From Comamonas denitrificans (GTDB lineage: Bacteria; Pseudomonadota; Gammaproteobacteria; Burkholderiales; Burkholderiaceae_C), in contig NZ_JAFNME010000009.1 in NCBI RefSeq assembly GCF_017368815.1, positions 1 to 64,000 of the forward strand: 64,000 nucleotides of DNA. Reading direction: 5' to 3'. Of this stretch, positions 1 through 64,000 are shown piece after piece. Positions within the stretch are counted from its first letter, which is position 1, and each line of letters opens with the position of its first letter. The translations under genes were made by a program, and so were the position numbers. The notes beneath the pieces were generated by a model. That model was not told the DNA's origin. It was given only the letters and a program-made list of their open reading frames with translations, and made no database searches.

Positions 1-80
1 CCCCGGGCTTTGAGCGCTGCGTTGTACGCTGCCCAGTTGGTGGTCTTGTAGCGGGGCTTGGCGCTCTTGGATTCACTCAT
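1..80 (-). CDS. IS5-family transposase, N-terminal fragment (runs off the window)
   Basis: The ATG at 80-78 opens a frame reading MSESKSAKPRYKTTNWAAYN and on to the window edge. This is the characteristic N-terminus of IS5-family DDE transposases: basic residues, then TNWxxYNxALxxRG. Only 26 residues are visible, so the catalytic domain cannot be checked. The position just inside the terminal repeat supports the start choice. The transposase presumably mobilises the element that split the neighbouring methyltransferase gene. Confidence 0.72.
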   Translation of the reverse strand, partial: MSESKSAKPRYKTTNWAAYNAALKAR

Positions 81-126
81 GTCCCGAGGCTAACAGTTCG
101 GGGGGCAGGGTTTGTGCAACAGAGCC
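1..126 (-). mobile_element. Terminus of an IS5-family insertion sequence
   Basis: One end of an insertion sequence cut by the window edge. Read leftwards from 126, the tip GGCTCTGTTGCACAAACC resembles terminal inverted repeats of the IS903 subgroup of IS5. A transposase start codon lies 46 bp inside the tip, as expected for that group. The element interrupts the methyltransferase gene that runs towards it. The other end and the target duplication are outside the window. Confidence 0.75.
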
Positions 127-1118
127 TTCTTGATATAGAAGTCCAGCTCACGGCGCAAAAAGCCGCCCAAGTCTTTGTGGATGAAATAGTCCGCCGTGTT
201 CTTGGTGGTGTAGTCGCTCAGGTGCTTTTCCAGCAGGGTGCGCTGCGGATTTTTCTCGGTCGGCGCGCGCTGGCCCAGCGCCAGCCAACGCGCCTTCACC
301 GCGCTATCTGCCAGCACGGTTTCCACTGCTTTGGTAACCAGCGCCTCCTGCTTGGTGCCTTTGGGCTGGGCGGCATATTCAAAGCGAATGATCAGCTCCT
401 TGCTGCCATCGGCGGTTTGTACTTCCTCAACGGGTAGCAGCTCTTCTTCGTATTCGTCGCCGTTTTCATCCACACGGGTAACAGTTTTGGCCGCTACCAG
501 GGCAAAGCGCCGTTCCTTGTCGTTGTCCTTGCGGTTGTCTTTGGCGGTGTCGGCGGCGGCCAGGCGCAAATGCACCGTGCGGCCGTCTTCCAACTTGAAG
601 CTGTAATTGCTGAAGTTCTCGCCGCTCTTGGTGTAGTACTGATCCTTGTTGGCCCAGTGCAGCATCACCTCTTCGCCCGCGTAGGGGATGGCGTAGGTGT
701 CGCCCTTGTAGCGGCGCTGGCTGATGAAGTCACCATTTTGGTAATAGCGCGAGAAAAAGGTCAGCAGGTGCGAGAACACGGCATTTTCGTGTTCGCTGGC
801 ACCGGTGCTGTACTGCGCCAGCTTTTGGCGCAACTCTTGCACTTTCGGGACCGTGGCCGGATCGATGCCGTCTGCCTGGTATTGCGCTTCCTTGTCCTTC
901 AGTTCGCGCGCCACCTGCTCTTGCTGTGCAGCGCCACCTTGGCTGAGCGCGGTTTGCACCTTCTCGGCCAGCCGGTTTTGCAGGTAGTCGTTGATCTCGC
1001 CCGCCCGGGCGTTGAGGATGCGGTAGATGCCAAAGTCCAGTTCCGGGCGGTCGATCTGGAAGATCTCGCGCAGCTTGGCGACGAGCTCCTGGAATTTGGG
1101 ATGTTGTTTGTTGGTCAT
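90..1118 (-). pseudogene. Type III-like adenine-specific DNA methyltransferase, truncated by the IS
   Basis: The first ~330 residues match the N-terminal region of large (about 1000 aa) site-specific DNA methyltransferases that pair with SNF2 or Res-type helicases (family recognition from memory). The frame enters the IS tip near position 126 and stops at 90 after a nonsense tail (KKALLHKPCPPNC). The SAM-binding and DPPY catalytic motifs, expected further downstream, are absent, so the visible product should have no methylating activity. It lies 48 bp downstream of the helicase on the same strand and was presumably co-transcribed. The missing 3' part may survive beyond the IS. Confidence 0.8.
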
Positions 1119-1165
1119 GGCGTGCCCTGATCTCGGGATTTCTGATGCTTTATAGGATGTGCGTT

Positions 1166-4093
1166 TCAGGTGACCTGCCAGCGGATGCTGAACAGGGTCT
1201 CGTGGCTGGTTTTTTCTTGCAGGCGCTGCTGAAGCGAGGCAATCAGCGCATCGCGCTTGGCGATGATTTCGTCTTCCACCTCAAAAACTTCTTGCCGCAG
1301 GCGGCGCTGCTTGCGCTCCAGCTCAGACAGCTCGCGCTGGATGCCGTCTTGCTCCTGCAAGGTGGCGGCTTTGCGGGCGTCGCGCTTGAGCTGTGCGATG
1401 CGGGCTTTGGTGTGCTTCAGGGCCTCTTCTGCGGCCAGCAGCTTGTCGTCGGCCCAGCGTTCCAGCTTGTCCCGTTCTTCATGGAACAGGCGCTGGTTGG
1501 CTTCAATAAATCCTGAAATAGTAGCTGCTACCGCTTGCTGGCTATTGGCTAGAAGCGTTTTTGGCACAGATTCTTCCAGGGGCGCGGGCTTGCCTGCGGC
1601 GGGAAGGGCCATGAGCTTTTCGCAGGTTTCCTGGTCTAGTACCCGCCCATCGTCCGTGAGGCCGGAGAACAGCAGCGCCTCGGTGGTCTCGAAGGCAGTC
1701 ACTTCCAGCCGGGCCAGCGTCAGCCAGCCGGACTTGCCGCGCAGCCTCTCAATGACGGAGACGCGCGCGCCGTGTTTTTCGTAGTCCAGCTTCACGGTGG
1801 CGACGGGCGTGGCTGCGTTCAGACTGGCTTCAATGCTCCACTCCCCCAGCGGGTGGCTAAGGCGGTAGGCGTGTGCCAGCATGTCCGGCTGCGCCGCCCC
1901 ACGAATAAGTTGATAGCGACCGACAGCGATACCCGCTGGCGGCGTGGTCAATGAGAACGCGTAGGACTGCTCGTCAAAGCGTGCGCGGTCATGGAGGGCA
2001 TAGCGGGTCACGCCCCAAAACCAGCGCCCGAGTTTGTCGAGGCGTGCTTCGGCCTCGTCCAATCGCAGCTTGAGCCGGTCGTGGACATCCTCATCGAAGT
2101 TCTCTAGCAGCTGGGACTGGGTGTCTTTGATGCGGTCGGCTATGGATTCTTCCAGCTCCGCTTGCAGCGCATTGAAGGCGGCTTCGATCTGCGCGGGCTG
2201 GCGGCAGGTGTCGTAGATTTGGAGGATGCGTTTTTCAAAATCGAGGCCTCCCTCGATGCGGCCCAGCACTTCATCGCTTGCGCCAAACACCCCAGAGAAC
2301 AGCTTGAATTTTTCGGTGAGCAGCTCCAGCACACGCTGGTCGGCCTGGTTGCGGGTGTTGAGGAAGTTGATGACCACCACATCAAAACGCTGACCGTAGC
2401 GGTGGCAGCGGCCAATGCGCTGCTCAACGCGCTGCGGGTTCCACGGCAGGTCGTAATTGATGATCAGCGCGCAGAACTGCAAATTGACGCCTTCGGCAGC
2501 CGCTTCAGTGGCGATCATGATTTCCGCACCACTGCCGTCGTCCTTGCGGAAGTGGTCGATCAGCGCGGTGCGGCGATCGACCTGCGGCGAGCCGGTGACG
2601 CGATCCGTGCCTTTGTTCTCTTGCAGCCAACGTTGGTAAATGGCGGTGGAGTCTTCGTGGGTGTTGGTTCCACTGAACAACACCAATTTGCCCGCATGGC
2701 CGTTGGCGGAGAGAAAGCGGTGCAGGTACTCCTGCGTGCGCTTGGACTCCGTGAAGATGATGGCCTTTCGTGGCGCACGCAGCTCGGCCATCTTGCCGAA
2801 GCCCAGATTGAGCGCCTTCAATAGGGCCTGCGCCTTGGTGTCGGTTTTCAGGGCTTGGGCGGCATCGACGAATGCGGTCAGCTCTGCAATCTCGGCGGTG
2901 ATGGCAGCGCGGACGGCCTGGGAATCTTTTGCCGCGTCTGTCTTACTGCTTTCTGCTAGCTCAGGCGTGAGGGCTTCGGCGTCTTCGTCGGCCTCGCTGG
3001 CTTCCTCTTCGAGGTAGTCCTGCTCCAGATCGTCCTCGGCAATGAGCTGTTCGACCAGTTGGCTGCCGTCGTCTTCCGCTTTGTCTGCTGTGAGCAAGCC
3101 CTGCAGCCGCTCGCGAATGGTGACCAAGGTGGCGGCAACAGCGTGCGAGCTGGAGGCCAGCAGCTTGCGCAAAATCAGCCCAGTGAGATGGCGTTGCTGC
3201 TTAGGCAGGGCGTAGGAGTCTTCCTTTTGCAGAAAGGCCGAGATGCGCTCGTACAGCGCCTGCTCGTCGTCGGTGGGGTTGAACGGCTGGGTGAGGGCCT
3301 TGCGCTCGGTGTACTGGATGTACTCCAGCACGTCACGGCGCAGTGTGCGTTTGGCGAAGCTGGCAAGACGCTCACGCAGCTCGTCCAAGCCGGTGCCGCT
3401 GTTCATGAATTGCTTGCGAAAGGCAGCTTCGTCGCCGAACAGGTGCTCGTCGATCAGTGTGGACAGGCCGTACAGCTCCATCAGCGAGTTTTGCAACGGC
3501 GTGGCGGTGAGCAGCAGCTTTTTGCGGCCTTGCAGCGCGCGCTTGAGTGCCTGCCCGGTGCGGTTGCTGGCGCGGTGCGCATTGCGCAGCTTGTGCGCTT
3601 CGTCAATGACCACCACATCCCAAGGCACGGCACGCAATTCAGCCTCCAGCTTGGCGGCGAACTGGTAGGACATGATCACAACCGCCTTGCCAACCTGCCG
3701 CTGCAAGGTGGCGAGCAGGTCGCCCGCAGACTGCTTGCGCAGGGAAACTGCATCCACCACGGTGGTGGGCACGGCAAACTTGTCGTGCAGCTCCTGCGCC
3801 CATTGCTTGCGCAGGCTAGCCGGGCATATGACCAGCAGCCGACGACGGCGCTCAGCCCAGTATTGGCAAACCACCAGCGCGGCTTCAATGGTTTTGCCCA
3901 GCCCCACCTCGTCAGCCAGCAGTACGCCTTCCTGCAATGGGTTGCGAAGTGCGAACAGCGCCGCCTCGATCTGGTGCGGGTTCAAATCGACGCTGGCATC
4001 GAACAGCGATTGGGAGAGGCGATCTACGCCATCGGCAGCGTGCCGCCGCGTCAGCTCGTGGGCGTAGTACTTGGCTTGGTAAGCGCAGATCAC
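1166..4093 (-). CDS. SNF2-family DEAD/DEAH helicase of a restriction/defence operon
   Basis: A 975-aa two-lobe ATP-dependent DNA translocase. Walker A is DEVGLGKT (61-68), Walker B DEAH (164-167), motif III TATPLQN near 196, and motif VI QRIGRCHRYGQ near 556. The last ~120 residues are a charged coiled coil. I chose the GTG at 4093, which overlaps the TGA of the upstream HTH gene (GTGA) and gives the family-like start VICAYQAKYY; the longer ATG frame would overlap that gene. The pairing with a methyltransferase resembles DISARM or type III-like systems, but drmA/B/C are not in view. A short intergenic-repeat-like sequence is read through in frame near residues 845-860. Confidence 0.85.
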   Translation of the reverse strand: MICAYQAKYYAHELTRRHAADGVDRLSQSLFDASVDLNPHQIEAALFALRNPLQEGVLLADEVGLGKTIEAALVVCQYWAERRRRLLVICPASLRKQWAQELHDKFAVPTTVVDAVSLRKQSAGDLLATLQRQVGKAVVIMSYQFAAKLEAELRAVPWDVVVIDEAHKLRNAHRASNRTGQALKRALQGRKKLLLTATPLQNSLMELYGLSTLIDEHLFGDEAAFRKQFMNSGTGLDELRERLASFAKRTLRRDVLEYIQYTERKALTQPFNPTDDEQALYERISAFLQKEDSYALPKQQRHLTGLILRKLLASSSHAVAATLVTIRERLQGLLTADKAEDDGSQLVEQLIAEDDLEQDYLEEEASEADEDAEALTPELAESSKTDAAKDSQAVRAAITAEIAELTAFVDAAQALKTDTKAQALLKALNLGFGKMAELRAPRKAIIFTESKRTQEYLHRFLSANGHAGKLVLFSGTNTHEDSTAIYQRWLQENKGTDRVTGSPQVDRRTALIDHFRKDDGSGAEIMIATEAAAEGVNLQFCALIINYDLPWNPQRVEQRIGRCHRYGQRFDVVVINFLNTRNQADQRVLELLTEKFKLFSGVFGASDEVLGRIEGGLDFEKRILQIYDTCRQPAQIEAAFNALQAELEESIADRIKDTQSQLLENFDEDVHDRLKLRLDEAEARLDKLGRWFWGVTRYALHDRARFDEQSYAFSLTTPPAGIAVGRYQLIRGAAQPDMLAHAYRLSHPLGEWSIEASLNAATPVATVKLDYEKHGARVSVIERLRGKSGWLTLARLEVTAFETTEALLFSGLTDDGRVLDQETCEKLMALPAAGKPAPLEESVPKTLLANSQQAVAATISGFIEANQRLFHEERDKLERWADDKLLAAEEALKHTKARIAQLKRDARKAATLQEQDGIQRELSELERKQRRLRQEVFEVEDEIIAKRDALIASLQQRLQEKTSHETLFSIRWQVT
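1516..1560. repeat. Intergenic-repeat-like palindrome inside the helicase gene
   Basis: The segment AATAGTAGCTGCTACCGCTT followed by GGCTATTGGCTAGAAGC resembles the short palindromic repeats found between genes elsewhere in the window (AATAGCTG...AGCTATT). Here it is translated in frame, giving a Leu/Ala/Gln-rich stretch in the C-terminal region. Resemblance is by eye only. Confidence 0.4.
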
Positions 4094-4296
4094 CTTTGTC
4101 CCCCGGCGGAATCGACAGACTGCGCATGGATCCAGGCATCGATATCCATTTTTCTGAAACGCCACACCCCGCCGACTTTGAAGGCTGGGATCTTTTTAGC
4201 GCCAGCCAACCGATAGATCGTCCGTTCTGTGACCTTCAAATAGGCTGCCACTTCGGCCAAAGTCAGAACGCCTTCGTTGGATGTGTTTTGAGTCAT
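4090..4296 (-). CDS. Excisionase-like helix-turn-helix DNA-binding protein
   Basis: A 68-aa protein starting MTQNTSNEGVLTLAEVAAYL. The pattern LxxxEVAxYLKVxxxTIYRL...KIPAFKVGGxWRF is the compact winged HTH of the HTH_17/excisionase family, which usually binds DNA as a small regulator or recombination directionality factor. The ATG at 4296 was chosen because the longer upstream frame has no family-like sequence. Its stop overlaps the helicase start by 4 bases, implying translational coupling and a regulatory or targeting role in that operon. The DNA target is unknown. Confidence 0.8.
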   Translation of the reverse strand: MTQNTSNEGVLTLAEVAAYLKVTERTIYRLAGAKKIPAFKVGGVWRFRKMDIDAWIHAQSVDSAGGQR

Positions 4297-4375
4297 TTCT
4301 GATGTTTTATTGGTAATGTTGTCTAGTTTAGTGCCATCTATCCAGCAGCCCGCCTGCGCTGCAGCGGGGCATGGC

Positions 4376-4392
4376 TGCACTTTTTTGGTGCA
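4376..4392. promoter_or_regulatory. NtrC-type enhancer site
   Basis: TGCACTTTTTTGGTGCA differs by one base from the NtrC dyad TGCACC-N5-GGTGCA. It lies about 110 bp upstream of the sigma-54 -24 element, a normal enhancer distance. Binding by NtrC itself is inferred. Confidence 0.65.
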
Positions 4393-4433
4393 TGGCGCGG
4401 CTGCCAAGCCGTGGCGTCTTGGGCACGCTGCAC

Positions 4434-4450
4434 CGCACCAAAGGGTCGCA
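4434..4450. promoter_or_regulatory. Possible second, weaker NtrC site
   Basis: CGCACCAAAGGGTCGCA fits the NtrC dyad with 5/6 and 4/6 matches in the two halves. It lies between the strong site and the sigma-54 promoter. Paired sites are common at NtrC promoters, but this match is weak. Confidence 0.35.
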
Positions 4451-4493
4451 TCGCCCTGAAAATACGGGCCAAAAGCAAAGATTTTTTCAGCTT

Positions 4494-4509
4494 GGCACGG
4501 TTCTTGCTT
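4494..4509 (+). promoter_or_regulatory. Sigma-54 (RpoN) promoter
   Basis: TGGCACGGTTCTTGCT matches the consensus TGGCACG-N4-TTGCW at every position with correct -24/-12 spacing. It points towards dapL, whose start is about 200 bp downstream, with no other gene between. With the NtrC-type dyad upstream, it suggests nitrogen-responsive expression of the operon. Confidence 0.8.
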
Positions 4510-4543
4510 ACATCTTTCTTCAAGCGCCATTGTGCAATTAGGC

Positions 4544-4561
4544 AGGTGCCCAGGCACCTGT
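4544..4561. promoter_or_regulatory. Palindrome in the dap operon leader
   Basis: CAGGTGCC-CA-GGCACCTG is a perfect 8-bp-arm inverted repeat lying just downstream of the predicted sigma-54 transcription start. It could be an operator or an RNA hairpin in the leader; nothing decides between them. Confidence 0.4.
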
Positions 4562-4587
4562 GCATGATGGCAAGCCTTCATTTATTG

Positions 4588-4669
4588 AATAGCTGTTTAC
4601 GCTTGTATTTGCTTGTTTTAAAGATTATTTATCTATGAAAACATTTATTTATCAGCGGTAGAAGCTATT
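4588..4669. repeat. AATAGCT-family intergenic repeat (copy before dapL)
   Basis: An AT-rich ~80-bp imperfect palindrome starting AATAGCTGTTTACGCTTG and ending CAGCGGTAGAAGCTATT. The outer arms AATAGCT/AGCTATT recur at several other sites in this window around different central sequences. It lies inside the predicted leader of the dapL operon. Confidence 0.65.
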
Positions 4670-4707
4670 GTTTTATTGATTCAACCGGCCAGCTTGAAGA
4701 ACCCACC

Positions 4708-5931
4708 ATGATCCGCATCAATCCCCACTACCCCAAGCTGCAAGCCAGCTATTTGTTTGCCGACATCGCCCGGCGCGTCAGCGCCTTTCAGCAGCAGCAC
4801 CCGGACAAACACCTGATCCGCCTGGGCATTGGCGACGTGACCCAGCCGCTGCCGCCCGCCTGCATTGCCGCGCTGCACCAGGCCACGGACGAGATGGCCA
4901 ATGCCGCCAACTTTCGCGGCTATGGCCCGGAGCAGGGCTACGACTTTCTGCGCCAAGCGATTGCCACGCACGACTTCCAAGCCCGTGGTGCCCAGATCGA
5001 TGCCGATGAAATTTTTGTCAGCGATGGCGCCAAGTCCGACACCGGCAACATCCAGGAGATTTTTGCGCAGGATGTGCGCGTGGCCATCCCCGATCCGGTG
5101 TACCCGGTGTATGTGGACACCAACGTCATGGCCGGGCGCACCGATGCCGCCGTCGATGGCCGCTACCCCGGCTTTGTCTATCTGGACAGCACCGCCGCCA
5201 ACGGCTATGTGCCCGCCCTGCCCAGCGAGCCGGTCGATCTGATCTACCTGTGCTTTCCGAACAACCCCACGGGTGCCACGGCCACGCGCGCGCAACTGGC
5301 TGCCTGGGTGGAGTACGCGCGCCAAAACCGGGCGCTGATTTTGTTTGATGCGGCGTATGAAGCCTTTATTCGCGACCCCGAACTGCCGCACTCCATCTAC
5401 GAAATCCCCGGCGCACGCGAGGTGGCGATTGAGTTTCGCAGCTACTCCAAGACGGCGGGCTTTACCGGCCTGCGCTGCGCCTACACCGTGGTGCCCAAAG
5501 AGTGCATGGCCTGGGACGACAGCGGCCAGCCCGTAGCCCTGCATGCGCTGTGGATGCGGCGGCACACGACCAAGTTCAACGGCGTGTCCTACCCCGTGCA
5601 ACGCGCTGCCGAGGCGGTGTACAGCGCCGAGGGCCAGCAGCAGGTGCGGGCGCTGATTGACGGCTATCTGGACAACGCCCGCACCATTCGCCGCGCTTTT
5701 GAGGCCATGGGCTTTGCTTGCACCGGGGGCGAGAACGCGCCCTACGTCTGGATTGATGCGCAGCGCGATGCCTGGGCGTTTTTCGACCTGCTGCTGCACC
5801 GCGCCGGGGTGGTCTGCACGCCGGGGGTGGGCTTTGGCCGCTGCGGCCAGCAGCATGTGCGCATCAGCGCCTTCAATAGTGCAGAAAACGTGGCCAACGC
5901 CTTGCAGCGTATACGCCAAGCGCTTCAATAA
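4708..5931 (+). CDS. dapL: LL-diaminopimelate aminotransferase
   Basis: PLP fold-type I aminotransferase of 407 aa, the usual DapL length. It converts tetrahydrodipicolinate directly to LL-diaminopimelate with glutamate as donor, bypassing the succinylase steps of lysine and peptidoglycan precursor synthesis. Visible features are the N-terminal [13 protein letters not shown], the FPNNPTG substrate loop, and the PLP-binding lysine in [12 protein letters not shown]. It heads an operon with lysA, nadE and dapF, so substrate and product steps are adjacent. DapL is unusual for Betaproteobacteria (general knowledge), which mostly use DapD/DapC/DapE. A sigma-54 promoter lies about 200 bp upstream. 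Confidence 0.92.
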
Positions 5932-5954
5932 ATACAGCAAACAGAGAATCCACC

Positions 5955-7223
5955 ATGCCCATTTCCAACGATTTTCGCCAGCGCCTGTACCCCCAGCTGC
6001 CAGCCATTGCCGAGCACTTCGGCACGCCCTTCCACATCTATGACGAGGCGGGCATCCGCGCCACCGTGGCCCGCCTGTATGCGGCCTTTGCCAAGGTGGC
6101 CGGGTTCAAAGAGTATTACGCCGTCAAGGCGCTGCCCAACCCGCGCATCCTGGCCTTGCTGCGTGAGCTGGGCTGCGGTTTTGATTGCAGCTCCATCGCC
6201 GAGCTGGTGCTGGCCCGCCAGGCTGGCGCACGCGGCGAGGAGATCATGTTCACCTCCAACAACACCTCGCCCGAAGAATTTGCCGTGGCCGCGCAGGACG
6301 GCGGCTGCATCCTGAACCTGGACGACCTGAGCCTGGTGGCCAAGGTGCCGCAGATGCCCGAGCTGGTGTGCTTTCGCTACAACCCCGGGGCCGAGCGCAG
6401 CGGCAACAGCATCATCGGCAACCCGCTGGAGGCCAAATACGGCGTGCCGCACGCCCAGCTGCTCGACGCTTTTCGCGCCGCCCAGGCCCGGGGGGCGCGG
6501 CGCTTTGGCCTGCACACCATGCTGGCCTCGAACGAGCGCGACCACCGCTACATGGTGCAGACGGTGGAGATGCTGCTGCAAGTGGCCGCCTGGGTGCAGG
6601 CAGAGCTGGGCATTCGCCTGGAGTTCATCAACATGGGCGGCGGCCTGGGCATCCCCTACCGGCCCGAAGAGGAAGCATTCGATGTCGAGGCCCTGGGCCA
6701 CCAGGCGCAGGCGCTGCTGGCCGATTTCCGCACCCGCCACGGCCACACACCCGCGCTGCACATGGAAAGCGGGCGCTACATCACCGGCCCGCACGGCGTG
6801 CTGGTGACGCGGGCCATCAACCGCAAAGAGAGTTATCGCACCTACATCGGCGTGGATGCCTGCATGTCCGCCCTGATGCGCCCTGGCATGTACGGCGCGT
6901 ACCACCACATCGACGTGGTGGGCAAAACCGCCAGCGAGGCCAGCCCGCATGACGCGCTGGTGGATGTCGTTGGCTCCCTGTGCGAAAACAACGACAAATT
7001 CGCCGTGCAGCGCCCCCTGCCGCCGGTGGCCGATGGCGATCTGCTCGTCATCCACGACACCGGGGCGCACGGCCACGCCATGGGCTTTAACTACAACGGC
7101 AAGCTGCGCCCGCAGGAGCTGCTGCTGCGCCCCCATGGCAGCGTAGAGCGCATCCGCCGCGCCGAGACGCTGCAAGACTACTTCGCCACGCTGCAATTTC
7201 CCGCGCGGGAGTGGCAGCCATGA
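5955..7223 (+). CDS. lysA: Diaminopimelate decarboxylase-like PLP enzyme
   Basis: A 422-aa alanine-racemase-fold (type III PLP) decarboxylase expected to convert meso-diaminopimelate to lysine. The PLP lysine lies in [10 protein letters not shown], with the glycine loop MGGGLGIPY and the phosphate-binding ESGR. The second active-site region reads CENNDKFA where classical LysA has CESxD, so this is a divergent subgroup and another diamino acid substrate is possible. It lies 23 bp after dapL and overlaps nadE by ATGA. A second, canonical lysA may exist elsewhere in the genome. Confidence 0.82.
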
Positions 7224-8062
7224 CCCTGCCACGCCTGCACCCCCGCCAAAACGCCATTGCCGCCGTGCTGGGTGTGACCCCGCCGTTTACCAACCCGGCC
7301 ATGCTGGCAGCCGAGGCGCTGCGGCGGCAGGTCTTCATCGAAGACACGCTGCAGGCCAGCGGCCTGACCACCCTGGTGCTGGGCATCAGCGGCGGGGTTG
7401 ATTCGCTGGTGGCCGGGCGACTGGCACAACTGGCCGTGCAGGCGCTGCGCACCCGCACCCGCGATGGCCGCTACCGCTTCATCGCTGTGCGCCTGCCCTA
7501 CAGCACCCAGCACGACGAGGACGCTGCCCGCGCCGCTCTGGCCTTTATCCGCGCCGATGAGGAATGCACCGTGCCCATTGAAAACGCGGTGCAGGCCCTG
7601 GCTGCGCACCTGCCCAAGCTGTCCACCCTGCCCGCCCGCCGGCGCGATGTTGTGCTGGGCAACGTCAAGGCCCGCACCCGCATGGTGGCGCAGTACGCCC
7701 TGGCCAACGCCACGGGCGGGCTGGTGATTGGCACCGACCACGCCGCCGAGGCGGTGATGGGCTTTTTCACCAAATTCGGCGATGGTGCGTGCGATCTGGC
7801 CCCGCTGTCCGGCTTGGTCAAGGGCCAGGTGCGCGCCATTGCTGCCCACCTGGGCGCACCGGCCGAACTGGTTCACAAAACCCCCACCGCCGATCTGGAA
7901 GACCTCGCCCCAGGCCGCCCGGACGAAGCCGCCTACGGTGTCACCTACGACCAGATTGATGCCTTTTTGCACGGTCAGCCGGTGGATGCCCACGCCTTCC
8001 AGCGCATCGTCACCGCCTACGAAGCCAGCGGGCACAAACGCGCCCACCCCCTTACGCCATGA
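7220..8062 (+). CDS. nadE: NH3-dependent NAD+ synthetase
   Basis: A 280-aa N-type ATP pyrophosphatase that amidates deamido-NAD to NAD with ammonia. The P-loop is GISGGVDS near residue 55. GNVKARTRM and the [18 protein letters not shown] region match bacterial NadE lacking a glutaminase domain. ATG at 7220 overlaps the lysA stop (ATGA); a GTG three codons upstream is the alternative. Its placement between lysA and dapF is odd for an NAD gene, but ammonia dependence would fit the nitrogen-type promoter upstream (inference). Other NAD genes, nadC and nadA, lie at 57-59 kb. Confidence 0.9.
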
Positions 8063-8943
8063 CCACGACGAGCACAACGGCTTTGCGCCGCCCACCCCTG
8101 CCCTTCACCAAAATGCACGGCCTGGGCAACGATTTTCTGGTGCTGGATGCCACGCGCCAGCCCGTCGCCCTGTCACCAGAAGACATCCGTGCCCTGGCCG
8201 ATCGGCATTTCGGCGTGGGCTTCGACCAGTTGCTGGTGGTCACGCCAGGGCCAAGGGCGGATGTGGACTTTGGCTACCGCATCTTTAACGCCGATGGCTC
8301 TGAGGTGGAGCAATGCGGCAACGGTGCCCGCTGCTTTGCCCGCTTCGTTCACGACCAGGGACTGACGGACCAACGCCGCATCCGCGTGCAGACCTGCGCA
8401 GGCACCATCGTGCTGCACATCACCGACACCGGCCACGTGCAGGTGGACATGGGCATGCCGCGCTTTCTGCCGCAAGAAATCCCCTTCAGCGCCCCGGCCC
8501 CAGCGCTGCGCTACCCCGTGGCTGTGGGCGATGAAATGGTGCAACTGGCCGTGGTGAACATGGGCAACCCGCACGCTGTGCTGCGCGTGGCGGATGTGGA
8601 CAGCGCCCCCGTCGCCACACTGGGGCCACAGCTGGAATCGCACCCGCGCTTTCCCGCCCGGGTGAATGTTGGCTTCATGCAGGTGCTGGCCCCCGACCGC
8701 ATCCGCCTGCGCGTTTATGAACGCGGCACCGGCGAAACCCTGGCCTGCGGCACCGGTGCCTGCGCCGCCGTGGTCGCCGGGCAGCGCCTGGGCTGGCTGG
8801 GCCAGCACGTGACCGTGCTGCTGCCCGGCGGGCCATTGCAGATTGACTGGCCGGGCGAAGGCCAGCACGTGCACATGCAAGGCCCGGCCACGCGGGTGTA
8901 CGACGGCCTGTGGCACTGGCCCGAAGCCGCGCCCGCCGTGTAA
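8059..8943 (+). CDS. dapF: Diaminopimelate epimerase
   Basis: A 294-aa cofactor-free racemase converting LL- to meso-diaminopimelate. Both catalytic cysteines are visible, in EQCGNGARC and [10 protein letters not shown], and the N-terminus [15 protein letters not shown] is diagnostic. It starts inside the nadE stop (ATGA). Together with dapL and lysA it completes the aminotransferase route from tetrahydrodipicolinate to lysine within one operon. It is the last gene before a tRNA pair on the other strand. Confidence 0.95.
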
Positions 8944-8973
8944 ACAACAAATCAGCAAAATCAAACGCAAAGC

Positions 8974-9007
8974 AAAAAGCCCTGAAACTTTTCAGTTTCA
9001 GGGCTTT
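8974..9007 (-). terminator. Rho-independent terminator downstream of tRNA-Arg
   Basis: A 12-13 bp perfect stem, AAAGCCCTGAAAC paired with GTTTCAGGGCTTT around a short loop. On the minus strand it is followed by a T run (CTTTTTG), fitting termination of the tRNA transcript. It may also stop the dap operon on the other strand. Confidence 0.75.
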
Positions 9008-9012
9008 GCATC

Positions 9013-9089
9013 TGGCGCGGCTGGCAGGAATCGAACCCACGACCCCTTGGTTCGTAGCCAAGTACTCTATCCAGCTGAGCTACAGCCGC
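9013..9089 (-). tRNA. tRNA-Arg (anticodon ACG)
   Basis: A 77-nt cloverleaf on the minus strand: acceptor GCGGCTG/CAGCCGC, D-arm TAGCTCAGCTGGATAGAG, anticodon loop CTACGAA (ACG), T-arm with GGTTCGATTCC, discriminator G and encoded CCA. Confidence 0.95.
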
Positions 9090-9108
9090 GCAAAAAAAAA
9101 CGATTCAC

Positions 9109-9198
<90 letters not shown>

Positions 9199-9271
9199 GC
9201 ATCGTGGAATCCGCAATTGTAGCTGGATTTTTAGGCCCGCACGAAAAATTTACGCTGAAATATGCTGAAAT

Positions 9272-11389
<2,118 letters not shown>

Positions 11390-11411
11390 ATTTTCAAGCG
11401 CAAATAGCTCT

Positions 11412-12374
11412 TTATTTTTTCGATTTACTGATGGACAGCGGCTCCAGCTTCAAGCCTTTGGGCAGGGGGAACTTGATGGTTTCCTCCAACCCGTCCATCT
11501 TGCGCACGCTGGCCGCGCCCAATGCCTGGATGCGCGCAATCACGCCCTGCACCAGCACCTCGGGGGCCGATGCGCCCGCCGTCAAGCCCACGCGGGTGGC
11601 CTGGGCGAACCACTGCGGCTGCAATTCTTCGGGGCTATCAACCATGAAGGCGGGCGTGCCCAGGCGCTCGGCCAGCTCGCGCAGGCGGTTGCTGTTGCTG
11701 CTGGTGGGGCTGCCCACGACGATGAGCACATCCACCTGCCCGGCCAATTGCTTGACCGCATCCTGGCGGTTCTGCGTGGCGTAGCAAATATCTTGCTGCT
11801 TGGGCTCGCGAATCTGCGGAAAGCGCTGGCGAATGGCGGCCAGAATGCTGGCGGCATCGTCCACGCTCAAGGTGGTCTGGGTGACCACGGCCAGCTTCTC
11901 GCTTTGGCGCGGCTGCACGGTGTGGACGTCGGCCTCGTCCTCGACCAGGTAGATGCCGTCCAAGAGCTGGCCCATGGTGCCTTCCACCTCGGGGTGGCCT
12001 TTGTGGCCAATCATGAGGAACTCGTAGCCCTCCTTGGCCAGCTTGGCCACTTCAACGTGGACCTTGGTCACCAGCGGGCAGGTGGCATCAAAAATGCTAA
12101 AGCCCCGGCGCTTGGCCTCTTCCTGCACGGCCTGGCTCACGCCGTGGGCCGAGAACACCAAGGTGGCACCGGCTGGCACCTCAGCCAAGTCTTCGATAAA
12201 GATCGCGCCGCGCGCTTTCAGGTCATTGACCACATAGGTGTTGTGCACAATTTCATGGCGCACGTAGATGGGGGCACCAAATTTGAGCAGCGCCCGCTCG
12301 ACGATCTCGATCGCACGATCGACCCCGGCGCAAAAGCCGCGCGGCTCGGCCAGGAGAATTTCTTTGGGCTCCAT
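11412..12374 (-). CDS. ispH: 4-hydroxy-3-methylbut-2-enyl diphosphate reductase
   Basis: A 320-aa iron-sulfur enzyme of the MEP isoprenoid pathway, reducing HMBPP to IPP and DMAPP. The three cluster cysteines are in [24 protein letters not shown] and CYATQNRQ, with the active-site segment TSSNSNRL. I chose ATG at 12374 ([14 protein letters not shown]), which begins just after the fkpB stop. The pairing fkpB-ispH is common in proteobacteria. Confidence 0.96.
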
Positions 12375-12378
12375 CACC

Positions 12379-12852
12379 TCAAATGATCCCAATGATTTCA
12401 ACTTCAAACGTCACCGGCTGGCCGGCCAGCGGGTGGTTGAAGTCAAACAGCACCGCGCCATCCTCGCGCACCTGCACCACGGCACCGGCGTAGCTGCCTT
12501 CGCCATCGGGGGTGGGAAATTCCACCACTTCGCCCACTTCGTACTGCTCGTTCGGGTCGCCCTGGGCACTGAGCAGCTTGCGCGATACCCACTGCACCAG
12601 TTCGGGGTTGCGCTCGCTAAACGCCGCACCGGCCGGCAACGCAAAGCTGGCGCGTTCACCCTCGGCCAGGCCGATGATTTTTTCTTCCAGCGCAGGGGCC
12701 AGCTCCCCCATGCCCAGCGTCAGCGTGCTGGGTTTGCCACCAAAGGTGTTCACCACATCGCCGGTGGCACCGCTTAAGCGGTAGTGCAAAGTTAAAAAAG
12801 CGCCCGGCTGCACGCGGGCGGTGTCCTGGGTTGATGCGAAGCTATCGGTCAT
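12379..12852 (-). CDS. fkpB: FKBP-type peptidyl-prolyl isomerase, SlpA class
   Basis: A 157-aa cytosolic peptidyl-prolyl cis-trans isomerase and chaperone with an insert-in-flap domain. Visible features are the opening FLTLHYRLS, a G[15 protein letters not shown] FKBP core, then the insert near residues 70-125. No signal peptide. Start at 12852 ([10 protein letters not shown]). Only 4 bases separate it from ispH, so they are co-transcribed. It is divergent from radC. Confidence 0.9.
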
Positions 12853-12916
12853 AAGAGTCCCTTTAAACTGGGCCGCATTGTAAGAAGTTACCCTTAGCCC
12901 TTTTTTTACGCCTGCC

Positions 12917-13591
12917 ATGTCGTTCAAAGACTTACCCCCCGATACCCTGCCGCGCGAAAAACTCCTGGCCCGGGGCGCGGGTGCGCTGTCCGATGCGGAG
13001 CTGCTGGCCATTTTGCTGCGCACCGGCCTGGCCGGCTGCGGCGTGCTGCAACTGGCGCACACGATTTTGGCGCAGCAAGGCGGGCTGGCTGGGCTGCTCA
13101 ACGCCAGCGTGCGCGACCTGGCCAGCATCAAAGGCCTGGGGCCGGCCAAGCAAACCGAAATTTTGGCCGTGATGGAACTGGCCCGCCGCGCCACCGCCCA
13201 GCAGCTGCAGCAGCGCCCGCTGTTTGACAGCCCCGAGGCCGTGAAACACTATTTGCAACTGCACTTGGCACACCGCCAGCACGAGGTGTTTGCCGTGCTG
13301 TTTCTGGACAGCCAGCACCACCTGATTGCCATGGAGGAGCTGTTTCGCGGCACGCTCAGTCAAACCTCGGTGTACCCGCGCGAGGTGGTGCTGCGGGCCT
13401 TGCACCACCACGCCGCCGCCGTGGTGCTGGCGCACAACCACCCCAGCGGCAGTGTGGAGCCTAGCCGTGCCGACATCCAGCTGACGAACACCTTGAAATC
13501 GGCCCTGGCGCTGGTGGATGTGCGTGTGCTGGACCACCTTATCGTGGCCCAGGGCCAGGCCTTGTCGATGGCCGAGCAGGGCTTGGTATGA
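12917..13591 (+). CDS. radC: RadC-family JAMM/MPN protein
   Basis: A 224-aa protein with an N-terminal helix-hairpin-helix-like region ([14 protein letters not shown]) and a C-terminal metal-binding JAMM motif ([14 protein letters not shown]). The family is conserved and often called a DNA repair protein, but its real biochemical role is unsettled. The start gives the typical [17 protein letters not shown]. Its stop overlaps the next gene by ATGA. Confidence 0.93.
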
Positions 13592-14253
13592 AGCCAGCCA
13601 CCCGCATCCATGGCCTGCACGGACTCAAACCCCTGGCCAAAGAGATCCAACAGCGCCACGCCCAACAATTGGCCCTGCGCCAGGCCCAGGAAGCGGCCGC
13701 CCGCCAAGCCGAACGCGAGCGCAATCTGTTTGCTCTTACGGTAGGAGCAGTAACCCCACTGCCTGTAAAAAATATCTATCAAAACAAATCAAAAAACATA
13801 CCTCCAGAGCCGCTGCAGCTGCATATTGATGAGCAAAACGTGCTGCGCGAAGCCATGAGCGATGAGTTTGACATCAGCACCTTGCTGGAGGTGGATGCCG
13901 ATTTAAGCTACCGCAGCCCCGGTATCGGCCCGGACGTGTTGCGCAAGCTGCGCAGCGGGCAGTGGAGCATTCAGCGCCAGCTGGACCTGCACGGCCTGCG
14001 CACCGACGAGGCCCGCGAGGCCCTGGGCCAATTCATCCGCCTAGCCCACCGCACCGGGCTGCGCTGCGTGCGCATCATCCACGGCAAGGGCCTGGGCTCG
14101 CCGGGCAAGGTGCCCGTGCTCAAGGGCAAGGTGCTGCGCTGGCTGGTGCAAAAGCGCGAAGTGCAAGCCTTTGTTCAGGCCCGGCCCGCCGATGGCGGTG
14201 CCGGGGCGCTGATCGTTTTATTGCAGCCCAGCCATCGCTCACATCGGCGCTAA
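13588..14253 (+). CDS. Smr-domain endonuclease-like protein
   Basis: A 221-aa protein with a charged N-terminal coiled coil and a C-terminal Smr domain. [12 protein letters not shown] and [13 protein letters not shown] are the two signature motifs of this nuclease/RNA-binding fold. Residues about 50-72 are encoded by an AT-rich segment, perhaps an inserted repeat. ATG overlaps the radC stop. The TAA stop at 14251-14253 uses the first base of the 162-bp repeat that follows, so the original C-terminus may have been slightly altered. Confidence 0.85.
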
Positions 14254-14414
14254 GAACGTGTTCATGATCTCGAATGAAGGTGTGGGGGATGCGGTTCGGG
14301 ATGGGTTGCGAGGCGCAAACCACAGCAATAGCTTGGCTATTGCGAGGATTTGCAACGACGCAGACCGCCCGAAGCCGCGCCCGCACACCCATGAGGAGAT
14401 CGTGAACACGTTCT
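14253..14414. mobile_element. MITE-like repeat, copy 1 (162 bp)
   Basis: A 162-bp element with 19-bp terminal inverted repeats: AGAACGTGTTCATGATCTC at the left, and the reverse complement of the right end, AGAACGTGTTCACGATCTC (one mismatch). A central GCAATAGCTTGGCTATTGC palindrome is present. By eye it is identical to the copy at 18020-18181 and in the same orientation. It encodes no credible protein. Its first base completes the stop codon of the Smr gene. Confidence 0.85.
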
Positions 14415-14441
14415 CAAGCCCTTTTTTGCCTAAAGGGCTTG
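14415..14441. terminator. Hairpin following MITE copy 1
   Basis: CAAGCCCTTT / AAAGGGCTTG forms a perfect 10-bp stem with a 7-base loop, directly after the repeat end and 48 bp before the lipoprotein gene. There is no clean T tract, so it may be a weak terminator or a leader hairpin. Confidence 0.45.
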
Positions 14442-14488
14442 GCATAATTGAATGCACACACTGCACCCTCTGCAGTTTTTTCTGCCCC

Positions 14489-15463
14489 ATGCCGCACATC
14501 TTTCGTCTATTTTTTGCTGTTGCCTGCGTTTTCGCCGTGGCAGCAGCTTTGCTGGGCTGCAGCCCCCGCTACCAGCCCCCACTGACGGTCGGCACCAATA
14601 CCTGGATTGGCTACGAGCCCTTGTATTTGGCCCGCGACTTGGGCTACTACGAAGGGGCCAATCTGCGCTTGGTGGAGCTGGCATCAACCACCCAAACCCT
14701 GGATGCCTTGCGCGTTGGCAGCTTGGACCTGGCGGGGCTGACCCTGGATGAAGCCTTGCTGCTGGCCCAAGAGGGTGTGCCCATCGCCGTTATTTGGGTG
14801 CTGAACACCTCTGCCGGTGCAGATGCACTGCTGGCCAAGCCTGGCATCACCACCTTGGATGCCCTGCGCGGCAAACGCATTGGCGTGGAGCAAACCGCCG
14901 TCGGGGGCTACATGCTCAACGCCGCCTTAGCACAAGCGAACCTGCAGGTGTCCGACATCCGCGTCGTGCCCCTGCCCCTGGATGAACACTGGCCCGCCTG
15001 GCAGGCCAACGCCATTGATGCCGTGGTCACGTTTGACCCCGTGCGCCAAAAAATTCTTAACGCGGGCGGGCAAATGGTGTTCAGCAGCGCAGACATTCCG
15101 GGGCAAATCGTCGATGTCTTAGTAGCGCGGCAATCGGCTTTAGAGTGCTGCCGCGCGCACATTGAACGGCTGATTGCCGGTCAGCAGCAGGCCCTGACCT
15201 ATTTGCGCGAACACCCCACCCCAGCCTGGCAGCACATGGCCCAGCGCCAAGGCATTGCCCCCCAGGAGCTGGGCCAGGCACTGGCGGGCATTGACATCCC
15301 CGATGCCCGCATGAACCACACGCTGCTGACCCAGCCTGACACCGGCTTGGCCGCCACCGCCCAGTACTTGGCCACCGTGATGCAGGCCAGCCGCCTGCTG
15401 CCCAGCCCGCCCAATATGGCGGATCTGATTCGGGCCGATTTTGCCCAAAAGGCCACCCCATGA
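14489..15463 (+). CDS. Periplasmic-binding lipoprotein (NMT1/SsuA type) paired with GGDEF/EAL sensor
   Basis: A 324-aa lipoprotein: signal peptide, then lipobox LLGC-S near residue 24. The mature part has the type II solute-binding fold of NMT1/THI5 or SsuA-like proteins, seen in TVGTNTWIGYEPLYLARDLG, LRVGSLDLAGLTLDEAL and GKRIGVEQTAVGGY. No permease or ATPase gene is near. Its stop overlaps the following GGDEF/EAL gene (ATGA), so it probably serves as a membrane-anchored ligand sensor for that protein rather than for transport (inference). The upstream in-frame extension lies in the repeat and was rejected. Confidence 0.85.
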   Translation: MPHIFRLFFAVACVFAVAAALLGCSPRYQPPLTVGTNTWIGYEPLYLARDLGYYEGANLRLVELASTTQTLDALRVGSLDLAGLTLDEALLLAQEGVPIAVIWVLNTSAGADALLAKPGITTLDALRGKRIGVEQTAVGGYMLNAALAQANLQVSDIRVVPLPLDEHWPAWQANAIDAVVTFDPVRQKILNAGGQMVFSSADIPGQIVDVLVARQSALECCRAHIERLIAGQQQALTYLREHPTPAWQHMAQRQGIAPQELGQALAGIDIPDARMNHTLLTQPDTGLAATAQYLATVMQASRLLPSPPNMADLIRADFAQKATP

Positions 15464-17991
15464 CCGCCAGCCCCTCTACTGCGCCGCGCTCCATCCGCTT
15501 GCAGGTATGGCTGCCCCTGGCCTTGCTCATCGTCTGCGCCCTGGTGTTTTTCTTGCTAACGCTTTTAGAGCACTGGCACGCCCAGCAAGACCTGCACCGC
15601 TTCTCGGAGCGCACGGCCCACTCTCAGCTGCTCAGTACCCGCCGGGCCTTGGAAACCGTGCTGCGCCGAGGCGATGGCAGTGGCGGTGGCATGGATGCCA
15701 TCGTGGCCGATTTAGGCCTCTCGCCGATGGTCAATTACGCCGTTTTGCTCGATGACAACGACCAGGTGCTGGCCGCCACCCAATTTGCCTGGAAAGGCTT
15801 GCCTGCCAAGCAAGCCTTGCCCCACCAAGCCCAGGCCCTGGACACAGTCAGCACCGTACCCGGCCAAGCCGCCCACCTGCACTTGGACATCGAACGCCTG
15901 CAGCTGCACGCCATCTCCCCGGTGGCCATGCCCCTGCGCTCCAACGAGTTGCGCACCAACCGCTACGGCAGCCTGTTGATTGAATACGACCTGGCGCCCT
16001 TGGTCGCCCAGTCCAGCGCACACACGCGGACGCAAGGGCTGATGTTTCTGCTCATTACCAGCATTGCGGCCATCCTGCTCTTAAGCCTTGCCCGCTACTT
16101 CATCCTGCGCCCGGTGGCCGCTCTGGACGCAGCCATGCGCACCATTGGCCAGGGGCAGTTACAAATCGCTGCGCCCTTGACGGGCACCGGCGAGCTGTTT
16201 CAGCTGGGCCAATCCCTGCAACACATGGCCCAAACGCTGCATGCCAGCCAAGCGGCACTGAGCACGACCGAGGCACGGTTTCACCAACTGGCCGATGCAA
16301 CCCTGGAGGCGATCTTTTTTCACGAACAAGGCACCATCCTGGACGTTAATAGCCGGGCCGAACAGCTGTTGGGGCGGCCCGCCCAGCAGCTCATTGGGAC
16401 TGATATCTTCACCTTAGTGAGCCCGGAATACCGCCCCCTCATCCAACAGCGGGCCACCGCTGGGGCCACGGGCGTGTGGGATGTGAGTTTTCTATCGGTG
16501 GATGGCACCCCCATCCCTTGCGAAGTCACCGCCATGCAGCGCGAGGTGGACGGACGCACCGTGCGCACGGTGGTTGCCCGCGATATGCGCCCGCGCCTGC
16601 AGGCCGAGGCCAAAATCCGGCAGCTGGCCCACTTTGATACCCTGACCGGCCTGCCCAACCGCCGCCAGATTTTTGACCACATTCACCTGGAGCTTCAAGA
16701 AGTAGAGCGCAATCCGAACCGCCGATCGGCCTTGGCGACCTTTAATCTTGATAATTTCAAAGCCATCAACGATGCCTTTGGCATGGCTTTTGGCGATACC
16801 GCCTTGCGCACCCTGGCCCAGCGCCTGAGCAGCCAGCAAGTGCAGCACCAGTTTTTTGCCCGCATCCACAGCGACACCTTTGCCCTGCTGCTGACCAACC
16901 TGAGCGGCACACTGGAACAAGCCAGCGCCCAGGCGGCCAGCAGCATCGAAAACGTGCTGGCCCAAATCGCCCAGCCCCTGCAGGTTCACCATCAGACCCT
17001 GCACCTGTCCGCTGGTGCTGGTGTGGTCATGATCCCCAATGACAGCCAAGACCCGCCCGAGCTGCTGCGCGAGGCCGAAACGGCCATGCACCTGTCCAAA
17101 GCGGCGGGCGACAACCGCGTGCGCTTTTTTGCCCACGCCCTGCAAGAAGCGGCCAGCGCCCGGCTGGCCCTGCGCAACGATTTAAAAGCCGCGCTGCACA
17201 TCACCGCCCCCGCGCCCCAAGAGCTGCTGCTGCACTACCAGCCGCAAATCAATGCCCAAGGCCAATTGCACGGGGTGGAAGCCCTGGTGCGCTGGAACCA
17301 CCCCCAGCAAGGGCTGATCCCCCCCGGGGCCTTTATTGCCGAGGCCGAGGCCAGCGGCCTGATCGTGCCCCTGGGCAACTGGGTGCTGCTAGAGGCGGCC
17401 GCCGCCCTGCGCCGCTGGCAGACCGAATCGGGCCATGCCACCTGGGCGCAGCCGCTGACCATGGCGGTAAACGTCAGCCCCCGCCAGTTCAGAGAGCCCG
17501 ATTTTGTCGATCGCGTGTGCGCTACCCTGGAGCAGCTGGGCCTGAACGCCCTGTCCCTGGAGCTGGAGCTGACCGAAAGCGTGGTGGCCGACGACCTGGA
17601 AGCCACGCTGGCAAAAATGCAGCTGCTGCGCCAATACGGCGTGCGCTTTGCCCTGGACGACTTTGGCACGGGCTACTCCAGCCTGTCCTACCTCAAGCAC
17701 CTGCCGATTGATACGCTGAAAATCGACCGCTCTTTTGTGATGGACATTGATGCCCAGGCCCCAACCTCCCCCGGTGGCAAACGCCCGGCGGTGTTGATTG
17801 AAGCCATCATCGCCATGGCCCACCAGCTGAACATGCAAGTGCTGGCCGAAGGGGTAGAAACCCCCGCACAGCTGGCCCACCTGAAAGCCTCGGGCTGCGA
17901 TATTTTTCAGGGCTATTTCTTTAGCAAACCCCTGCCAGAAGGGCTGCTGCTGCCCTGGGCCAGCCAACGCAGCCAAGAGCATGCGCCTTAA
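15460..17991 (+). CDS. Membrane sensor with HAMP, PAS, degenerate GGDEF and EAL domains
   Basis: An 843-aa inner-membrane protein. TM1 is about 17-37, a periplasmic loop about 38-190, TM2 about 192-212, then HAMP, PAS (about 275-390), GGDEF (from DTLTGLPNRR, ~393) and EAL. The GGDEF signature is replaced by HSDTF near 470, so cyclase activity is unlikely. EAL motifs are intact: EALVRW (~607), DDFGTGYSS (~733), KIDRSF (~753), EGVET and QGYFFSKPLP. It is therefore probably a c-di-GMP phosphodiesterase controlled by the co-translated binding lipoprotein. Confidence 0.9.
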   Translation: MTASPSTAPRSIRLQVWLPLALLIVCALVFFLLTLLEHWHAQQDLHRFSERTAHSQLLSTRRALETVLRRGDGSGGGMDAIVADLGLSPMVNYAVLLDDNDQVLAATQFAWKGLPAKQALPHQAQALDTVSTVPGQAAHLHLDIERLQLHAISPVAMPLRSNELRTNRYGSLLIEYDLAPLVAQSSAHTRTQGLMFLLITSIAAILLLSLARYFILRPVAALDAAMRTIGQGQLQIAAPLTGTGELFQLGQSLQHMAQTLHASQAALSTTEARFHQLADATLEAIFFHEQGTILDVNSRAEQLLGRPAQQLIGTDIFTLVSPEYRPLIQQRATAGATGVWDVSFLSVDGTPIPCEVTAMQREVDGRTVRTVVARDMRPRLQAEAKIRQLAHFDTLTGLPNRRQIFDHIHLELQEVERNPNRRSALATFNLDNFKAINDAFGMAFGDTALRTLAQRLSSQQVQHQFFARIHSDTFALLLTNLSGTLEQASAQAASSIENVLAQIAQPLQVHHQTLHLSAGAGVVMIPNDSQDPPELLREAETAMHLSKAAGDNRVRFFAHALQEAASARLALRNDLKAALHITAPAPQELLLHYQPQINAQGQLHGVEALVRWNHPQQGLIPPGAFIAEAEASGLIVPLGNWVLLEAAAALRRWQTESGHATWAQPLTMAVNVSPRQFREPDFVDRVCATLEQLGLNALSLELELTESVVADDLEATLAKMQLLRQYGVRFALDDFGTGYSSLSYLKHLPIDTLKIDRSFVMDIDAQAPTSPGGKRPAVLIEAIIAMAHQLNMQVLAEGVETPAQLAHLKASGCDIFQGYFFSKPLPEGLLLPWASQRSQEHAP

Positions 17992-18010
17992 CACGTTCTC
18001 AGAACGTGTT
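17990..18010. repeat. Fused ends of the MITE-like repeat
   Basis: AACACGTTCT-C-AGAACGTGTT is a right end joined to a left end of the 162-bp repeat, lying directly against the stop codon of the EAL gene and 9 bp before the full second copy. It suggests nested insertion or excision events. Confidence 0.6.
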
Positions 18011-18019
18011 TGCGATCTA

Positions 18020-18181
18020 AGAACGTGTTCATGATCTCGAATGAAGGTGTGGGGGATGCGGTTCGGGATGGGTTGCGAGGCGCAAACCACAGCAATAGCT
18101 TGGCTATTGCGAGGATTTGCAACGACGCAGACCGCCCGAAGCCGCGCCCGCACACCCATGAGGAGATCGTGAACACGTTCT
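18020..18181. mobile_element. MITE-like repeat, copy 2 (162 bp)
   Basis: Same length, orientation and, by eye, same sequence as the copy at 14253-14414, with the same 19-bp terminal inverted repeats. Its last two bases (18180-18181) form part of the stop codon of the M48 peptidase gene on the minus strand. The two copies bracket exactly the lipoprotein and GGDEF/EAL genes. Confidence 0.85.
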
Positions 18182-19205
18182 AAGGCGACTGCTCATCCTG
18201 CTGCAGCGCCATGGCGGGCATGGCGCGGCCATACACCTTGGCAATGCGCGCTTGCAGGGGCGGGTGGGCATCGAGCCAATGCGCCAAACGGCCACTGTCG
18301 GGCACCTCGGCCAGCAGCATGTGCTGCACCAGGGGATGGTTCAGCCCCGTGTAGCTGCGCCGGTCACTGTGCCAGCTGCCACGCTGGCGCTGGGCCTGCT
18401 GGCGTTGGTACAGCACTTTGCGCAGCACGCCGCCCAAGCCCGCCGGGTTGCGCGTCCATTGCAAGGCGCGGGCATCGGCCAGCCATTCGCGCTGGCGCGA
18501 GACGGCCGCTTTGAGCAGCTTGCCGCTGAACCACCCAATCCAGCCCGCCGCCATGATGGCGCTGCCAAACCAGCGGCCCAAAACGCCGGCCTCATCGCGC
18601 AAGGCTGCGCCAAAGTTGTAAATCAACTCCAGCCCATAGACCATGCCCACCAAGTGCATGTTGAGGTAGGTATCGCCCTCTTTCAGGTGGGACAGCTCAT
18701 GCGCCACCAGTCCTTGGAGCTCATCGCGGGTCAGGTAATCCAGCGCCCCTTGGGTGACGGCAATGATGGAATCCTCGGGCGACCAACCAGCGGCAAAGGC
18801 ATTGATGGCGTCCGCCCGGGCCAGCACCACCACTTGCGGCGGCTGCATGTGGGCGGCCACACACATTTCTTGCACGGTATTGACCAACTGGCGCTCGGCC
18901 AGATTGCGCTCGGCCTGCGCTGGCCGCGCCCCCACCAGCAGGGCCAGCTTGCGGCCCCCGCCGCGCATCGCGTCGTGCTCCACCCACCAGCCGCCAAGGA
19001 TGAAAAACAGCGTCACCCCCATATTCGTCAGCACAAAACCTCGTGGGTAAGGCCAGCCGTGAAACAACAACCACCACGCCAAAGTCAGCCCCAAATGCAC
19101 GGTGGCCAGGCACAGCAGCACACACACAAAAAAGCCCAGCAGCAGGCCACGCGTGCGCTGGCGGGCCGTGTGCTGGGTATCCCAAAAGCGGGGGGCGCGC
19201 GCCAT
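18180..19205 (-). CDS. HtpX-like M48 zinc metallopeptidase, membrane-bound
   Basis: A 341-aa integral membrane protease. Two N-terminal membrane segments (about 20-45 and 60-75) precede the zinc motif HELSH near residue 165, with the third ligand expected in the REWLADARAL region. Members cleave misfolded or damaged membrane proteins. It is 9 bp downstream of lemA, a frequent pairing. The TAG stop falls on the end of MITE copy 2, so the native C-terminus may have been longer. Confidence 0.88.
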   Translation of the reverse strand: MARAPRFWDTQHTARQRTRGLLLGFFVCVLLCLATVHLGLTLAWWLLFHGWPYPRGFVLTNMGVTLFFILGGWWVEHDAMRGGGRKLALLVGARPAQAERNLAERQLVNTVQEMCVAAHMQPPQVVVLARADAINAFAAGWSPEDSIIAVTQGALDYLTRDELQGLVAHELSHLKEGDTYLNMHLVGMVYGLELIYNFGAALRDEAGVLGRWFGSAIMAAGWIGWFSGKLLKAAVSRQREWLADARALQWTRNPAGLGGVLRKVLYQRQQAQRQRGSWHSDRRSYTGLNHPLVQHMLLAEVPDSGRLAHWLDAHPPLQARIAKVYGRAMPAMALQQDEQSP

Positions 19206-19214
19206 TAGTAAAAA

Positions 19215-19808
19215 TTAAAAGCGCACTTGCGGCGCAGCGCGTTCTTGGGCCGATTCGGTGGCTTGCAACATGTCCAGATGCGCAAAGCCAATCAGCCGGG
19301 CGATGAGCAAATCCGGGAACTGGCTGGCCTGGTCGTTGTACGCCAGGATTTCATCGTTATAGGCTTGGCGGGCAAAGCCCAAGCGGTTTTCGGTGCTGGT
19401 GATTTCCTCGCTCAGGCTTTGCATTTGCGCATCGGCTTTGAGGTCGGGGTAGCTCTCGGTCAGCACCATCAGCTGGCCCAGGCTGCTGCCCAAAGCCGCC
19501 TCTGCCCCGGCCAGGCTGGCCATGGCCGCCGCCTGCCCGGGATGGCGACGGGCATGGGCCGCCGCTTGCGCCGCCTGCCCCCGGGCCCGGGCCACGGCCT
19601 CAAGGGTGCTTGATTCGTGCGCCATATAGCCGCGCGCCACTTCGACCAAATTGGGAATCAAGTCGTGGCGACGTTTGAGCTGCACATCAATTTGCGCAAA
19701 AGCGTTGTCCACCCGGTTGCGCAGCTGGCGCAAGCGGTTATGCACGGCCGCAGCCCAAAAAACCACGACAACCGCAACGCCGATCGCCATCCACACGGTG
19801 GTGCTCAT
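19215..19808 (-). CDS. lemA: LemA family protein
   Basis: A 197-aa protein with one N-terminal membrane helix (about 5-22) and a helical cytoplasmic or periplasmic domain. NRLRQLRNRVDNAFAQIDVQ, RRHDLIPNLVE and YPDLKA are the diagnostic LemA segments. Function is unknown in general; linkage with M48 peptidases suggests a role in membrane protein quality control. It is the first gene of the lemA-peptidase pair. Confidence 0.92.
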   Translation of the reverse strand: MSTTVWMAIGVAVVVVFWAAAVHNRLRQLRNRVDNAFAQIDVQLKRRHDLIPNLVEVARGYMAHESSTLEAVARARGQAAQAAAHARRHPGQAAAMASLAGAEAALGSSLGQLMVLTESYPDLKADAQMQSLSEEITSTENRLGFARQAYNDEILAYNDQASQFPDLLIARLIGFAHLDMLQATESAQERAAPQVRF

Positions 19809-19841
19809 GGTGCTTTCTTTCTTGTGAAACTCAAGCCGCTG

Positions 19842-20213
19842 TCAAGCCGCTTGTTCGGCCTTGGTTTGGCAGCCAATGCAGCGCAGCGCCGCCGGAAAGG
19901 CGTGCAAGCGCGGCAGACCGATGTCGGCCCCGCAGTCCTGGCATGCGCCATAGCTGCCGTCTTCGATGCGTGCCAGGGCAGCGCGCACGGCCACCAGCTC
20001 GTCGTGGTCACGGCGGGCTTCGGCATCGCGCACGGCATTCTGGGCCACTTGGTTGGCCTGGGTGGCGTAGGCATCTTGCGGTGCGCTGTCGGCCGATTTC
20101 ATGCGTTCGCGGTGGGCCACTTGCACAGCATCGAGCTCTTGCAGCAGTTGTTCTTTACGCGCCAGCAATTGGTCGCGCAGGGCGTGCGTTTGGGGGGTGG
20201 TCAAGGTAGTCAT
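19842..20213 (-). CDS. TraR/DksA-type C4 zinc-finger protein
   Basis: A 123-aa protein: a coiled-coil N-terminal half, then a C4 zinc finger CQDCGAD...CIGC near residues 95-117. This matches the DksA/TraR family, which binds the RNA polymerase secondary channel. The acidic coiled-coil tip typical of DksA is not obvious, so it may be a YbiI/DksA2-like member with another role. Confidence 0.85.
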   Translation of the reverse strand: MTTLTTPQTHALRDQLLARKEQLLQELDAVQVAHRERMKSADSAPQDAYATQANQVAQNAVRDAEARRDHDELVAVRAALARIEDGSYGACQDCGADIGLPRLHAFPAALRCIGCQTKAEQAA

Positions 20214-20319
20214 AGGGGGAAGGATGCCATAGCTGTGCGCAAAAAAGCAAAAACTGTGCGGCTACTGCGCAGCGCATAAGCTTGCCGCCTTTCACGCCTG
20301 TTGTGCAACGCTGACCAAG

Positions 20320-20574
20320 ATGACGGATTTACGGATGGATTCACCAACTGCTCCCCCCTCTGCCTTCCTCCCTGCCGACTGGAGCGCCGCGCCCGGCCCG
20401 CAATGGCGCTGGCTGGCACAAGATGCCGATGGCCAATGGTTTTGGTACCGCACCGAGCCGCAATTGGGCTGGGCCGGTGGGGTCTGGCGCAGCAATTCGC
20501 GCAACCAGCAGTTGGCCGGGCGCGGTGCCCCCAACCCAAACTGGGCCCAGTCCCTGCAAACCCGTCCAGAATAA
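20320..20574 (+). CDS. Small conserved-looking hypothetical protein
   Basis: An 84-aa hydrophilic protein, rich in Trp, Gln and Pro, with the core DGQWFWYRTEPQLGWAGGVW and an N-terminal Pro-rich part. No domain recognised and no signal peptide. Codon use resembles neighbouring genes and a strong terminator follows, which supports a real gene. The start is uncertain between 20320 and 20335. Confidence 0.6.
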   Translation: MTDLRMDSPTAPPSAFLPADWSAAPGPQWRWLAQDADGQWFWYRTEPQLGWAGGVWRSNSRNQQLAGRGAPNPNWAQSLQTRPE

Positions 20575-20584
20575 TCAGCATTTA

Positions 20585-20663
20585 AATAGCTGTTTGCGCT
20601 TTAAAACAAAAGGGTTCAGGCAGAAAACTACCTGAACCCTTTTAAATACCAGCGGGTGCAGCT
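20585..20663. repeat. AATAGCT-family intergenic repeat around a terminator
   Basis: Outer arms AGCTGTTTGCGCT and AGCGGGTGCAGCT enclose the terminator hairpin at 20608-20643. Same architecture as the copies at 31068 and 59023. Confidence 0.6.
20608..20643. terminator. Bidirectional terminator between the small hypothetical gene and apbC
   Basis: A 13-bp perfect stem AAAAGGGTTCAGG / CCTGAACCCTTTT with a 10-base loop; flanking A and T runs on each strand fit termination of both convergent genes. Confidence 0.8.
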
Positions 20664-20666
20664 CTT

Positions 20667-20684
20667 AGAACGTGTTCACGTTCT
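20667..20684. repeat. Remnant of the MITE-like repeat ends
   Basis: AGAACGTG-TT-CACGTTCT joins the outer 8 bases of both ends of the 162-bp repeat with no interior, next to the apbC stop codon. Probably an excision footprint or internally deleted copy. Confidence 0.5.
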
Positions 20685-20696
20685 TAAAACTGCTGT

Positions 20697-21794
20697 TTAC
20701 TTTTTGCGGTGAATCGAAATGGTGGGCGCTTTGGCCGCTTGCTCGGTGCTGGCCAGGGCCACTTGCACGGCCACATCGCGGGCCAGTTTTTTGTAGATGG
20801 CGGCCACTTCGCTGTCGGGCGCGGCCACCACGGTGGGCTTGCCGCTGTCGGCTTGCTCACGAATTTGCAGCGACAGGGGCAGCGCACCCAAAAAGTGCAG
20901 CCCTTTGTCTTGCGCCAGGGCCTTGCCGCCATCGTGGCCAAAAATGTGCTCCACGTGGCCGCACTGGCTGCACACGTGCATGGCCATGTTCTCCACCAGG
21001 CCCAAAATTGGCACGCTGACTTTTTCAAACATCTGAATGCCTTTGCGGGCATCGGCCAGGGCAATGTCCTGCGGCGTGGTGACGATGACAGCACCGGTCA
21101 CCGGGATGCGCTGGCTCATGGTCAGCTGGATGTCGCCCGTGCCGGGGGGCAGGTCGATGATGAGGTAATCCAGCCCGTGCCAATTGGTTTGGCGCAGCAT
21201 TTGCTCCAGCGCCTGCACGGCCATGGGGCCGCGCCAGATCATGGCTTGGTCGGGGTTCTCTAACAAAAAACCAATCGACATCAGCTGCACGCCATAGCCT
21301 TCAAGCGGCTGCATGGTTTTGCCGTCGATGCTTTGCGGTTTTTGGCCGCTGACACCAAACATCAGCGGCTGGCTGGGGCCGTAAATATCGGCATCGAGCA
21401 CGCCCACGCGGGCCCCTTCTGCCGCCAGCGCCAGGGCCAGGTTGGCGCTGGTGGTGCTTTTGCCCACCCCGCCCTTGCCCGAGGCCACGGCGATGATGTT
21501 TTTCACCCCCGGCAGCAATTGCACGCCCGGCTGCACAGCATGCGAGCGCACTTCCCAACGCACATTGGCGCTGACGTTTTGCACCCCGGCCACCGTGCGG
21601 GCGGCGGCAATCAATTGCTGGCGCAGGGGTGTCAGCAGGCTTTGCGCCGGGTAGCCCAGCACCACGTCAAAGGCCACATCCCCGCCCTCGATGGTGAGGT
21701 TGGTCAGGGCCTGGCTGGTGACAAAATCCTGGCCGGTATGCGGATCGCGCACACTGGCCAAGGCGGTGCGCAGGTCGTTTTCAAGAATAGGCAT
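20697..21794 (-). CDS. apbC: Mrp/ApbC iron-sulfur carrier ATPase
   Basis: A 365-aa P-loop ATPase. An N-terminal MIP18/DUF59-like domain (about 1-90) is followed by the deviant Walker A SGKGGVGKST near 106. The cluster-ligating pair CSQC lies near residue 280. It carries and transfers Fe-S clusters to apoproteins. In many proteobacteria mrp lies beside metG; here a four-gene signalling operon (22-28.8 kb) sits between them, suggesting insertion. Confidence 0.93.
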   Translation of the reverse strand: MPILENDLRTALASVRDPHTGQDFVTSQALTNLTIEGGDVAFDVVLGYPAQSLLTPLRQQLIAAARTVAGVQNVSANVRWEVRSHAVQPGVQLLPGVKNIIAVASGKGGVGKSTTSANLALALAAEGARVGVLDADIYGPSQPLMFGVSGQKPQSIDGKTMQPLEGYGVQLMSIGFLLENPDQAMIWRGPMAVQALEQMLRQTNWHGLDYLIIDLPPGTGDIQLTMSQRIPVTGAVIVTTPQDIALADARKGIQMFEKVSVPILGLVENMAMHVCSQCGHVEHIFGHDGGKALAQDKGLHFLGALPLSLQIREQADSGKPTVVAAPDSEVAAIYKKLARDVAVQVALASTEQAAKAPTISIHRKK

Positions 21795-21975
21795 GGTTAC
21801 TTTTCGTCGAACGTAAAAATGTCGAAAGTCTAAGCGCCATAGAGAGCCCGTATGACATGTTCGCGATCTGCACGCCCACGCTGCTGGCCGCCATCACGAG
21901 AAGGCGCGGCGGCTGGACTGTTACCATTGGCAGCTTTACCTTTCCTCCCCCTCATCGCGCCCTTTTTTGCTTGAC

Positions 21976-24225
21976 ATGGCACTTCGTCTTATCCCTTTGG
22001 CCTTGGCCCTGTGCTACTGCGCCAAGGCACTGGCCGCAGCACCTTCCCTGGAGGATGTGCAGCAGTTGCTTGATTTGTCGCTGGAAGACTTGATCGCCAC
22101 CCCCGTGGTGACCGCGTCACGCCAAAGCGAAACACGCGACCAGACACCGGCGCACGTCATGGTGTTCACGCGCGAGCAAATTCGCCAGCGGCGCTACCAA
22201 AATTTGGCCGATTTGCTCGAAGACCTGCCCGGCGTGAATTTCCAGCGTGGCACCAAGTCCTCGCAATTCAACCAATTCACGGTGCAAGGCTATCTGGGGC
22301 CGAACAAGCTGGTGCTGATGCTGGACGGCATCCGCATTGGCCAGCCCAGTGGCGGCAACATCCCGGTGGCAGAAAATTTAGCCATCTACCATGCCAAACA
22401 GGTCGAGGTGGTTTTTGGCCCCGCTGCCGCTTTGTACGGGGCCGATGCCGTGGCCGGGGTGGTGAATATCATTACCGACAACGCCACCAACGCCACCGCC
22501 AATGGGGCCACTGGTACCGCCTCGGTGGGGCTGGGGCGCTTTGGCAGCCGCGACACTTCGTTTTTCACCAGCGCCAAAATCAGCGAGCGCCTGGGCATTA
22601 GCGTCGGTGGGCACAGCCAGCGCTCTGACCGTGCGCCGCTGGATGAGTTTTACCCCGATGATTTTCAAAAAGTCGATGGCCAATTCAACGGCCGCACCGT
22701 GCTGCCCGCAGCCACGCGCGAGGCCTATACCGGCGGCATCCGCAGCAGCAGCGTGTTTGCCCGGCTGGACTTGGGCGAACCATTGACCGCTGGCTTTTAC
22801 CGCCACCGCTTCAACAGCCTGACCAGCACGGGCGACCCCTATGCCATGGCCCGCTACGACCGCGCAGCCCAATGGCAAACCACCAACGATACGGTTTATG
22901 CCCGCTACCGCCACCGCCTGGGCGAGAACCTGCACGGGAAGCTGACGCTGGACCACGCCCAGATGCAAGTCGATCCCCGCGCCTACTACAGCAACGCTTA
23001 CAACGACTTTGGCCGGGGCTACTCCTACGTGCAGGGCAAACGCACGGGCATCGAAGAAAGCCTGCACTGGCAGGTCAATGAGCGCCACCAGGTGCAAGGC
23101 GGCCTGGGCTGGCAGGAATACACGGCGATTGAAGCGGCCTCCATGCCCCAGCCCTACAACACCGACCTGTCCCCGACGGACCAAGGCATGGTGTACCCCA
23201 ACACACCGGGGTTTCGTTTCGACACCCCGCACACGCGGTTTCACAACCTCTCGGCCTACGTGCAATGGCAAGCGCAGTGGAGTGAGCAACTTTCCAGCGT
23301 GGCCGGGGTGCGGCTGGACCGCCATTCGGTCTATGGCAGCAGCGTCAATCCCCGGCTGGGGGTGGTCTTTGTCCCCAACAAAACCCATGTTTTCAAAGCC
23401 TTGTATGGCCAAGCCTTTCGTGCGCCGTCGCCTGAAGAGAGCCTGAGCACCATCGGCCACTTTGATGGTCGCCAAGATGCCGATGGCCGCTACATTGGCA
23501 CCAACTTCCGCGTCGGCAATGAGCATTTGGAGCCAGAAACTGTCCGCTCCCTGAGCCTGACCTGGGATTGGCGGCCTGCGCAGCACCTGAACTTCAGCAC
23601 CAACCTGTACCACAGCCGCATCAGCCATCTGGTGGTGAACATGCCCACCGCCGATGTCATCACCCCCCAGATGTGGCTGCAGAAACCAGAAACCAAAGGC
23701 AACGCCGGCTACCAATTTCAAAGGGGCCTGGATATCAGCGCCCAGTGGCGCTTTCGCTGGGGGCGCAACTGGACGGGCGACCTCTGGGGCAGCGCCAGTT
23801 GGATTCACGGGCGCATCAACACCGGCAATGGCATCGAATGGCAAATTCCCTATGTCGCCAGCCGCCAGCTCAAACTGGGCACCACGCTGCGCTGGCGTGA
23901 CCAATGGAGCATCACCCCCAAGCTGCGCTGGAGCAGCAGCACCACCAATGGCCGCACCAAAGCCCCCGCCAACCCCTTGCTGCCCGCTGCCCACTGCAGC
24001 AGCACCCCCAGCGCCCCCACCCGCTGCAGCACGCCAGGGGCCGCCGTGCTGGATCTGCACCTGGGCTGGCACCAACTGCTGGACGGCAAAGCCACGCTGT
24101 GGCTGGACGTGACCAACGTGCTGGACAAGCGCTACTACGCCGCCGGTGGCGGGGGCAGCATGACGTTTTGGGACATGCCCCAGCAGCCCCGGCGCTGGAT
24201 GCTCACCCTCGACTACCGCTTTTAG
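21976..24225 (+). CDS. TonB-dependent outer-membrane receptor of signalling operon 1
   Basis: A 749-aa receptor with a signal peptide (cleavage near AKALAA), plug domain (LADLLEDLPGVNFQRG ... ADAVAGVVNIIT, about 45-170) and a 22-strand-type barrel ending YRF. The ATG at 21976 follows a TTG in the same frame. No riboswitch, Fur box or transport partner is seen, so the ligand is unknown. It is followed after 2 bp by a YfiR-like gene and then a CHASE8-type histidine kinase, suggesting that it serves envelope sensing rather than simple uptake (inference). Confidence 0.88.
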   Translation: MALRLIPLALALCYCAKALAAAPSLEDVQQLLDLSLEDLIATPVVTASRQSETRDQTPAHVMVFTREQIRQRRYQNLADLLEDLPGVNFQRGTKSSQFNQFTVQGYLGPNKLVLMLDGIRIGQPSGGNIPVAENLAIYHAKQVEVVFGPAAALYGADAVAGVVNIITDNATNATANGATGTASVGLGRFGSRDTSFFTSAKISERLGISVGGHSQRSDRAPLDEFYPDDFQKVDGQFNGRTVLPAATREAYTGGIRSSSVFARLDLGEPLTAGFYRHRFNSLTSTGDPYAMARYDRAAQWQTTNDTVYARYRHRLGENLHGKLTLDHAQMQVDPRAYYSNAYNDFGRGYSYVQGKRTGIEESLHWQVNERHQVQGGLGWQEYTAIEAASMPQPYNTDLSPTDQGMVYPNTPGFRFDTPHTRFHNLSAYVQWQAQWSEQLSSVAGVRLDRHSVYGSSVNPRLGVVFVPNKTHVFKALYGQAFRAPSPEESLSTIGHFDGRQDADGRYIGTNFRVGNEHLEPETVRSLSLTWDWRPAQHLNFSTNLYHSRISHLVVNMPTADVITPQMWLQKPETKGNAGYQFQRGLDISAQWRFRWGRNWTGDLWGSASWIHGRINTGNGIEWQIPYVASRQLKLGTTLRWRDQWSITPKLRWSSSTTNGRTKAPANPLLPAAHCSSTPSAPTRCSTPGAAVLDLHLGWHQLLDGKATLWLDVTNVLDKRYYAAGGGGSMTFWDMPQQPRRWMLTLDYRF

Positions 24226-24227
24226 GC

Positions 24228-24779
24228 ATGCGCACGATTTGCCTGCGGGGCCAGGCCCTCCTTCTGCTACTGATCGGCTGCACCAGCCTGCTCTGGACTG
24301 CCCCCACGGTGGCCCAGCCATCGCTGCTGGCTGTCAAAGCCGCTTTGCTCTTTAAGCTGCCACGCTTTACCTACCTCACCCACTTGGAGGGCAACAGCGT
24401 GCTCAACCTGTGCATTTTGGGCACCAACCCGTTTGGTGATGCCTTGCACGCCTTGGCCCAAACGCCCATTGATGCGCGCACCGTGGTCTTGCACACCCCC
24501 GCAACAGCTGAAACAGCGCAGGTATGCGATATTATTTTTATAGCTGATACCGCAGAAAATAAAAGAAATTTAAATGAAAACATTCAAACATTCAGCACCT
24601 ACCATGCGCTAACTGTTTCAGATATTGCAGGCTTTGCCCAAGCCGGTGGCATGGTTGAGCTGGCCGCCCACGCACAAGACAGCAGCAAAGTACACATCCT
24701 CATCAACCCCACGGCCGCTGCCCGCCAAGGCGTTAAGTTCAACGCCCAGCTGCTGCGCCTGGCCACCTTGCTGCCGTAA
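24228..24779 (+). CDS. YfiR-like periplasmic regulator (DUF4154), operon 1
   Basis: A 183-aa secreted protein with a signal peptide ending near TVAQP. Core features are VKAALLFKLPRFTYL, LNLCILGTNPFG, VCDIIFIAD and LTVSDIAGFAQAGGMVELA, which match YfiR, the periplasmic inhibitor of the YfiN diguanylate cyclase in Pseudomonas. Two cysteines at the usual positions (C-I-L-G and V-C-D) are kept. An AT-rich patch encodes residues about 98-128, perhaps a repeat-derived insertion. It overlaps the kinase start by one base (TAATG). Confidence 0.85.
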   Translation: MRTICLRGQALLLLLIGCTSLLWTAPTVAQPSLLAVKAALLFKLPRFTYLTHLEGNSVLNLCILGTNPFGDALHALAQTPIDARTVVLHTPATAETAQVCDIIFIADTAENKRNLNENIQTFSTYHALTVSDIAGFAQAGGMVELAAHAQDSSKVHILINPTAAARQGVKFNAQLLRLATLLP

Positions 24780-27700
24780 TGTTTCAGTTTCTGCCGCGTG
24801 CGCTGCGCCCCCAAACCATTCGACGCAAACTGCAATGGGGCTTTACTGCCGCCATTGTGCTGGTGCTGCTGCTGACCTTTGCCCTGATGCTGTTGCAACA
24901 ACAGCGCCTGATTCGCAGCGAATGGAGCACCGCCTTGCAAGCCCAGGCCCAGTTGATCGCCACCAACAGCCAGGCGGCGATGACCTTTGGCGACACCCAA
25001 GAGGCCGAGCGCCTGCTCTGGTCCAGCGAGGGCAACGCCGCCATCTTGCGTGCCCGGGTGCTGATTGCGCCTTACACGCCCGGAAAACCGCCCTATGCCG
25101 AATTTGCCCGCACTCCGGACATCCGCGAGCATGCCTCGCCCCCGCCACCGCCGCAGGGCAGCGGCATCGAGTTTCATGACGAGGAAGACCACGATCACCT
25201 GCTGGTGTGGGCCGCCATTCCCCACGCCGATCCCCCGGCCACGGTAGAGCTGCTGGCCTCGCTGCAGCCCATGCGCCAATCGATCCAGCGCACCACGCGC
25301 GAGACGGGGCTGACACTGCTGGCCGTGCTGCTGTTGTTTTTATGGGTCTCCCACCGTGCCGCCCGGCGCATTGCACGGCCGCTGCTGCGCCTCAATCAAC
25401 TCATGGGGAAGGTGGCCGACAACCCGGCCCTGACCGAACGCGCCAATGCCCACGGGCACGATGAGCTGGCCCAGCTGGGGCGCAGCCTGAACGACATGAT
25501 CGAGCGCCTGCAAAAGCGCGACCAGGAACTGCAGCAATACCGCGAAAACCTGGAAACCCTGGTCGAACACCGCACCCAAGCCCTGCAACACGCCACCGCA
25601 GAGGCCCAAGCGGCCAGCCGCGCCAAGTCCGACTTTCTGGCCCGCATGAGCCACGAAATTCGCACCCCCATGAACGCCATTGTGGGCCTGAGCAAGCTGC
25701 TCCTGAAAACAGAGCTTACCGCCCACCAGCGCGATTACCAAGAGAAGGTAATCGCCGCCTCGGACATGCTGCTGGGCCTGATCAACGACATCCTGGACTA
25801 CTCGCGCATCGAAGCGGGCAAGCTGGAAGTGGAGCACATTGATTTTGAAATCGACCAGCTCATGGGCAGCCTGGTGGGCCAAATGGCGCTGCGGGCCCAA
25901 CAAAAGGGGCTGGAGCTGCTGCTGCAGTCCGACCCGCACATCCCCAAAATCTTGCGCGGCGACCCGCTGCGCCTGACCCAGGTGCTGGTCAATTTGACCA
26001 GCAACGCCATCAAGTTCACCGAATTTGGTGAAGTCATCATCCGCATCCAGCTGCAAGCGCACACCCAGACTGGCGTGCGGCTGGAGTTTTCTGTGACCGA
26101 CTCGGGCATGGGCATCCCCGCCAACCGCCTGGGCCAGCTGTTCACCCCCTTCACCCAGGTGGATGACAGCATTACCCGCCGCTTTGGCGGCACCGGCCTG
26201 GGACTGGCCATTTGCCGCCAACTGGTCGAGCTGATGGGCGGGCAGATTCACGCCACCAGCCAAGAGGGCCAGGGCAGCCGCTTTTTCTTTACCCTGGAGC
26301 TGCCCGTGGCCCGCCGCGCCCAGCCGCTATTGCCCCCCAACAGCAGCGCCGCCACCTCGCCGCTGAGCGGCAAGCGCGTTCTGGTGGTGGATGACAACGC
26401 CAGTGCCCGTGAAATTTTGCACGCCACGCTGGTGCAATTTGGCATCCAGGCCGATGTGGTGGACAGCGGCCCAGCCTGCCTGCAGCGCCTGCAACAAGCC
26501 AATGCGGCCGGCACCCCCTACCACCTGGTGCTGCTCGATTGGCTGATGCCCGGCATGGATGGCATTGAAGTGGCCCGCCATATCCAGGCGGCCAACCTAA
26601 GCGCTGGCCTGCCCGGCATCTTGATGGTCACCGCCGGCAGCTACGAAAAACTCAGCCCCCAAGCGGCGCAAGTGGGCCTGCAGCATATTTTGACCAAACC
26701 GGTCAGCCCCACCGCCCTGCATGCGGCAATGTGCCAAGCCTTGCTCAGCCCCACAGCCAGCCCTACCAGCCCTACCAGCCCTGCCAGCCCCACCCCAGCG
26801 GCCCCGGCCAGCCGCTTCGATTTCAGCGCCATCGCCGGTGCCCGGGTGCTGCTGGTCGATGACGTAGAGCTCAACCGCACCGTGGCCCTGGCCTTTCTGG
26901 AAGAAACCGGCGTACAGGTCGAGATCGCCATCGACGGCCATGATGCCGTGACAAAAATACAAACGGCCCCGCCCCAGCACTACGACCTGGTGCTGATGGA
27001 CATCCAAATGCCCGTAATGGATGGCCTGACCGCCACCCAAACCATCCGCCAAGAAGCCCGGTTCAACCACCTGCCCATCATCGCCATGACCGCCCACGCC
27101 ATGGAAGGCGACCGCCAGCGCAGCCTGGATGCGGGCATGCAAGACCACCTGACCAAGCCCATCCACCTGGAGGCCCTCTACGCTGCCTTGCTGCGCTGGA
27201 TTGCCCCGCGCACCGACGCAAGCACGGGCACCCCGGCACACAGCAGCGTTCCAAGCGCTGCCACCACCATCCCAACGCTGCCAGGCATCGACACCGCCGT
27301 CGGCCTGGCCCACTGCCTGGGCCGGCCCGATTTGTACCTGCGCATCCTCGACAACTTTGTGCGCGAATTTGCCGATAGCGCCCCGCGCATCCAGGCCGCC
27401 CTCACTTCAGGCCCCCCGCACGATTGGCCCACCGCACGGCGCATTGCCCACTCCCTGAAATCAGCCGCCGCCACCCTGGGCGCAGCCACCTTGGCCGATG
27501 CCGCCAGAGTGCTGGAAAACGCCTACGCCGCCCAACAAGCGGCAACGCCCACAGAGTGGGATGCCATGCACGCCGAACTCACCCGCGTGCTGGCACTGCT
27601 CAGCGCCTTGCGGCCACCCAGCCCGCCCGCAAGTGCCACGCAGACACCCGTGGCAGCCGCTGCCGATGCGCTGATCGCCTTGTTAGACCACTTGGCCGAA

Positions 27701-27883
27701 TGCTTGCGCAACGACGATGCCAGCGCCCTGCGCCTGGTGGGCCAGCTGCCGCCCCTGCTGCCCCACAACCACCATGCCGCACTCGAAGAACTAGAGCTGA
27801 TACGGGAGAAGATTGAAGATGTTGAGTACGAAGAAGCACTTAATTTTTTATTAAGCCTGCGCAAACAACTATTAAATAAATAG
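24779..27883 (+). CDS. Hybrid histidine kinase with CHASE8-like sensor, two REC and HPt domains
   Basis: A 1034-aa inner-membrane phosphorelay protein. Order: TM1 (about 20-40), a periplasmic CHASE8-like segment (ATNSQAAMTFGDTQEAE), TM2 (about 180-198), HAMP, HisKA with the phospho-His in MSHEIRTPMN (H292), HATPase (GTGLGLAI ~471), REC1 (DD538, D587), REC2 (DD694, D741), and HPt with AHSLKSAAATLG (H891). CHASE8 is the segment YfiR acts on in YfiN, so the upstream YfiR-like protein is the probable partner. A Ser/Pro/Thr repeat linker joins the REC domains. The output is probably the downstream GGDEF regulator. Confidence 0.92.
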   Translation: MFQFLPRALRPQTIRRKLQWGFTAAIVLVLLLTFALMLLQQQRLIRSEWSTALQAQAQLIATNSQAAMTFGDTQEAERLLWSSEGNAAILRARVLIAPYTPGKPPYAEFARTPDIREHASPPPPPQGSGIEFHDEEDHDHLLVWAAIPHADPPATVELLASLQPMRQSIQRTTRETGLTLLAVLLLFLWVSHRAARRIARPLLRLNQLMGKVADNPALTERANAHGHDELAQLGRSLNDMIERLQKRDQELQQYRENLETLVEHRTQALQHATAEAQAASRAKSDFLARMSHEIRTPMNAIVGLSKLLLKTELTAHQRDYQEKVIAASDMLLGLINDILDYSRIEAGKLEVEHIDFEIDQLMGSLVGQMALRAQQKGLELLLQSDPHIPKILRGDPLRLTQVLVNLTSNAIKFTEFGEVIIRIQLQAHTQTGVRLEFSVTDSGMGIPANRLGQLFTPFTQVDDSITRRFGGTGLGLAICRQLVELMGGQIHATSQEGQGSRFFFTLELPVARRAQPLLPPNSSAATSPLSGKRVLVVDDNASAREILHATLVQFGIQADVVDSGPACLQRLQQANAAGTPYHLVLLDWLMPGMDGIEVARHIQAANLSAGLPGILMVTAGSYEKLSPQAAQVGLQHILTKPVSPTALHAAMCQALLSPTASPTSPTSPASPTPAAPASRFDFSAIAGARVLLVDDVELNRTVALAFLEETGVQVEIAIDGHDAVTKIQTAPPQHYDLVLMDIQMPVMDGLTATQTIRQEARFNHLPIIAMTAHAMEGDRQRSLDAGMQDHLTKPIHLEALYAALLRWIAPRTDASTGTPAHSSVPSAATTIPTLPGIDTAVGLAHCLGRPDLYLRILDNFVREFADSAPRIQAALTSGPPHDWPTARRIAHSLKSAAATLGAATLADAARVLENAYAAQQAATPTEWDAMHAELTRVLALLSALRPPSPPASATQTPVAAAADALIALLDHLAECLRNDDASALRLVGQLPPLLPHNHHAALEELELIREKIEDVEYEEALNFLLSLRKQLLNK

Positions 27884-27885
27884 CA

Positions 27886-28797
27886 ATGAACCTGATTAAC
27901 ACCGAATTTACCCTGCTCATCGTCGATGACGAAAAGCAAAACCGCCTGCTGCTGACCGAGCTGTTTGGCACCACATACAAAATCATCCAGGCCAAAAACG
28001 GGGTGCAAGCCCTGGAAAAAGCGCGCCAGCACCGCCCCGACCTGATCCTGCTGGATGTGCTCATGCCCGAGATGGACGGCATGGGCGTACTGCGCGAGCT
28101 CAAACGCGACGATGCCACCCGCCTCATTCCGGTGATTTTCATCACCGCGCTGGACTCGGCCACCGATGAAGCAAACGGCCTGAACCTAGGGGCCGTGGAC
28201 TACATCTCCAAGCCCTTTCACCCCCCCATCGTGCGCGTGCGCGTGCACAACCAGCTGCAGCTGGTACACCAGCGGCGCTTGCTGGAGCAGTTGGCCTCGC
28301 TGGATGGGCTGACCGGCATCCCCAACCGCCGCCAGTTCGATGCCACGCTGCTCAAAGAATGGCACCGCTGCCAGCGCAACCAGCAACCGCTGTCGCTGAT
28401 CGTGGCCGATGTTGATTTTTTCAAAAAATACAACGATGCCCTGGGCCACGCGGCCGGCGACCGCGTGCTGCAGGAAGTGGCGGCCACCTTGCGCCAAGCG
28501 GCCCGCCGCCCCGGCGACCTGGTGGCCCGCTACGGCGGAGAAGAATTTGTTCTGCTGCTGCCCGAAACCGATGCCACCAGCGCCCAGGCCCTGGCCGAGG
28601 GCTTGCAACAATTGCTGCACAGCAAGGCCTTTGCCCACCCCAACTCCAGCCTTGGCCCGTGGCTGACCATGAGCATGGGCGGCAACACCATCGTCCCCAG
28701 CACCACCGCACTCGACCCCGAATTTTTCGCCCTGGCCGATGCGGCCCTGTACCGCGCCAAACACCAAGGCCGCAACCAAGTGCGCTGGGCCAATTAA
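27886..28797 (+). CDS. Response regulator diguanylate cyclase (REC-GGDEF)
   Basis: A 303-aa cytoplasmic response regulator. REC domain with DDE at 14-16 and phospho-acceptor D57 (LLDVLMPEMDG), then a GGDEF domain starting DGLTGIPNRRQ with intact GGEEF at 217-221. The product-inhibition I-site RPGD is present 9 residues before GGEEF. It therefore should make c-di-GMP on phosphorylation and be feedback-inhibited. It starts 2 bp after the hybrid kinase and likely receives phosphate from its HPt domain. Confidence 0.93.
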   Translation: MNLINTEFTLLIVDDEKQNRLLLTELFGTTYKIIQAKNGVQALEKARQHRPDLILLDVLMPEMDGMGVLRELKRDDATRLIPVIFITALDSATDEANGLNLGAVDYISKPFHPPIVRVRVHNQLQLVHQRRLLEQLASLDGLTGIPNRRQFDATLLKEWHRCQRNQQPLSLIVADVDFFKKYNDALGHAAGDRVLQEVAATLRQAARRPGDLVARYGGEEFVLLLPETDATSAQALAEGLQQLLHSKAFAHPNSSLGPWLTMSMGGNTIVPSTTALDPEFFALADAALYRAKHQGRNQVRWAN

Positions 28798-28871
28798 GCA
28801 GGCGCTGCCCACCCGCCTAGAATTGGCCGCTTTGTTTCCTCTTTTCATTACCGCTTTTAGCGCTCCTTACC

Positions 28872-31064
28872 ATGTCGCAACGCAAGCTCTTCGTCACCAC
28901 CGCCCTGCCCTACGCCAACGGCCACTTTCACATCGGCCACATCATGGAATACATCCAGGCCGACACCTGGGTGCGGGCGCAGCGCATGCAGGGCAACGCG
29001 GTGAACTTTGTCGGTGCCGACGATGCCCATGGGGCCCCCATCATGATTGCCGCAGAAAAAGCGGGCAAAACCCCGCAGCAGTTCGTGGCCGACATTGCCG
29101 CCGGGCGCAAACAGTACCTGGAAGGCTTTCACATCGCCTTTGACAACTGGAGCAACACCGATAGCCCAGAAAACCACGAACTGTCCAAGCAGATTTATCT
29201 GGATTTGAAGCAGGCCGGCTTTATCGAAACGCGCACCATCGAGCAGTTCTTTGACCCGCAAAAGAACATGTTCCTGCCCGACCGCTTCATCAAAGGCGAG
29301 TGCCCACGCTGCCACGCCAAAGACCAGTACGGCGACAACTGCGAGGTGTGCAGCTCGGTGTACGCGCCCACTGATCTGATCAACCCGTATTCCGCCCTGT
29401 CCGGGGCCAAGCCCGAACTGCGCACTTCAGAGCACTTTTTCTTCAAACTCTCGGACCCGCGCGCAGTCGAATTTTTGACCGAATGGACGCAAAACGGCCA
29501 GCACGTGCAGCCCGAAGTGGCCGCCAAAATCAAAGAATGGTTTGGCACCCGCACCAACCCCGACGGCAGCACCAGCACCGGCCTGGACGACTGGGACATC
29601 TCGCGCGATGCGCCCTACTTCGGCATCGAGATCCCCGACGCGCCGGGCAAATACTTTTATGTGTGGCTGGATGCGCCCGTGGGCTACCTGGCCTCGCTGA
29701 AAAACCTCTTGAACCAGCGCGGTGAAGATTACGACGCTTACATGGCCGACCCGGCCCTGGAGCAGTACCACTTCATCGGCAAAGACATCATCACCTTCCA
29801 CACGCTGTTTTGGCCCGCCATGCTGAAATTCAGCGGCCGCAAAACGCCCACCAAAATCTGCGTGCATGGTTTCATGACCGTAAACAACGGCGAAAAAATG
29901 AGCAAAAGCCGGGGCACGGGCCTGGACCCACTCAAATACCTGGGCCTGAACATGAACCCCGAGTGGCTGCGCTACTACCTGGGTGCCAAACTCAACGGCA
30001 AAAACGAAGACATCGACTTCAACGCCGAAGACTTCATGCTGCGCGTCAATGCCGATTTGATCGGCAAATACGTAAACATCGCTTCGCGCGCTGCCGGCTT
30101 TATCGCCAAGCGCTTTGATGGCAAGCTATCTACTGCAGTTGGCTCATCCGAGGTTCTGAGACATTTGTTTAGCAAGGGTCCAGGTGCCACGCTACTCCCG
30201 AGCATTCAGGCAGCTAAGTCAAATATCGTCGCTTCTTACGAAGCACGTGACACTGCCCGTGCTGCCCGCGAAATTATGCAGCTTTGTGACAAAGTTAATA
30301 TCTATGTGGATTCGTATAAGCCTTGGGAATTGGCTAAGCAAGAAGGTATGGATCAATTTTTGCAGGATGTGTGCAGCACCTGCATCGAAGCCTTCCGCCT
30401 GCTGACGATTTACCTCAAGCCCATGCTGCCCGCCGTGGCCGCACAGGTCGAAGCCTTCCTGAAGGTGCCGCCCCTGCAATTTGCCGACGCTGAGCAGCTG
30501 CTGGGCGCTGGCCATGAAATCGGCCAATACCAACACCTGATGCAGCGCGTCACCATGGAGCAGCTTGAAGCCCTGTTCGAGCCGCCCGCCGCGCCTGTGG
30601 TCGAGGCCGTGAAGCCCGGCGGCGAAAACAATCAAGCCCCCACGCTCGGCGCTTCCGCGTCCTCGCTGCCCCCCGAGGGGGCTGGCTCCGCCTTGGGGCG
30701 GCCCGGCGGCGAAGCCATTGCCCCCACCATCACCATTGACGACTTCGCCAAGGTGGACCTGCGCATCGCCAAAATCATCGAATGCAAGGCGGTGGAAGGC
30801 TCCACCAAGCTGCTGCAACTGACCCTGGATGCGGGCGAGGGCCAGACGCGCAACGTCTTCAGCGGCATTGCCAGCATGTACAGCCCCGAGCAACTGGTGG
30901 GCAAGCTCACCGTGCTGGTGGCCAACCTGGCCCCGCGCAAGATGAAGTTTGGCGTGAGCGAAGGCATGGTGCTGGCCGCCAGCCACGCCGACGAAAAAGC
31001 CGTGCCCGGCATCTACGTGCTCGAACCCTTCCCAGGGGCGCAGCCCGGAATGCGCATCCATTGA
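28872..31064 (+). CDS. metG: Methionyl-tRNA synthetase with C-terminal tRNA-binding domain
   Basis: A 730-aa class I synthetase. Motifs HIGH ([10 protein letters not shown]), the zinc-binding [22 protein letters not shown] (GEKMSKSRG), and a C-terminal EMAP-type tRNA-binding domain (about 615-730, [23 protein letters not shown]). Two oddities: bases about 30118-30366 are much poorer in GC than the rest of the gene, and the linker at 30641-30709 is a REP-like palindrome translated in frame ([20 protein letters not shown]). Confidence 0.96.
30641..30709. repeat. REP-like palindrome forming the MetRS interdomain linker
   Basis: GC-rich sequence with CCCCCCGAGGGGGC and CCTTGGGGCGGCCCGG dyads, resembling extragenic REP elements I associate with Comamonadaceae (memory, not searched). 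It lies in frame between the catalytic and tRNA-binding domains and encodes a flexible Gly/Ser/Pro-rich linker. Confidence 0.6.
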
Positions 31065-31067
31065 TTG

Positions 31068-31147
31068 AATAGCTCTTTGCGCTTTTGAATAAAGGGTTTT
31101 GTATGGTTTTCATACGGAAATCCTTTATTTATCAGCGCAAACAGCTT
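31068..31147. repeat. AATAGCT-family intergenic repeat after metG
   Basis: Outer arms AGCTCTTTGCGCT and AGCGCAAACAGCT enclose an inner hairpin (TTTTGTATG/CATACGGAAA) flanked by AAAGGG and CCTTTATTT. The inner hairpin with its T run may terminate metG transcription. Confidence 0.65.
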
Positions 31148-31193
31148 CTTTTTTAATATTTTTCAGCCTTTCAGGCCCAGACCTTTCAGTCCC

Positions 31194-32180
31194 ATGCCCA
31201 TCTACCGTTGCAACAAATGCGGTTTTGTCAGCGAAGACACGCAAACCCCCGTCAATACACCCACCGCTTGCGGGCGCTGCGGCACGCCCAGCACGGTGTA
31301 CGGCACGGTGTTTTTTGTCGAAGAGCTGATCAAGCGCCTGGCCAGCGTCACGCGCGAACTCAAAACCCTGCAGGCCCAGCCCGTGGCCGCGCCGACCGCG
31401 CCAGCAGCTCCTGCTGCAGCCCCCGCAGCCAGCAGCTTCCCCACGCTGGATGCGGCCCCCAAAGAGGCCCCGCACACTGCCCTGGTGCAGTGGTTTGCCC
31501 AAAAAAACATCCAAGCCGCCATCGACCCCAGCGCGGCCGATACCAGCGGCTTTTTTGACGAGGCAGCCACCGCCCTGGGCGACGACTACCTGCTGTTTGC
31601 CGACCTGCTCGACCGCGTGTGCTACTCGTACCGCAAGAGCTACACCAACGTCAATCTCGAGCTGGCCAAGCTGTCGCAAAAAGACGGGCAGGCCATTACC
31701 CAGTTTTGTCGCACGCTGTATGAGCACACCTTTTTTGCCCGCTACCACTACCAAAAAGCCGAAAAAATCGCCCGCCTGACGCTGCAAATGGCCCCGGCCA
31801 TCCGCCAATTTTTTGAAGGTGGCTGGCTGGAGTGGTACGCCTTGGTGCAAGCCCTCTCGGCCAGCGAGCAGCGCTCGGTGCCCCTGTCCTACGCCCGGGG
31901 CGTAAAAGTCACCTTCCCCAACGAAGACCTGCATGAGCTGGATGTGCTGCTGCAACCCCAGGGGCAAGAGCCCATTTGCATCGAATGCAAAACCGGCGAA
32001 TTTCGCCGCGATATCGACAAATACGTGCGCCTGAACAAGCGCCTGGGGCTGACCAAAAGCCGCTTCATCCTGTGCTGCACCGATCTGAACGCCGAGCAAG
32101 CCCAGGGCCTGAGCGCCATGTACGACCTGAGTTTCGTGCCCCTGCCGATGCTCAAACGCCATCTGCACAGCATGATTTAG
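31194..32180 (+). CDS. Zinc-ribbon protein with a PD-(D/E)XK nuclease-like C-terminus
   Basis: A 328-aa protein not recognised as a named family. The N-terminus is a C4 zinc ribbon (C6, C9, C26, C29), followed by a short helix, an Ala/Pro linker (about 62-90) and a helical middle. The C-terminal part has ELDV (D250) and IECKTG (E264, K266), the D...ExK pattern of PD-(D/E)XK nucleases, as in DUF1887/Card1-like enzymes. No signal peptide. It stands alone between metG and the fcc genes. Nucleic-acid cleavage is inferred from the motif only. Confidence 0.7.
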   Translation: MPIYRCNKCGFVSEDTQTPVNTPTACGRCGTPSTVYGTVFFVEELIKRLASVTRELKTLQAQPVAAPTAPAAPAAAPAASSFPTLDAAPKEAPHTALVQWFAQKNIQAAIDPSAADTSGFFDEAATALGDDYLLFADLLDRVCYSYRKSYTNVNLELAKLSQKDGQAITQFCRTLYEHTFFARYHYQKAEKIARLTLQMAPAIRQFFEGGWLEWYALVQALSASEQRSVPLSYARGVKVTFPNEDLHELDVLLQPQGQEPICIECKTGEFRRDIDKYVRLNKRLGLTKSRFILCCTDLNAEQAQGLSAMYDLSFVPLPMLKRHLHSMI

Positions 32181-32367
32181 CGCCACCTCAAAACCGCATA
32201 TACCAGGCCGGCAGAAGCTTCTAACTTATTGTCGTAAAACACTTCTTAGAATCGCAAACTTCGCGCCATCGGTCCCTGCGAGCAGCAGGCAGCGGCGGTT
32301 TTTTGGATGCCAACAGGCGGCTGCGCAAGGCCGCCTGAAGACGGCTTTTGCTCACCCAGGAGGCTCC

Positions 32368-32730
32368 ATGCCCTTTCCCTCTTTCCTGCGCCCGGCTTTG
32401 CTGGCCCTGGCGCTGGCTGCGCCTTGGGCTGCGGCCAGTGCCCAGCCTGCCACGCCCGCTGTGGCCCCGGTGTTGCCCGCTGGTTTCAGCGTGCAAAACG
32501 TGGCCGTGCTGGCGGGCACCTGCGCCAACTGCCACGGGCCGCAGGGCCGCTCCACCGGCGGCATTCCCACCCTGCGCGGGCAAGATGCCAGCCATTTGCT
32601 GCAGCGCATGCAGGCCTTCAAGGCCAACCGCGCAGCGGATGCAACCATCATGAACCGCCTGATGCAGGGCTATGACGAATCACAAATCCAGGCGCTGGCC
32701 GCCTGGTTCAGCCAGGAGGTGCAGCCATGA
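32368..32730 (+). CDS. fccA: Cytochrome c subunit of flavocytochrome c sulfide dehydrogenase
   Basis: A 120-aa periplasmic monoheme cytochrome. Signal peptide ending near AASAQP, heme motif CANCH at about 52-56, and an axial Met candidate in IMNRLMQGYD. It overlaps fccB by ATGA, so it is most likely the electron-accepting subunit of the sulfide dehydrogenase, passing electrons on to respiratory cytochromes. It is shorter than the diheme FccA of purple sulfur bacteria and resembles the monoheme type. Confidence 0.85.
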   Translation: MPFPSFLRPALLALALAAPWAAASAQPATPAVAPVLPAGFSVQNVAVLAGTCANCHGPQGRSTGGIPTLRGQDASHLLQRMQAFKANRAADATIMNRLMQGYDESQIQALAAWFSQEVQP

Positions 32731-33998
32731 GCTTGCAACGCCGTACCCTTTTGAGCAGCGCCCTGGCCGGTGCTGCCACCCTGGCCCTGCCGTCCATCGT
32801 TCGTGCCCAGGCCGGTTCCGCCCATGTGGTGGTGATCGGTGGCGGCTTTGGCGGTGCCACCGCTGCGCGCTACCTGAAAGCACAAGCGCCCCAGGTGCGC
32901 GTGACGCTGGTCGAGCCGGCCGAGCGCTTTTACACCTGCCCCTTCTCCAACCTGTACCTGGCGGGCCTGCGCTCGTTCGAGAGCATCGGCCACGGCTACG
33001 ATGGTCTGCGCACAGCGGGCATCGACGTGGTGCATGCCCGCGCCGAGGATGTCGATACCGCTGCCCGCAGCGTGCGCCTGTCCAGCGGGCAGACGCTGCG
33101 CTACGACAAGCTGGTGCTCTCCCCCGGTGTGGACATGCGCTGGAATGCGCTGCAAGGCTACGACGAGGCCGCCGCCCACCTGGCCCCGCACGCCTGGAAG
33201 GCCGGCCCCCAAACCCAATTGCTACGCCAGCAAATGGAGGCGATGGAAGATGGCGGCACCTTTGTGATGGTGATTCCGGCCAACCCTTTTCGCTGCCCGC
33301 CCGGCCCCTACGAACGGGCGGCGATGGTGGCGCACTACTTCAAGCAGCACAAACCCAAATCGAAAATCCTGCTGCTGGACAGCAAAGACGCTTTCTCCAA
33401 GCAGGGCCTGTTCCTGCAAGGCTACAAAGCGCTGTACGGCGACATGATCGAATGGGTCAAGCAGTCTGACGATGGCCAGGTGGTGCGCGTCGATGCCCGC
33501 CAGCGCGTGGTGGAAACCGCCTTTGGCACCCAACACCGGGCCAGCGTGCTGAACGTGATTCCGCCGCAAAAGGCCGGCTTCATTGCCGAGCGCGCCGGGG
33601 TAACCGATGCCAGCGGCTGGGTGCCCATCAAGCCTGAGAGCTTCGAATCCGCCCAGGTGCCCCACGTGTATGTGCTGGGCGATGCAACGATTGCCGCGCC
33701 CATGCCCAAATCTGGCTTTGCCGCCAATACCCAGGGCAAGCTGGCCGCCGCCGCCATTGCAGCGGAGCTAACGGGCCAGCCGCTGCCCACCGCCTCGCTG
33801 GCCAACACCTGCTACAGCCTGGTGGGCACGCATTACGGCATCTCGGTCGCGGGTGTGTACCGGGCGCAAGACGGGAAACTGCAAGAAGTGGCAGGCGGTG
33901 TCAGCCCCATGCAGGCCGATGCTGGGTTCCGCAAGGCCGAGGCCATCTATGGCGCGGCCTGGTACCAGGCGATCAGCACCGACATCTGGGGTGGCTAA
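32727..33998 (+). CDS. fccB: Sulfide dehydrogenase flavoprotein subunit (FCSD)
   Basis: A 423-aa FAD protein exported by Tat (RRTLLSSALAGAATLALPS). The dinucleotide fold is VVVIGGGFGGATAARYL. The cysteine in YTCPFSN (C71) corresponds to the residue that binds FAD covalently in FccB. C190 (RCPPGPYER) and C362 (NTCYSL) correspond to the redox disulfide. It oxidises sulfide to sulfur in the periplasm with fccA as partner. A second FCSD-like gene lies 1.3 kb downstream. Confidence 0.92.
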   Translation: MSLQRRTLLSSALAGAATLALPSIVRAQAGSAHVVVIGGGFGGATAARYLKAQAPQVRVTLVEPAERFYTCPFSNLYLAGLRSFESIGHGYDGLRTAGIDVVHARAEDVDTAARSVRLSSGQTLRYDKLVLSPGVDMRWNALQGYDEAAAHLAPHAWKAGPQTQLLRQQMEAMEDGGTFVMVIPANPFRCPPGPYERAAMVAHYFKQHKPKSKILLLDSKDAFSKQGLFLQGYKALYGDMIEWVKQSDDGQVVRVDARQRVVETAFGTQHRASVLNVIPPQKAGFIAERAGVTDASGWVPIKPESFESAQVPHVYVLGDATIAAPMPKSGFAANTQGKLAAAAIAAELTGQPLPTASLANTCYSLVGTHYGISVAGVYRAQDGKLQEVAGGVSPMQADAGFRKAEAIYGAAWYQAISTDIWGG

Positions 33999-34011
33999 GG
34001 ATGGCGCAACC

Positions 34012-35058
34012 ATGACGCTGCTGTGGGCCAGTTTTCTTTGGGGTGCCGCCTTTGGCTGCGCCGCCCGCTGGGGGCGCTTTTGCCTGCTGCGCGGCGTGCG
34101 CCAAGGCATGGGGCACGACCACAGCGAGCCACGCGGCCACGCCCCGGCGCTGCAAGCCTTTGCGCTGGCGCTGGCCGTGGCACTGCTGGCCTCGCAAGGC
34201 TTGCAGTGGCTGGGTGTGATCGATTTGGGGCAGGCCCAGATCGTGCGGCCCAGCTTCTCCCCGCTGGGGGTGTTTCTGGGCGGGGTGATTTTTGCCCTGG
34301 GCATGGTGCTGGCCAACGCCTGCGGGGCCCGCTCGCTGGTGCTGCTGGCCGGGGGCAATCTGCGGGCGCTGGTCACCGTGGTGTTTCTGGCCTTGGGGGC
34401 ACAGGCCAGTGCCACCGGGGTGCTGGCACCGCTGCGCCAGTGGCTGCAAGGCGTGGCCCCGGTGACGCTGGAGCATGCCACGGCATCACAATATTTAATA
34501 GAAAAAAGCCTATCAGCGCTTACTGTGTATGCGCTGACAGCTATCATTCCTGCACTTCTGCTGGCGGCTTACGCTGTGCGCCACCCGGCTTTGCGCCGCC
34601 ATCCTGCACAGGCGCTGTCGGCCCTGGCGATTGGTGCTTTGGTAACGCTGGGCTGGTGGATCAGCGCCACCGTGCAGGTCGATCCGTTTGAGCCCGCCAA
34701 GCTGACCTCGCTGAGCTTCATCGCCCCCATGGCCGAGAGCCTGCTGTACCTGCAAGTGGCCGTGGGCCGGGCCTGGAGCCCGGCTTCGGCCATGGTGCTG
34801 GGCGTACTGGCGGGGGCAGCGGTAACCGCTATCGTCACCGGCACGGCCCGCTGGGAAGGCTTTGACAGCCCGGCCCAGCTGGCCAAAAGCGCCATCGGCG
34901 GCCTACTGATGGGCTTTGGCGGCCTGCTGGCAGTGGGCTGCTCCATCGGCCAGGCGCTGACCGGTGTCACCACCCTGGCCTGGGCCACGCTGCCTGCCGT
35001 GGCGGGCATTGTGCTGGGTGCGTGGGCCGGCTTGGCGCTGATGGCCCGCCGCCGCTGA
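34012..35058 (+). CDS. YeeE/YedE-type membrane transporter
   Basis: A 348-aa polytopic protein with about nine hydrophobic segments. GxxFxLARSLVLLAGGN-like (NACGARSLVLLAGGNLRA) and the late GGLLAVGCSIGQALTG match YeeE/YedE proteins, which take up thiosulfate or related sulfur compounds; the two conserved cysteines are present. Start at 34012, 13 bp after fccB. A short intergenic-type repeat (34496-34546) is translated in frame. The context suggests import or export of a sulfur intermediate. Confidence 0.85.
   Translation: MTLLWASFLWGAAFGCAARWGRFCLLRGVRQGMGHDHSEPRGHAPALQAFALALAVALLASQGLQWLGVIDLGQAQIVRPSFSPLGVFLGGVIFALGMVLANACGARSLVLLAGGNLRALVTVVFLALGAQASATGVLAPLRQWLQGVAPVTLEHATASQYLIEKSLSALTVYALTAIIPALLLAAYAVRHPALRRHPAQALSALAIGALVTLGWWISATVQVDPFEPAKLTSLSFIAPMAESLLYLQVAVGRAWSPASAMVLGVLAGAAVTAIVTGTARWEGFDSPAQLAKSAIGGLLMGFGGLLAVGCSIGQALTGVTTLAWATLPAVAGIVLGAWAGLALMARRR
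34496..34546. repeat. Intergenic-type palindromic repeat inside the YeeE-like gene
   Basis: AATAGAAAAAAGCCTATCAG, then TCAGCGC/GCGCTGA arms and CAGCTATC, the same outer motif as intergenic copies. It is AT-rich in a GC-rich gene and is read in frame, adding residues like EKSLSALTVYALTA in a loop or helix edge. Confidence 0.6.
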
Positions 35059-35229
35059 AGGCGCAGCACCGAAGAAGGCGCACCCTGGCCACGCCGAACC
35101 GCGCACCAGCACGCTTAGAATGCCCGGCTGACAGCTCTGCTTGTGCCGCGTTGCGGCCAAGAGGGGAATGCACTGCACGCAAGGACGATGCGCCACATCG
35201 CCCGACCCGACACCCCTTTGCACACCTTG

Positions 35230-35248
35230 TTGGCGCCAGCTTGGCGCC
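35230..35248. promoter_or_regulatory. 11-bp-spaced direct repeat upstream of the FCSD/soxYZ operon
   Basis: TTGGCGCC occurs twice with an 11-bp period, each copy containing the palindrome GGCGCC, 60-78 bp before the flavoprotein start. It could be an operator on one helical face. No regulator gene is nearby. Confidence 0.35.
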
Positions 35249-35307
35249 CATGCCCGCACGCACCGGCTTGTCGCCTGGAAAAACCCATACCCCACTAAGG
35301 AAAAAGT

Positions 35308-36654
35308 ATGACCATGCAACGCCGTCACTTTCTGATGACCCCTCCGGCCCTGGCACTGGGCGCCGCCACTGCCACGGCCCCCATCGCCACCCTGGCCGCT
35401 CCCACCATCATGACCCCGCAGTCGCGCATCCTGCCCCGCACGGGCAAGGGCCCGCGCATTGTGATCTGCGGCGGCGGCTGGGGCGGCATGACCGCCGCCC
35501 GGTATCTGCGCGAGCTGATTCCCAACTCCGACGTGGTGCTGCTGGAGCGCAACCCCACGTTCTGGTCCGGCCCCATGAGCAACAAGTGGCTGATCGACAT
35601 CGTGAACACCGATTTTGTGAACCGCGACATGCTGCACCCGGCCAACAAGTACGGCTACCAGTTGCTGCAAACCGAAGTCACCGGCTTCGAGCGCGACAAA
35701 AAGCTAGTGCGCACAGCCCACGGCCTGATTGAGTACGACTACCTGATCCTGTCCGGCGGCATCCGCAACGATTACGAGGCCTGGTTTGGCAACGACCAAA
35801 AAGCCATCGACTACACGCGCAAGCACTTTCCCAACGCCTACATTCCCAACCAGGAAATGTTCGCGCTCAAGCAAAAGGTGAAGAACTTCAAGGGCGGCAC
35901 CCTGGTCATGACCCTGCCGCCGCCGCCGCACCGCTGCCCGCCCTCGCCCTACGAGCGCGCCTGCCTGATCGCCTGGCACATCAAGAAAAACAAGATTCCG
36001 GGCAAGATCCTCATCCTCGACCCCAAGCCAAAAATCGCCCCCATCGGCGTGGGCTACAAGCAGGCGTTTGAAGAGCTGTACCCGGACATCATCACCCACG
36101 TGCCCAATGCCCGGGTGCAAGAGCTCGATCCGTTCAAGAAAAAGATCAAGACCGCCGCCGGTGAGTTTGACTTTGACGATGCCATCCTCATGCCCCCGCA
36201 CCAGGCCGCCGAAATGGTCTGGGCGGCCGACCTGATCGGCAAAACCCCCGAGGGCAAGCCCACCGGCTGGGCCGACATGGACGTGCGCTACTTCACCGCC
36301 AAGGGCGATGACCGCGTGTACTTCGTCGGTGACCTGATGGGGGCCATCTCCGACCAGTTTGGCCACTACCCAAAGAGCGCCCACGTGGCCAACTACATTG
36401 GCCGCATCGTCGCCAAGAACATCGCCCAGCGCGTGGCCGGCCAAGAGGTCACCCCGCTGCTGCCCGACAACCTGTGCTACATGATGGTCAATGGCGACCC
36501 GCAGGAAGAAATCTCGGTCAAGTTCGAGTACGAAGTCGATCCCACCGGCAAGGTCATCCAGACGCAAATCGACATGGATGTGCGCACGCCCGATCTGGTC
36601 AAGGAAGACTTTGCCTGGATCAACAGCCGCTTCAGCGACTTCTTGGGCATCTAA
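35308..36654 (+). CDS. FCSD-like flavoprotein of the sox cluster (SoxF/FccB-like)
   Basis: A 448-aa Tat-exported flavoprotein (RRHFLMTPPALALG) with the FAD fold IVICGGGWGGMTAARYL. The redox cysteines are kept at C210 (RCPPSPYER) and C390 (NLCYMM). The cysteine that would bind FAD covalently is missing: FWSGPMSN replaces YTCPFSN. It lies just before soxY and soxZ without its own cytochrome gene. It may be a SoxF-like protein or a sulfide oxidase with non-covalent FAD. Confidence 0.85.
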   Translation: MTMQRRHFLMTPPALALGAATATAPIATLAAPTIMTPQSRILPRTGKGPRIVICGGGWGGMTAARYLRELIPNSDVVLLERNPTFWSGPMSNKWLIDIVNTDFVNRDMLHPANKYGYQLLQTEVTGFERDKKLVRTAHGLIEYDYLILSGGIRNDYEAWFGNDQKAIDYTRKHFPNAYIPNQEMFALKQKVKNFKGGTLVMTLPPPPHRCPPSPYERACLIAWHIKKNKIPGKILILDPKPKIAPIGVGYKQAFEELYPDIITHVPNARVQELDPFKKKIKTAAGEFDFDDAILMPPHQAAEMVWAADLIGKTPEGKPTGWADMDVRYFTAKGDDRVYFVGDLMGAISDQFGHYPKSAHVANYIGRIVAKNIAQRVAGQEVTPLLPDNLCYMMVNGDPQEEISVKFEYEVDPTGKVIQTQIDMDVRTPDLVKEDFAWINSRFSDFLGI

Positions 36655-36678
36655 GCCCTACCCAACATTGCAAACGAC

Positions 36679-37173
36679 ATGACACCTGCCTCCCCCCGCC
36701 TTACCCGCCGCGTGGTGGTTGGTGCCGTTGCCACGCTGGCCTTGCCCAGCGTGGCGCTGGCCCAAACACCGCCCACCAATCCCCCCCTGGTGGGCCCGTT
36801 GGCCCCCGATCCAGTGGCTTTTAAAAAGGCTCTCAGCACATTCACCGGCAGCGCCACGCCCCAGGCCGAAGGGCTGCAGCTGGACATCCCCGTGCTGGCC
36901 GACAACCCCAGCGCCGTGCCCATCAAGGCCAAGGTGACCCTGCCCATCACCGAGCACGATTGGTGCGAAGAGCTGATCGTGCTGGCCGAACTCAACCCCA
37001 TCCCGCTGGCCTGCCGCATCCGCTTCACCGCCGAGACGGGCAGCGCCGAGGCGGCCGTGCGCATTCGCCTAAGCCAGTCCCAGGCCGTCCACGTCCTGGC
37101 CCGCATGAAAAGCGGCAAGCTACTGGCGGGCAAGCAAACCATCACTGTGGCCGCCAGCGGCTGCGGCATGTAA
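36679..37173 (+). CDS. soxY: Sulfur-carrier protein SoxY
   Basis: A 164-aa periplasmic carrier with a Tat-type leader (TRRVVVGAVATLALPS). Its C-terminal swinging arm ends SGCGM, where most SoxY proteins end GGCGG; C162 is the residue that carries sulfur intermediates. The FTGSATPQAEGLQLDIPVLADN core is typical. It is followed by soxZ, its partner. soxA, soxX, soxB and soxCD are not in the window. Confidence 0.92.
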   Translation: MTPASPRLTRRVVVGAVATLALPSVALAQTPPTNPPLVGPLAPDPVAFKKALSTFTGSATPQAEGLQLDIPVLADNPSAVPIKAKVTLPITEHDWCEELIVLAELNPIPLACRIRFTAETGSAEAAVRIRLSQSQAVHVLARMKSGKLLAGKQTITVAASGCGM

Positions 37174-37186
37174 GGAGCCCACCCAT

Positions 37187-37522
37187 ATGAGCATGAAGCA
37201 ACCGCCCCGCGTCTGGGTCAGCAACGAAAACCCCCAGGCAGGCGACATTCTGCGTGTGCGCGCGCAAATCGAGCACCCCATGGAAACCGGGCTGCGAACC
37301 GACCCGGCCACGGGCCAGATCCGCCCGCGCCACATCCTGAACCACTTTGAAGCCAAGCTGGACGAGGCGCTGCTCTTTGTCTGGGACCCAGGCACCTCGA
37401 TTGCCCAAAACCCCTACATCGAATTCACTTTCAAAGCCCGCCGCAGTGGCCGCTTGCAGCTGCTCTGGAGGGACGACCAGGGCGCCACCTTATCCGCCAC
37501 CAAAACCATTACGGTCCGTTAG
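37187..37522 (+). CDS. soxZ: Thiosulfate-oxidising complex subunit SoxZ
   Basis: A 111-aa immunoglobulin-like protein forming the SoxYZ carrier. IEHPMETGLRTD, HFEAKLD and YIEFTFKARRSG are family segments. No signal peptide; SoxYZ is exported as a complex using the SoxY leader. It starts 13 bp after soxY; ATG at 37187 or the second ATG at 37193 are both possible. Confidence 0.94.
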   Translation: MSMKQPPRVWVSNENPQAGDILRVRAQIEHPMETGLRTDPATGQIRPRHILNHFEAKLDEALLFVWDPGTSIAQNPYIEFTFKARRSGRLQLLWRDDQGATLSATKTITVR

Positions 37523-37541
37523 TTTCAGAGGAGCCTGCCGC

Positions 37542-38192
37542 ATGCGCTTGCCCCCGCTTTTGCACCGCCGCCACATTCTGCTGGCCAGCACCGCTGCCAT
37601 CGCCCTGGCCGCCTGCGGCAAACGCCCGCCCCAGGCCCAGGCCTTGCCGGCCGAGGCCAGCGTGCTGGCCCTGGGCGACTCGCTCACCCAAGGGGTCGGT
37701 GCCAAGGCCGATGAGGCCTGGCCCAGCTTGCTGGCCGAACGCACCGGCTGGGACGTGATCAACGCCGGCATTTCGGGCGATACCAGCGCCCAGGCGTTGG
37801 AACGCCTGCCCGATTTGCTGCAGGAGCACGCCCCTGCCCTGGTGGTGGTCAGCATTGGCGGCAACGATTTTTTGCGCCAGATGAGCGCCGAGACCGCCCA
37901 AGCCAACATCCGCCGCATCTGCCAGCAGGCCAAGGACAGCGGTGCCCAGGTGCTACTGGTGGCCGTGCCGCAGTTTTCTTTGCTGGCCGCTGGCACGGGG
38001 CGCTTAAGCGACCACCCGCTGTACACCGCCCTGGCCAAAGAGCTGCAGCTGCCCCTGCTGGAAGGGGCCTGGGCCGAGGTGCTGTCCAACCCGGCGCTGC
38101 GCTCTGACCAAGTGCATGGCAACGCGGCCGGTTATGCCCTGTTTACCCAGCAGTTGTTTGATTTTGTACGCCAGCAGGGGTGGCACGGGTAA
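37542..38192 (+). CDS. SGNH/GDSL esterase lipoprotein, TesA-like
   Basis: A 216-aa putative lipoprotein (leader RRHILLASTAAIALAAC, lipobox Cys near 26). SGNH blocks are visible: LALGDSLTQG (Ser), NAGISGDT (Gly), IGGNDFL (Asn) and DQVHGNAAGY (Asp/His dyad). Related to arylesterase/lysophospholipase TesA. It is 19 bp after soxZ, so co-transcription is likely although a link to sulfur oxidation is not obvious. Confidence 0.85.
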   Translation: MRLPPLLHRRHILLASTAAIALAACGKRPPQAQALPAEASVLALGDSLTQGVGAKADEAWPSLLAERTGWDVINAGISGDTSAQALERLPDLLQEHAPALVVVSIGGNDFLRQMSAETAQANIRRICQQAKDSGAQVLLVAVPQFSLLAAGTGRLSDHPLYTALAKELQLPLLEGAWAEVLSNPALRSDQVHGNAAGYALFTQQLFDFVRQQGWHG

Positions 38193-38312
38193 TTTCACGG
38201 GCAACTGGCTTGCCCTGGAGCGTCACAGCGCGGTCATAGAGGCTGGTTATCATTGCCTGCGGCAAGTAAAAAATTAGCTTTAACTCCCTTATCGCAAAAG
38301 GACCTGAGACTC

Positions 38313-38780
38313 ATGACAACACCCTTTGTCACCTGGGAAGGCACGTACGCCTTGGGCATGGTTGAGATTGATGAACAGCACCGCACGCTGTTTGAAATCA
38401 TGAACAAGATGTGGCAAGCCATTGTGCGCAATGAAGAAGTAAGTGCCATGGTCGAAATTTTGCATTCGCTGGAGTTGTACGCCGTGCAGCACTTCACGGA
38501 AGAAGAGCTCTTCATGGCCAGCTTTCATTACCCGCACTTTGACAAGCACATCCTCTTGCACCAGCATTTCATTCAAAAAATCACCGATGAAAAAGAGCGG
38601 GTGACCAAAGGGGGCAAACCCAGCTTGGATTTACTGCATTTTTTACGGGACTGGCTGCTCAACCACATCCTGATTCAGGACAAGCACTACGCGGATTACT
38701 TCGAGAAGCAGCAGCAACAGAAAAACAATAAACCATCGTTGCTGAAGAATTTTTTTAAGCGATTTGGCCAAGTCGCTTAA
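38313..38780 (+). CDS. Bacteriohemerythrin
   Basis: A 155-aa four-helix di-iron protein that binds O2. The iron ligands are visible in order: DEQHRTLFE, VQHFTEEE, HFDKHILLHQHF and NHILIQDKHY. Start at 38313 gives the standard WEGTYALGMVEIDEQH. It may store or sense oxygen or nitric oxide. It overlaps the next gene by TAATG. Confidence 0.92.
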   Translation: MTTPFVTWEGTYALGMVEIDEQHRTLFEIMNKMWQAIVRNEEVSAMVEILHSLELYAVQHFTEEELFMASFHYPHFDKHILLHQHFIQKITDEKERVTKGGKPSLDLLHFLRDWLLNHILIQDKHYADYFEKQQQQKNNKPSLLKNFFKRFGQVA

Positions 38781-39214
38781 TGCCTGCCACACCCTATCCC
38801 CAACCCCCCCGCAGCCCCCGTGGCCCCCGTTGGCTGCTCATCACCGCCGCCCTGCTGGGCTGCACCGGTGTCGGCTTGGCCGCTTACACCAGCCACGGCC
38901 TGGGCTTTATCGCCGACCCTGTAGCACGGGAGGCCGCCCGTGCCACTTTGCAGCAGGCGGTGCAGCAGCAGTTGCTCCATGCCGTCGTGCTGCTGGCCCT
39001 GGGCATTTGGGCGCGGCAAGGGCGCAGTCGCTGGCTGCACCTGTCCGCCCTGCTGCTCACCCTGGGGGTGCTGCTGTTCAGTGGGCTGATTTATCTGCGC
39101 ATCTTCACCGGGCTAGAAGCCTTGCGCCCCTTGGTGCCCTGGGGCGGCACCAGCCTGATGCTGGGCTGGCTGGCGATTGGCGCGGCTGCGCTGGATGGTC
39201 GCCAAGTGCGTTAG
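38780..39214 (+). CDS. DUF423 membrane protein
   Basis: A 144-aa protein with four hydrophobic helices. GxGLAAYTSHGL, QQLLHAVVLLALGIW and LLFSGLIYLRIFTGL match the small DUF423 (YgdD) family of unknown function. Coupled to the hemerythrin gene by a one-base overlap. Confidence 0.8.
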   Translation: MPATPYPQPPRSPRGPRWLLITAALLGCTGVGLAAYTSHGLGFIADPVAREAARATLQQAVQQQLLHAVVLLALGIWARQGRSRWLHLSALLLTLGVLLFSGLIYLRIFTGLEALRPLVPWGGTSLMLGWLAIGAAALDGRQVR

Positions 39215-39391
39215 TGCGTTAGTAGCCCGCGTTCTGAGAAGACAGGCATAGCCGATTACGGTCAGCGCAGGAAAATTGTGGGAATCGTGCTCGATAGAAT
39301 GATTTTGCGCACTTTTCCCCAACGCCCGCAGCGCAACGCGGTTCAAAACGGAAAGGTGAGTTTCGATACTATCTATTCAGGAGCATCCCCC

Positions 39392-40378
39392 ATGCGCAAA
39401 TCGTGGTTTAAACCCCTTTTGGCTACCGCAGTGACCGTATTTTCTTTTGGTGTTGCTAGTGTTGCCCAGGCACAGGCCCCGCTGAAAATGGCCTATGCCT
39501 TGTCCCAAAGCTCGCACTATGGCGCAGGCGGTGATGCGTTTGCCAAGTCCCTGGAGGCCTCCAGCCAGGGCAAATTCAAAGTCCAGCAATTTGCCAACAG
39601 CGCCCTGGGCGGCGAGCGCGAGGTGATTGAGGGCCTGCAACTGGGCACCATCGACCTGGCCATTTTGTCCACCGGTGCCACGCTCAACTTTGTGCCGCAA
39701 ACCGGCGTGTTTGATGTGCCATTTCTGATGCGCGACCTGGCCCACGCCCGCAAGGTGCTCGATGGCCAAATCGGGCAGGCCATGCTGGCCGAATTTTCCA
39801 AGCGCGGCCTGGTGGCCCTGGCTTGGGGCGAGCAAGGCTTTCGCCACCTGACCAACAGCAAGCGCCCAGTGGTCAGCGCCGCCGATGCCAAGGGCTTGAA
39901 AATCCGCACCACGGAAAACCAGGTCCACATCACCGCCTTCCGCCAGATTGGCATCTTGCCCACCCCCATGGCCTGGCCTGAAGTCGCCACCGCGCTGCAA
40001 CAAGGCACGATTGATGGGCAAGAAAACCCGCTGTCGGTGATTACCTCGGCCAAGTTGTCGCAACTGCAAAAATACCTGTCGCTGACCGGCCACGTCTATG
40101 CGCCGGCGGTGATCATGGTCTCGCCCATGGTGTACGAAGGGCTGTCAGCGGCCGACAAAAAAGCCTTTAAAGAAGCGGGCATCCAGGCCGCCCAGGCCAT
40201 GCGCGACTTTGTCGATAACGTCGAGAAAAACGGCGTTGAACAACTCAAGAGCGAGGGCATGGAAGTGGTCACCAATGTGGACCGCAAGAGCTTTGAAGAG
40301 GCCGTCGCCCCGGTGTACCCCGAGTACGCGAAAAAGTTCGGCAAAGAGCTGCTCGACGGCATTAAAAACACCCAGTAA
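39392..40378 (+). CDS. dctP: TRAP transporter substrate-binding protein
   Basis: A 328-aa periplasmic DctP-type protein with a signal peptide cleaved near AQAQAP. The ligand-anchoring Arg lies in GLKIRTTEN, with PMAWPEVATALQQGTIDGQENP following. It binds a carboxylate or related solute and hands it to the DctQM permease encoded after it. Start at 39392. A terminator-like hairpin after the gene suggests it is expressed at a higher level than the permease. Confidence 0.92.
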   Translation: MRKSWFKPLLATAVTVFSFGVASVAQAQAPLKMAYALSQSSHYGAGGDAFAKSLEASSQGKFKVQQFANSALGGEREVIEGLQLGTIDLAILSTGATLNFVPQTGVFDVPFLMRDLAHARKVLDGQIGQAMLAEFSKRGLVALAWGEQGFRHLTNSKRPVVSAADAKGLKIRTTENQVHITAFRQIGILPTPMAWPEVATALQQGTIDGQENPLSVITSAKLSQLQKYLSLTGHVYAPAVIMVSPMVYEGLSAADKKAFKEAGIQAAQAMRDFVDNVEKNGVEQLKSEGMEVVTNVDRKSFEEAVAPVYPEYAKKFGKELLDGIKNTQ

Positions 40379-40397
40379 GCCTGCGCTGCTGAGCTAA

Positions 40398-40434
40398 AAA
40401 ACCGGGCCGCAGCGCAAGCCAGCCCGGTTTTCTT
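40398..40434 (+). terminator. Terminator or attenuator between dctP and dctQ
   Basis: AAAACCGGG / CCCGGTTTT stem with a T-rich tail (TTTTCTTG). Partial termination here would yield excess binding protein over permease. Confidence 0.65.
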
Positions 40435-40493
40435 GTTGGCGGGGCCGCAATGGCCGCAATAGCCGCAATGGCCGCCGTAGAAAGGACAGACAA

Positions 40494-40991
40494 ATGACGT
40501 GGTTGCGCTGTGCGGATGCCGCACTGTTTAAATTGGTTTCCCTGCTGGCGCAGTTGTTTTTGCTGGCCGCTGTGCTGGTGGGCTTTTGGCAAGTGGTGAC
40601 GCGCTTCATGCTGGAGTCGCCCGCTGACTGGAGCGAGATCACCACCCGCGCCCTGCTCATCTGGGCCGTGCTGTTGGGCGTGGCGCTGGCGTTTCGCCAC
40701 GGGGCCATGCTGGGGGTGGATTTTTTGCGCACCCTGCTGGCCGCCCCGGCCCAGCGCGTGCTGGCCTGGGTGGTGGGGGTGATTTGCATGGGCTTTTTGG
40801 GCATGCTGGCCTGGGTGGGTGGGCAAATGGTCTGGCGCGTGCGCTTTCAAACGCTGCCCAGCCTGGAGATTTCGATCTCCTGGGTGTACCTGGCCATCCC
40901 CGTCGGGGCCAGCCTGGCCGCGATTGCCGTGCTGGCCCGCTTGCTCGACCGGGCGGCGGTTACCGAGCTGCGCAACGATGCCCAAGGCTAA
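40494..40991 (+). CDS. dctQ: TRAP transporter small permease
   Basis: A 165-aa protein with four membrane helices and the DctQ segment FWQVVTRFMLESPADWSEITTR. It works with DctM to form the sodium-driven TRAP permease. It lies 18 bp before dctM. The bases just upstream (about 40444-40478) are a short tandem of GCCGCAATG-like units. Confidence 0.92.
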   Translation: MTWLRCADAALFKLVSLLAQLFLLAAVLVGFWQVVTRFMLESPADWSEITTRALLIWAVLLGVALAFRHGAMLGVDFLRTLLAAPAQRVLAWVVGVICMGFLGMLAWVGGQMVWRVRFQTLPSLEISISWVYLAIPVGASLAAIAVLARLLDRAAVTELRNDAQG

Positions 40992-41009
40992 GCACAAGGA
41001 AGCCCTGCC

Positions 41010-42284
41010 ATGTCCCACGTGATGATTCTTTCGATGCTGGTGTTTTTCGGCCTGACGGTGCCCATTGCCATCTCCATTGGCCTGGCGGCCATGGGGGGCG
41101 TGGCCATTGCCGGGCTGCCCTGGCTGGTGATTGCCCAGCAAATGTATGCCGCGCTGGACAAATTCCCGCTGGCCGCCATCCCGTTCTTTATCCTGGCCGG
41201 TAATCTGATGGAGGCCGGTGGCATCTCCGAGCGGCTGGTGGACTTTGCCAAAAGCCTGGTCGGCGGCGTGCAAGGCGGGCTGGCCATGGCCTGCGTGATC
41301 ACCTGCATGATTTTTGCCGCCGTGGCCGGCTCCAGCGTGGCCACCACCTTTGCCGTGGGGGCGATTTTGATTCCGGCCATGGTGCGCCATGGTTACCCGG
41401 CCCCGTTTGCCGCCTCGCTGCAGGCCACGGCGGCCGAGCTGGGGGTGATCATTCCGCCGTCGATTCCCATGATCTTGTTCGCCGTCTCTACCGACACCTC
41501 GACCGGCGAGCTGTTCATCGCCGGGGTGCTGCCCGGCATACTGATTGCCGCTGCGCTGATGGCCTATGTCTGGTTCTACGCCCGCCGCCATGGCTATGGC
41601 CTGCAAGACGGGCAGCAGCGCCTGGCGGTGTGGCCCTCGCTGCGCCGGGCGTGGCTGGCGCTGCTGATGCCGGTGATTATCTTGGGCGGTATTTACGGCG
41701 GCGTGTTCACCCCGACCGAGGCCTCGGTCGTGGCTGTGGTGTACGCCCTGGTGGTGGGCATGCTGGTGTACCGGCGCATCAGCGTGCGCGGCTTGTCGGT
41801 CACGCTGCACCGCTCGGCCATTTCCACGGCGGCCATCATGTTCATCATTGCCAATGCCGGGGTGTTCGGCTTTTTGCTCAACCGCGCCGGGGTGCCCGAT
41901 GCCCTGGGCCACTGGCTGGCTGAAATTTTCACCAACCGCACCAGTTTTTTACTCGGGGTGAACGCCGCCTTGTTTTTGATTGGCATGTTCATCGAAACCT
42001 CGGCGGCCATCGTGGTGCTGGCCCCTTTGCTCTTGCCGGTTGCGGTGGGCTTTGGGGTTGATCCGGTGCACTTTGGCGTGGTCATGGTCATCAACCTGGC
42101 CCTGGGCATGATTACCCCGCCCTTTGGCGTAAACCTGTTTGCCGCCGGTTCGATTGCCAAGCTGTCGCTGGAGCACCTGATTCGCCCGCTGCTGCCATTT
42201 GTGGCCGTAGTGCTGGCTTGCCTGATGGTGATTACCTATGTGCCGGACATCAGCCTGTGGCTGCGAGACGTGGTGTACCGTTAA
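41010..42284 (+). CDS. dctM: TRAP transporter large permease
   Basis: A 424-aa polytopic protein with about twelve helices. The DctM hallmarks PLAAIPFFILAGNLMEAGGI, AVAGSSVATTFAVG, IIPPSIPMILFAVSTDTSTGELFIAG and GMITPPFGVNLF are visible. It translocates the substrate captured by DctP. The substrate cannot be told from the sequence. Confidence 0.94.
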   Translation: MSHVMILSMLVFFGLTVPIAISIGLAAMGGVAIAGLPWLVIAQQMYAALDKFPLAAIPFFILAGNLMEAGGISERLVDFAKSLVGGVQGGLAMACVITCMIFAAVAGSSVATTFAVGAILIPAMVRHGYPAPFAASLQATAAELGVIIPPSIPMILFAVSTDTSTGELFIAGVLPGILIAAALMAYVWFYARRHGYGLQDGQQRLAVWPSLRRAWLALLMPVIILGGIYGGVFTPTEASVVAVVYALVVGMLVYRRISVRGLSVTLHRSAISTAAIMFIIANAGVFGFLLNRAGVPDALGHWLAEIFTNRTSFLLGVNAALFLIGMFIETSAAIVVLAPLLLPVAVGFGVDPVHFGVVMVINLALGMITPPFGVNLFAAGSIAKLSLEHLIRPLLPFVAVVLACLMVITYVPDISLWLRDVVYR

Positions 42285-42285
42285 A

Positions 42286-42366
42286 AATAGCACTTCCCGC
42301 TTGTATTTATTTGATTTTCAATTGATTAATCATTGAAAACAACAAAATACGTGCGGTAAGTGCTAT
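42286..42366. repeat. AATAGC-family intergenic repeat between dctM and dnaJ
   Basis: Arms TAGCACTTcCCGC and GCGGtAAGTGCTA enclose an inner hairpin TTTTCAAT/ATTGAAAA. Same layout as other copies but with a diverged outer arm. It lies between convergent genes and could act as a terminator. Confidence 0.6.
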
Positions 42367-42436
42367 CGATATTAAATGCTGCCAGGCTGGAGCGCCTGCC
42401 AGCCCCCTGAGCACCCATTGCGGGTGCCCGGCCTGC

Positions 42437-43573
42437 TTAGCTGAAAAAGCGCTTCAACTTGTCCGTCCAACTCTCGCCGGTGGGCGAGTGGCGCGAGCCG
42501 CCTTTTTTCAGCGACTCTTCCAGCTCGCGCATCAGCTTGCGCTGGTACTCGGTGAGCTTGACCGGGGTTTCCACCACGATGTGGCAGTACAAATCACCGG
42601 GGTAGCTGGCCCGCACGCCCTTGATGCCCTTGCCGCGCAGGCGAAACTGCTTGCCCGCCTGGGTGCCTTCGGGGATGTCAATGGCGGCTTTGCCGGCCAG
42701 CGTGGGCACTTCGATTTCGCCGCCCAAGGCTGCGGTGATAAAACTCACCGGCACCTGGCAGTGCAGGTCGTCGCCATCGCGCTCGAAAATATCGTGCGGC
42801 TTGATGCGAATCTCAATGTACAGATCGCCCGCCGGGCCACCATTGACCCCCGGCTCGCCATTGCCGCTGCTGCGAATGCGCATGCCGCTGTCGATACCGG
42901 CGGGAATTTTCACCTCCAGCGTTTTCTGCTTCTTGATCTTGCCCTGGCCATGGCAGCTGGTGCAGGGCTCGGGGATGATCTTGCCCGTGCCCCGGCAGTG
43001 CGGGCAGGTTTGCTGCACGCTGAAAAAGCCTTGGCGCATCTGCACCGAGCCATTACCGCCGCAGGTGCCGCAGGTTTTGGGCTGGGTGCCGGGTTTGGCA
43101 CCGCTGCCGTGGCAGGTGTCGCAGGTGTCCCAGCTGGGGATGCGAATTTCGGTCGATTTGCCCTTGGCCGCCTCTTCCAGCGTGATTTCCATGGCGTACG
43201 ACAGGTCGTTGCCCCGGTACATTTGTCGCCCGCCCCGGCCACCAGCGCCACGCTGGCCACCGAACATATCGCCAAAAATATCGCCAAAAGCTTCGGCAAA
43301 GCCGCCAAACCCTTCCGCGCCTGGGCCACCGCGCATGTTCGGGTCCACGCCCGCGTGGCCGTACTGGTCGTAGGCCGCGCGTTTTTGGCTGTCGGAGAGC
43401 ATTTCGTAGGCCTCTTTGACCTCTTTGAACTTCTCCTCCGCCTCTTTGGCTTTGTCCCCCTGGTTGCGGTCCGGGTGGTACTTCATGGCCAGCTTGCGGT
43501 AGGCCTTTTTAATTTCGTCGTCCGAGGCGGTTTTGGCTACACCCAGGATTTCGTAAAAATCGCGTTTAGACAT
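42437..43573 (-). CDS. dnaJ: Chaperone DnaJ
   Basis: A 378-aa Hsp40 co-chaperone. J-domain with HPD (KYHPDRNQG), Gly/Phe-rich region (about 70-115), four CxxCxGxG zinc repeats ([32 protein letters not shown]), and the C-terminal substrate-binding domain. It stimulates DnaK ATP hydrolysis and delivers clients. It is third in the grpE-dnaK-dnaJ order, behind a strong hairpin. Confidence 0.98.
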
Positions 43574-43600
43574 TAATAAGCACCCAATAAAAAAGACAAA

Positions 43601-43651
43601 CGCCGCGCAAGTCCTTTACCCAAAGAAAAAGGGGCAAAGGGCAGCGCGGCG
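43601..43651 (-). terminator. Terminator-like hairpin between dnaK and dnaJ
   Basis: Outer stem CGCCGCGC/GCGCGGCG with an inner CCTTTACCC/GGGGCAAAGG stem. On the minus strand it is followed by TTTGTCTTTTTT, so it can end most dnaK transcripts and reduce dnaJ expression. Confidence 0.7.
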
Positions 43652-43683
43652 GACAGCGGTCAGGTCTGCCGCTGCATGGGGGA

Positions 43684-45633
43684 TTACTTCTTCACTTCCT
43701 TGACTTCGGCATCCACGATGTCGTCATCGTTTGCCCCGGCCGCTTGCTGCTGGGGCTGGGCCGCGCCTTCCGCACCGGCAGCAGCGCCTCCGGCGGCAGC
43801 CGCTTCGGCCTGCGCCTGGGCATAGACTTTTTCGCCCAGCTTTTGGCTGGCCGTCATCAGCGCCGTGGTTTTGGCTTCGATGGCATCTTTGTCCTCGCCC
43901 TTCAGCGTTTCTTGCAGCTCTTTGATAGCAGCTTCAATGGCTTCTTTCTCGGCCGCTTCCAGCTTGTCACCGTGCTCACCCAGGCTCTTTTGCACGCTGT
44001 GCACCGCCGCCTCACCCTGGTTGCGGGCCTGAATCAGTTCCAGCTTTTTCTTGTCTTCGGCCGCGTTGATTTCTGCGTCCTTGACCATTTGCTGGATTTC
44101 TTCTTCCGACAGACCCGAGTTGGCCTTGATGGTGATCTTGTTTTCTTTGCCCGTGCCTTTGTCCTTAGCGCTGACGTGCAAGATGCCGTTGGCGTCGATG
44201 TCAAAAGCCACCTCGATCTGCGGCACACCACGCGGTGCGGCCGGGATGCCTTCCAGGTTGAACTCGCCCAGGGCCTTGTTGCCCGAGGCCATCTCGCGCT
44301 CGCCCTGGAAGACCTTGATGGTCACGGCCGGTTGGTTGTCGTCGGCCGTGGAGAAGGTCTGGGCAAACCGGGTCGGGATGGTGGTGTTCTTGGTGATCAT
44401 CTTGGTCATGACACCGCCCAGGGTTTCAATGCCCAGGGACAGCGGGGTCACATCCAGCAGCAGCACGTCGGAGCGGTCACCGGCCAGCACCTGGCCTTGC
44501 ACCGCAGCGCCCACGGCCACGGCTTCGTCGGGGTTCACGTCCTTGCGTGGTTCGCGGCCAAAGAACTCTTTGACCTTGTCCTGCACCTTGGGCATGCGGG
44601 TCATGCCGCCAACCAAAATCACGTCCTGAATGTCGGACACGCTCAGGCCCGCATCCTTGATGGCGGTGCGGCAGGGCGCAATGGTGCGCTCGATCAGGTC
44701 ATCAACCAGGCTTTCCAGCTTGGCGCGCGTGAGCTTCAGGCTCAAGTGCTTGGGGCCCGACGCATCGGCCGTGATGTAGGGCAGGTTGATGTCGGTCTGG
44801 GTGGAGTTGGACAGCTCAATCTTGGCTTTTTCAGCGGCTTCCTTCAGGCGCTGCAGGGCCAGCACGTCCTTGGACAGGTCCACGCCTTGCTCTTTTTTGA
44901 ACTCGCCAATGATGTAGTCGATGATGCGCTGGTCAAAGTCTTCACCGCCCAAGAAGGTGTCGCCGTTGGTGGCCAGCACTTCAAACTGCTTTTCGCCGTC
45001 CACATCGGCAATTTCGATGATGGACACGTCAAACGTGCCGCCGCCCAAGTCGTACACGGCAATCTTGCGGTCGCCCTTGCCTGCTTTGTCCAGACCAAAA
45101 GCCAGGGCCGCCGCGGTGGGTTCGTTGATGATGCGCTTGACTTCCAGGCCAGCGATGCGGCCAGCATCCTTGGTGGCTTGGCGCTGGGCATCGTTGAAGT
45201 AGGCGGGCACGGTGATCACGGCCTCGGTCACTTCTTCGCCCAGGAAGTCCTCGGCGGTTTTCTTCATTTTGCGCAGCACTTCAGCCGAAATTTGCGGCGG
45301 TGCCAGCTTTTGGTCGCGCACTTGCACCCAGGCATCGCCGTTGTCGGCCTTGATGATTTGGAAGGGGGCCAAGTCCAGGTCTTTCTGAACTTCTTTTTCG
45401 TCAAACTTGCGGCCAATCAAACGCTTGGACGCAAAGATGGTGTTGCGCGGGTTGGTCACGGCTTGGCGCTTGGCCGAAGCACCGACCAAAATTTCACCGT
45501 CTTCCTGGTAAGCGATGATCGACGGCGTGGTGCGGGCACCCTCGCTGTTTTCAATCACGCGGGTGGTGTTGCCTTCCATGATGGCCACGCAGCTGTTGGT
45601 GGTGCCCAGGTCGATACCGATAATTTTTGCCAT
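43684..45633 (-). CDS. dnaK: Chaperone DnaK (Hsp70)
   Basis: A 649-aa Hsp70: [12 protein letters not shown] at the N-terminus, ATPase signatures [13 protein letters not shown] and [14 protein letters not shown], interdomain linker [13 protein letters not shown], substrate domain, helical lid, and C-terminal EEVKK-like tail ([10 protein letters not shown]). Central folding chaperone of the heat-shock response. A candidate sigma-32 promoter lies in its own upstream gap. Confidence 0.99.
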
Positions 45634-45676
45634 TTTGAATAGCTCCCAAAAAAGAATGTTGGTTTAGTTGGCCTGT

Positions 45677-45704
45677 AACTAGGGCTTAACCCCGTAGTTT
45701 CAAG
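45677..45704 (-). promoter_or_regulatory. Candidate sigma-32 heat-shock promoter for dnaK
   Basis: On the minus strand, CTTGAAA, 13 bases, then CCCTAGTT, close to the sigma-32 consensus CTTGAAA-N11-16-CCCCATNT. It lies 44-71 bp before the dnaK start, in the grpE-dnaK gap. Confidence 0.65.
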
Positions 45705-45728
45705 CCATTGAAAAAAGAATAAGAACTT

Positions 45729-45748
45729 GGCCCTGACTGGCCAGGGCC
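45729..45748 (-). terminator. Hairpin after grpE
   Basis: GGCCCTG/CAGGGCC stem at the end of grpE. On the minus strand the following sequence is T-rich (TTCTTATTCTTTTTT) after several bases. It may separate grpE from the dnaK promoter. Confidence 0.5.
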
Positions 45749-45754
45749 GTTGAT

Positions 45755-46315
45755 TTACTTGGCGGCGGCCACCGTGACCAACGCCGGGCGCAGGACGCGG
45801 TCAAAAATCAGATAGCCTTTTTGCAGCACGGTGACAATGGTGTTGGCCTCTTGTTCGGCTGGCACCACGCTGATGGCTTGGTGTTGGTGCGGATCAAACT
45901 TCTCCCCCACAGCAGGGTTGATGACCACCACCTTATTGCGCTCCAGTGCCTGCAGCAATTGGCGCAAAGTGGCGGCACTGCCCTCATGCAGTTGCTCGGC
46001 GGTGGCATTTTGCAGGGCCAAAGCAGCATCCAAGCTATCGCACACTGGCAGCAGGCTTTCGGCAAAGCTTTCAATGCCAAATTTGCGCGCCTTGGCCACT
46101 TCTTCTTCGGAACGGCGGCGCATGTTTTCCGTATCGGCTTTGGCTCGCAAGAACTGGTCGGCCAAATCGGCATTTTTGGCTTTGAGCTCGGCCAGCTCGG
46201 TCTGCAAGCGCTGCATTTCGTCGGCCATATGGCCTGCCATGGCGGCTTCCAGCTCTTCGGGGCTGGCATCGGCCGGGGCAGTAAAGAGGGGCGAGGTGGT
46301 TTGAGGATCGGTCAT
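45755..46315 (-). CDS. grpE: Nucleotide exchange factor GrpE
   Basis: A 186-aa co-chaperone: long N-terminal coiled coil (about 25-85) and C-terminal beta domain ending in [27 protein letters not shown] and [11 protein letters not shown] are typical. It exchanges ADP from DnaK. Start at 46315 (MTDPQTTSP) was preferred over an upstream extension without family similarity. Confidence 0.95.
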
Positions 46316-46368
46316 GGGATTTACAAAAACATCAAAAAACAAGAAGGGCGAAAACCTTATCCGCCCAG

Positions 46369-46394
46369 CTAAGGGCCAACGCGCCAATTTCAAG
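46369..46394 (-). promoter_or_regulatory. Candidate sigma-32 promoter for grpE
   Basis: Minus strand CTTGAAA, 12 bases, CCCTTAG; -35 box perfect, -10 box partial. It lies 54-79 bp before the grpE start. The same -35 heptamer occurs before dnaK. Confidence 0.55.
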
Positions 46395-46507
46395 AGCAGC
46401 TCAATAACTTCTGCGCATAAACGCAATCGGCGCTACAATCTTTGGCTTTGCCTTGCCCCACTGCTACTTTTTGGCGCAGCAGGGGGCTTTACCCAAAGGG
46501 AGTTGTT

Positions 46508-46882
46508 ATGCGTCATTACGAAATCATTTTGTTGATCCACCCGGATCAAAGCGAACAGGTTCCAGCCATGCTGGAGCGCTACAAGGGCATGATCACCCAA
46601 GGTGGTGGCAAAGTGCACCGCGAAGAAGATTGGGGCCGCCGCCAACTGGCTTACCTGATCAACAAGCTGGCCAAAGCCCACTACATCTGCCTGAACATCG
46701 AAGCCGACCAGGCCGTGATGGCCGAGCTGGAACACGCTTTCAAATTCAACGACGCTGTGCTGCGCAGCCTGATCGTGCAGAAGAAAAAGGCCGACACCGC
46801 CCCTTCTTCCATGATGAAAACCGTTGAGCGCGAAGAAGCCCGCAAAGCTTCCCAAGCCGCCGCCGCTGCTGAGCAAGCTTAA
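46508..46882 (+). CDS. rpsF: 30S ribosomal protein S6
   Basis: A 124-aa ribosomal protein with typical [21 protein letters not shown] start and [16 protein letters not shown]-like core. The C-terminal Ala/Glu tail is usual. First gene of the rpsF-priB-rpsR-rplI operon. The upstream in-frame extension was rejected because this ATG follows a GGGAG ribosome-binding site. Confidence 0.98.
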
Positions 46883-46906
46883 ATTCCCGGTTCGTTTGGT
46901 CTGGAG

Positions 46907-47197
46907 GTGGAAAACCAGCTGGTACTGAGCGCCCAAATCCAAGCCTGCGCCCCCTTGCGTTTTACGCCAGCCGGTGTCGCCGCCTTGGATGTCCGACTAG
47001 AGCACGCTTCTGAGCAAATCGAAGCGGGCAGTCCACGCAAAGTACACGCCAGCATCAAAGCCGTTGCCTTTGGCGACTTGGCCTACAAACTGGCACGGCA
47101 AGCGCCGCAAAGCTGCTGGCGGTTTCAAGGCTTTTTAGCCACGCCGCGCAACAGTAAAACGGTGGTTTTTCATATCCAGGATATGCAACAAAATTAA
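46907..47197 (+). CDS. priB: Primosomal replication protein PriB
   Basis: A 96-aa single-stranded DNA-binding OB-fold protein for replication restart. [22 protein letters not shown] and [11 protein letters not shown] match. Start is GTG at 46907, preceded by TCTGGAG. Position between rpsF and rpsR is diagnostic. Confidence 0.93.
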
Positions 47198-47216
47198 TTT
47201 TCAAAGAGGTCCAGCA

Positions 47217-47498
47217 ATGGCCACGTTCAAGAAATTCAACAAAGACAAGCGCCCCAAGCGCAACACCCAGTCGCTGCTGTTCAAGCGCAAGCGCTTCTGC
47301 CGTTTCACCGTTGCCGGTGTCGAAGAAATTGACTACAAAGATGTGGACACCCTGCGTGACTTCATCGCTGAAAACGGCAAGATCATTCCTGCCCGTTTGA
47401 CCGGTACCCGCGCCATTTACCAGCGCCAGCTGAACACCGCCATCAAACGCGCCCGTGTTCTGGCCCTGCTGCCGTACACCGACCAGCACAAGATCTAA
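47217..47498 (+). CDS. rpsR: 30S ribosomal protein S18
   Basis: A 93-aa basic ribosomal protein. [26 protein letters not shown] and [18 protein letters not shown] are hallmark segments. Preceded by an AGAGG ribosome-binding site. It sits next to S6, its binding partner on the 30S platform. Confidence 0.98.
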
Positions 47499-47510
47499 GG
47501 AGTCGCCCTC

Positions 47511-47963
47511 ATGCAAATCATCCTGCTCGAAAAAGTGCTGAACCTGGGTAACCTGGGCGATATCGTCAAGGTCAAGGACGGCTACGCCCGCAACTTCCTG
47601 ATCCCCACTGGCAAAGCCCGCCGCGCTACCGAAGCTGCCAAAGCAGAATTCGACGCCAAACGCGCTGAACTGGAAAAGCAAGCCGCTGAAAAGCTGGCAG
47701 CCGCCCAGGCCGAAGGCGAAAAGCTGAGCGGTCACACCGTCAAGCTGTCGCAAAAAGCCGGTGTCGATGGCCGCCTGTTTGGCTCCGTCACCAACGCCGA
47801 CATCGCTGAAGCACTGACCAAAGCTGGCTTCACTGTGGCCAAAGCACAAGTGCGCATGCCCAACGGCCCGATCAAAACCGTCTCCGCCACTGCTGTGGAC
47901 GTGGCTTTGCACACCGATGTGGTGGTCGAAGTGAACGTGGAAGTGACCGGCGAACAAGCCTAA
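47511..47963 (+). CDS. rplI: 50S ribosomal protein L9
   Basis: A 150-aa two-domain ribosomal protein: [20 protein letters not shown]-terminal domain, long connecting helix rich in Ala/Glu/Lys (about 45-75), and C-terminal domain. Last gene of the operon, followed by a strong terminator. Confidence 0.98.
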
Positions 47964-47984
47964 GCGGCAAACCCTTGCTGCCCC

Positions 47985-48016
47985 AAAAAGCCGCCTTATA
48001 TAAGGCGGCTTTTTTG
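47985..48016. terminator. Strong bidirectional terminator after rplI
   Basis: AAAAAGCCGCCTTA / TAAGGCGGCTTTTTT, a perfect 14-bp palindromic stem with T runs on both strands. It serves the ribosomal operon and the convergent tapT gene. Confidence 0.9.
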
Positions 48017-48026
48017 TGCGCAGCCT

Positions 48027-48647
48027 TCAGCGCGGCGGTGCGCTGCTGGATTGCGCCCCCAGCCAGGCTTGAAACACCGCCTGCAAACCATCCGCCTGGG
48101 CCCCACCCAGCGCGTGCAGCTGCGCCAAGGCGGCCACACTGGCCTCAAAGCTGGACAGCTGGTGCGCCTGCTGCGCTTTGCGAATGCGGTACTGGGAGGC
48201 GGGCAAATCCACCAACGGCAAACGCGGCAAGGCTTGCAGCAGCGGGTTCAGGTAGAGCATCTTGCGGCTTTTGCGCCATGTGCCATCAAGCACGACCAAA
48301 CGCAACTGCTGCAGCTGAGCGGCCTGCACCCACAGCGCAGGCAAGGCCGGGGGCGCGTGCAGTGGCAATTGCGGATCGGGGGCACTGGGTGGGTACAGCA
48401 AAACGCTGCGCTTATCGGCGGCAGCCAACCACTGCGCCAGCTGGGCCGGGGCAAAGCACTCCCCCACTTCGAGTCGGCTGCCTGGCAGGCACAAATGCAG
48501 CAGCCGGGCGGTGTTTTTGGCGTGACCATGCTCCAAGGGGTGCTGCAAGATCAGCAACTCAACACCACAAGCCACCGGCTGCACCAAGGGACAAAAGCAA
48601 TGGCTGCAGGGACGCAGGCAGCGGGGGCAATTAAAACGTTTTTTCAT
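48027..48647 (-). CDS. tapT: DTW-domain tRNA-uridine aminocarboxypropyltransferase
   Basis: A 206-aa enzyme with an N-terminal cysteine cluster (CPRCLRPCSHCFCP) and the DTW-family motif LVVLDGTWRKSRKM. The family places acp3U at tRNA position 47 using SAM (known for E. coli TapT/YfiP). YPPSAPDP-like and RIRKAQ segments fit. Its start codon lies at the edge of an AATAGCT-type repeat (48646-48703). Confidence 0.88.
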   Translation of the reverse strand: MKKRFNCPRCLRPCSHCFCPLVQPVACGVELLILQHPLEHGHAKNTARLLHLCLPGSRLEVGECFAPAQLAQWLAAADKRSVLLYPPSAPDPQLPLHAPPALPALWVQAAQLQQLRLVVLDGTWRKSRKMLYLNPLLQALPRLPLVDLPASQYRIRKAQQAHQLSSFEASVAALAQLHALGGAQADGLQAVFQAWLGAQSSSAPPR

Positions 48648-48703
48648 AGCTGTAAGCGCTTGCCATATAAGGGTTAAAGCCTCTTTTAATTCGTATTTAC
48701 AGC
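48646..48703. repeat. AATAGCT-family repeat upstream of tapT
   Basis: CATAGCTGTAAGCGCTTGCC to GTATTTACAG, with arms CTGTAA/TTTACAG. It overlaps the tapT start codon, so a repeat appears to form part of its translation start region. Confidence 0.45.
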
Positions 48704-48793
48704 AGGGCGCACGGCTCGCGCTATGCTTGCACCCTATTTTCCCCGGTTCTCGGGTGACCGATTTCCCTCTTTCTCCCTGACTGCCTTTGCATC

Positions 48794-50590
48794 ATGCCTG
48801 TGATTACCGCCCAGTTGGACATGGCCCAGCCCTTACACCCCGGCTGTGCCCGCTTGCAAGCCCAATTTGGCCCACCCGCCCAGGTATGGGTGGCCCATAC
48901 CGCCGACGAGTTGCTGAGCGTATTGGCCCAGGTGGAGGCTGCCGCCCGGGCCGGTGCCTGGTGCCTGGGGGCCGTTGCCTACGAGGCTGCCGCCGCCTTG
49001 GAAGCCGATTTGCCCACCCAGCCCGCCAACACCGCGCTGGCCTGGTTTGCCCAGTTTGCCGCCCCGGTGCCGCAGACGGCCAGCGCTGAGGCCTCCGCCT
49101 GGGCCACCCCCTTGCACTGGAATGCCGGACAGACATCCACGGCATTTGCCGCCACCTTGGCGCAAATTCATGCTGATATTGCGGCGGGGCGCTATTACCA
49201 GCTCAACCTCACCCAGACGTACCACGGCACCAGCCCCCACACCATCGACCGCCACGCCTTGTTTGCCGCGCTGCAGCAGGCGCAGCCGGGCGGCTTCAGC
49301 ATTTTTTTGGACATGGGGCAGGAGGCGCTGCTGTCGGTTTCCCCCGAATTATTTTTTGACTGGCACCAGCCCGCCCAGGGCAGCGGCAGCATTCTCACCC
49401 GCCCCATGAAAGGCACCGCCGCCCGGGGCACCACCCCGGCACACGACGCGGCCCAGGCCGAGCACCTGCGCAGCAGCGCCAAAGAGCGGGCCGAGAACGT
49501 GATGATTGTCGATTTGCTGCGCAACGACCTGGGCCGCATCGCGCAAATCGGCAGCGTCAGCGTGCCTGCGCTGTTTGAGCTGCAGGCGTTGCCCAGCGTC
49601 TGGCAAATGACTTCGGATGTGCGGGCCCAACTGCCCCAGGGCACCGCGTTGAAAACGATTTTTCAGGCGCTGTTTCCCTGCGGCTCCATCACCGGTGCGC
49701 CCAAGCGCAGCAGCATGGCCGCCATTGCCGCGCTGGAGAGCGAAGCGCGCGGCTGGTATTGCGGCGCTGCAGGCGTGGTGCGCAGCGACGGCGCGGGTGG
49801 CGTGCGCGCCACCTTCAACGTGCCCATTCGCACGCTGGTGGTGCAAGGTGCCAGCACCGTGCGCTGCGGCATTGGCAGCGGCATCACCGCCGATGCCCAC
49901 GCCGCCAGCGAATGGCGCGAATGGGCCGCCAAACGGGCATTTTTTGAAAGGGTGAGCATGCCATTTGCCATTTTGGAAACCCTGGCTTTGGATGGCGGCC
50001 AGCTGCGCCACCAGGACTTGCACCTGGAGCGCATGGCCAGCGCTGCAGCGCATTTTGCCTATCCCTGGGATGGGCACGCCGCCCACAGCGCCCTGGCCCA
50101 ACTGGCCCAACAACACCCCCACGGGCTATGGCGCTGCCGCCTGCAACTGCACGCCAATGGGCAGGTAGAGGCGCAGGCCTTTGCCTGCCCGCCCGCGCCA
50201 GCGCACATCACCTTGCAGTGGGCCAGCGCAGCTTTGGCGCAAGCGCACAGCGAATTTGTACGCTTTAAAACCACCCGCCGCGCCCATTACGAGGCGCTGG
50301 CCCCGGCCGCCGACAGCGGCATTTTTGACAGCGTGCTCTTTAACGAAGCGGGCGAAATCACCGAATGCACGCGCGGCAACATCGCCGCCCAACTGGCCGA
50401 TGGCCGCTGGGTCACGCCGCCCCTGGCCTGCGGCCTGCTCCCCGGCATTGGCCGCGCTGTGGCGCTGCAGCAAGGGCGGGTGGTGGAGGCAGTGATTCGG
50501 CTGGAGGATGCACCCCAGGTGCGGGCCTGGGCTTTTATCAACAGCCTGCGCGGCTGGATCCCGGCGCAGCTATCAAAACCGCACCCCTAG
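48794..50590 (+). CDS. pabBC: Aminodeoxychorismate synthase I fused to aminodeoxychorismate lyase
   Basis: A 598-aa bifunctional fusion for p-aminobenzoate (folate) synthesis. Residues about 1-385 are a PabB chorismate-binding domain (RYYQLNLTQTYHG, RPMKGTAARGTTPAHD, CGSITGAPKRSSM, GIGSGITADA). Residues about 395-598 are a class IV aminotransferase-fold PabC with the PLP lysine in FVRFKTTRR near 490 and ECTRGNIAAQ. The 3' end overlaps the convergent TonB receptor gene by 18 bases. Confidence 0.9.
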   Translation: MPVITAQLDMAQPLHPGCARLQAQFGPPAQVWVAHTADELLSVLAQVEAAARAGAWCLGAVAYEAAAALEADLPTQPANTALAWFAQFAAPVPQTASAEASAWATPLHWNAGQTSTAFAATLAQIHADIAAGRYYQLNLTQTYHGTSPHTIDRHALFAALQQAQPGGFSIFLDMGQEALLSVSPELFFDWHQPAQGSGSILTRPMKGTAARGTTPAHDAAQAEHLRSSAKERAENVMIVDLLRNDLGRIAQIGSVSVPALFELQALPSVWQMTSDVRAQLPQGTALKTIFQALFPCGSITGAPKRSSMAAIAALESEARGWYCGAAGVVRSDGAGGVRATFNVPIRTLVVQGASTVRCGIGSGITADAHAASEWREWAAKRAFFERVSMPFAILETLALDGGQLRHQDLHLERMASAAAHFAYPWDGHAAHSALAQLAQQHPHGLWRCRLQLHANGQVEAQAFACPPAPAHITLQWASAALAQAHSEFVRFKTTRRAHYEALAPAADSGIFDSVLFNEAGEITECTRGNIAAQLADGRWVTPPLACGLLPGIGRAVALQQGRVVEAVIRLEDAPQVRAWAFINSLRGWIPAQLSKPHP

Positions 50591-52948
50591 CCGCAGGTAG
50601 TACGCCGCTCCGTTAAAACCAAAGGGCGCGTACTGGGAATAAGCAATGGGTTTGCCAACGCCAATAATGGGGTCGGTGGTCTGACCCCACTGGCTTGGCC
50701 GGGTATTGAGCAGATTGGTGCCGCCCACGGTCAGCGTGGTGTTTTTGCTCAGGCGGTAGCTCAGCTGGGCATCCAGCGTCCACTGGGCGGCAAAGCCCAC
50801 CTTGTCGCTCCCGTAGGTGCTGGCGTAGCTGCCGAAGTAATTGAGGTTGAAGGTCAGGTCGTACTGCGCGGTGCTGTAGCGGCTCCACAGCTTGGCGCTG
50901 TGCCTGGGCTGGCCCGCTTCCAGGGTGACGCGCGCGTATGGGTCCAGCACCAGATCGGTCATATCCACCCCCAGCACCGAAGGGGCTGCGTTCACGCCGG
51001 TAATGCGGGTGGCCGCGTAGCTGTAGGCTGCCCGCAGATGCCAGCGCCGACCAGGGGCCAGGTCGTGCTGGTAGTCCAGGCGCAGATCGACACCGTGGGT
51101 GCGAGTGCGTACGGCGTTGGTGAAGTAAGTGGCACCCTCCACCCCGTACTGCTGCAAGATCGCCTGGGCTTGGGGGCTGAGCTGCGCCAGGCTCGATTTG
51201 GCAATGTAGCTGGTGGGCATGATGCGATCGTCAATCTCGGTGACAAAGCCATCCATGCTGGCCGTCAGCTGCGGGCTGGGTTGCCAGACCGTGCCGAAGG
51301 TGAGGTGCTGGGATTTTTCCGGCTTTAAATCCTGGGCCCCCAGAGCGCGGGCCACCGGGTGGCTAACCCCGTAGTGGCCGTACTGCAAGAGGGCGCTGCC
51401 ATCAAGCACCGTCGAGGTGGAGGTGAAGCCGGTCTGGGTCAGCGAAGGGGCGCGAAACCCGGTACTCAAGCCACCGCGCAGCAGCCATTGGGGCGTGGGC
51501 TGATAGCGCACGGCCAGTTTGCCATTCAAGGTAGGGCCAAAGTCGCTGTAATGCTCGGCCCGCAGGGCACCCAACACAGTCCACTGAGGGTGCAGGGCGT
51601 ACTTGGCATCCAGGTACACAGCATGGCTGTCGCGCTGGGCGTGGGTGGCGTTGTCCGGGCTGAAGCCACCAAACCCCTGGGCCCCGGCGTACCAGGGTGA
51701 ATCGGGCCCCAGGGTGTACGAGGCGGGCTCGCCCGCACGGATGCGGTAATCGGCACGGCGGTATTCGTAGCCCCCCGCCAGGCTGTGTGGGCCGAAGTTG
51801 TGCTGCACATCGGCGTTGAGGGTGTGCTGAACAAACGCCGTGCTGCCACTGTCAAACCGAGTGGGCGAGTCAGCGCCCAAAGAGCGGTTGAGCGAGTTGC
51901 GTACAAAAAACCGGTAGTCGTTCATGCCTGCGGTGTAGGCCAAGCTCCAAGGGCTGCCGCTGGCCAAAATGCCTTTGACCCCGAAGGAAGCGGACAAATC
52001 CGTAATGCGCGGCGCAATCTGCGGCAAAAAGCCCTGGGGGTAGATGCTGGGCAGATTTTTATCGCTGTCGGCATTACGGAAAAACGCTCCGGCCCTGCTG
52101 TGGCGGCGGCTCAGATGGCCATGGCTGAACAGTGTGGTGTCGCCCTGCGGCAACTCGGCGTTCCAGGCCAGTTGGCCGTCTTGGGTATCGGCATCGCCAA
52201 AGTGCAGTCGGGTCTGCCCATCCGCATCAGGCCGGGCCCGGTTGCTGCTGCCCCGGTCGCGCAGCTCGGCAGTGATATTGAAAAAACCATCGCTCGCCAA
52301 GGCCGTGCTGTGAAACAGGCTGGCCTGGCGCTGAATGCCATCGCCCTGGGTGGTGCGGCCCCAGCCCAGCAGCGCCTGGTTGGTCTGGCCATAGCCTTTG
52401 AGCACGATGTTGATGATGCCGGCAATCGCATCCGAGCCGTATTGCGCTGCCGCGCCATCGCGCAGCACTTCCACCCGCTCCACCGCCAGCAGGGGGATGG
52501 TGTTCAAGTCCACGCTGGAGCTGCCCCGGCCAATCGTGCTGTTGGTGTGCAGCAGCGAGCTTTGGTGCAACCGCTTGCCATTGACCAGCACCAGCACCTG
52601 GTCGGGGCTGAGGGAGCGCAGGGTAAACGGCGGGGCATGGTCAGTGCCATCCGCAATCGAGGGGCGGGGGTGGTTGAATCCGGGCACCAAAGCGGCCAGG
52701 GCGTAGGCCAGGCCCATTTCGCCCACCGACAGCAATTGCTCGGTGGTGTACACATCGGTGGGCACGATGGCGTGCAGGGCGGTATGCGCCCCATCGCGCG
52801 TGCCAACATCCGCTTGCAGGGGCACTTGAACACGCACCAGCTCCTCCAGCGGCAGGTCGTACAGGGTCTGGCCAGCGACAACGGGCTCGGCCTGGGCCCT
52901 AGGCAGGCCCAGTACAACCAGCGACAGGAGGCACAAAAATAGCTTCAT
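50573..52948 (-). CDS. TonB-dependent outer-membrane receptor of signalling operon 2
   Basis: A 791-aa receptor: signal peptide ending near RAQAEP, plug domain (VLVLVNGKRLHQSS, VERVEVLRDGAAAQYGSDAIAGIINIV), and a barrel ending YYLRLGVRF. It resembles siderophore or vitamin receptors but the ligand is unknown. Its ATG overlaps the stop of a YfiR-like gene (ATGA), making it the last gene of an operon with that gene and a membrane diguanylate cyclase. The set mirrors the one at 22-29 kb with reversed gene order. Confidence 0.88.
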   Translation of the reverse strand: MKLFLCLLSLVVLGLPRAQAEPVVAGQTLYDLPLEELVRVQVPLQADVGTRDGAHTALHAIVPTDVYTTEQLLSVGEMGLAYALAALVPGFNHPRPSIADGTDHAPPFTLRSLSPDQVLVLVNGKRLHQSSLLHTNSTIGRGSSSVDLNTIPLLAVERVEVLRDGAAAQYGSDAIAGIINIVLKGYGQTNQALLGWGRTTQGDGIQRQASLFHSTALASDGFFNITAELRDRGSSNRARPDADGQTRLHFGDADTQDGQLAWNAELPQGDTTLFSHGHLSRRHSRAGAFFRNADSDKNLPSIYPQGFLPQIAPRITDLSASFGVKGILASGSPWSLAYTAGMNDYRFFVRNSLNRSLGADSPTRFDSGSTAFVQHTLNADVQHNFGPHSLAGGYEYRRADYRIRAGEPASYTLGPDSPWYAGAQGFGGFSPDNATHAQRDSHAVYLDAKYALHPQWTVLGALRAEHYSDFGPTLNGKLAVRYQPTPQWLLRGGLSTGFRAPSLTQTGFTSTSTVLDGSALLQYGHYGVSHPVARALGAQDLKPEKSQHLTFGTVWQPSPQLTASMDGFVTEIDDRIMPTSYIAKSSLAQLSPQAQAILQQYGVEGATYFTNAVRTRTHGVDLRLDYQHDLAPGRRWHLRAAYSYAATRITGVNAAPSVLGVDMTDLVLDPYARVTLEAGQPRHSAKLWSRYSTAQYDLTFNLNYFGSYASTYGSDKVGFAAQWTLDAQLSYRLSKNTTLTVGGTNLLNTRPSQWGQTTDPIIGVGKPIAYSQYAPFGFNGAAYYLRLGVRF

Positions 52949-53502
52949 GGCGAATCTTTTCGAAGCACCGTTGCAATCGACAACAACGGGGCAGCAATGC
53001 GCAGTCCGGAGGCCAGGGCCGCGTCGTAATTAATTTTGATCTGGACGTTCTGCGCCACCCGGGTCATTTGGATGATGCCACCTTGCTCGGCAAAGCCTTT
53101 GGCATCGCTGACCGTCAAGATGTGGGCACGGTGCGCGTAGGCGATGGCCGCCTGACGCTCAGCGACCGTGGGCAGGGCGATAAACAGCAGATCGGGCGGT
53201 TGTGGGCCCAGTGCGGCCACACTGTCGGCCTGGGTAATGCGCACGGGCCGCCCATGGATAAGCTTGTCGGCATACAGCGCCTGCAGCTGCTGGCCAAAGG
53301 GATTGGGGCCGACGACAGCCATCTCAAAAACCTCGCGCTGCGACCCTTCGAGCCATTGCACGTAACTGGCAAAACGCCCCAAAAAGACGGCTTGCAGCTG
53401 CAGCTGCGCTTCGTTGGCATAGGCTGCAGGGCTGGCACTGCACAGGCACATTGCCAACAGCACGCCGTGCCACCAGCGCCGCAGCGTGGCCAGGCCGAGC
53501 AC
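52945..53502 (-). CDS. YfiR-like periplasmic regulator (DUF4154), operon 2
   Basis: A 185-aa secreted protein, signal peptide ending near AYANEA. The core is LQAVFLGRFASYVQWL, MAVVGPNPFGQQL, LLFIALP and LTVSDAKGFAEQGGIIQM. Unlike the paralog at 24.2 kb it lacks the cysteines at the C-I-L-G and V-C-D positions, so disulfide-based redox control is unlikely. Start is GTG at 53502, sharing its G with the TAG stop of the cyclase gene. It probably restrains that cyclase. Confidence 0.87.
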   Translation of the reverse strand: MLGLATLRRWWHGVLLAMCLCSASPAAYANEAQLQLQAVFLGRFASYVQWLEGSQREVFEMAVVGPNPFGQQLQALYADKLIHGRPVRITQADSVAALGPQPPDLLFIALPTVAERQAAIAYAHRAHILTVSDAKGFAEQGGIIQMTRVAQNVQIKINYDAALASGLRIAAPLLSIATVLRKDSP

Positions 53503-54740
53503 TAGGCGGCCCCCTCGGTATGGGCAACTACCCGATTACGCCCCGCTTGCTTGGCGCAATAGAGGGCTTGATCAGCCGCTTCAACCAACTGCATCATGGC
53601 TTCAGGGGTGGTGATGCTGGCTTGTACTCCCAGGCTAACGGTAACGCGCAGGGTGGCCCCCTGGGGGGTGGTAAATACCTGCTCGGCAACTACCGTGCGG
53701 ATGCGCTCGGCCACTTGCACCGCCGTGGGCACATCGGTATCGGCGCAAAGCACCAAAAACTCCTCCCCGCCAAAACGGGCCGCAATGTCGTCAGTGCGAA
53801 TGCTGGCCTGCAGCCGGTGGGCCACTTGCTGCAAGATCAAGTCGCCCACCGGGTGACCATAGGTGTCATTGACCAGCTTGAAGTGGTCCACATCCAGCAA
53901 GATCACGCCCAGCGGGGTTTGGTTGCGCTCGGACTGGGCGGCCAAGGTCTGCATGGTTTCAAGCGCAAAGCGGCGGTTGGCCAGGCCCGTCAAAGGGTCG
54001 GTGGTGGCCAGGTGGCTAAGCTTTTCATCGCGCACGCGCACCTCGCGCAGCATGGCGTTAAAGCCCTGGTAAAGCTCGCCAAATTCGTCGGTACGGTCGG
54101 TGTGCAGCGTGGTGCTGTAGTCCTTGCTGCTGCCGATGTGGCGCATGCCCTGCACCAGTTGCGTAATGGGTTGGGTGAAAATCAATTGCAAGCGCCAGGA
54201 CAGCAGCAGCAGGCCGGCAAAAATCAACACGGTCACACCGATTTGCAGCACCATGTATCGCCGCATCTTGGTGTACATGGCCTGGTTATCGGACAGCACG
54301 GCCAAACGACCAACGGGACTGCCCTCTAACTCAATGGGGTAGATGACGTAGTGAAACTCCCGATCCATGTGCTGCTGCAGGGCCGAGGGCTGCAGCAGCA
54401 GTTTGTGCCAGCGCGTGGCACGGTCGGCCGAGATGCTGGCCGCCTGGTACTGGGCCAGCACGCTGCCGCGCTCATCCAGCGCCACGGCGTACTGAATGTG
54501 GGGGTCGGCCTGCAAGGAGTGCAAGATTTTCTGGGCGCTGTGGCCATCGCGAAAGGCCAGGGCAGCGCGCATGTTTTCGCTGGTCACGGCCGCCACCTGG
54601 CGCAAAGTGCGCAGCGAGGCCTGTTGCTCGGCAACAAAGGTGGTGTACAGCGCCACGGCCGAGGAGATGAGCAACCCTACCCCCAAACTGACGCCCAGCA
54701 GCACCAGAAGTTTGTAGCGGATGGAGAGTCGGTTGAACAT
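53502..54740 (-). CDS. Membrane diguanylate cyclase, YfiN-like (CHASE8-HAMP-GGDEF)
   Basis: A 412-aa inner-membrane protein. TM1 about 10-32, CHASE8-like periplasmic region with VTSENMRAALAFRDGHSAQK, TM2 about 165-185, HAMP, and GGDEF domain with DPLTGLANRR and intact GGEEF near 323-327. The I-site RTDD precedes it. It should synthesise c-di-GMP, with inhibition by the neighbouring YfiR-like protein, as in the Pseudomonas YfiBNR system. Start at 54740 (MFNRLSIRYKLL) was preferred over an ATG 57 bases upstream. Confidence 0.9.
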   Translation of the reverse strand: MFNRLSIRYKLLVLLGVSLGVGLLISSAVALYTTFVAEQQASLRTLRQVAAVTSENMRAALAFRDGHSAQKILHSLQADPHIQYAVALDERGSVLAQYQAASISADRATRWHKLLLQPSALQQHMDREFHYVIYPIELEGSPVGRLAVLSDNQAMYTKMRRYMVLQIGVTVLIFAGLLLLSWRLQLIFTQPITQLVQGMRHIGSSKDYSTTLHTDRTDEFGELYQGFNAMLREVRVRDEKLSHLATTDPLTGLANRRFALETMQTLAAQSERNQTPLGVILLDVDHFKLVNDTYGHPVGDLILQQVAHRLQASIRTDDIAARFGGEEFLVLCADTDVPTAVQVAERIRTVVAEQVFTTPQGATLRVTVSLGVQASITTPEAMMQLVEAADQALYCAKQAGRNRVVAHTEGAA

Positions 54741-54857
54741 CAGGTGGGACGATGCCGCCAAGTTGTTTCTAAATGCTGCACTATAGCGAAGCGGCAAGAC
54801 AAAAAATCAGGGATGAACCAGAAACCCTCACTGCTGCTGCGCCGGACGGGTGAACGC

Positions 54858-55706
54858 TTAAAACTCCAGGTTGTCAATCAAGCGCGTGCTGCCCAGCCGG
54901 GCTGCGCCCAGGGCGACCAGCGGGGTGTCGGCCAGTTGCTCTGCGGCTGGGCTTTGCAGGCTGTCGCGCAGGCGCACCGTCAGGTAGTCGGTCTGCCAGC
55001 CCAGGGCATTGAGGGCTTGGGTGGTTTGCGCCTCCAGCACCGGCAGGGGCTGCTGGCCTTGGCGGGCCGCTTGCGCCAGGCTGTGCAGGGCGGCGGACAG
55101 GGCGCGGGCTTGCTCCAGCTGCTCGGCGCTTAAGTAGCCGTTGCGTGAACTCAGGGCTAAACCGCCTTCAGCGCGGGCGATTTCGGCCCCGACGATGGTG
55201 ATCGGCAACGCCAGCTGCTGCACCATGCGTTCAATGACCAGGCGCTGCTGGTAGTCCTTTTTGCCAAACACCGCCGTGCCGCCGCCGGTGGTGCCAAACA
55301 CGGCATTAAACAGTTTGAGCACCACGGTGCAGACCCCGGTGAAAAAGCCAGGGCGAAAGTGCCCTTCCAAAATGTCGGCCAGCGCCGGGTCGGGGTGGAC
55401 GGTGAACGTCTGCGGCTGGGGGTACAGATCGCTTTCTTTGGGGGCGAAAACGATGTCGCAGCCTTGGGCCTCTAATTGCGCACAATCGGCCTGCAGCGTG
55501 CGTGGGTAGCTATCAAAATCTTCATGCGGTAAAAACTGCAGGCGATTGACAAAGATGCTGGCCACCAGCACTTCGCCCAAGGGTTTGGCTTGGCGCACCA
55601 GGGCCATGTGCCCCGCGTGCAAATTGCCCATGGTGGGCACAAAGGCGGGGCGGCCACGCCCAGCCAGGGCGCTGCGCAGATCGGCAATGGTATGAACGAC
55701 TTGCAT
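54858..55706 (-). CDS. panC: Pantothenate synthetase
   Basis: A 282-aa ATP-dependent ligase joining pantoate and beta-alanine. PTMGNLHAGHMALV (HxGH), FVNRLQF, FGKKDYQQ and the KMSKS-like LSSRNGYL are visible. It is 159 bp downstream of panB on the same strand, separated by a palindromic repeat. panD lies about 4 kb further right. Confidence 0.96.
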   Translation of the reverse strand: MQVVHTIADLRSALAGRGRPAFVPTMGNLHAGHMALVRQAKPLGEVLVASIFVNRLQFLPHEDFDSYPRTLQADCAQLEAQGCDIVFAPKESDLYPQPQTFTVHPDPALADILEGHFRPGFFTGVCTVVLKLFNAVFGTTGGGTAVFGKKDYQQRLVIERMVQQLALPITIVGAEIARAEGGLALSSRNGYLSAEQLEQARALSAALHSLAQAARQGQQPLPVLEAQTTQALNALGWQTDYLTVRLRDSLQSPAAEQLADTPLVALGAARLGSTRLIDNLEF

Positions 55707-55746
55707 GATTCAATGGCAATAAAAAGCGTAAACAAAAAGCTTAAAC

Positions 55747-55829
55747 AATGAGCTTGCCGCGCAGATAAAGAAAGGGTTTCAGCCTTGATGGGCCTTGAAA
55801 CGCTTTATTTCAAAGCGGTAACAGCTATT
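55747..55829. repeat. AATAGCT-family repeat between panB and panC
   Basis: Arms AGCTTGCCGC and GCGGTAACAGCT enclose an imperfect inner hairpin (AAAGGGTTTCA / TGAAACGCTTT). It lies inside the pan operon and may attenuate transcription into panC. Confidence 0.55.
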
Positions 55830-55865
55830 GATAAAGAGTGGATCAAGCGGTGGTCAAGACGTGAT

Positions 55866-56747
55866 TTACCAGGCGTGCAGCGTGTTGTCCGGAAAGCTGC
55901 CGTCCTTTACCGCGCGCACGTAAGCGGCCATGGCCTCTTTGATGCTGCCGGTCTCCTGCATGAAGTTGCGCACAAATTTGGGCATCTTGCCCAGGTTCAT
56001 GCCCAGCATGTCGTGCAGCACCAGCACCTGGCCGGCGGTGCCGTTGCCCGCGCCAATGCCGATGGTGTGGCAGTGCGGCAGCTCCTCGGTGAGGCGGGCC
56101 GACAGCTCGGCCGGCACCATCTCCAGCACCAGCATGGACGCGCCCATGTCTTGCAGCTGCAGCGCATGGCGGCGCAATTGGGCCGCGCCTTCATCGCCCC
56201 GGCCCTGCACGCGGTAGCCGCCCAGGGCATGCACGGTTTGCGGGGTCAGGCCCAGGTGGGCGCACACGGGGATGCCGCGCTCCACCAAAAAACGCACGAT
56301 CGGGGCGGTCCAGCCACCGCCCTCCAGTTTGACCATGTGCGCCCCGGCCTGCATCAGCACCGTGGCGCTGCGCATGGCCTGTTCGGCCGATTCTTGGTAG
56401 CTGCCGTAGGGCAAGTCGGCCACCACCCAGGCGGTACCCTGGGCGCGGCGCAGTCCCCGGGCCACGCTGGCGGTGTGGTAGGCCATCGTCTCCAGGCTCA
56501 CGCCCACGGTGCTGGGCAGGCCCTGGCAGACCATGCCCAGCGAATCGCCCACCAAAATCGTCTCCACCCCGGCCGCATCGGCCACGGCGGCAAAGGTGGC
56601 ATCGTAGGCGGTGAGCATGGTGATTTTTTCCCCGGCCGCACGCAGCTGCGCCAGGCGCGGCAGGCTGATGGGCTTGCGCTGGGGCAAGGGGGAGGCGGGC
56701 GGAATGGTGCCGTAAGGGGTGCCAGCAGCGGCGGTATCAGCGGACAT
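55866..56747 (-). CDS. panB: 3-methyl-2-oxobutanoate hydroxymethyltransferase
   Basis: A 293-aa TIM-barrel enzyme making ketopantoate. [42 protein letters not shown] and [16 protein letters not shown] are conserved blocks. Start at 56747 gives [10 protein letters not shown]; the upstream in-frame extension was rejected. It is the first step of the pantothenate branch, followed by panC. Confidence 0.96.
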
Positions 56748-56978
56748 GGGAAAGTTCTCTCTTGGAGGGGCTGCAAAAAGAAAAGCCGCAAGTCTATGCC
56801 CATGCACCGCCTTGTGCCAACACGGGTGTGGATTGGCACCTGGCCCAAGCCGTGCTGGGCATTGTCCGCAAGGGCCATACCTTTTTGTAATACCGCTATG
56901 CTTGGCGCCCTTCAAGCCCCCCTTGAAAACCCCCTTTCGAGACAACGCAACGTGGGTTTCCCCATCCACCTACCCTGT

Positions 56979-57824
56979 ATGACTTTTGACAACATTGCTG
57001 CCCAGGCACAAGACGATGTGCGCCGCGCCTTGGCCGAAGACGTAGGCAGCGGCGACCTGACCGCTGCCCTGGTGCCCGCCAACCAACGCATCCGCGCCCA
57101 CATTCTGGCGCGCGAAGCGGCGGTGATTTGTGGCGCGCCCTGGGCCGAAGCCGCGCTGCGGGCGCTGGACCCCCAGGTGCAATTGACCTGGCATGTGGCC
57201 GAGGGCCAGCGCTGCGCCCCCGACCAGGTGGTGCTGGAGATGGTGGGCGATGCCCGCGCCCTGCTCACGGCCGAGCGCACAGCGCTGAACTTTTTGCAAC
57301 TGCTCTCGGGCGTGGCCAGCAAAACGGCCCACTATGTCGATGCCGTACAAGGCACCAAGGCGGCGATTGTGGATACGCGCAAAACCCTGCCCGGCCTGCG
57401 CATCGCGCAAAAGTACGCCGTCAAAATCGGCGGTGGGGTAAACCACCGCATCGGCCTGTACGACGCGGTGCTGATCAAAGAAAACCACATTGCCGCCGCC
57501 GGTGGCATTGCCCCGGTGCTGCGCGAAGCGGAAAAAGTCGCCGGCCAGGCCCGTTTTATTGAAATTGAAGTCGAAACCCTGGCCCAGCTGCACGAGGCGC
57601 TGGAGGCGGGGGCCAAGATGGTGCTGCTGGACAATATGCCCCTGGCCGACTTGCGCCAGGCCGTCGCCATCAACGCCGGGCGGGCGATTTTGGAAATCTC
57701 CGGCGGTGTCACGTTTGAAAGCTTGCGCGCCTTGGCTGAGACCGGGGTCGATCGCATCTCCATTGGCGTTTTGACCAAGGATGTCAAAGCCACCGACTTT
57801 TCCATGCGCATGCAGGAGCTGTAA
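56979..57824 (+). CDS. nadC: Nicotinate-nucleotide pyrophosphorylase (quinolinate phosphoribosyltransferase)
   Basis: A 281-aa enzyme converting quinolinate and PRPP to nicotinate mononucleotide. [54 protein letters not shown] and ISGGVT are family segments. The ATG at 56979 begins the family-like sequence. It overlaps nadA by TAATG. Confidence 0.96.
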
Positions 57825-58945
57825 TGACCAAAGCTGTGAATGTTATTGACGTTGAATACGAGCAACCCGAGCAAGAAGGCGCTGTTTGCGCCACCAAATA
57901 CGCCTGGGCGCGCGTGCCGCCTGAGCCCAGCCAGGCCGAGCGCGGGACGCTGAAAGACAAAATCCGCCGCCTGCTGAAAGAGAAAAACGCCGTCATGGTG
58001 TCGCACTACTACGTGCATCCCGATTTGCAGGACTTGGCCGAAGAAACCGGCGGCATCGTCAGCGACAGCCTAGAGATGGCCCGCTTTGGGCGCGACCACG
58101 CGGCGCAAACCTTGGTGGTCAGCGGCGTGCGCTTCATGGGCGAGACGGCCAAAATCCTCTCGCCCGAAAAAACCGTGCTCATGCCCGACCTGGATGCCAC
58201 CTGCTCGCTCGATTTGGGTTGCCCGGTGGATGAATTCAGTGCTTTTTGCGACCAGCACCCCGATCGCACCGTGGTGGTGTACGCCAACACCAGCGCCGCC
58301 GTCAAAGCGCGGGCCGATTGGCTGGTCACCTCCAGCTGCGCCCTGGAGATCGTCAGCGCCCTCAAAGACAAGGGCCACAAAATCCTTTGGGCCCCCGATC
58401 GCCATCTGGGTGGCTACATCCAGCAGCAAACCGGCGCGGACATGCTGTTTTGGAACGGGGCCTGCATCGTCCACGATGAATTCAAGGCGCTGGAGCTGGA
58501 GCTGCTGAAAAAAGAGCACCCGCAGGCCAAAATCCTTGTCCACCCGGAAAGCCCGGCCGAAGTCGTCGCCCTGGCCGATGCCGTGGGCTCGACCAGCGCC
58601 ATCTTGAAAGCCGCGCAAACCCTGGATGCCAGCGAATTTATCGTTGCCACCGACAAGGGCATGATGCACAAGCTGCGCCAGCTCAACCCCAGCAAAACCT
58701 TCTACGAAGCGCCCACTGCCGGCAACAGCGCCACCTGCAAAAGCTGCGCCCACTGCCCCTGGATGGCCATGAACGGCCTGGCGGGCGTGGCCCATGTGCT
58801 GGAGACAGGGGCCAATGCCGTCCACGTTGATCCGGCCCTGATCCCCCGTGCCCGCCTGCCCATTGACCGCATGCTGGCCTTTACCGCCGGGCTGAAAAAC
58901 GGCCAATCCCCTGGGGCCTTGGTGCCGCATTTTGGCGCGGCATGA
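57824..58945 (+). CDS. nadA: Quinolinate synthase
   Basis: A 373-aa [4Fe-4S] enzyme forming quinolinate from iminoaspartate and dihydroxyacetone phosphate. [22 protein letters not shown] and cluster cysteines in [22 protein letters not shown] and SCAHCPWM are visible. Co-translated with nadC; nadB is not here. A terminator follows. Confidence 0.96.
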
Positions 58946-58992
58946 GGCCACTTCAGGCACCATATAAGCGCGGTTAGCTATCAAAAATAACA

Positions 58993-59021
58993 AAAGGCAA
59001 GGTGGATACCTTGCCTTTTTT
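58993..59021 (+). terminator. Rho-independent terminator after nadA
   Basis: AAAGGCAAGGT-GGAT-ACCTTGCCTTT, an 11-bp perfect stem followed by TTTT. Confidence 0.88.
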
Positions 59022-59022
59022 A

Positions 59023-59103
59023 ATGGCTGCTGGCGCTCAATTCACAAGGTTTTTACTATGTTTTAGCGGCAAAAGCCTTGTTTTATAAGCGCAAGCAGCT
59101 CCT
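59023..59103. repeat. AATAGCT-family repeat downstream of nadA
   Basis: Arms GCTGCTGGCGCT and AGCGCAAGCAGC enclose an inner CAAGGTTTTT / AAAAGCCTTG hairpin. Same architecture as the copies at 20585 and 31068. It is next to the 3' end of the SBP-GGDEF gene. Confidence 0.6.
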
Positions 59104-60627
59104 TTATTGTTCATGGGCTACCTGGTTGCGGCCCCGTGTCTTGGCCAGGTACAGCTGGGCATCAGCCTGCGCTTGCAGGGCCTGGGCGCTGCTGGTCTGC
59201 GGCCCCAGGGTGGCAACGCCGATGCTGGCCGTCACGTGCCCATAGAGGGATTGGGCGTGGGCCAGGCCCAGGGCAGCCACGGCAGCGCGAATGGCCTCGG
59301 CAATCTGCACGGCCTGGGCCAGCGGGGTATCGGGCAGCAGCAGAACAAACTCTTCCCCGCCGTAGCGGGCCGCCAGATCGCTGGCTCGGGTAGCGTGCTG
59401 CTGCAAGACCTGGGCCACCGCATACAGGTAGTCGTCCCCCGTGGCATGGCCGTAGTGGTCATTCACGGCTTTGAAAAAATCGAGGTCCAGCATCAGCAGG
59501 CTCAACGGGCTGCCGCTGCGCTGGCAGCGGGCGTACTCTTGCGCCAGCACCTGGTCGTACCGGCGGCGGTTGGCCAGATGGGTCAGGGCATCGGTTTGGC
59601 TGACGCGCTCCAGCTGCGCATTGGCGGCTTGCAAGGCGTGCTGTTGGGTGCGGATTTGTTGGTTGCTGCGCGCCAGTTGGCGGGTCAGGCGGCGGTAATA
59701 GTGCAGCGCCACCAAGGCCACCACGGCGAGCAAGGCCGCACCGATGCTGGCCGCCTGCCATGCGCTGCGTTGCTGGCGCTGGGCCAAATAGCGCTCAATG
59801 AGCTGGCGCTCGCCTTGCGTATGGGCTTGCAGCGAGGCGCTGGTGTCCAGTGCCTGCACATAGCGGCCCATCACCTGGGCCAGGGTGCGGTGCGCGTCAC
59901 TTTGCCCCAGGTAAAAGCCATAGCTGCGCGGGTATTCTTTGAGCGCATGGATGATCTCCAGGTCAAACAGCTCGTAGTGGTAGCGCTGCTCCTGATAAAA
60001 ATCGCGACTAAAGACGGCAATGTCAATCTGCCCATCGCGCAGGGCATCAAACAAACCACCCGCCGAAAACGACTCGCGAAAGCGCAGCAGCTGCGGGATG
60101 CTTTGCTGCAAGATCGGCTCCAGCGCCACACCAGCGACCACCCCCACCCGATAGCGGGCCAAGTCTGCGGTACTCGCGACCTCCTGCATTTGCCCTTTGC
60201 GGGCAATGGCCACGTAGTGGCTTTGGTACAGCGGCGCGGTGAAATGCCCGCGCTGGCTGCGCTCGGGCGTGGGACTGAGGGGCAAAAAAATATCGGCCTG
60301 CCCGTTTTGCACCAGGGCTATTTTTTCCAGCACTTTGAGATGCTGGGCGCTTTCGATATGAAAGCGCAGCCCCAATTGCGCACTGATAAAGCACAGGGCA
60401 TCAATGCCCAAGCCGCTGTAGCGGTCATGGGCCTGGTCGTACAGGGCCAAAGGCGGGGTGCCCACGGCAACCACGCGCAGCGGCTGGGGCAGTTGCTGCA
60501 ACGCGGCCTGCTCCTGCGCCGTGACGACCACGGGCTGGCGCAGCTGCACCCGCGCCGGCTGCGGGCACTCGGTGGCGGCGTGGGCACAGGCCCAGCACAG
60601 CCCCAGGGCTGGCAGCCAGCGACGCAT
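59104..60627 (-). CDS. Periplasmic SBP domain fused to GGDEF diguanylate cyclase
   Basis: A 507-aa membrane protein. A signal peptide (cleavage near AHAATE) leads to an extracytoplasmic SBP_bac_3-like domain (VVAVGTPPLALY, GLGIDALCFISAQLGL, about 45-270), then a TM helix (about 290-310), coiled coil and GGDEF domain with intact GGEEF and I-site RASD. It probably makes c-di-GMP in response to an amino-acid-like ligand. Start at 60627 is the first ATG; a TTG six codons upstream is possible. It lies 29 bp downstream of panD. Confidence 0.88.
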   Translation of the reverse strand: MRRWLPALGLCWACAHAATECPQPARVQLRQPVVVTAQEQAALQQLPQPLRVVAVGTPPLALYDQAHDRYSGLGIDALCFISAQLGLRFHIESAQHLKVLEKIALVQNGQADIFLPLSPTPERSQRGHFTAPLYQSHYVAIARKGQMQEVASTADLARYRVGVVAGVALEPILQQSIPQLLRFRESFSAGGLFDALRDGQIDIAVFSRDFYQEQRYHYELFDLEIIHALKEYPRSYGFYLGQSDAHRTLAQVMGRYVQALDTSASLQAHTQGERQLIERYLAQRQQRSAWQAASIGAALLAVVALVALHYYRRLTRQLARSNQQIRTQQHALQAANAQLERVSQTDALTHLANRRRYDQVLAQEYARCQRSGSPLSLLMLDLDFFKAVNDHYGHATGDDYLYAVAQVLQQHATRASDLAARYGGEEFVLLLPDTPLAQAVQIAEAIRAAVAALGLAHAQSLYGHVTASIGVATLGPQTSSAQALQAQADAQLYLAKTRGRNQVAHEQ

Positions 60628-60655
60628 AAGCAAAAAAATAAACAACCCCTGCGTA

Positions 60656-61036
60656 TCAAAGCATTTGCGTGGGCACTTTGTGGCGCAGCTCGACCTGCTG
60701 GTTTTTTTCGTTCACAAACACCAGTTGGGGCTGGTGGCTGGCCACTTTTTCTTCGGCCACCTGGGCAAAGCTGGCAATGATGAGCAAATCGCCCGTGCAG
60801 GCACGGCGGGCGGCCGAGCCGTTCACCGAGATCATGCCGCTGCCGCGCTCGCCCTTGATGGCGTAGGTGACAAAGCGCTCGCCGTTATCAACGTTCCAGA
60901 TGTGAATCTGTTCGTTTTCCATGATGTTGGCGGCATCCATCAGGTCTTCGTCAATGGCGCACGAGCCTTCGTAGTGCAGCTCGCAGTGCGTGGTTTTGAC
61001 GCGGTGGATTTTCGATTTGAGCAGGGTGCGGTACAT
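60656..61036 (-). CDS. panD: Aspartate 1-decarboxylase
   Basis: A 126-aa pyruvoyl enzyme making beta-alanine for pantothenate. The self-cleavage site is in HYEGSCAID (Gly24-Ser25), preceded by [16 protein letters not shown]. Start at 61036 was chosen for the standard N-terminus. panB and panC lie at 54.9-56.7 kb, with nadCA and a cyclase gene in between. Confidence 0.97.
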
Positions 61037-61171
61037 GGTGTCTCTCGTAAAAAACGCGAAGTCTATGCAGGTTTTCACGAATTTGTCACATACCGTCCGT
61101 GTAATAGCCGCAGCCTCCGGGCTATTGCATAGATAGCTATTTCATTAAACCAATACCGTAGTGAAGACTTT

Positions 61172-62206
61172 ATGAAAACCACACTTTTTGCCCTTGCTGC
61201 ACTCACCGCCACCGGCGGCGCTTTGGCCCAAAGCTCCAGCGTTACCCTTTTTGGGGTGGTGGATGCCTCTGTCGCCCATGTTTCTACCAAGGATGGCTCT
61301 GTCACCGGCCTGGCCAATGGTGGCAACGCCAGCAGCCGCCTCGGGTTTCGCGGTGTGGAAGACCTGGGCAACGGCCTGAAAGCCAGTTTCTGGCTGGAAG
61401 GGGGCATCAACGTGGACGATGGGGGCTCGGGCTTCAAGTTCGACCGCCGCTCCACCATCGGCCTGCTGGGCAACTTCGGCGAAGTGCGCCTGGGCCGCGA
61501 CAAAACCCCCACTTACCAAAACCTGGAAACCTTCCACGCCTTTGGCGATTCGGGCATGGGCGCAATCAATGGGCACAACCTGATCAGCAGCTCCGCCGCC
61601 GGCACCATCGAAGGGAGCAACCCCAAGCGCTACTCCAACAGCATCAGCTACCTGCTGCCCAAAATGAACGGCTTCTACGGCCAGGCCAGCTATGCTTTTG
61701 GTGAAAAAGCCAAGGGCAATAGCAACAGCCTGTCCAGCAGCATGGGGGTGCGCCTGGGCTATGGCAACGGCCCGCTGAACGTGGCGCTGGGCTACGGCAC
61801 CACCAAGGGCGGCACTGCGGCCGACACCATCAACTACAAAACTTTCAACCTGGGCGCGTCCTACAACTTTGGCATGCTCACGCCCATGGTGCTGATTGCC
61901 TCAGAGCGCGGCAACAACCAGCGCGTCGATTTGTACAGCGTGGGCGTGAAAGCGCCCGTCGGCCCGGGCGAAGTGCGGGCCGCCGTGTCTTGGTACAAAG
62001 ACAAAAAGCGCAACGAGCGCGACTCGGTGCGCCTGGCCCTGGGCTATGGCTACAAACTGTCCAAACGCACCGAGCTGTACGCCACCGTGGCCCACATGAG
62101 CAACGACGACAACGCCACCCGCAAGCTGGGCACCTCGCTGGCGCACACCGTGGCAGCGGGCAAAAACGCCACCGGTTACGAGCTGGGCCTGCGCCACAAC
62201 TTCTAA
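61172..62206 (+). CDS. Gram-negative porin
   Basis: A 344-aa outer-membrane protein. Signal peptide MKTTLFALAALTATGGALAQ, then repeated amphipathic strands (SSVTLFGVVDASVAHVS, SRLGFRGVEDLGNGLKASFW, RRSTIGLLGNFGEVRLGR) and the terminal Phe of GLRHNF. This is the trimeric OmpC/Porin_4 type abundant in Comamonadaceae, allowing diffusion of small solutes. Preceded by an AT-rich leader and followed by a terminator. Confidence 0.94.
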   Translation: MKTTLFALAALTATGGALAQSSSVTLFGVVDASVAHVSTKDGSVTGLANGGNASSRLGFRGVEDLGNGLKASFWLEGGINVDDGGSGFKFDRRSTIGLLGNFGEVRLGRDKTPTYQNLETFHAFGDSGMGAINGHNLISSSAAGTIEGSNPKRYSNSISYLLPKMNGFYGQASYAFGEKAKGNSNSLSSSMGVRLGYGNGPLNVALGYGTTKGGTAADTINYKTFNLGASYNFGMLTPMVLIASERGNNQRVDLYSVGVKAPVGPGEVRAAVSWYKDKKRNERDSVRLALGYGYKLSKRTELYATVAHMSNDDNATRKLGTSLAHTVAAGKNATGYELGLRHNF

Positions 62207-62262
62207 CCCCCTCATTGCGGCGCTGGGTGCCGCAACGCTTTCATTCCTTTTGACAGAGGAGG

Positions 62263-62294
62263 CGGCTGCGAAATATTTTTCGCAGCCGTTTTTT
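62263..62294 (+). terminator. Rho-independent terminator after the porin gene
   Basis: CGGCTGCGAAA / TTTCGCAGCCG stem followed by TTTTTTG. Confidence 0.9.
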
Positions 62295-62589
62295 GTTGTG
62301 GTGTTGCGGCTGTGCCTGCGCGTTCATGCAAAGGGAGTGAATCAGCGCTGGAGTACTGCCCTCGATCTGCCAAAGGATTGCTGGGTTTAGTAGTTGCCAC
62401 CTTTCGGCCAAAAGCTGGCGTCCAGGGCATTATCGCGAACGACTGGTCGAGGCTGACTTCAGTCGTTCACCTCAGAAATGCAAATGACTGCTGATGTTCA
62501 TAGCAGTCATTGGGCGGAGGCTTCTCAGTAGATTCTTCCTACCTAGTCTGGTCAAAGTGCAGTGAAGTAGTCCGCTCTAGGCTCGTAAC
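62295..62589. other. Gene-poor stretch before the SulP gene
   Basis: No credible gene. Base composition is closer to 50% GC than the surroundings. The only clear structure is a 10-bp perfect hairpin at 62483-62511 (AATGACTGCT/AGCAGTCATT). It may be the decayed edge of transferred DNA. Confidence 0.55.
62483..62511. terminator. Hairpin near the 3' end of the SulP gene
   Basis: AATGACTGCT-N9-AGCAGTCATT. No T run follows on either strand, so terminator function is uncertain. Confidence 0.35.
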
Positions 62590-64000
62590 TTAATGAAGTT
62601 TTACGTAGCTAGTGCTTTCACTTTTTGGATAAACGGCGAACTGTTCGACCAACTTGGCGCTTCTCGCATCTAGTCCTCGCACTTCAACCTTTGTTCCGCC
62701 GCGTCGTAGTTTGAACACTACCCGGTCAAGTGCCTCGACTGAGGTCAAATCCCAAAACTGAGTCTGGCTCACATCAATACAGATGCGCTCCACCTGTTCA
62801 AGGTAGTCAAACCTAGCAATGAAGCTTTCAGAAGAGGCAAAAAATACTTGCCCTGAAACAAAATAGGTGCGTTGTTTGCCGTCTGGGCTGAGACTAGAGG
62901 TGACGTCCAAAATACGTCGCACCTTGTGGGCAAAGAACACACCGGACAGAAGAACGCCAGTAAGCACTCCCTTGGCCAAGTCATGGGTTGCAACAGTCAC
63001 AACGACGGTAGCGAGCATCACAACGCTGGATGTTTTGGGGTGGGCAACCAAGTCTTTGATGGAGCGCCAGTTGAAGGTGCCAATCGACACCATCACCATG
63101 ACTGCAACCAAAGCGGCCATGGGGATCTGTTTGACCCAATCGCCAAGAAATACAACCAGTATCAGCAACACTACACCTGCGGTCAACGTAGACAAGCGCC
63201 CTCGTCCCCCAGACTTCACGTTAATGACCGACTGACCAATCATGGCGCAACCGGCCATACCGCCTACAAAACCTGTAGCAACGTTGGCGATACCTTGGCC
63301 GACGCATTCACGGTCTTTGTTGCTCGTAGTGTCTGTCATGTCATCGACGATGGTGGCCGTCATGAGCGATTCCAGCAGGCCCACGACACAAAGGGTGGCG
63401 GAATACGGCAGGATGATTTGCAGTGTCTCCCAAGTGAAAGGGACATTGGGAATGAAGAAGCTCGGCAGGCTATCAGGGAGTGCGCCCATGTCGCCAACCG
63501 TGCGAATGTCCAACCCAAGAACCACATAGGCGATGCTTAAAACGATGATGGCAACCAAAGGCGAAGGAACGGCTTTGGTGATGTACGGCAAGCCATAAAT
63601 GATGGCAAGCCCTGCAGCAGTCATCGCATAGACATGCCAAGTGACATTCGTAAGCTCTGGCAGTTGAGCCATAAAAATCAATATAGCCAATGCATTCACA
63701 AAGCCCGTCACCACGGAACGAGAGACAAACTGCATGAGCTGGCCCAAGCGTAAGAAACCAGCCAGTATTTGGAGCACACCAGCAAGTATGGTGGCTGCCA
63801 GCAAATAGTCCAGTCCATGCTCTTTTACCAGCGTCACCATCACCAGCGCCATAGCACCAGTAGCGGCTGAAATCATGCCAGGTCGCCCGCCAACAAAAGC
63901 AATAAGCGTGGCAATCGCAAAGGAGGCATACAGCCCCACCTTGGGGTCAACACCAGCAATGATGGAAAAAGCAATGGCCTCAGGAATAAGTGCCAAAGCA
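62590..64000 (-). CDS. SulP-family anion transporter with STAS domain (5' end outside window)
   Basis: At least 469 residues of a SulP permease; the reading frame continues past the window edge, so the listed end is not the start codon. Family blocks [25 protein letters not shown] and [25 protein letters not shown] are visible, with about ten membrane segments, then a C-terminal STAS domain ([20 protein letters not shown]). It probably exchanges sulfate or bicarbonate. Codon use is much less GC-biased than in the rest of the window, suggesting acquisition. Confidence 0.88.

Follow-up and report, generated by a model that had tools for sequence, protein, structure and literature searches.

The window, by which we mean the whole 64,000-nucleotide stretch of DNA that was analysed, carries a minus-strand module for a YfiN-like diguanylate cyclase, a periplasmic YfiR-like protein and a TonB-dependent receptor (TBDR). 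Such trios probably act as a ligand-gated trans-envelope relay, with the receptor replacing YfiB and its tail binding YfiR and so freeing the CHASE8 sensor domain. Across genomes, TBDR genes adjoined many YfiR genes but none with a YfiB-like neighbor, the three parts were co-inherited, and the YfiR-adjacent receptors had a common N-terminal segment.

Two diverged modules in the window

An earlier note on this DNA had placed a cyclase-YfiR-receptor trio at 50573..54740, and the coordinates, the Pfam domains and the 1-nt and 4-nt gene overlaps bore it out. The features of this module (module 2) are as follows.

53502..54740, minus strand: DGC2, YfiN-like diguanylate cyclase (ATG start; two transmembrane segments, CHASE8-HAMP-GGDEF)
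54297..54623, minus strand: CHASE8 periplasmic sensor domain, DGC2 residues 59-167 (Pfam PF17152, 7e-16)
53532..54008, minus strand: GGDEF domain, DGC2 residues 264-422 (Pfam PF00990, 4e-48)
52945..53502, minus strand: YfiR2, periplasmic YfiR/HmsC-like protein (GTG start; DUF4154, PF13689, 7.5e-32)
50573..52948, minus strand: TBDR2, TonB-dependent receptor (ATG start; PF07715 Plug, 1.4e-17; PF00593 TonB barrel, 7.6e-44)
52835..52858, minus strand: SLEEL-type N-terminal segment, TBDR2 residues 31-38 (DLPLEELV), a putative YfiR contact

The open frame of DGC2 starts upstream of the ATG, at TTG 54797. Its HAMP domain was matched at 4e-10 in Pfam, the GGEEF active site was intact by eye, and an I-site-like RxxD motif (RTDD) ends five residues ahead of GGEEF. 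The three genes lie head to tail, with the YfiR2 start overlapping the DGC2 stop by 1 nt and TBDR2 overlapping YfiR2 by 4 nt, and these overlaps suggest an operon; a promoter scan ahead of DGC2 found none. Upstream on the same strand are panB and panC, and downstream is a convergent pabB-like gene. The AlphaFold model of YfiR2 (mean pLDDT, 92.1) had YfiR structures as its top Foldseek matches in the PDB (2.5e-08), and a profile built from 76 YfiRs retrieved the P. aeruginosa YfiR structure from the PDB (6e-31). TBDR2 has both the plug and the beta-barrel domain of a TonB-dependent receptor, and its model (mean pLDDT, 88.6) matched Cir, PfeA, BtuB and others. Horizontal gain of module 2 was not supported by G+C content (0.628 in the module versus 0.618 in the window). 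A further gene, 4.3 kb from the module (59104-60645, minus strand), encodes a protein that combines GGDEF with a periplasmic binding domain of the SBP_bac_3 type.

The same note had claimed a further module in the window with a different output and gene order, and the domains found at 21967-28797 agree.

21967..24225, plus strand: TBDR1, module 1 receptor (Pfam; SLEEL segment at residues 34-42, LLDLSLEDL)
24228..24779, plus strand: YfiR1 (PF13689)
24779..27883, plus strand: HK1 hybrid kinase, CHASE8-HAMP-HisKA-HATPase-REC-REC-Hpt (Pfam)
27886..28797, plus strand: REC-GGDEF response regulator adjoining HK1 (Pfam)

Module 1 is thus a diverged trio with a kinase output, in the order receptor, YfiR, CHASE8 hybrid kinase, REC-GGDEF, about 22 kb from module 2. 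The receptors and YfiRs were as diverged as had been noted: TBDR1 and TBDR2 shared 22% identity over their best aligned stretch (BLASTP, 1.6e-15), and YfiR1 and YfiR2 shared 34.5%. PF13689 had only two matches in the 3.0-Mb genome, YfiR1 and YfiR2, and the plug domain had nine; with so few of each, it is unexpected by chance that both YfiRs abut a receptor.

YfiR loci across genomes and co-inheritance of the three parts

PF13689 was found in 94 of 398 genomes of a phylum-wide sample (125 places); of 61 closer genomes, 18 had it (28 places). With 10 places shared, this gave 143 YfiR ORFs, and the surroundings of all of them were annotated with HMMs built on the proteins of the window, YfiB-like genes being identified by an OmpA/Pal motif pattern. 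In the phylum sample, a same-strand TBDR lay within 3.5 kb of 76 of the 125 YfiR genes (62 within 250 bp or overlapping), a YfiB-like gene was found at 15, neither partner at 34 and both at none. Over all 143 ORFs, the corresponding numbers were 84 (70 within 250 bp or overlapping), 24, 35 and 0, and a CHASE8 protein was near 118. At the 114 loci with 3.5 kb on both sides, the others being cut by contig ends, there were 65 with a TBDR and 22 with a YfiB-like gene. The mutual exclusion of the two partners had a Fisher value of 1.9e-11 over loci and 0.002 over 81 YfiR clusters (50% identity). Within 250 bp of YfiR, 70 receptors were on the same strand and one was on the opposite strand. The output was GGDEF at all 24 YfiB-type loci, and at TBDR-type loci it was a kinase in 55, GGDEF in 13 and unassigned in 16. 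Elsewhere in the window's genus, most of the YfiR loci sampled were of the YfiB type (10/14); module 2 was found in one sampled genome of the genus (G019) and module 1 in G005 and G012, as well as in G035, where no receptor was detected. At YfiR2 position 37, receptor-linked YfiRs had Lys in 82% of 60 and YfiB-linked YfiRs had Val in 91% of 11. With Gln at this position in YfiR2, a simple Lys-Glu contact is not the general rule.

To the earlier note's proposal that receptor, YfiR and CHASE8 form a functional unit, with incongruent trees as the finding that would speak against it, the phylogenies added support alongside the locus association. FastTree trees of 70 complete trios gave Spearman distance correlations of 0.31 for receptor-YfiR, 0.32 for receptor-CHASE8 and 0.64 for YfiR-CHASE8, each exceeding all 999 label shuffles, the two receptor correlations being modest. 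The closest receptor from another genome belonged to one of the three closest YfiRs in 48 of the 70 trios (at random, 3.2 on average and 12 at most). When partners were shuffled only within the nine multi-module genomes, the observed value was reached in 4 of 2,000 shuffles for receptor-YfiR, 40 of 2,000 for receptor-CHASE8 and 114 of 2,000 for YfiR-CHASE8, the latter two signals being weaker than the first. The five TBDR2-type trios (module 2 itself, W2, with L035, L268, L093 and L148) formed an exact five-member clade in the receptor, YfiR and CHASE8 trees, with FastTree support of 1.0, 0.98 and 0.94. This one clade contains two gene orders (cyclase-YfiR-receptor and YfiR-receptor-CHASE8) and two outputs, and the claim that output and order vary around the trio held within it. 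For module 1, the same two loci (L037 and L038) were the closest relatives in each tree.

Six ORFs were YfiR-kinase fusions (L053, L141, L153, L158, L160 and L161), with a long coiled-coil-like linker and a transmembrane segment and without a CHASE8 hit; three of them had a receptor within 450 bp, on the opposite strand in two cases. One 3.7-Mb genome (G051; L043-L045, L049, L050 and L053) had seven PF13689 matches, and a receptor was close to six of these, once on the opposite strand.

The N-terminal SLEEL segment of the receptors

Ahead of the plug, YfiR-adjacent receptors have in common a degenerate N-terminal "SLEEL" segment with the profile consensus DDLLDMSLEELMNVEVTSASRKEQ and a core leucine that is 92% conserved. 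Its degeneracy counts against it, as a literal pattern of six residues matched 45 of the 90 rows for YfiR-proximal receptors. Tails of receptors within 3.5 kb of YfiR and of 49 controls were scored held-out (5-fold by sequence cluster), and the medians were 38.7 and 6.6 bits, respectively, with baseline scores that include signal-peptide similarity. The 12.5-bit mark was exceeded by 83 of the 87 YfiR-proximal receptors and by 1 of the 49 controls. Two of the four low scorers (L167 and the second receptor of L149) lie 2.8 and 3.4 kb from YfiR and are encoded on the other strand; the other two, L035 and L093, are of the TBDR2 type, and their low held-out scores, 10.6 and 12.0 bits, count against the segment. 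Removal of the 17 plug-adjacent residues left medians of 17.8 versus 6.4 bits (AUC, 0.94; 82 same-strand receptors and 49 controls), with at least 10 bits in 73 of the 82 receptors and 6 of the 49 controls. By a crude estimate, the stretch between a signal-peptidase-like site and the plug had a median length of 41 residues near YfiR versus 30 in controls.

Some controls scored high, which also counts against the segment, above all L183 at 52.2 bits. Five of 40 further controls scored 14.8 to 55.5 bits (L235, L236, L266, L242 and L244) and the rest 9.9 or less; L266 is the gene of L183, taken deliberately. Over 30 bits there were 3 of 88 distinct controls, namely L183/L266 counted as one gene, L235 and L236; at the last two, YfiR was not found near. 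The neighbor of L242 had no Pfam hit. At L244 (850-3435), where the receptor tail is a weaker one of the form SLQEL, the next gene is a divergent YfiR-like one (E value, 8.7e-4, below the PF13689 cut-off). No YfiR was found at L266 (165-8289), where the neighbors of the SLEEL-type receptor are a hybrid kinase with SBP_bac_3, a REC-kinase and a sigma-54 response regulator, and this tail may have other periplasmic partners.

In the window's genome, two of nine receptors had the segment, and both abut YfiR; five others scored at most 5.4 bits, and L170 and L185 have canonical TonB boxes. The segment of TBDR2 falls within residues 1-55, which had pLDDT values under 50; AlphaFold placed a helix at residues 34-39 (LEELVR) in this stretch, a modeled hint that carries little weight.

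TBDR2 belongs to a receptor family separate from the group of TBDR1. Used alone as a query of genome contigs it gave no match, and an alignment query gave 578 relatives, the best 80 of which were analysed. TBDR2 was 33 to 40% identical to receptors of Bacteroidota, Gemmatimonadota, Alphaproteobacteria and others, and 60% identical to one from Zoogloea (L268). Among the best 80 of 578, L268 alone had a YfiR beside it (flanks up to 6 kb, shorter at contig ends; YfiR, 1.5e-38; CHASE8, 4.2e-30), and its tail also had the best score, 23.0 bits. The other tails of this set were under 10 bits apart from L307, which had 15.8 bits and the box NVEELVITGTR with no YfiR seen in its flanks and so counts against the pattern. 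By eye, TonB boxes of the type TLDTVIVTGTR are present in most of the other relatives among the best 80 of 578; in 44 of these 80, the alignment begins only at TBDR2 residue 48 or 49. From these sequences, the TBDR2 family seems to have joined YfiR separately from the group of TBDR1, with a change of tail. Three more TBDR2-type receptors that adjoin YfiR (L093, L116 and L148; 41 to 43% identical) were absent from the best 80 of 578; their order is YfiR-receptor, followed by a CHASE8 protein in L093 (a kinase) and L148.

The proposed relay, its alternatives and known systems

Ligand binding is established to expose the tails of other TBDRs to TonB. In the relay proposed here, YfiR would at rest sit on the inner-membrane CHASE8 domain, with the output off. 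A ligand on the receptor would expose the periplasmic N-terminal tail, and the SLEEL segment, which adjoins the TonB-box region, would bind YfiR and draw it to the outer membrane, so that CHASE8 would be freed. The freed CHASE8 would turn DGC2 on directly in module 2, and in module 1 the signal would act on the hybrid kinase HK1 with its REC-GGDEF neighbor. We infer the ligand gating, the binding of YfiR to the tail and the sign of regulation, and the direction could be the reverse. The YfiR ORFs without either partner (35/143) count against the relay. So does the pocket that receives F57 of YfiB, which appears only partly kept: at L166, I169, V176, P178 and L181, YfiR2 reads, by eye, Y, A, I, A and L. 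In the YfiB-YfiR structure, the YfiR dimer is described as embraced by a rearranged N-terminal part of YfiB (PMC4887326).

A somewhat unlikely alternative is that the receptor imports a small molecule, YfiR is its binding protein, ligand-loaded YfiR alters CHASE8 and the tail serves TonB only. The Foldseek matches of YfiR2 also included a substrate-binding protein of Rhodothermus (5z6v, 5.2e-07) and, at weaker scores, other solute-binding proteins; weak binding of vitamin B6 and L-Trp has been described for P. aeruginosa YfiR (PMC4887326), and the SLEEL receptor of L266 adjoins a kinase with an SBP_bac_3 domain. However, import leaves unexplained the conserved N-terminal segment of YfiR-adjacent receptors, its presence in the TBDR2 family mainly in members with YfiR, and the exclusion with YfiB-like genes. 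The same exclusion and the tail signature argue against a co-regulated uptake operon and biofilm switch without physical coupling, which we consider improbable even though the gene overlaps suggest co-transcription: the trio has been co-inherited through output swaps and reordering, and the immediate neighbors of module 2 are panC and the pabB-like gene, not transport genes. Chance or phylogenetic hitchhiking was already disfavoured and is very improbable. The modest receptor-YfiR and receptor-CHASE8 correlations (0.31 and 0.32) and the 114 shuffles that reached the YfiR-CHASE8 value would fit it, but the 70 same-strand receptors against one opposite, the five-member clade in three trees and the 4 of 2,000 shuffles for receptor-YfiR would not.

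The relay with the receptor in place of YfiB has a known counterpart in YfiBNR of Pseudomonas aeruginosa (where YfiN is TpbB) and YfiR-DgcN-YfiB of E. coli, which have the YfiR fold in common with module 2. As in module 2, YfiBNR combines a CHASE8-HAMP-GGDEF cyclase with an outer-membrane partner gene in an operon, but that partner is the OmpA/Pal lipoprotein YfiB rather than a TBDR, and a search of the same strand out to 3.5 kb from YfiR1 and from YfiR2 found no OmpA-type motif. The Cys145/Cys152 pair of YfiBNR is absent from YfiR2 (by eye), and the I-site-like RxxD motif sets DGC2 apart from YfiN, which is said to be without I-sites (PMC10127611). YfiR2 and DGC2 scored below the NCBIfam equivalog cut-offs for YfiR (29 versus 85 bits) and DgcN/YfiN (204 versus 325 bits). 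In transducers of the FecA-FecR type, a receptor tail ahead of the TonB box signals. That use of the tail is the likeness; TBDR1 and TBDR2 have a short segment only, and no N-terminal signaling domain was hit in either by Pfam at an E value of 0.001.

A YfiR-YfiN[PAS] core with swapped outputs has been published, and yfiB was reported to be absent from almost all distant YfiN-YfiR operons (Malone 2012, PMC3375315), which left the question of their input. TBDRs adjoin 76 of the 110 phylum-sample YfiR genes that are without a YfiB-like gene. Whether this is a general mode is, in our judgment, evenly balanced: TBDRs of at least two families would have gained a short YfiR-docking tail that leads from a surface nutrient to a c-di-GMP or phosphorelay output, with YfiB as a minority alternative input. 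Under the relay, biofilm decisions would be tied to nutrients sensed at the cell surface, with no sigma factor involved, and it offers a concrete, mutable contact of about ten residues. In open-licence papers, mostly as abstracts, we found none on TBDR-YfiR coupling; nor did the open-licence literature, in which the segment letters were not queried, yield a source for a receptor as YfiB replacement, for TBDR/YfiB exclusion or for the tail segment. The NCBIfam families NF053590, NF053591 and NF053592 are named TOL_0244 family receptor, TOL_0243 family YfiR-like protein and YfiR-like-associated sensor kinase, and from these names and the neighboring locus tags the kinase-type trio seems to be known to curators. 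Module 2 scored 64, 86 and 122 bits against their cut-offs of 645, 125 and 194 bits; its output is a cyclase, not a kinase, and TBDR2 is from another receptor family. The receptor TOL_0244 was reported to be up sevenfold on n-C28 alkane versus Tween 80 and to resemble OmpS (PMC6304351), a response that hints at a ligand class for this TOL_0244 relative only.
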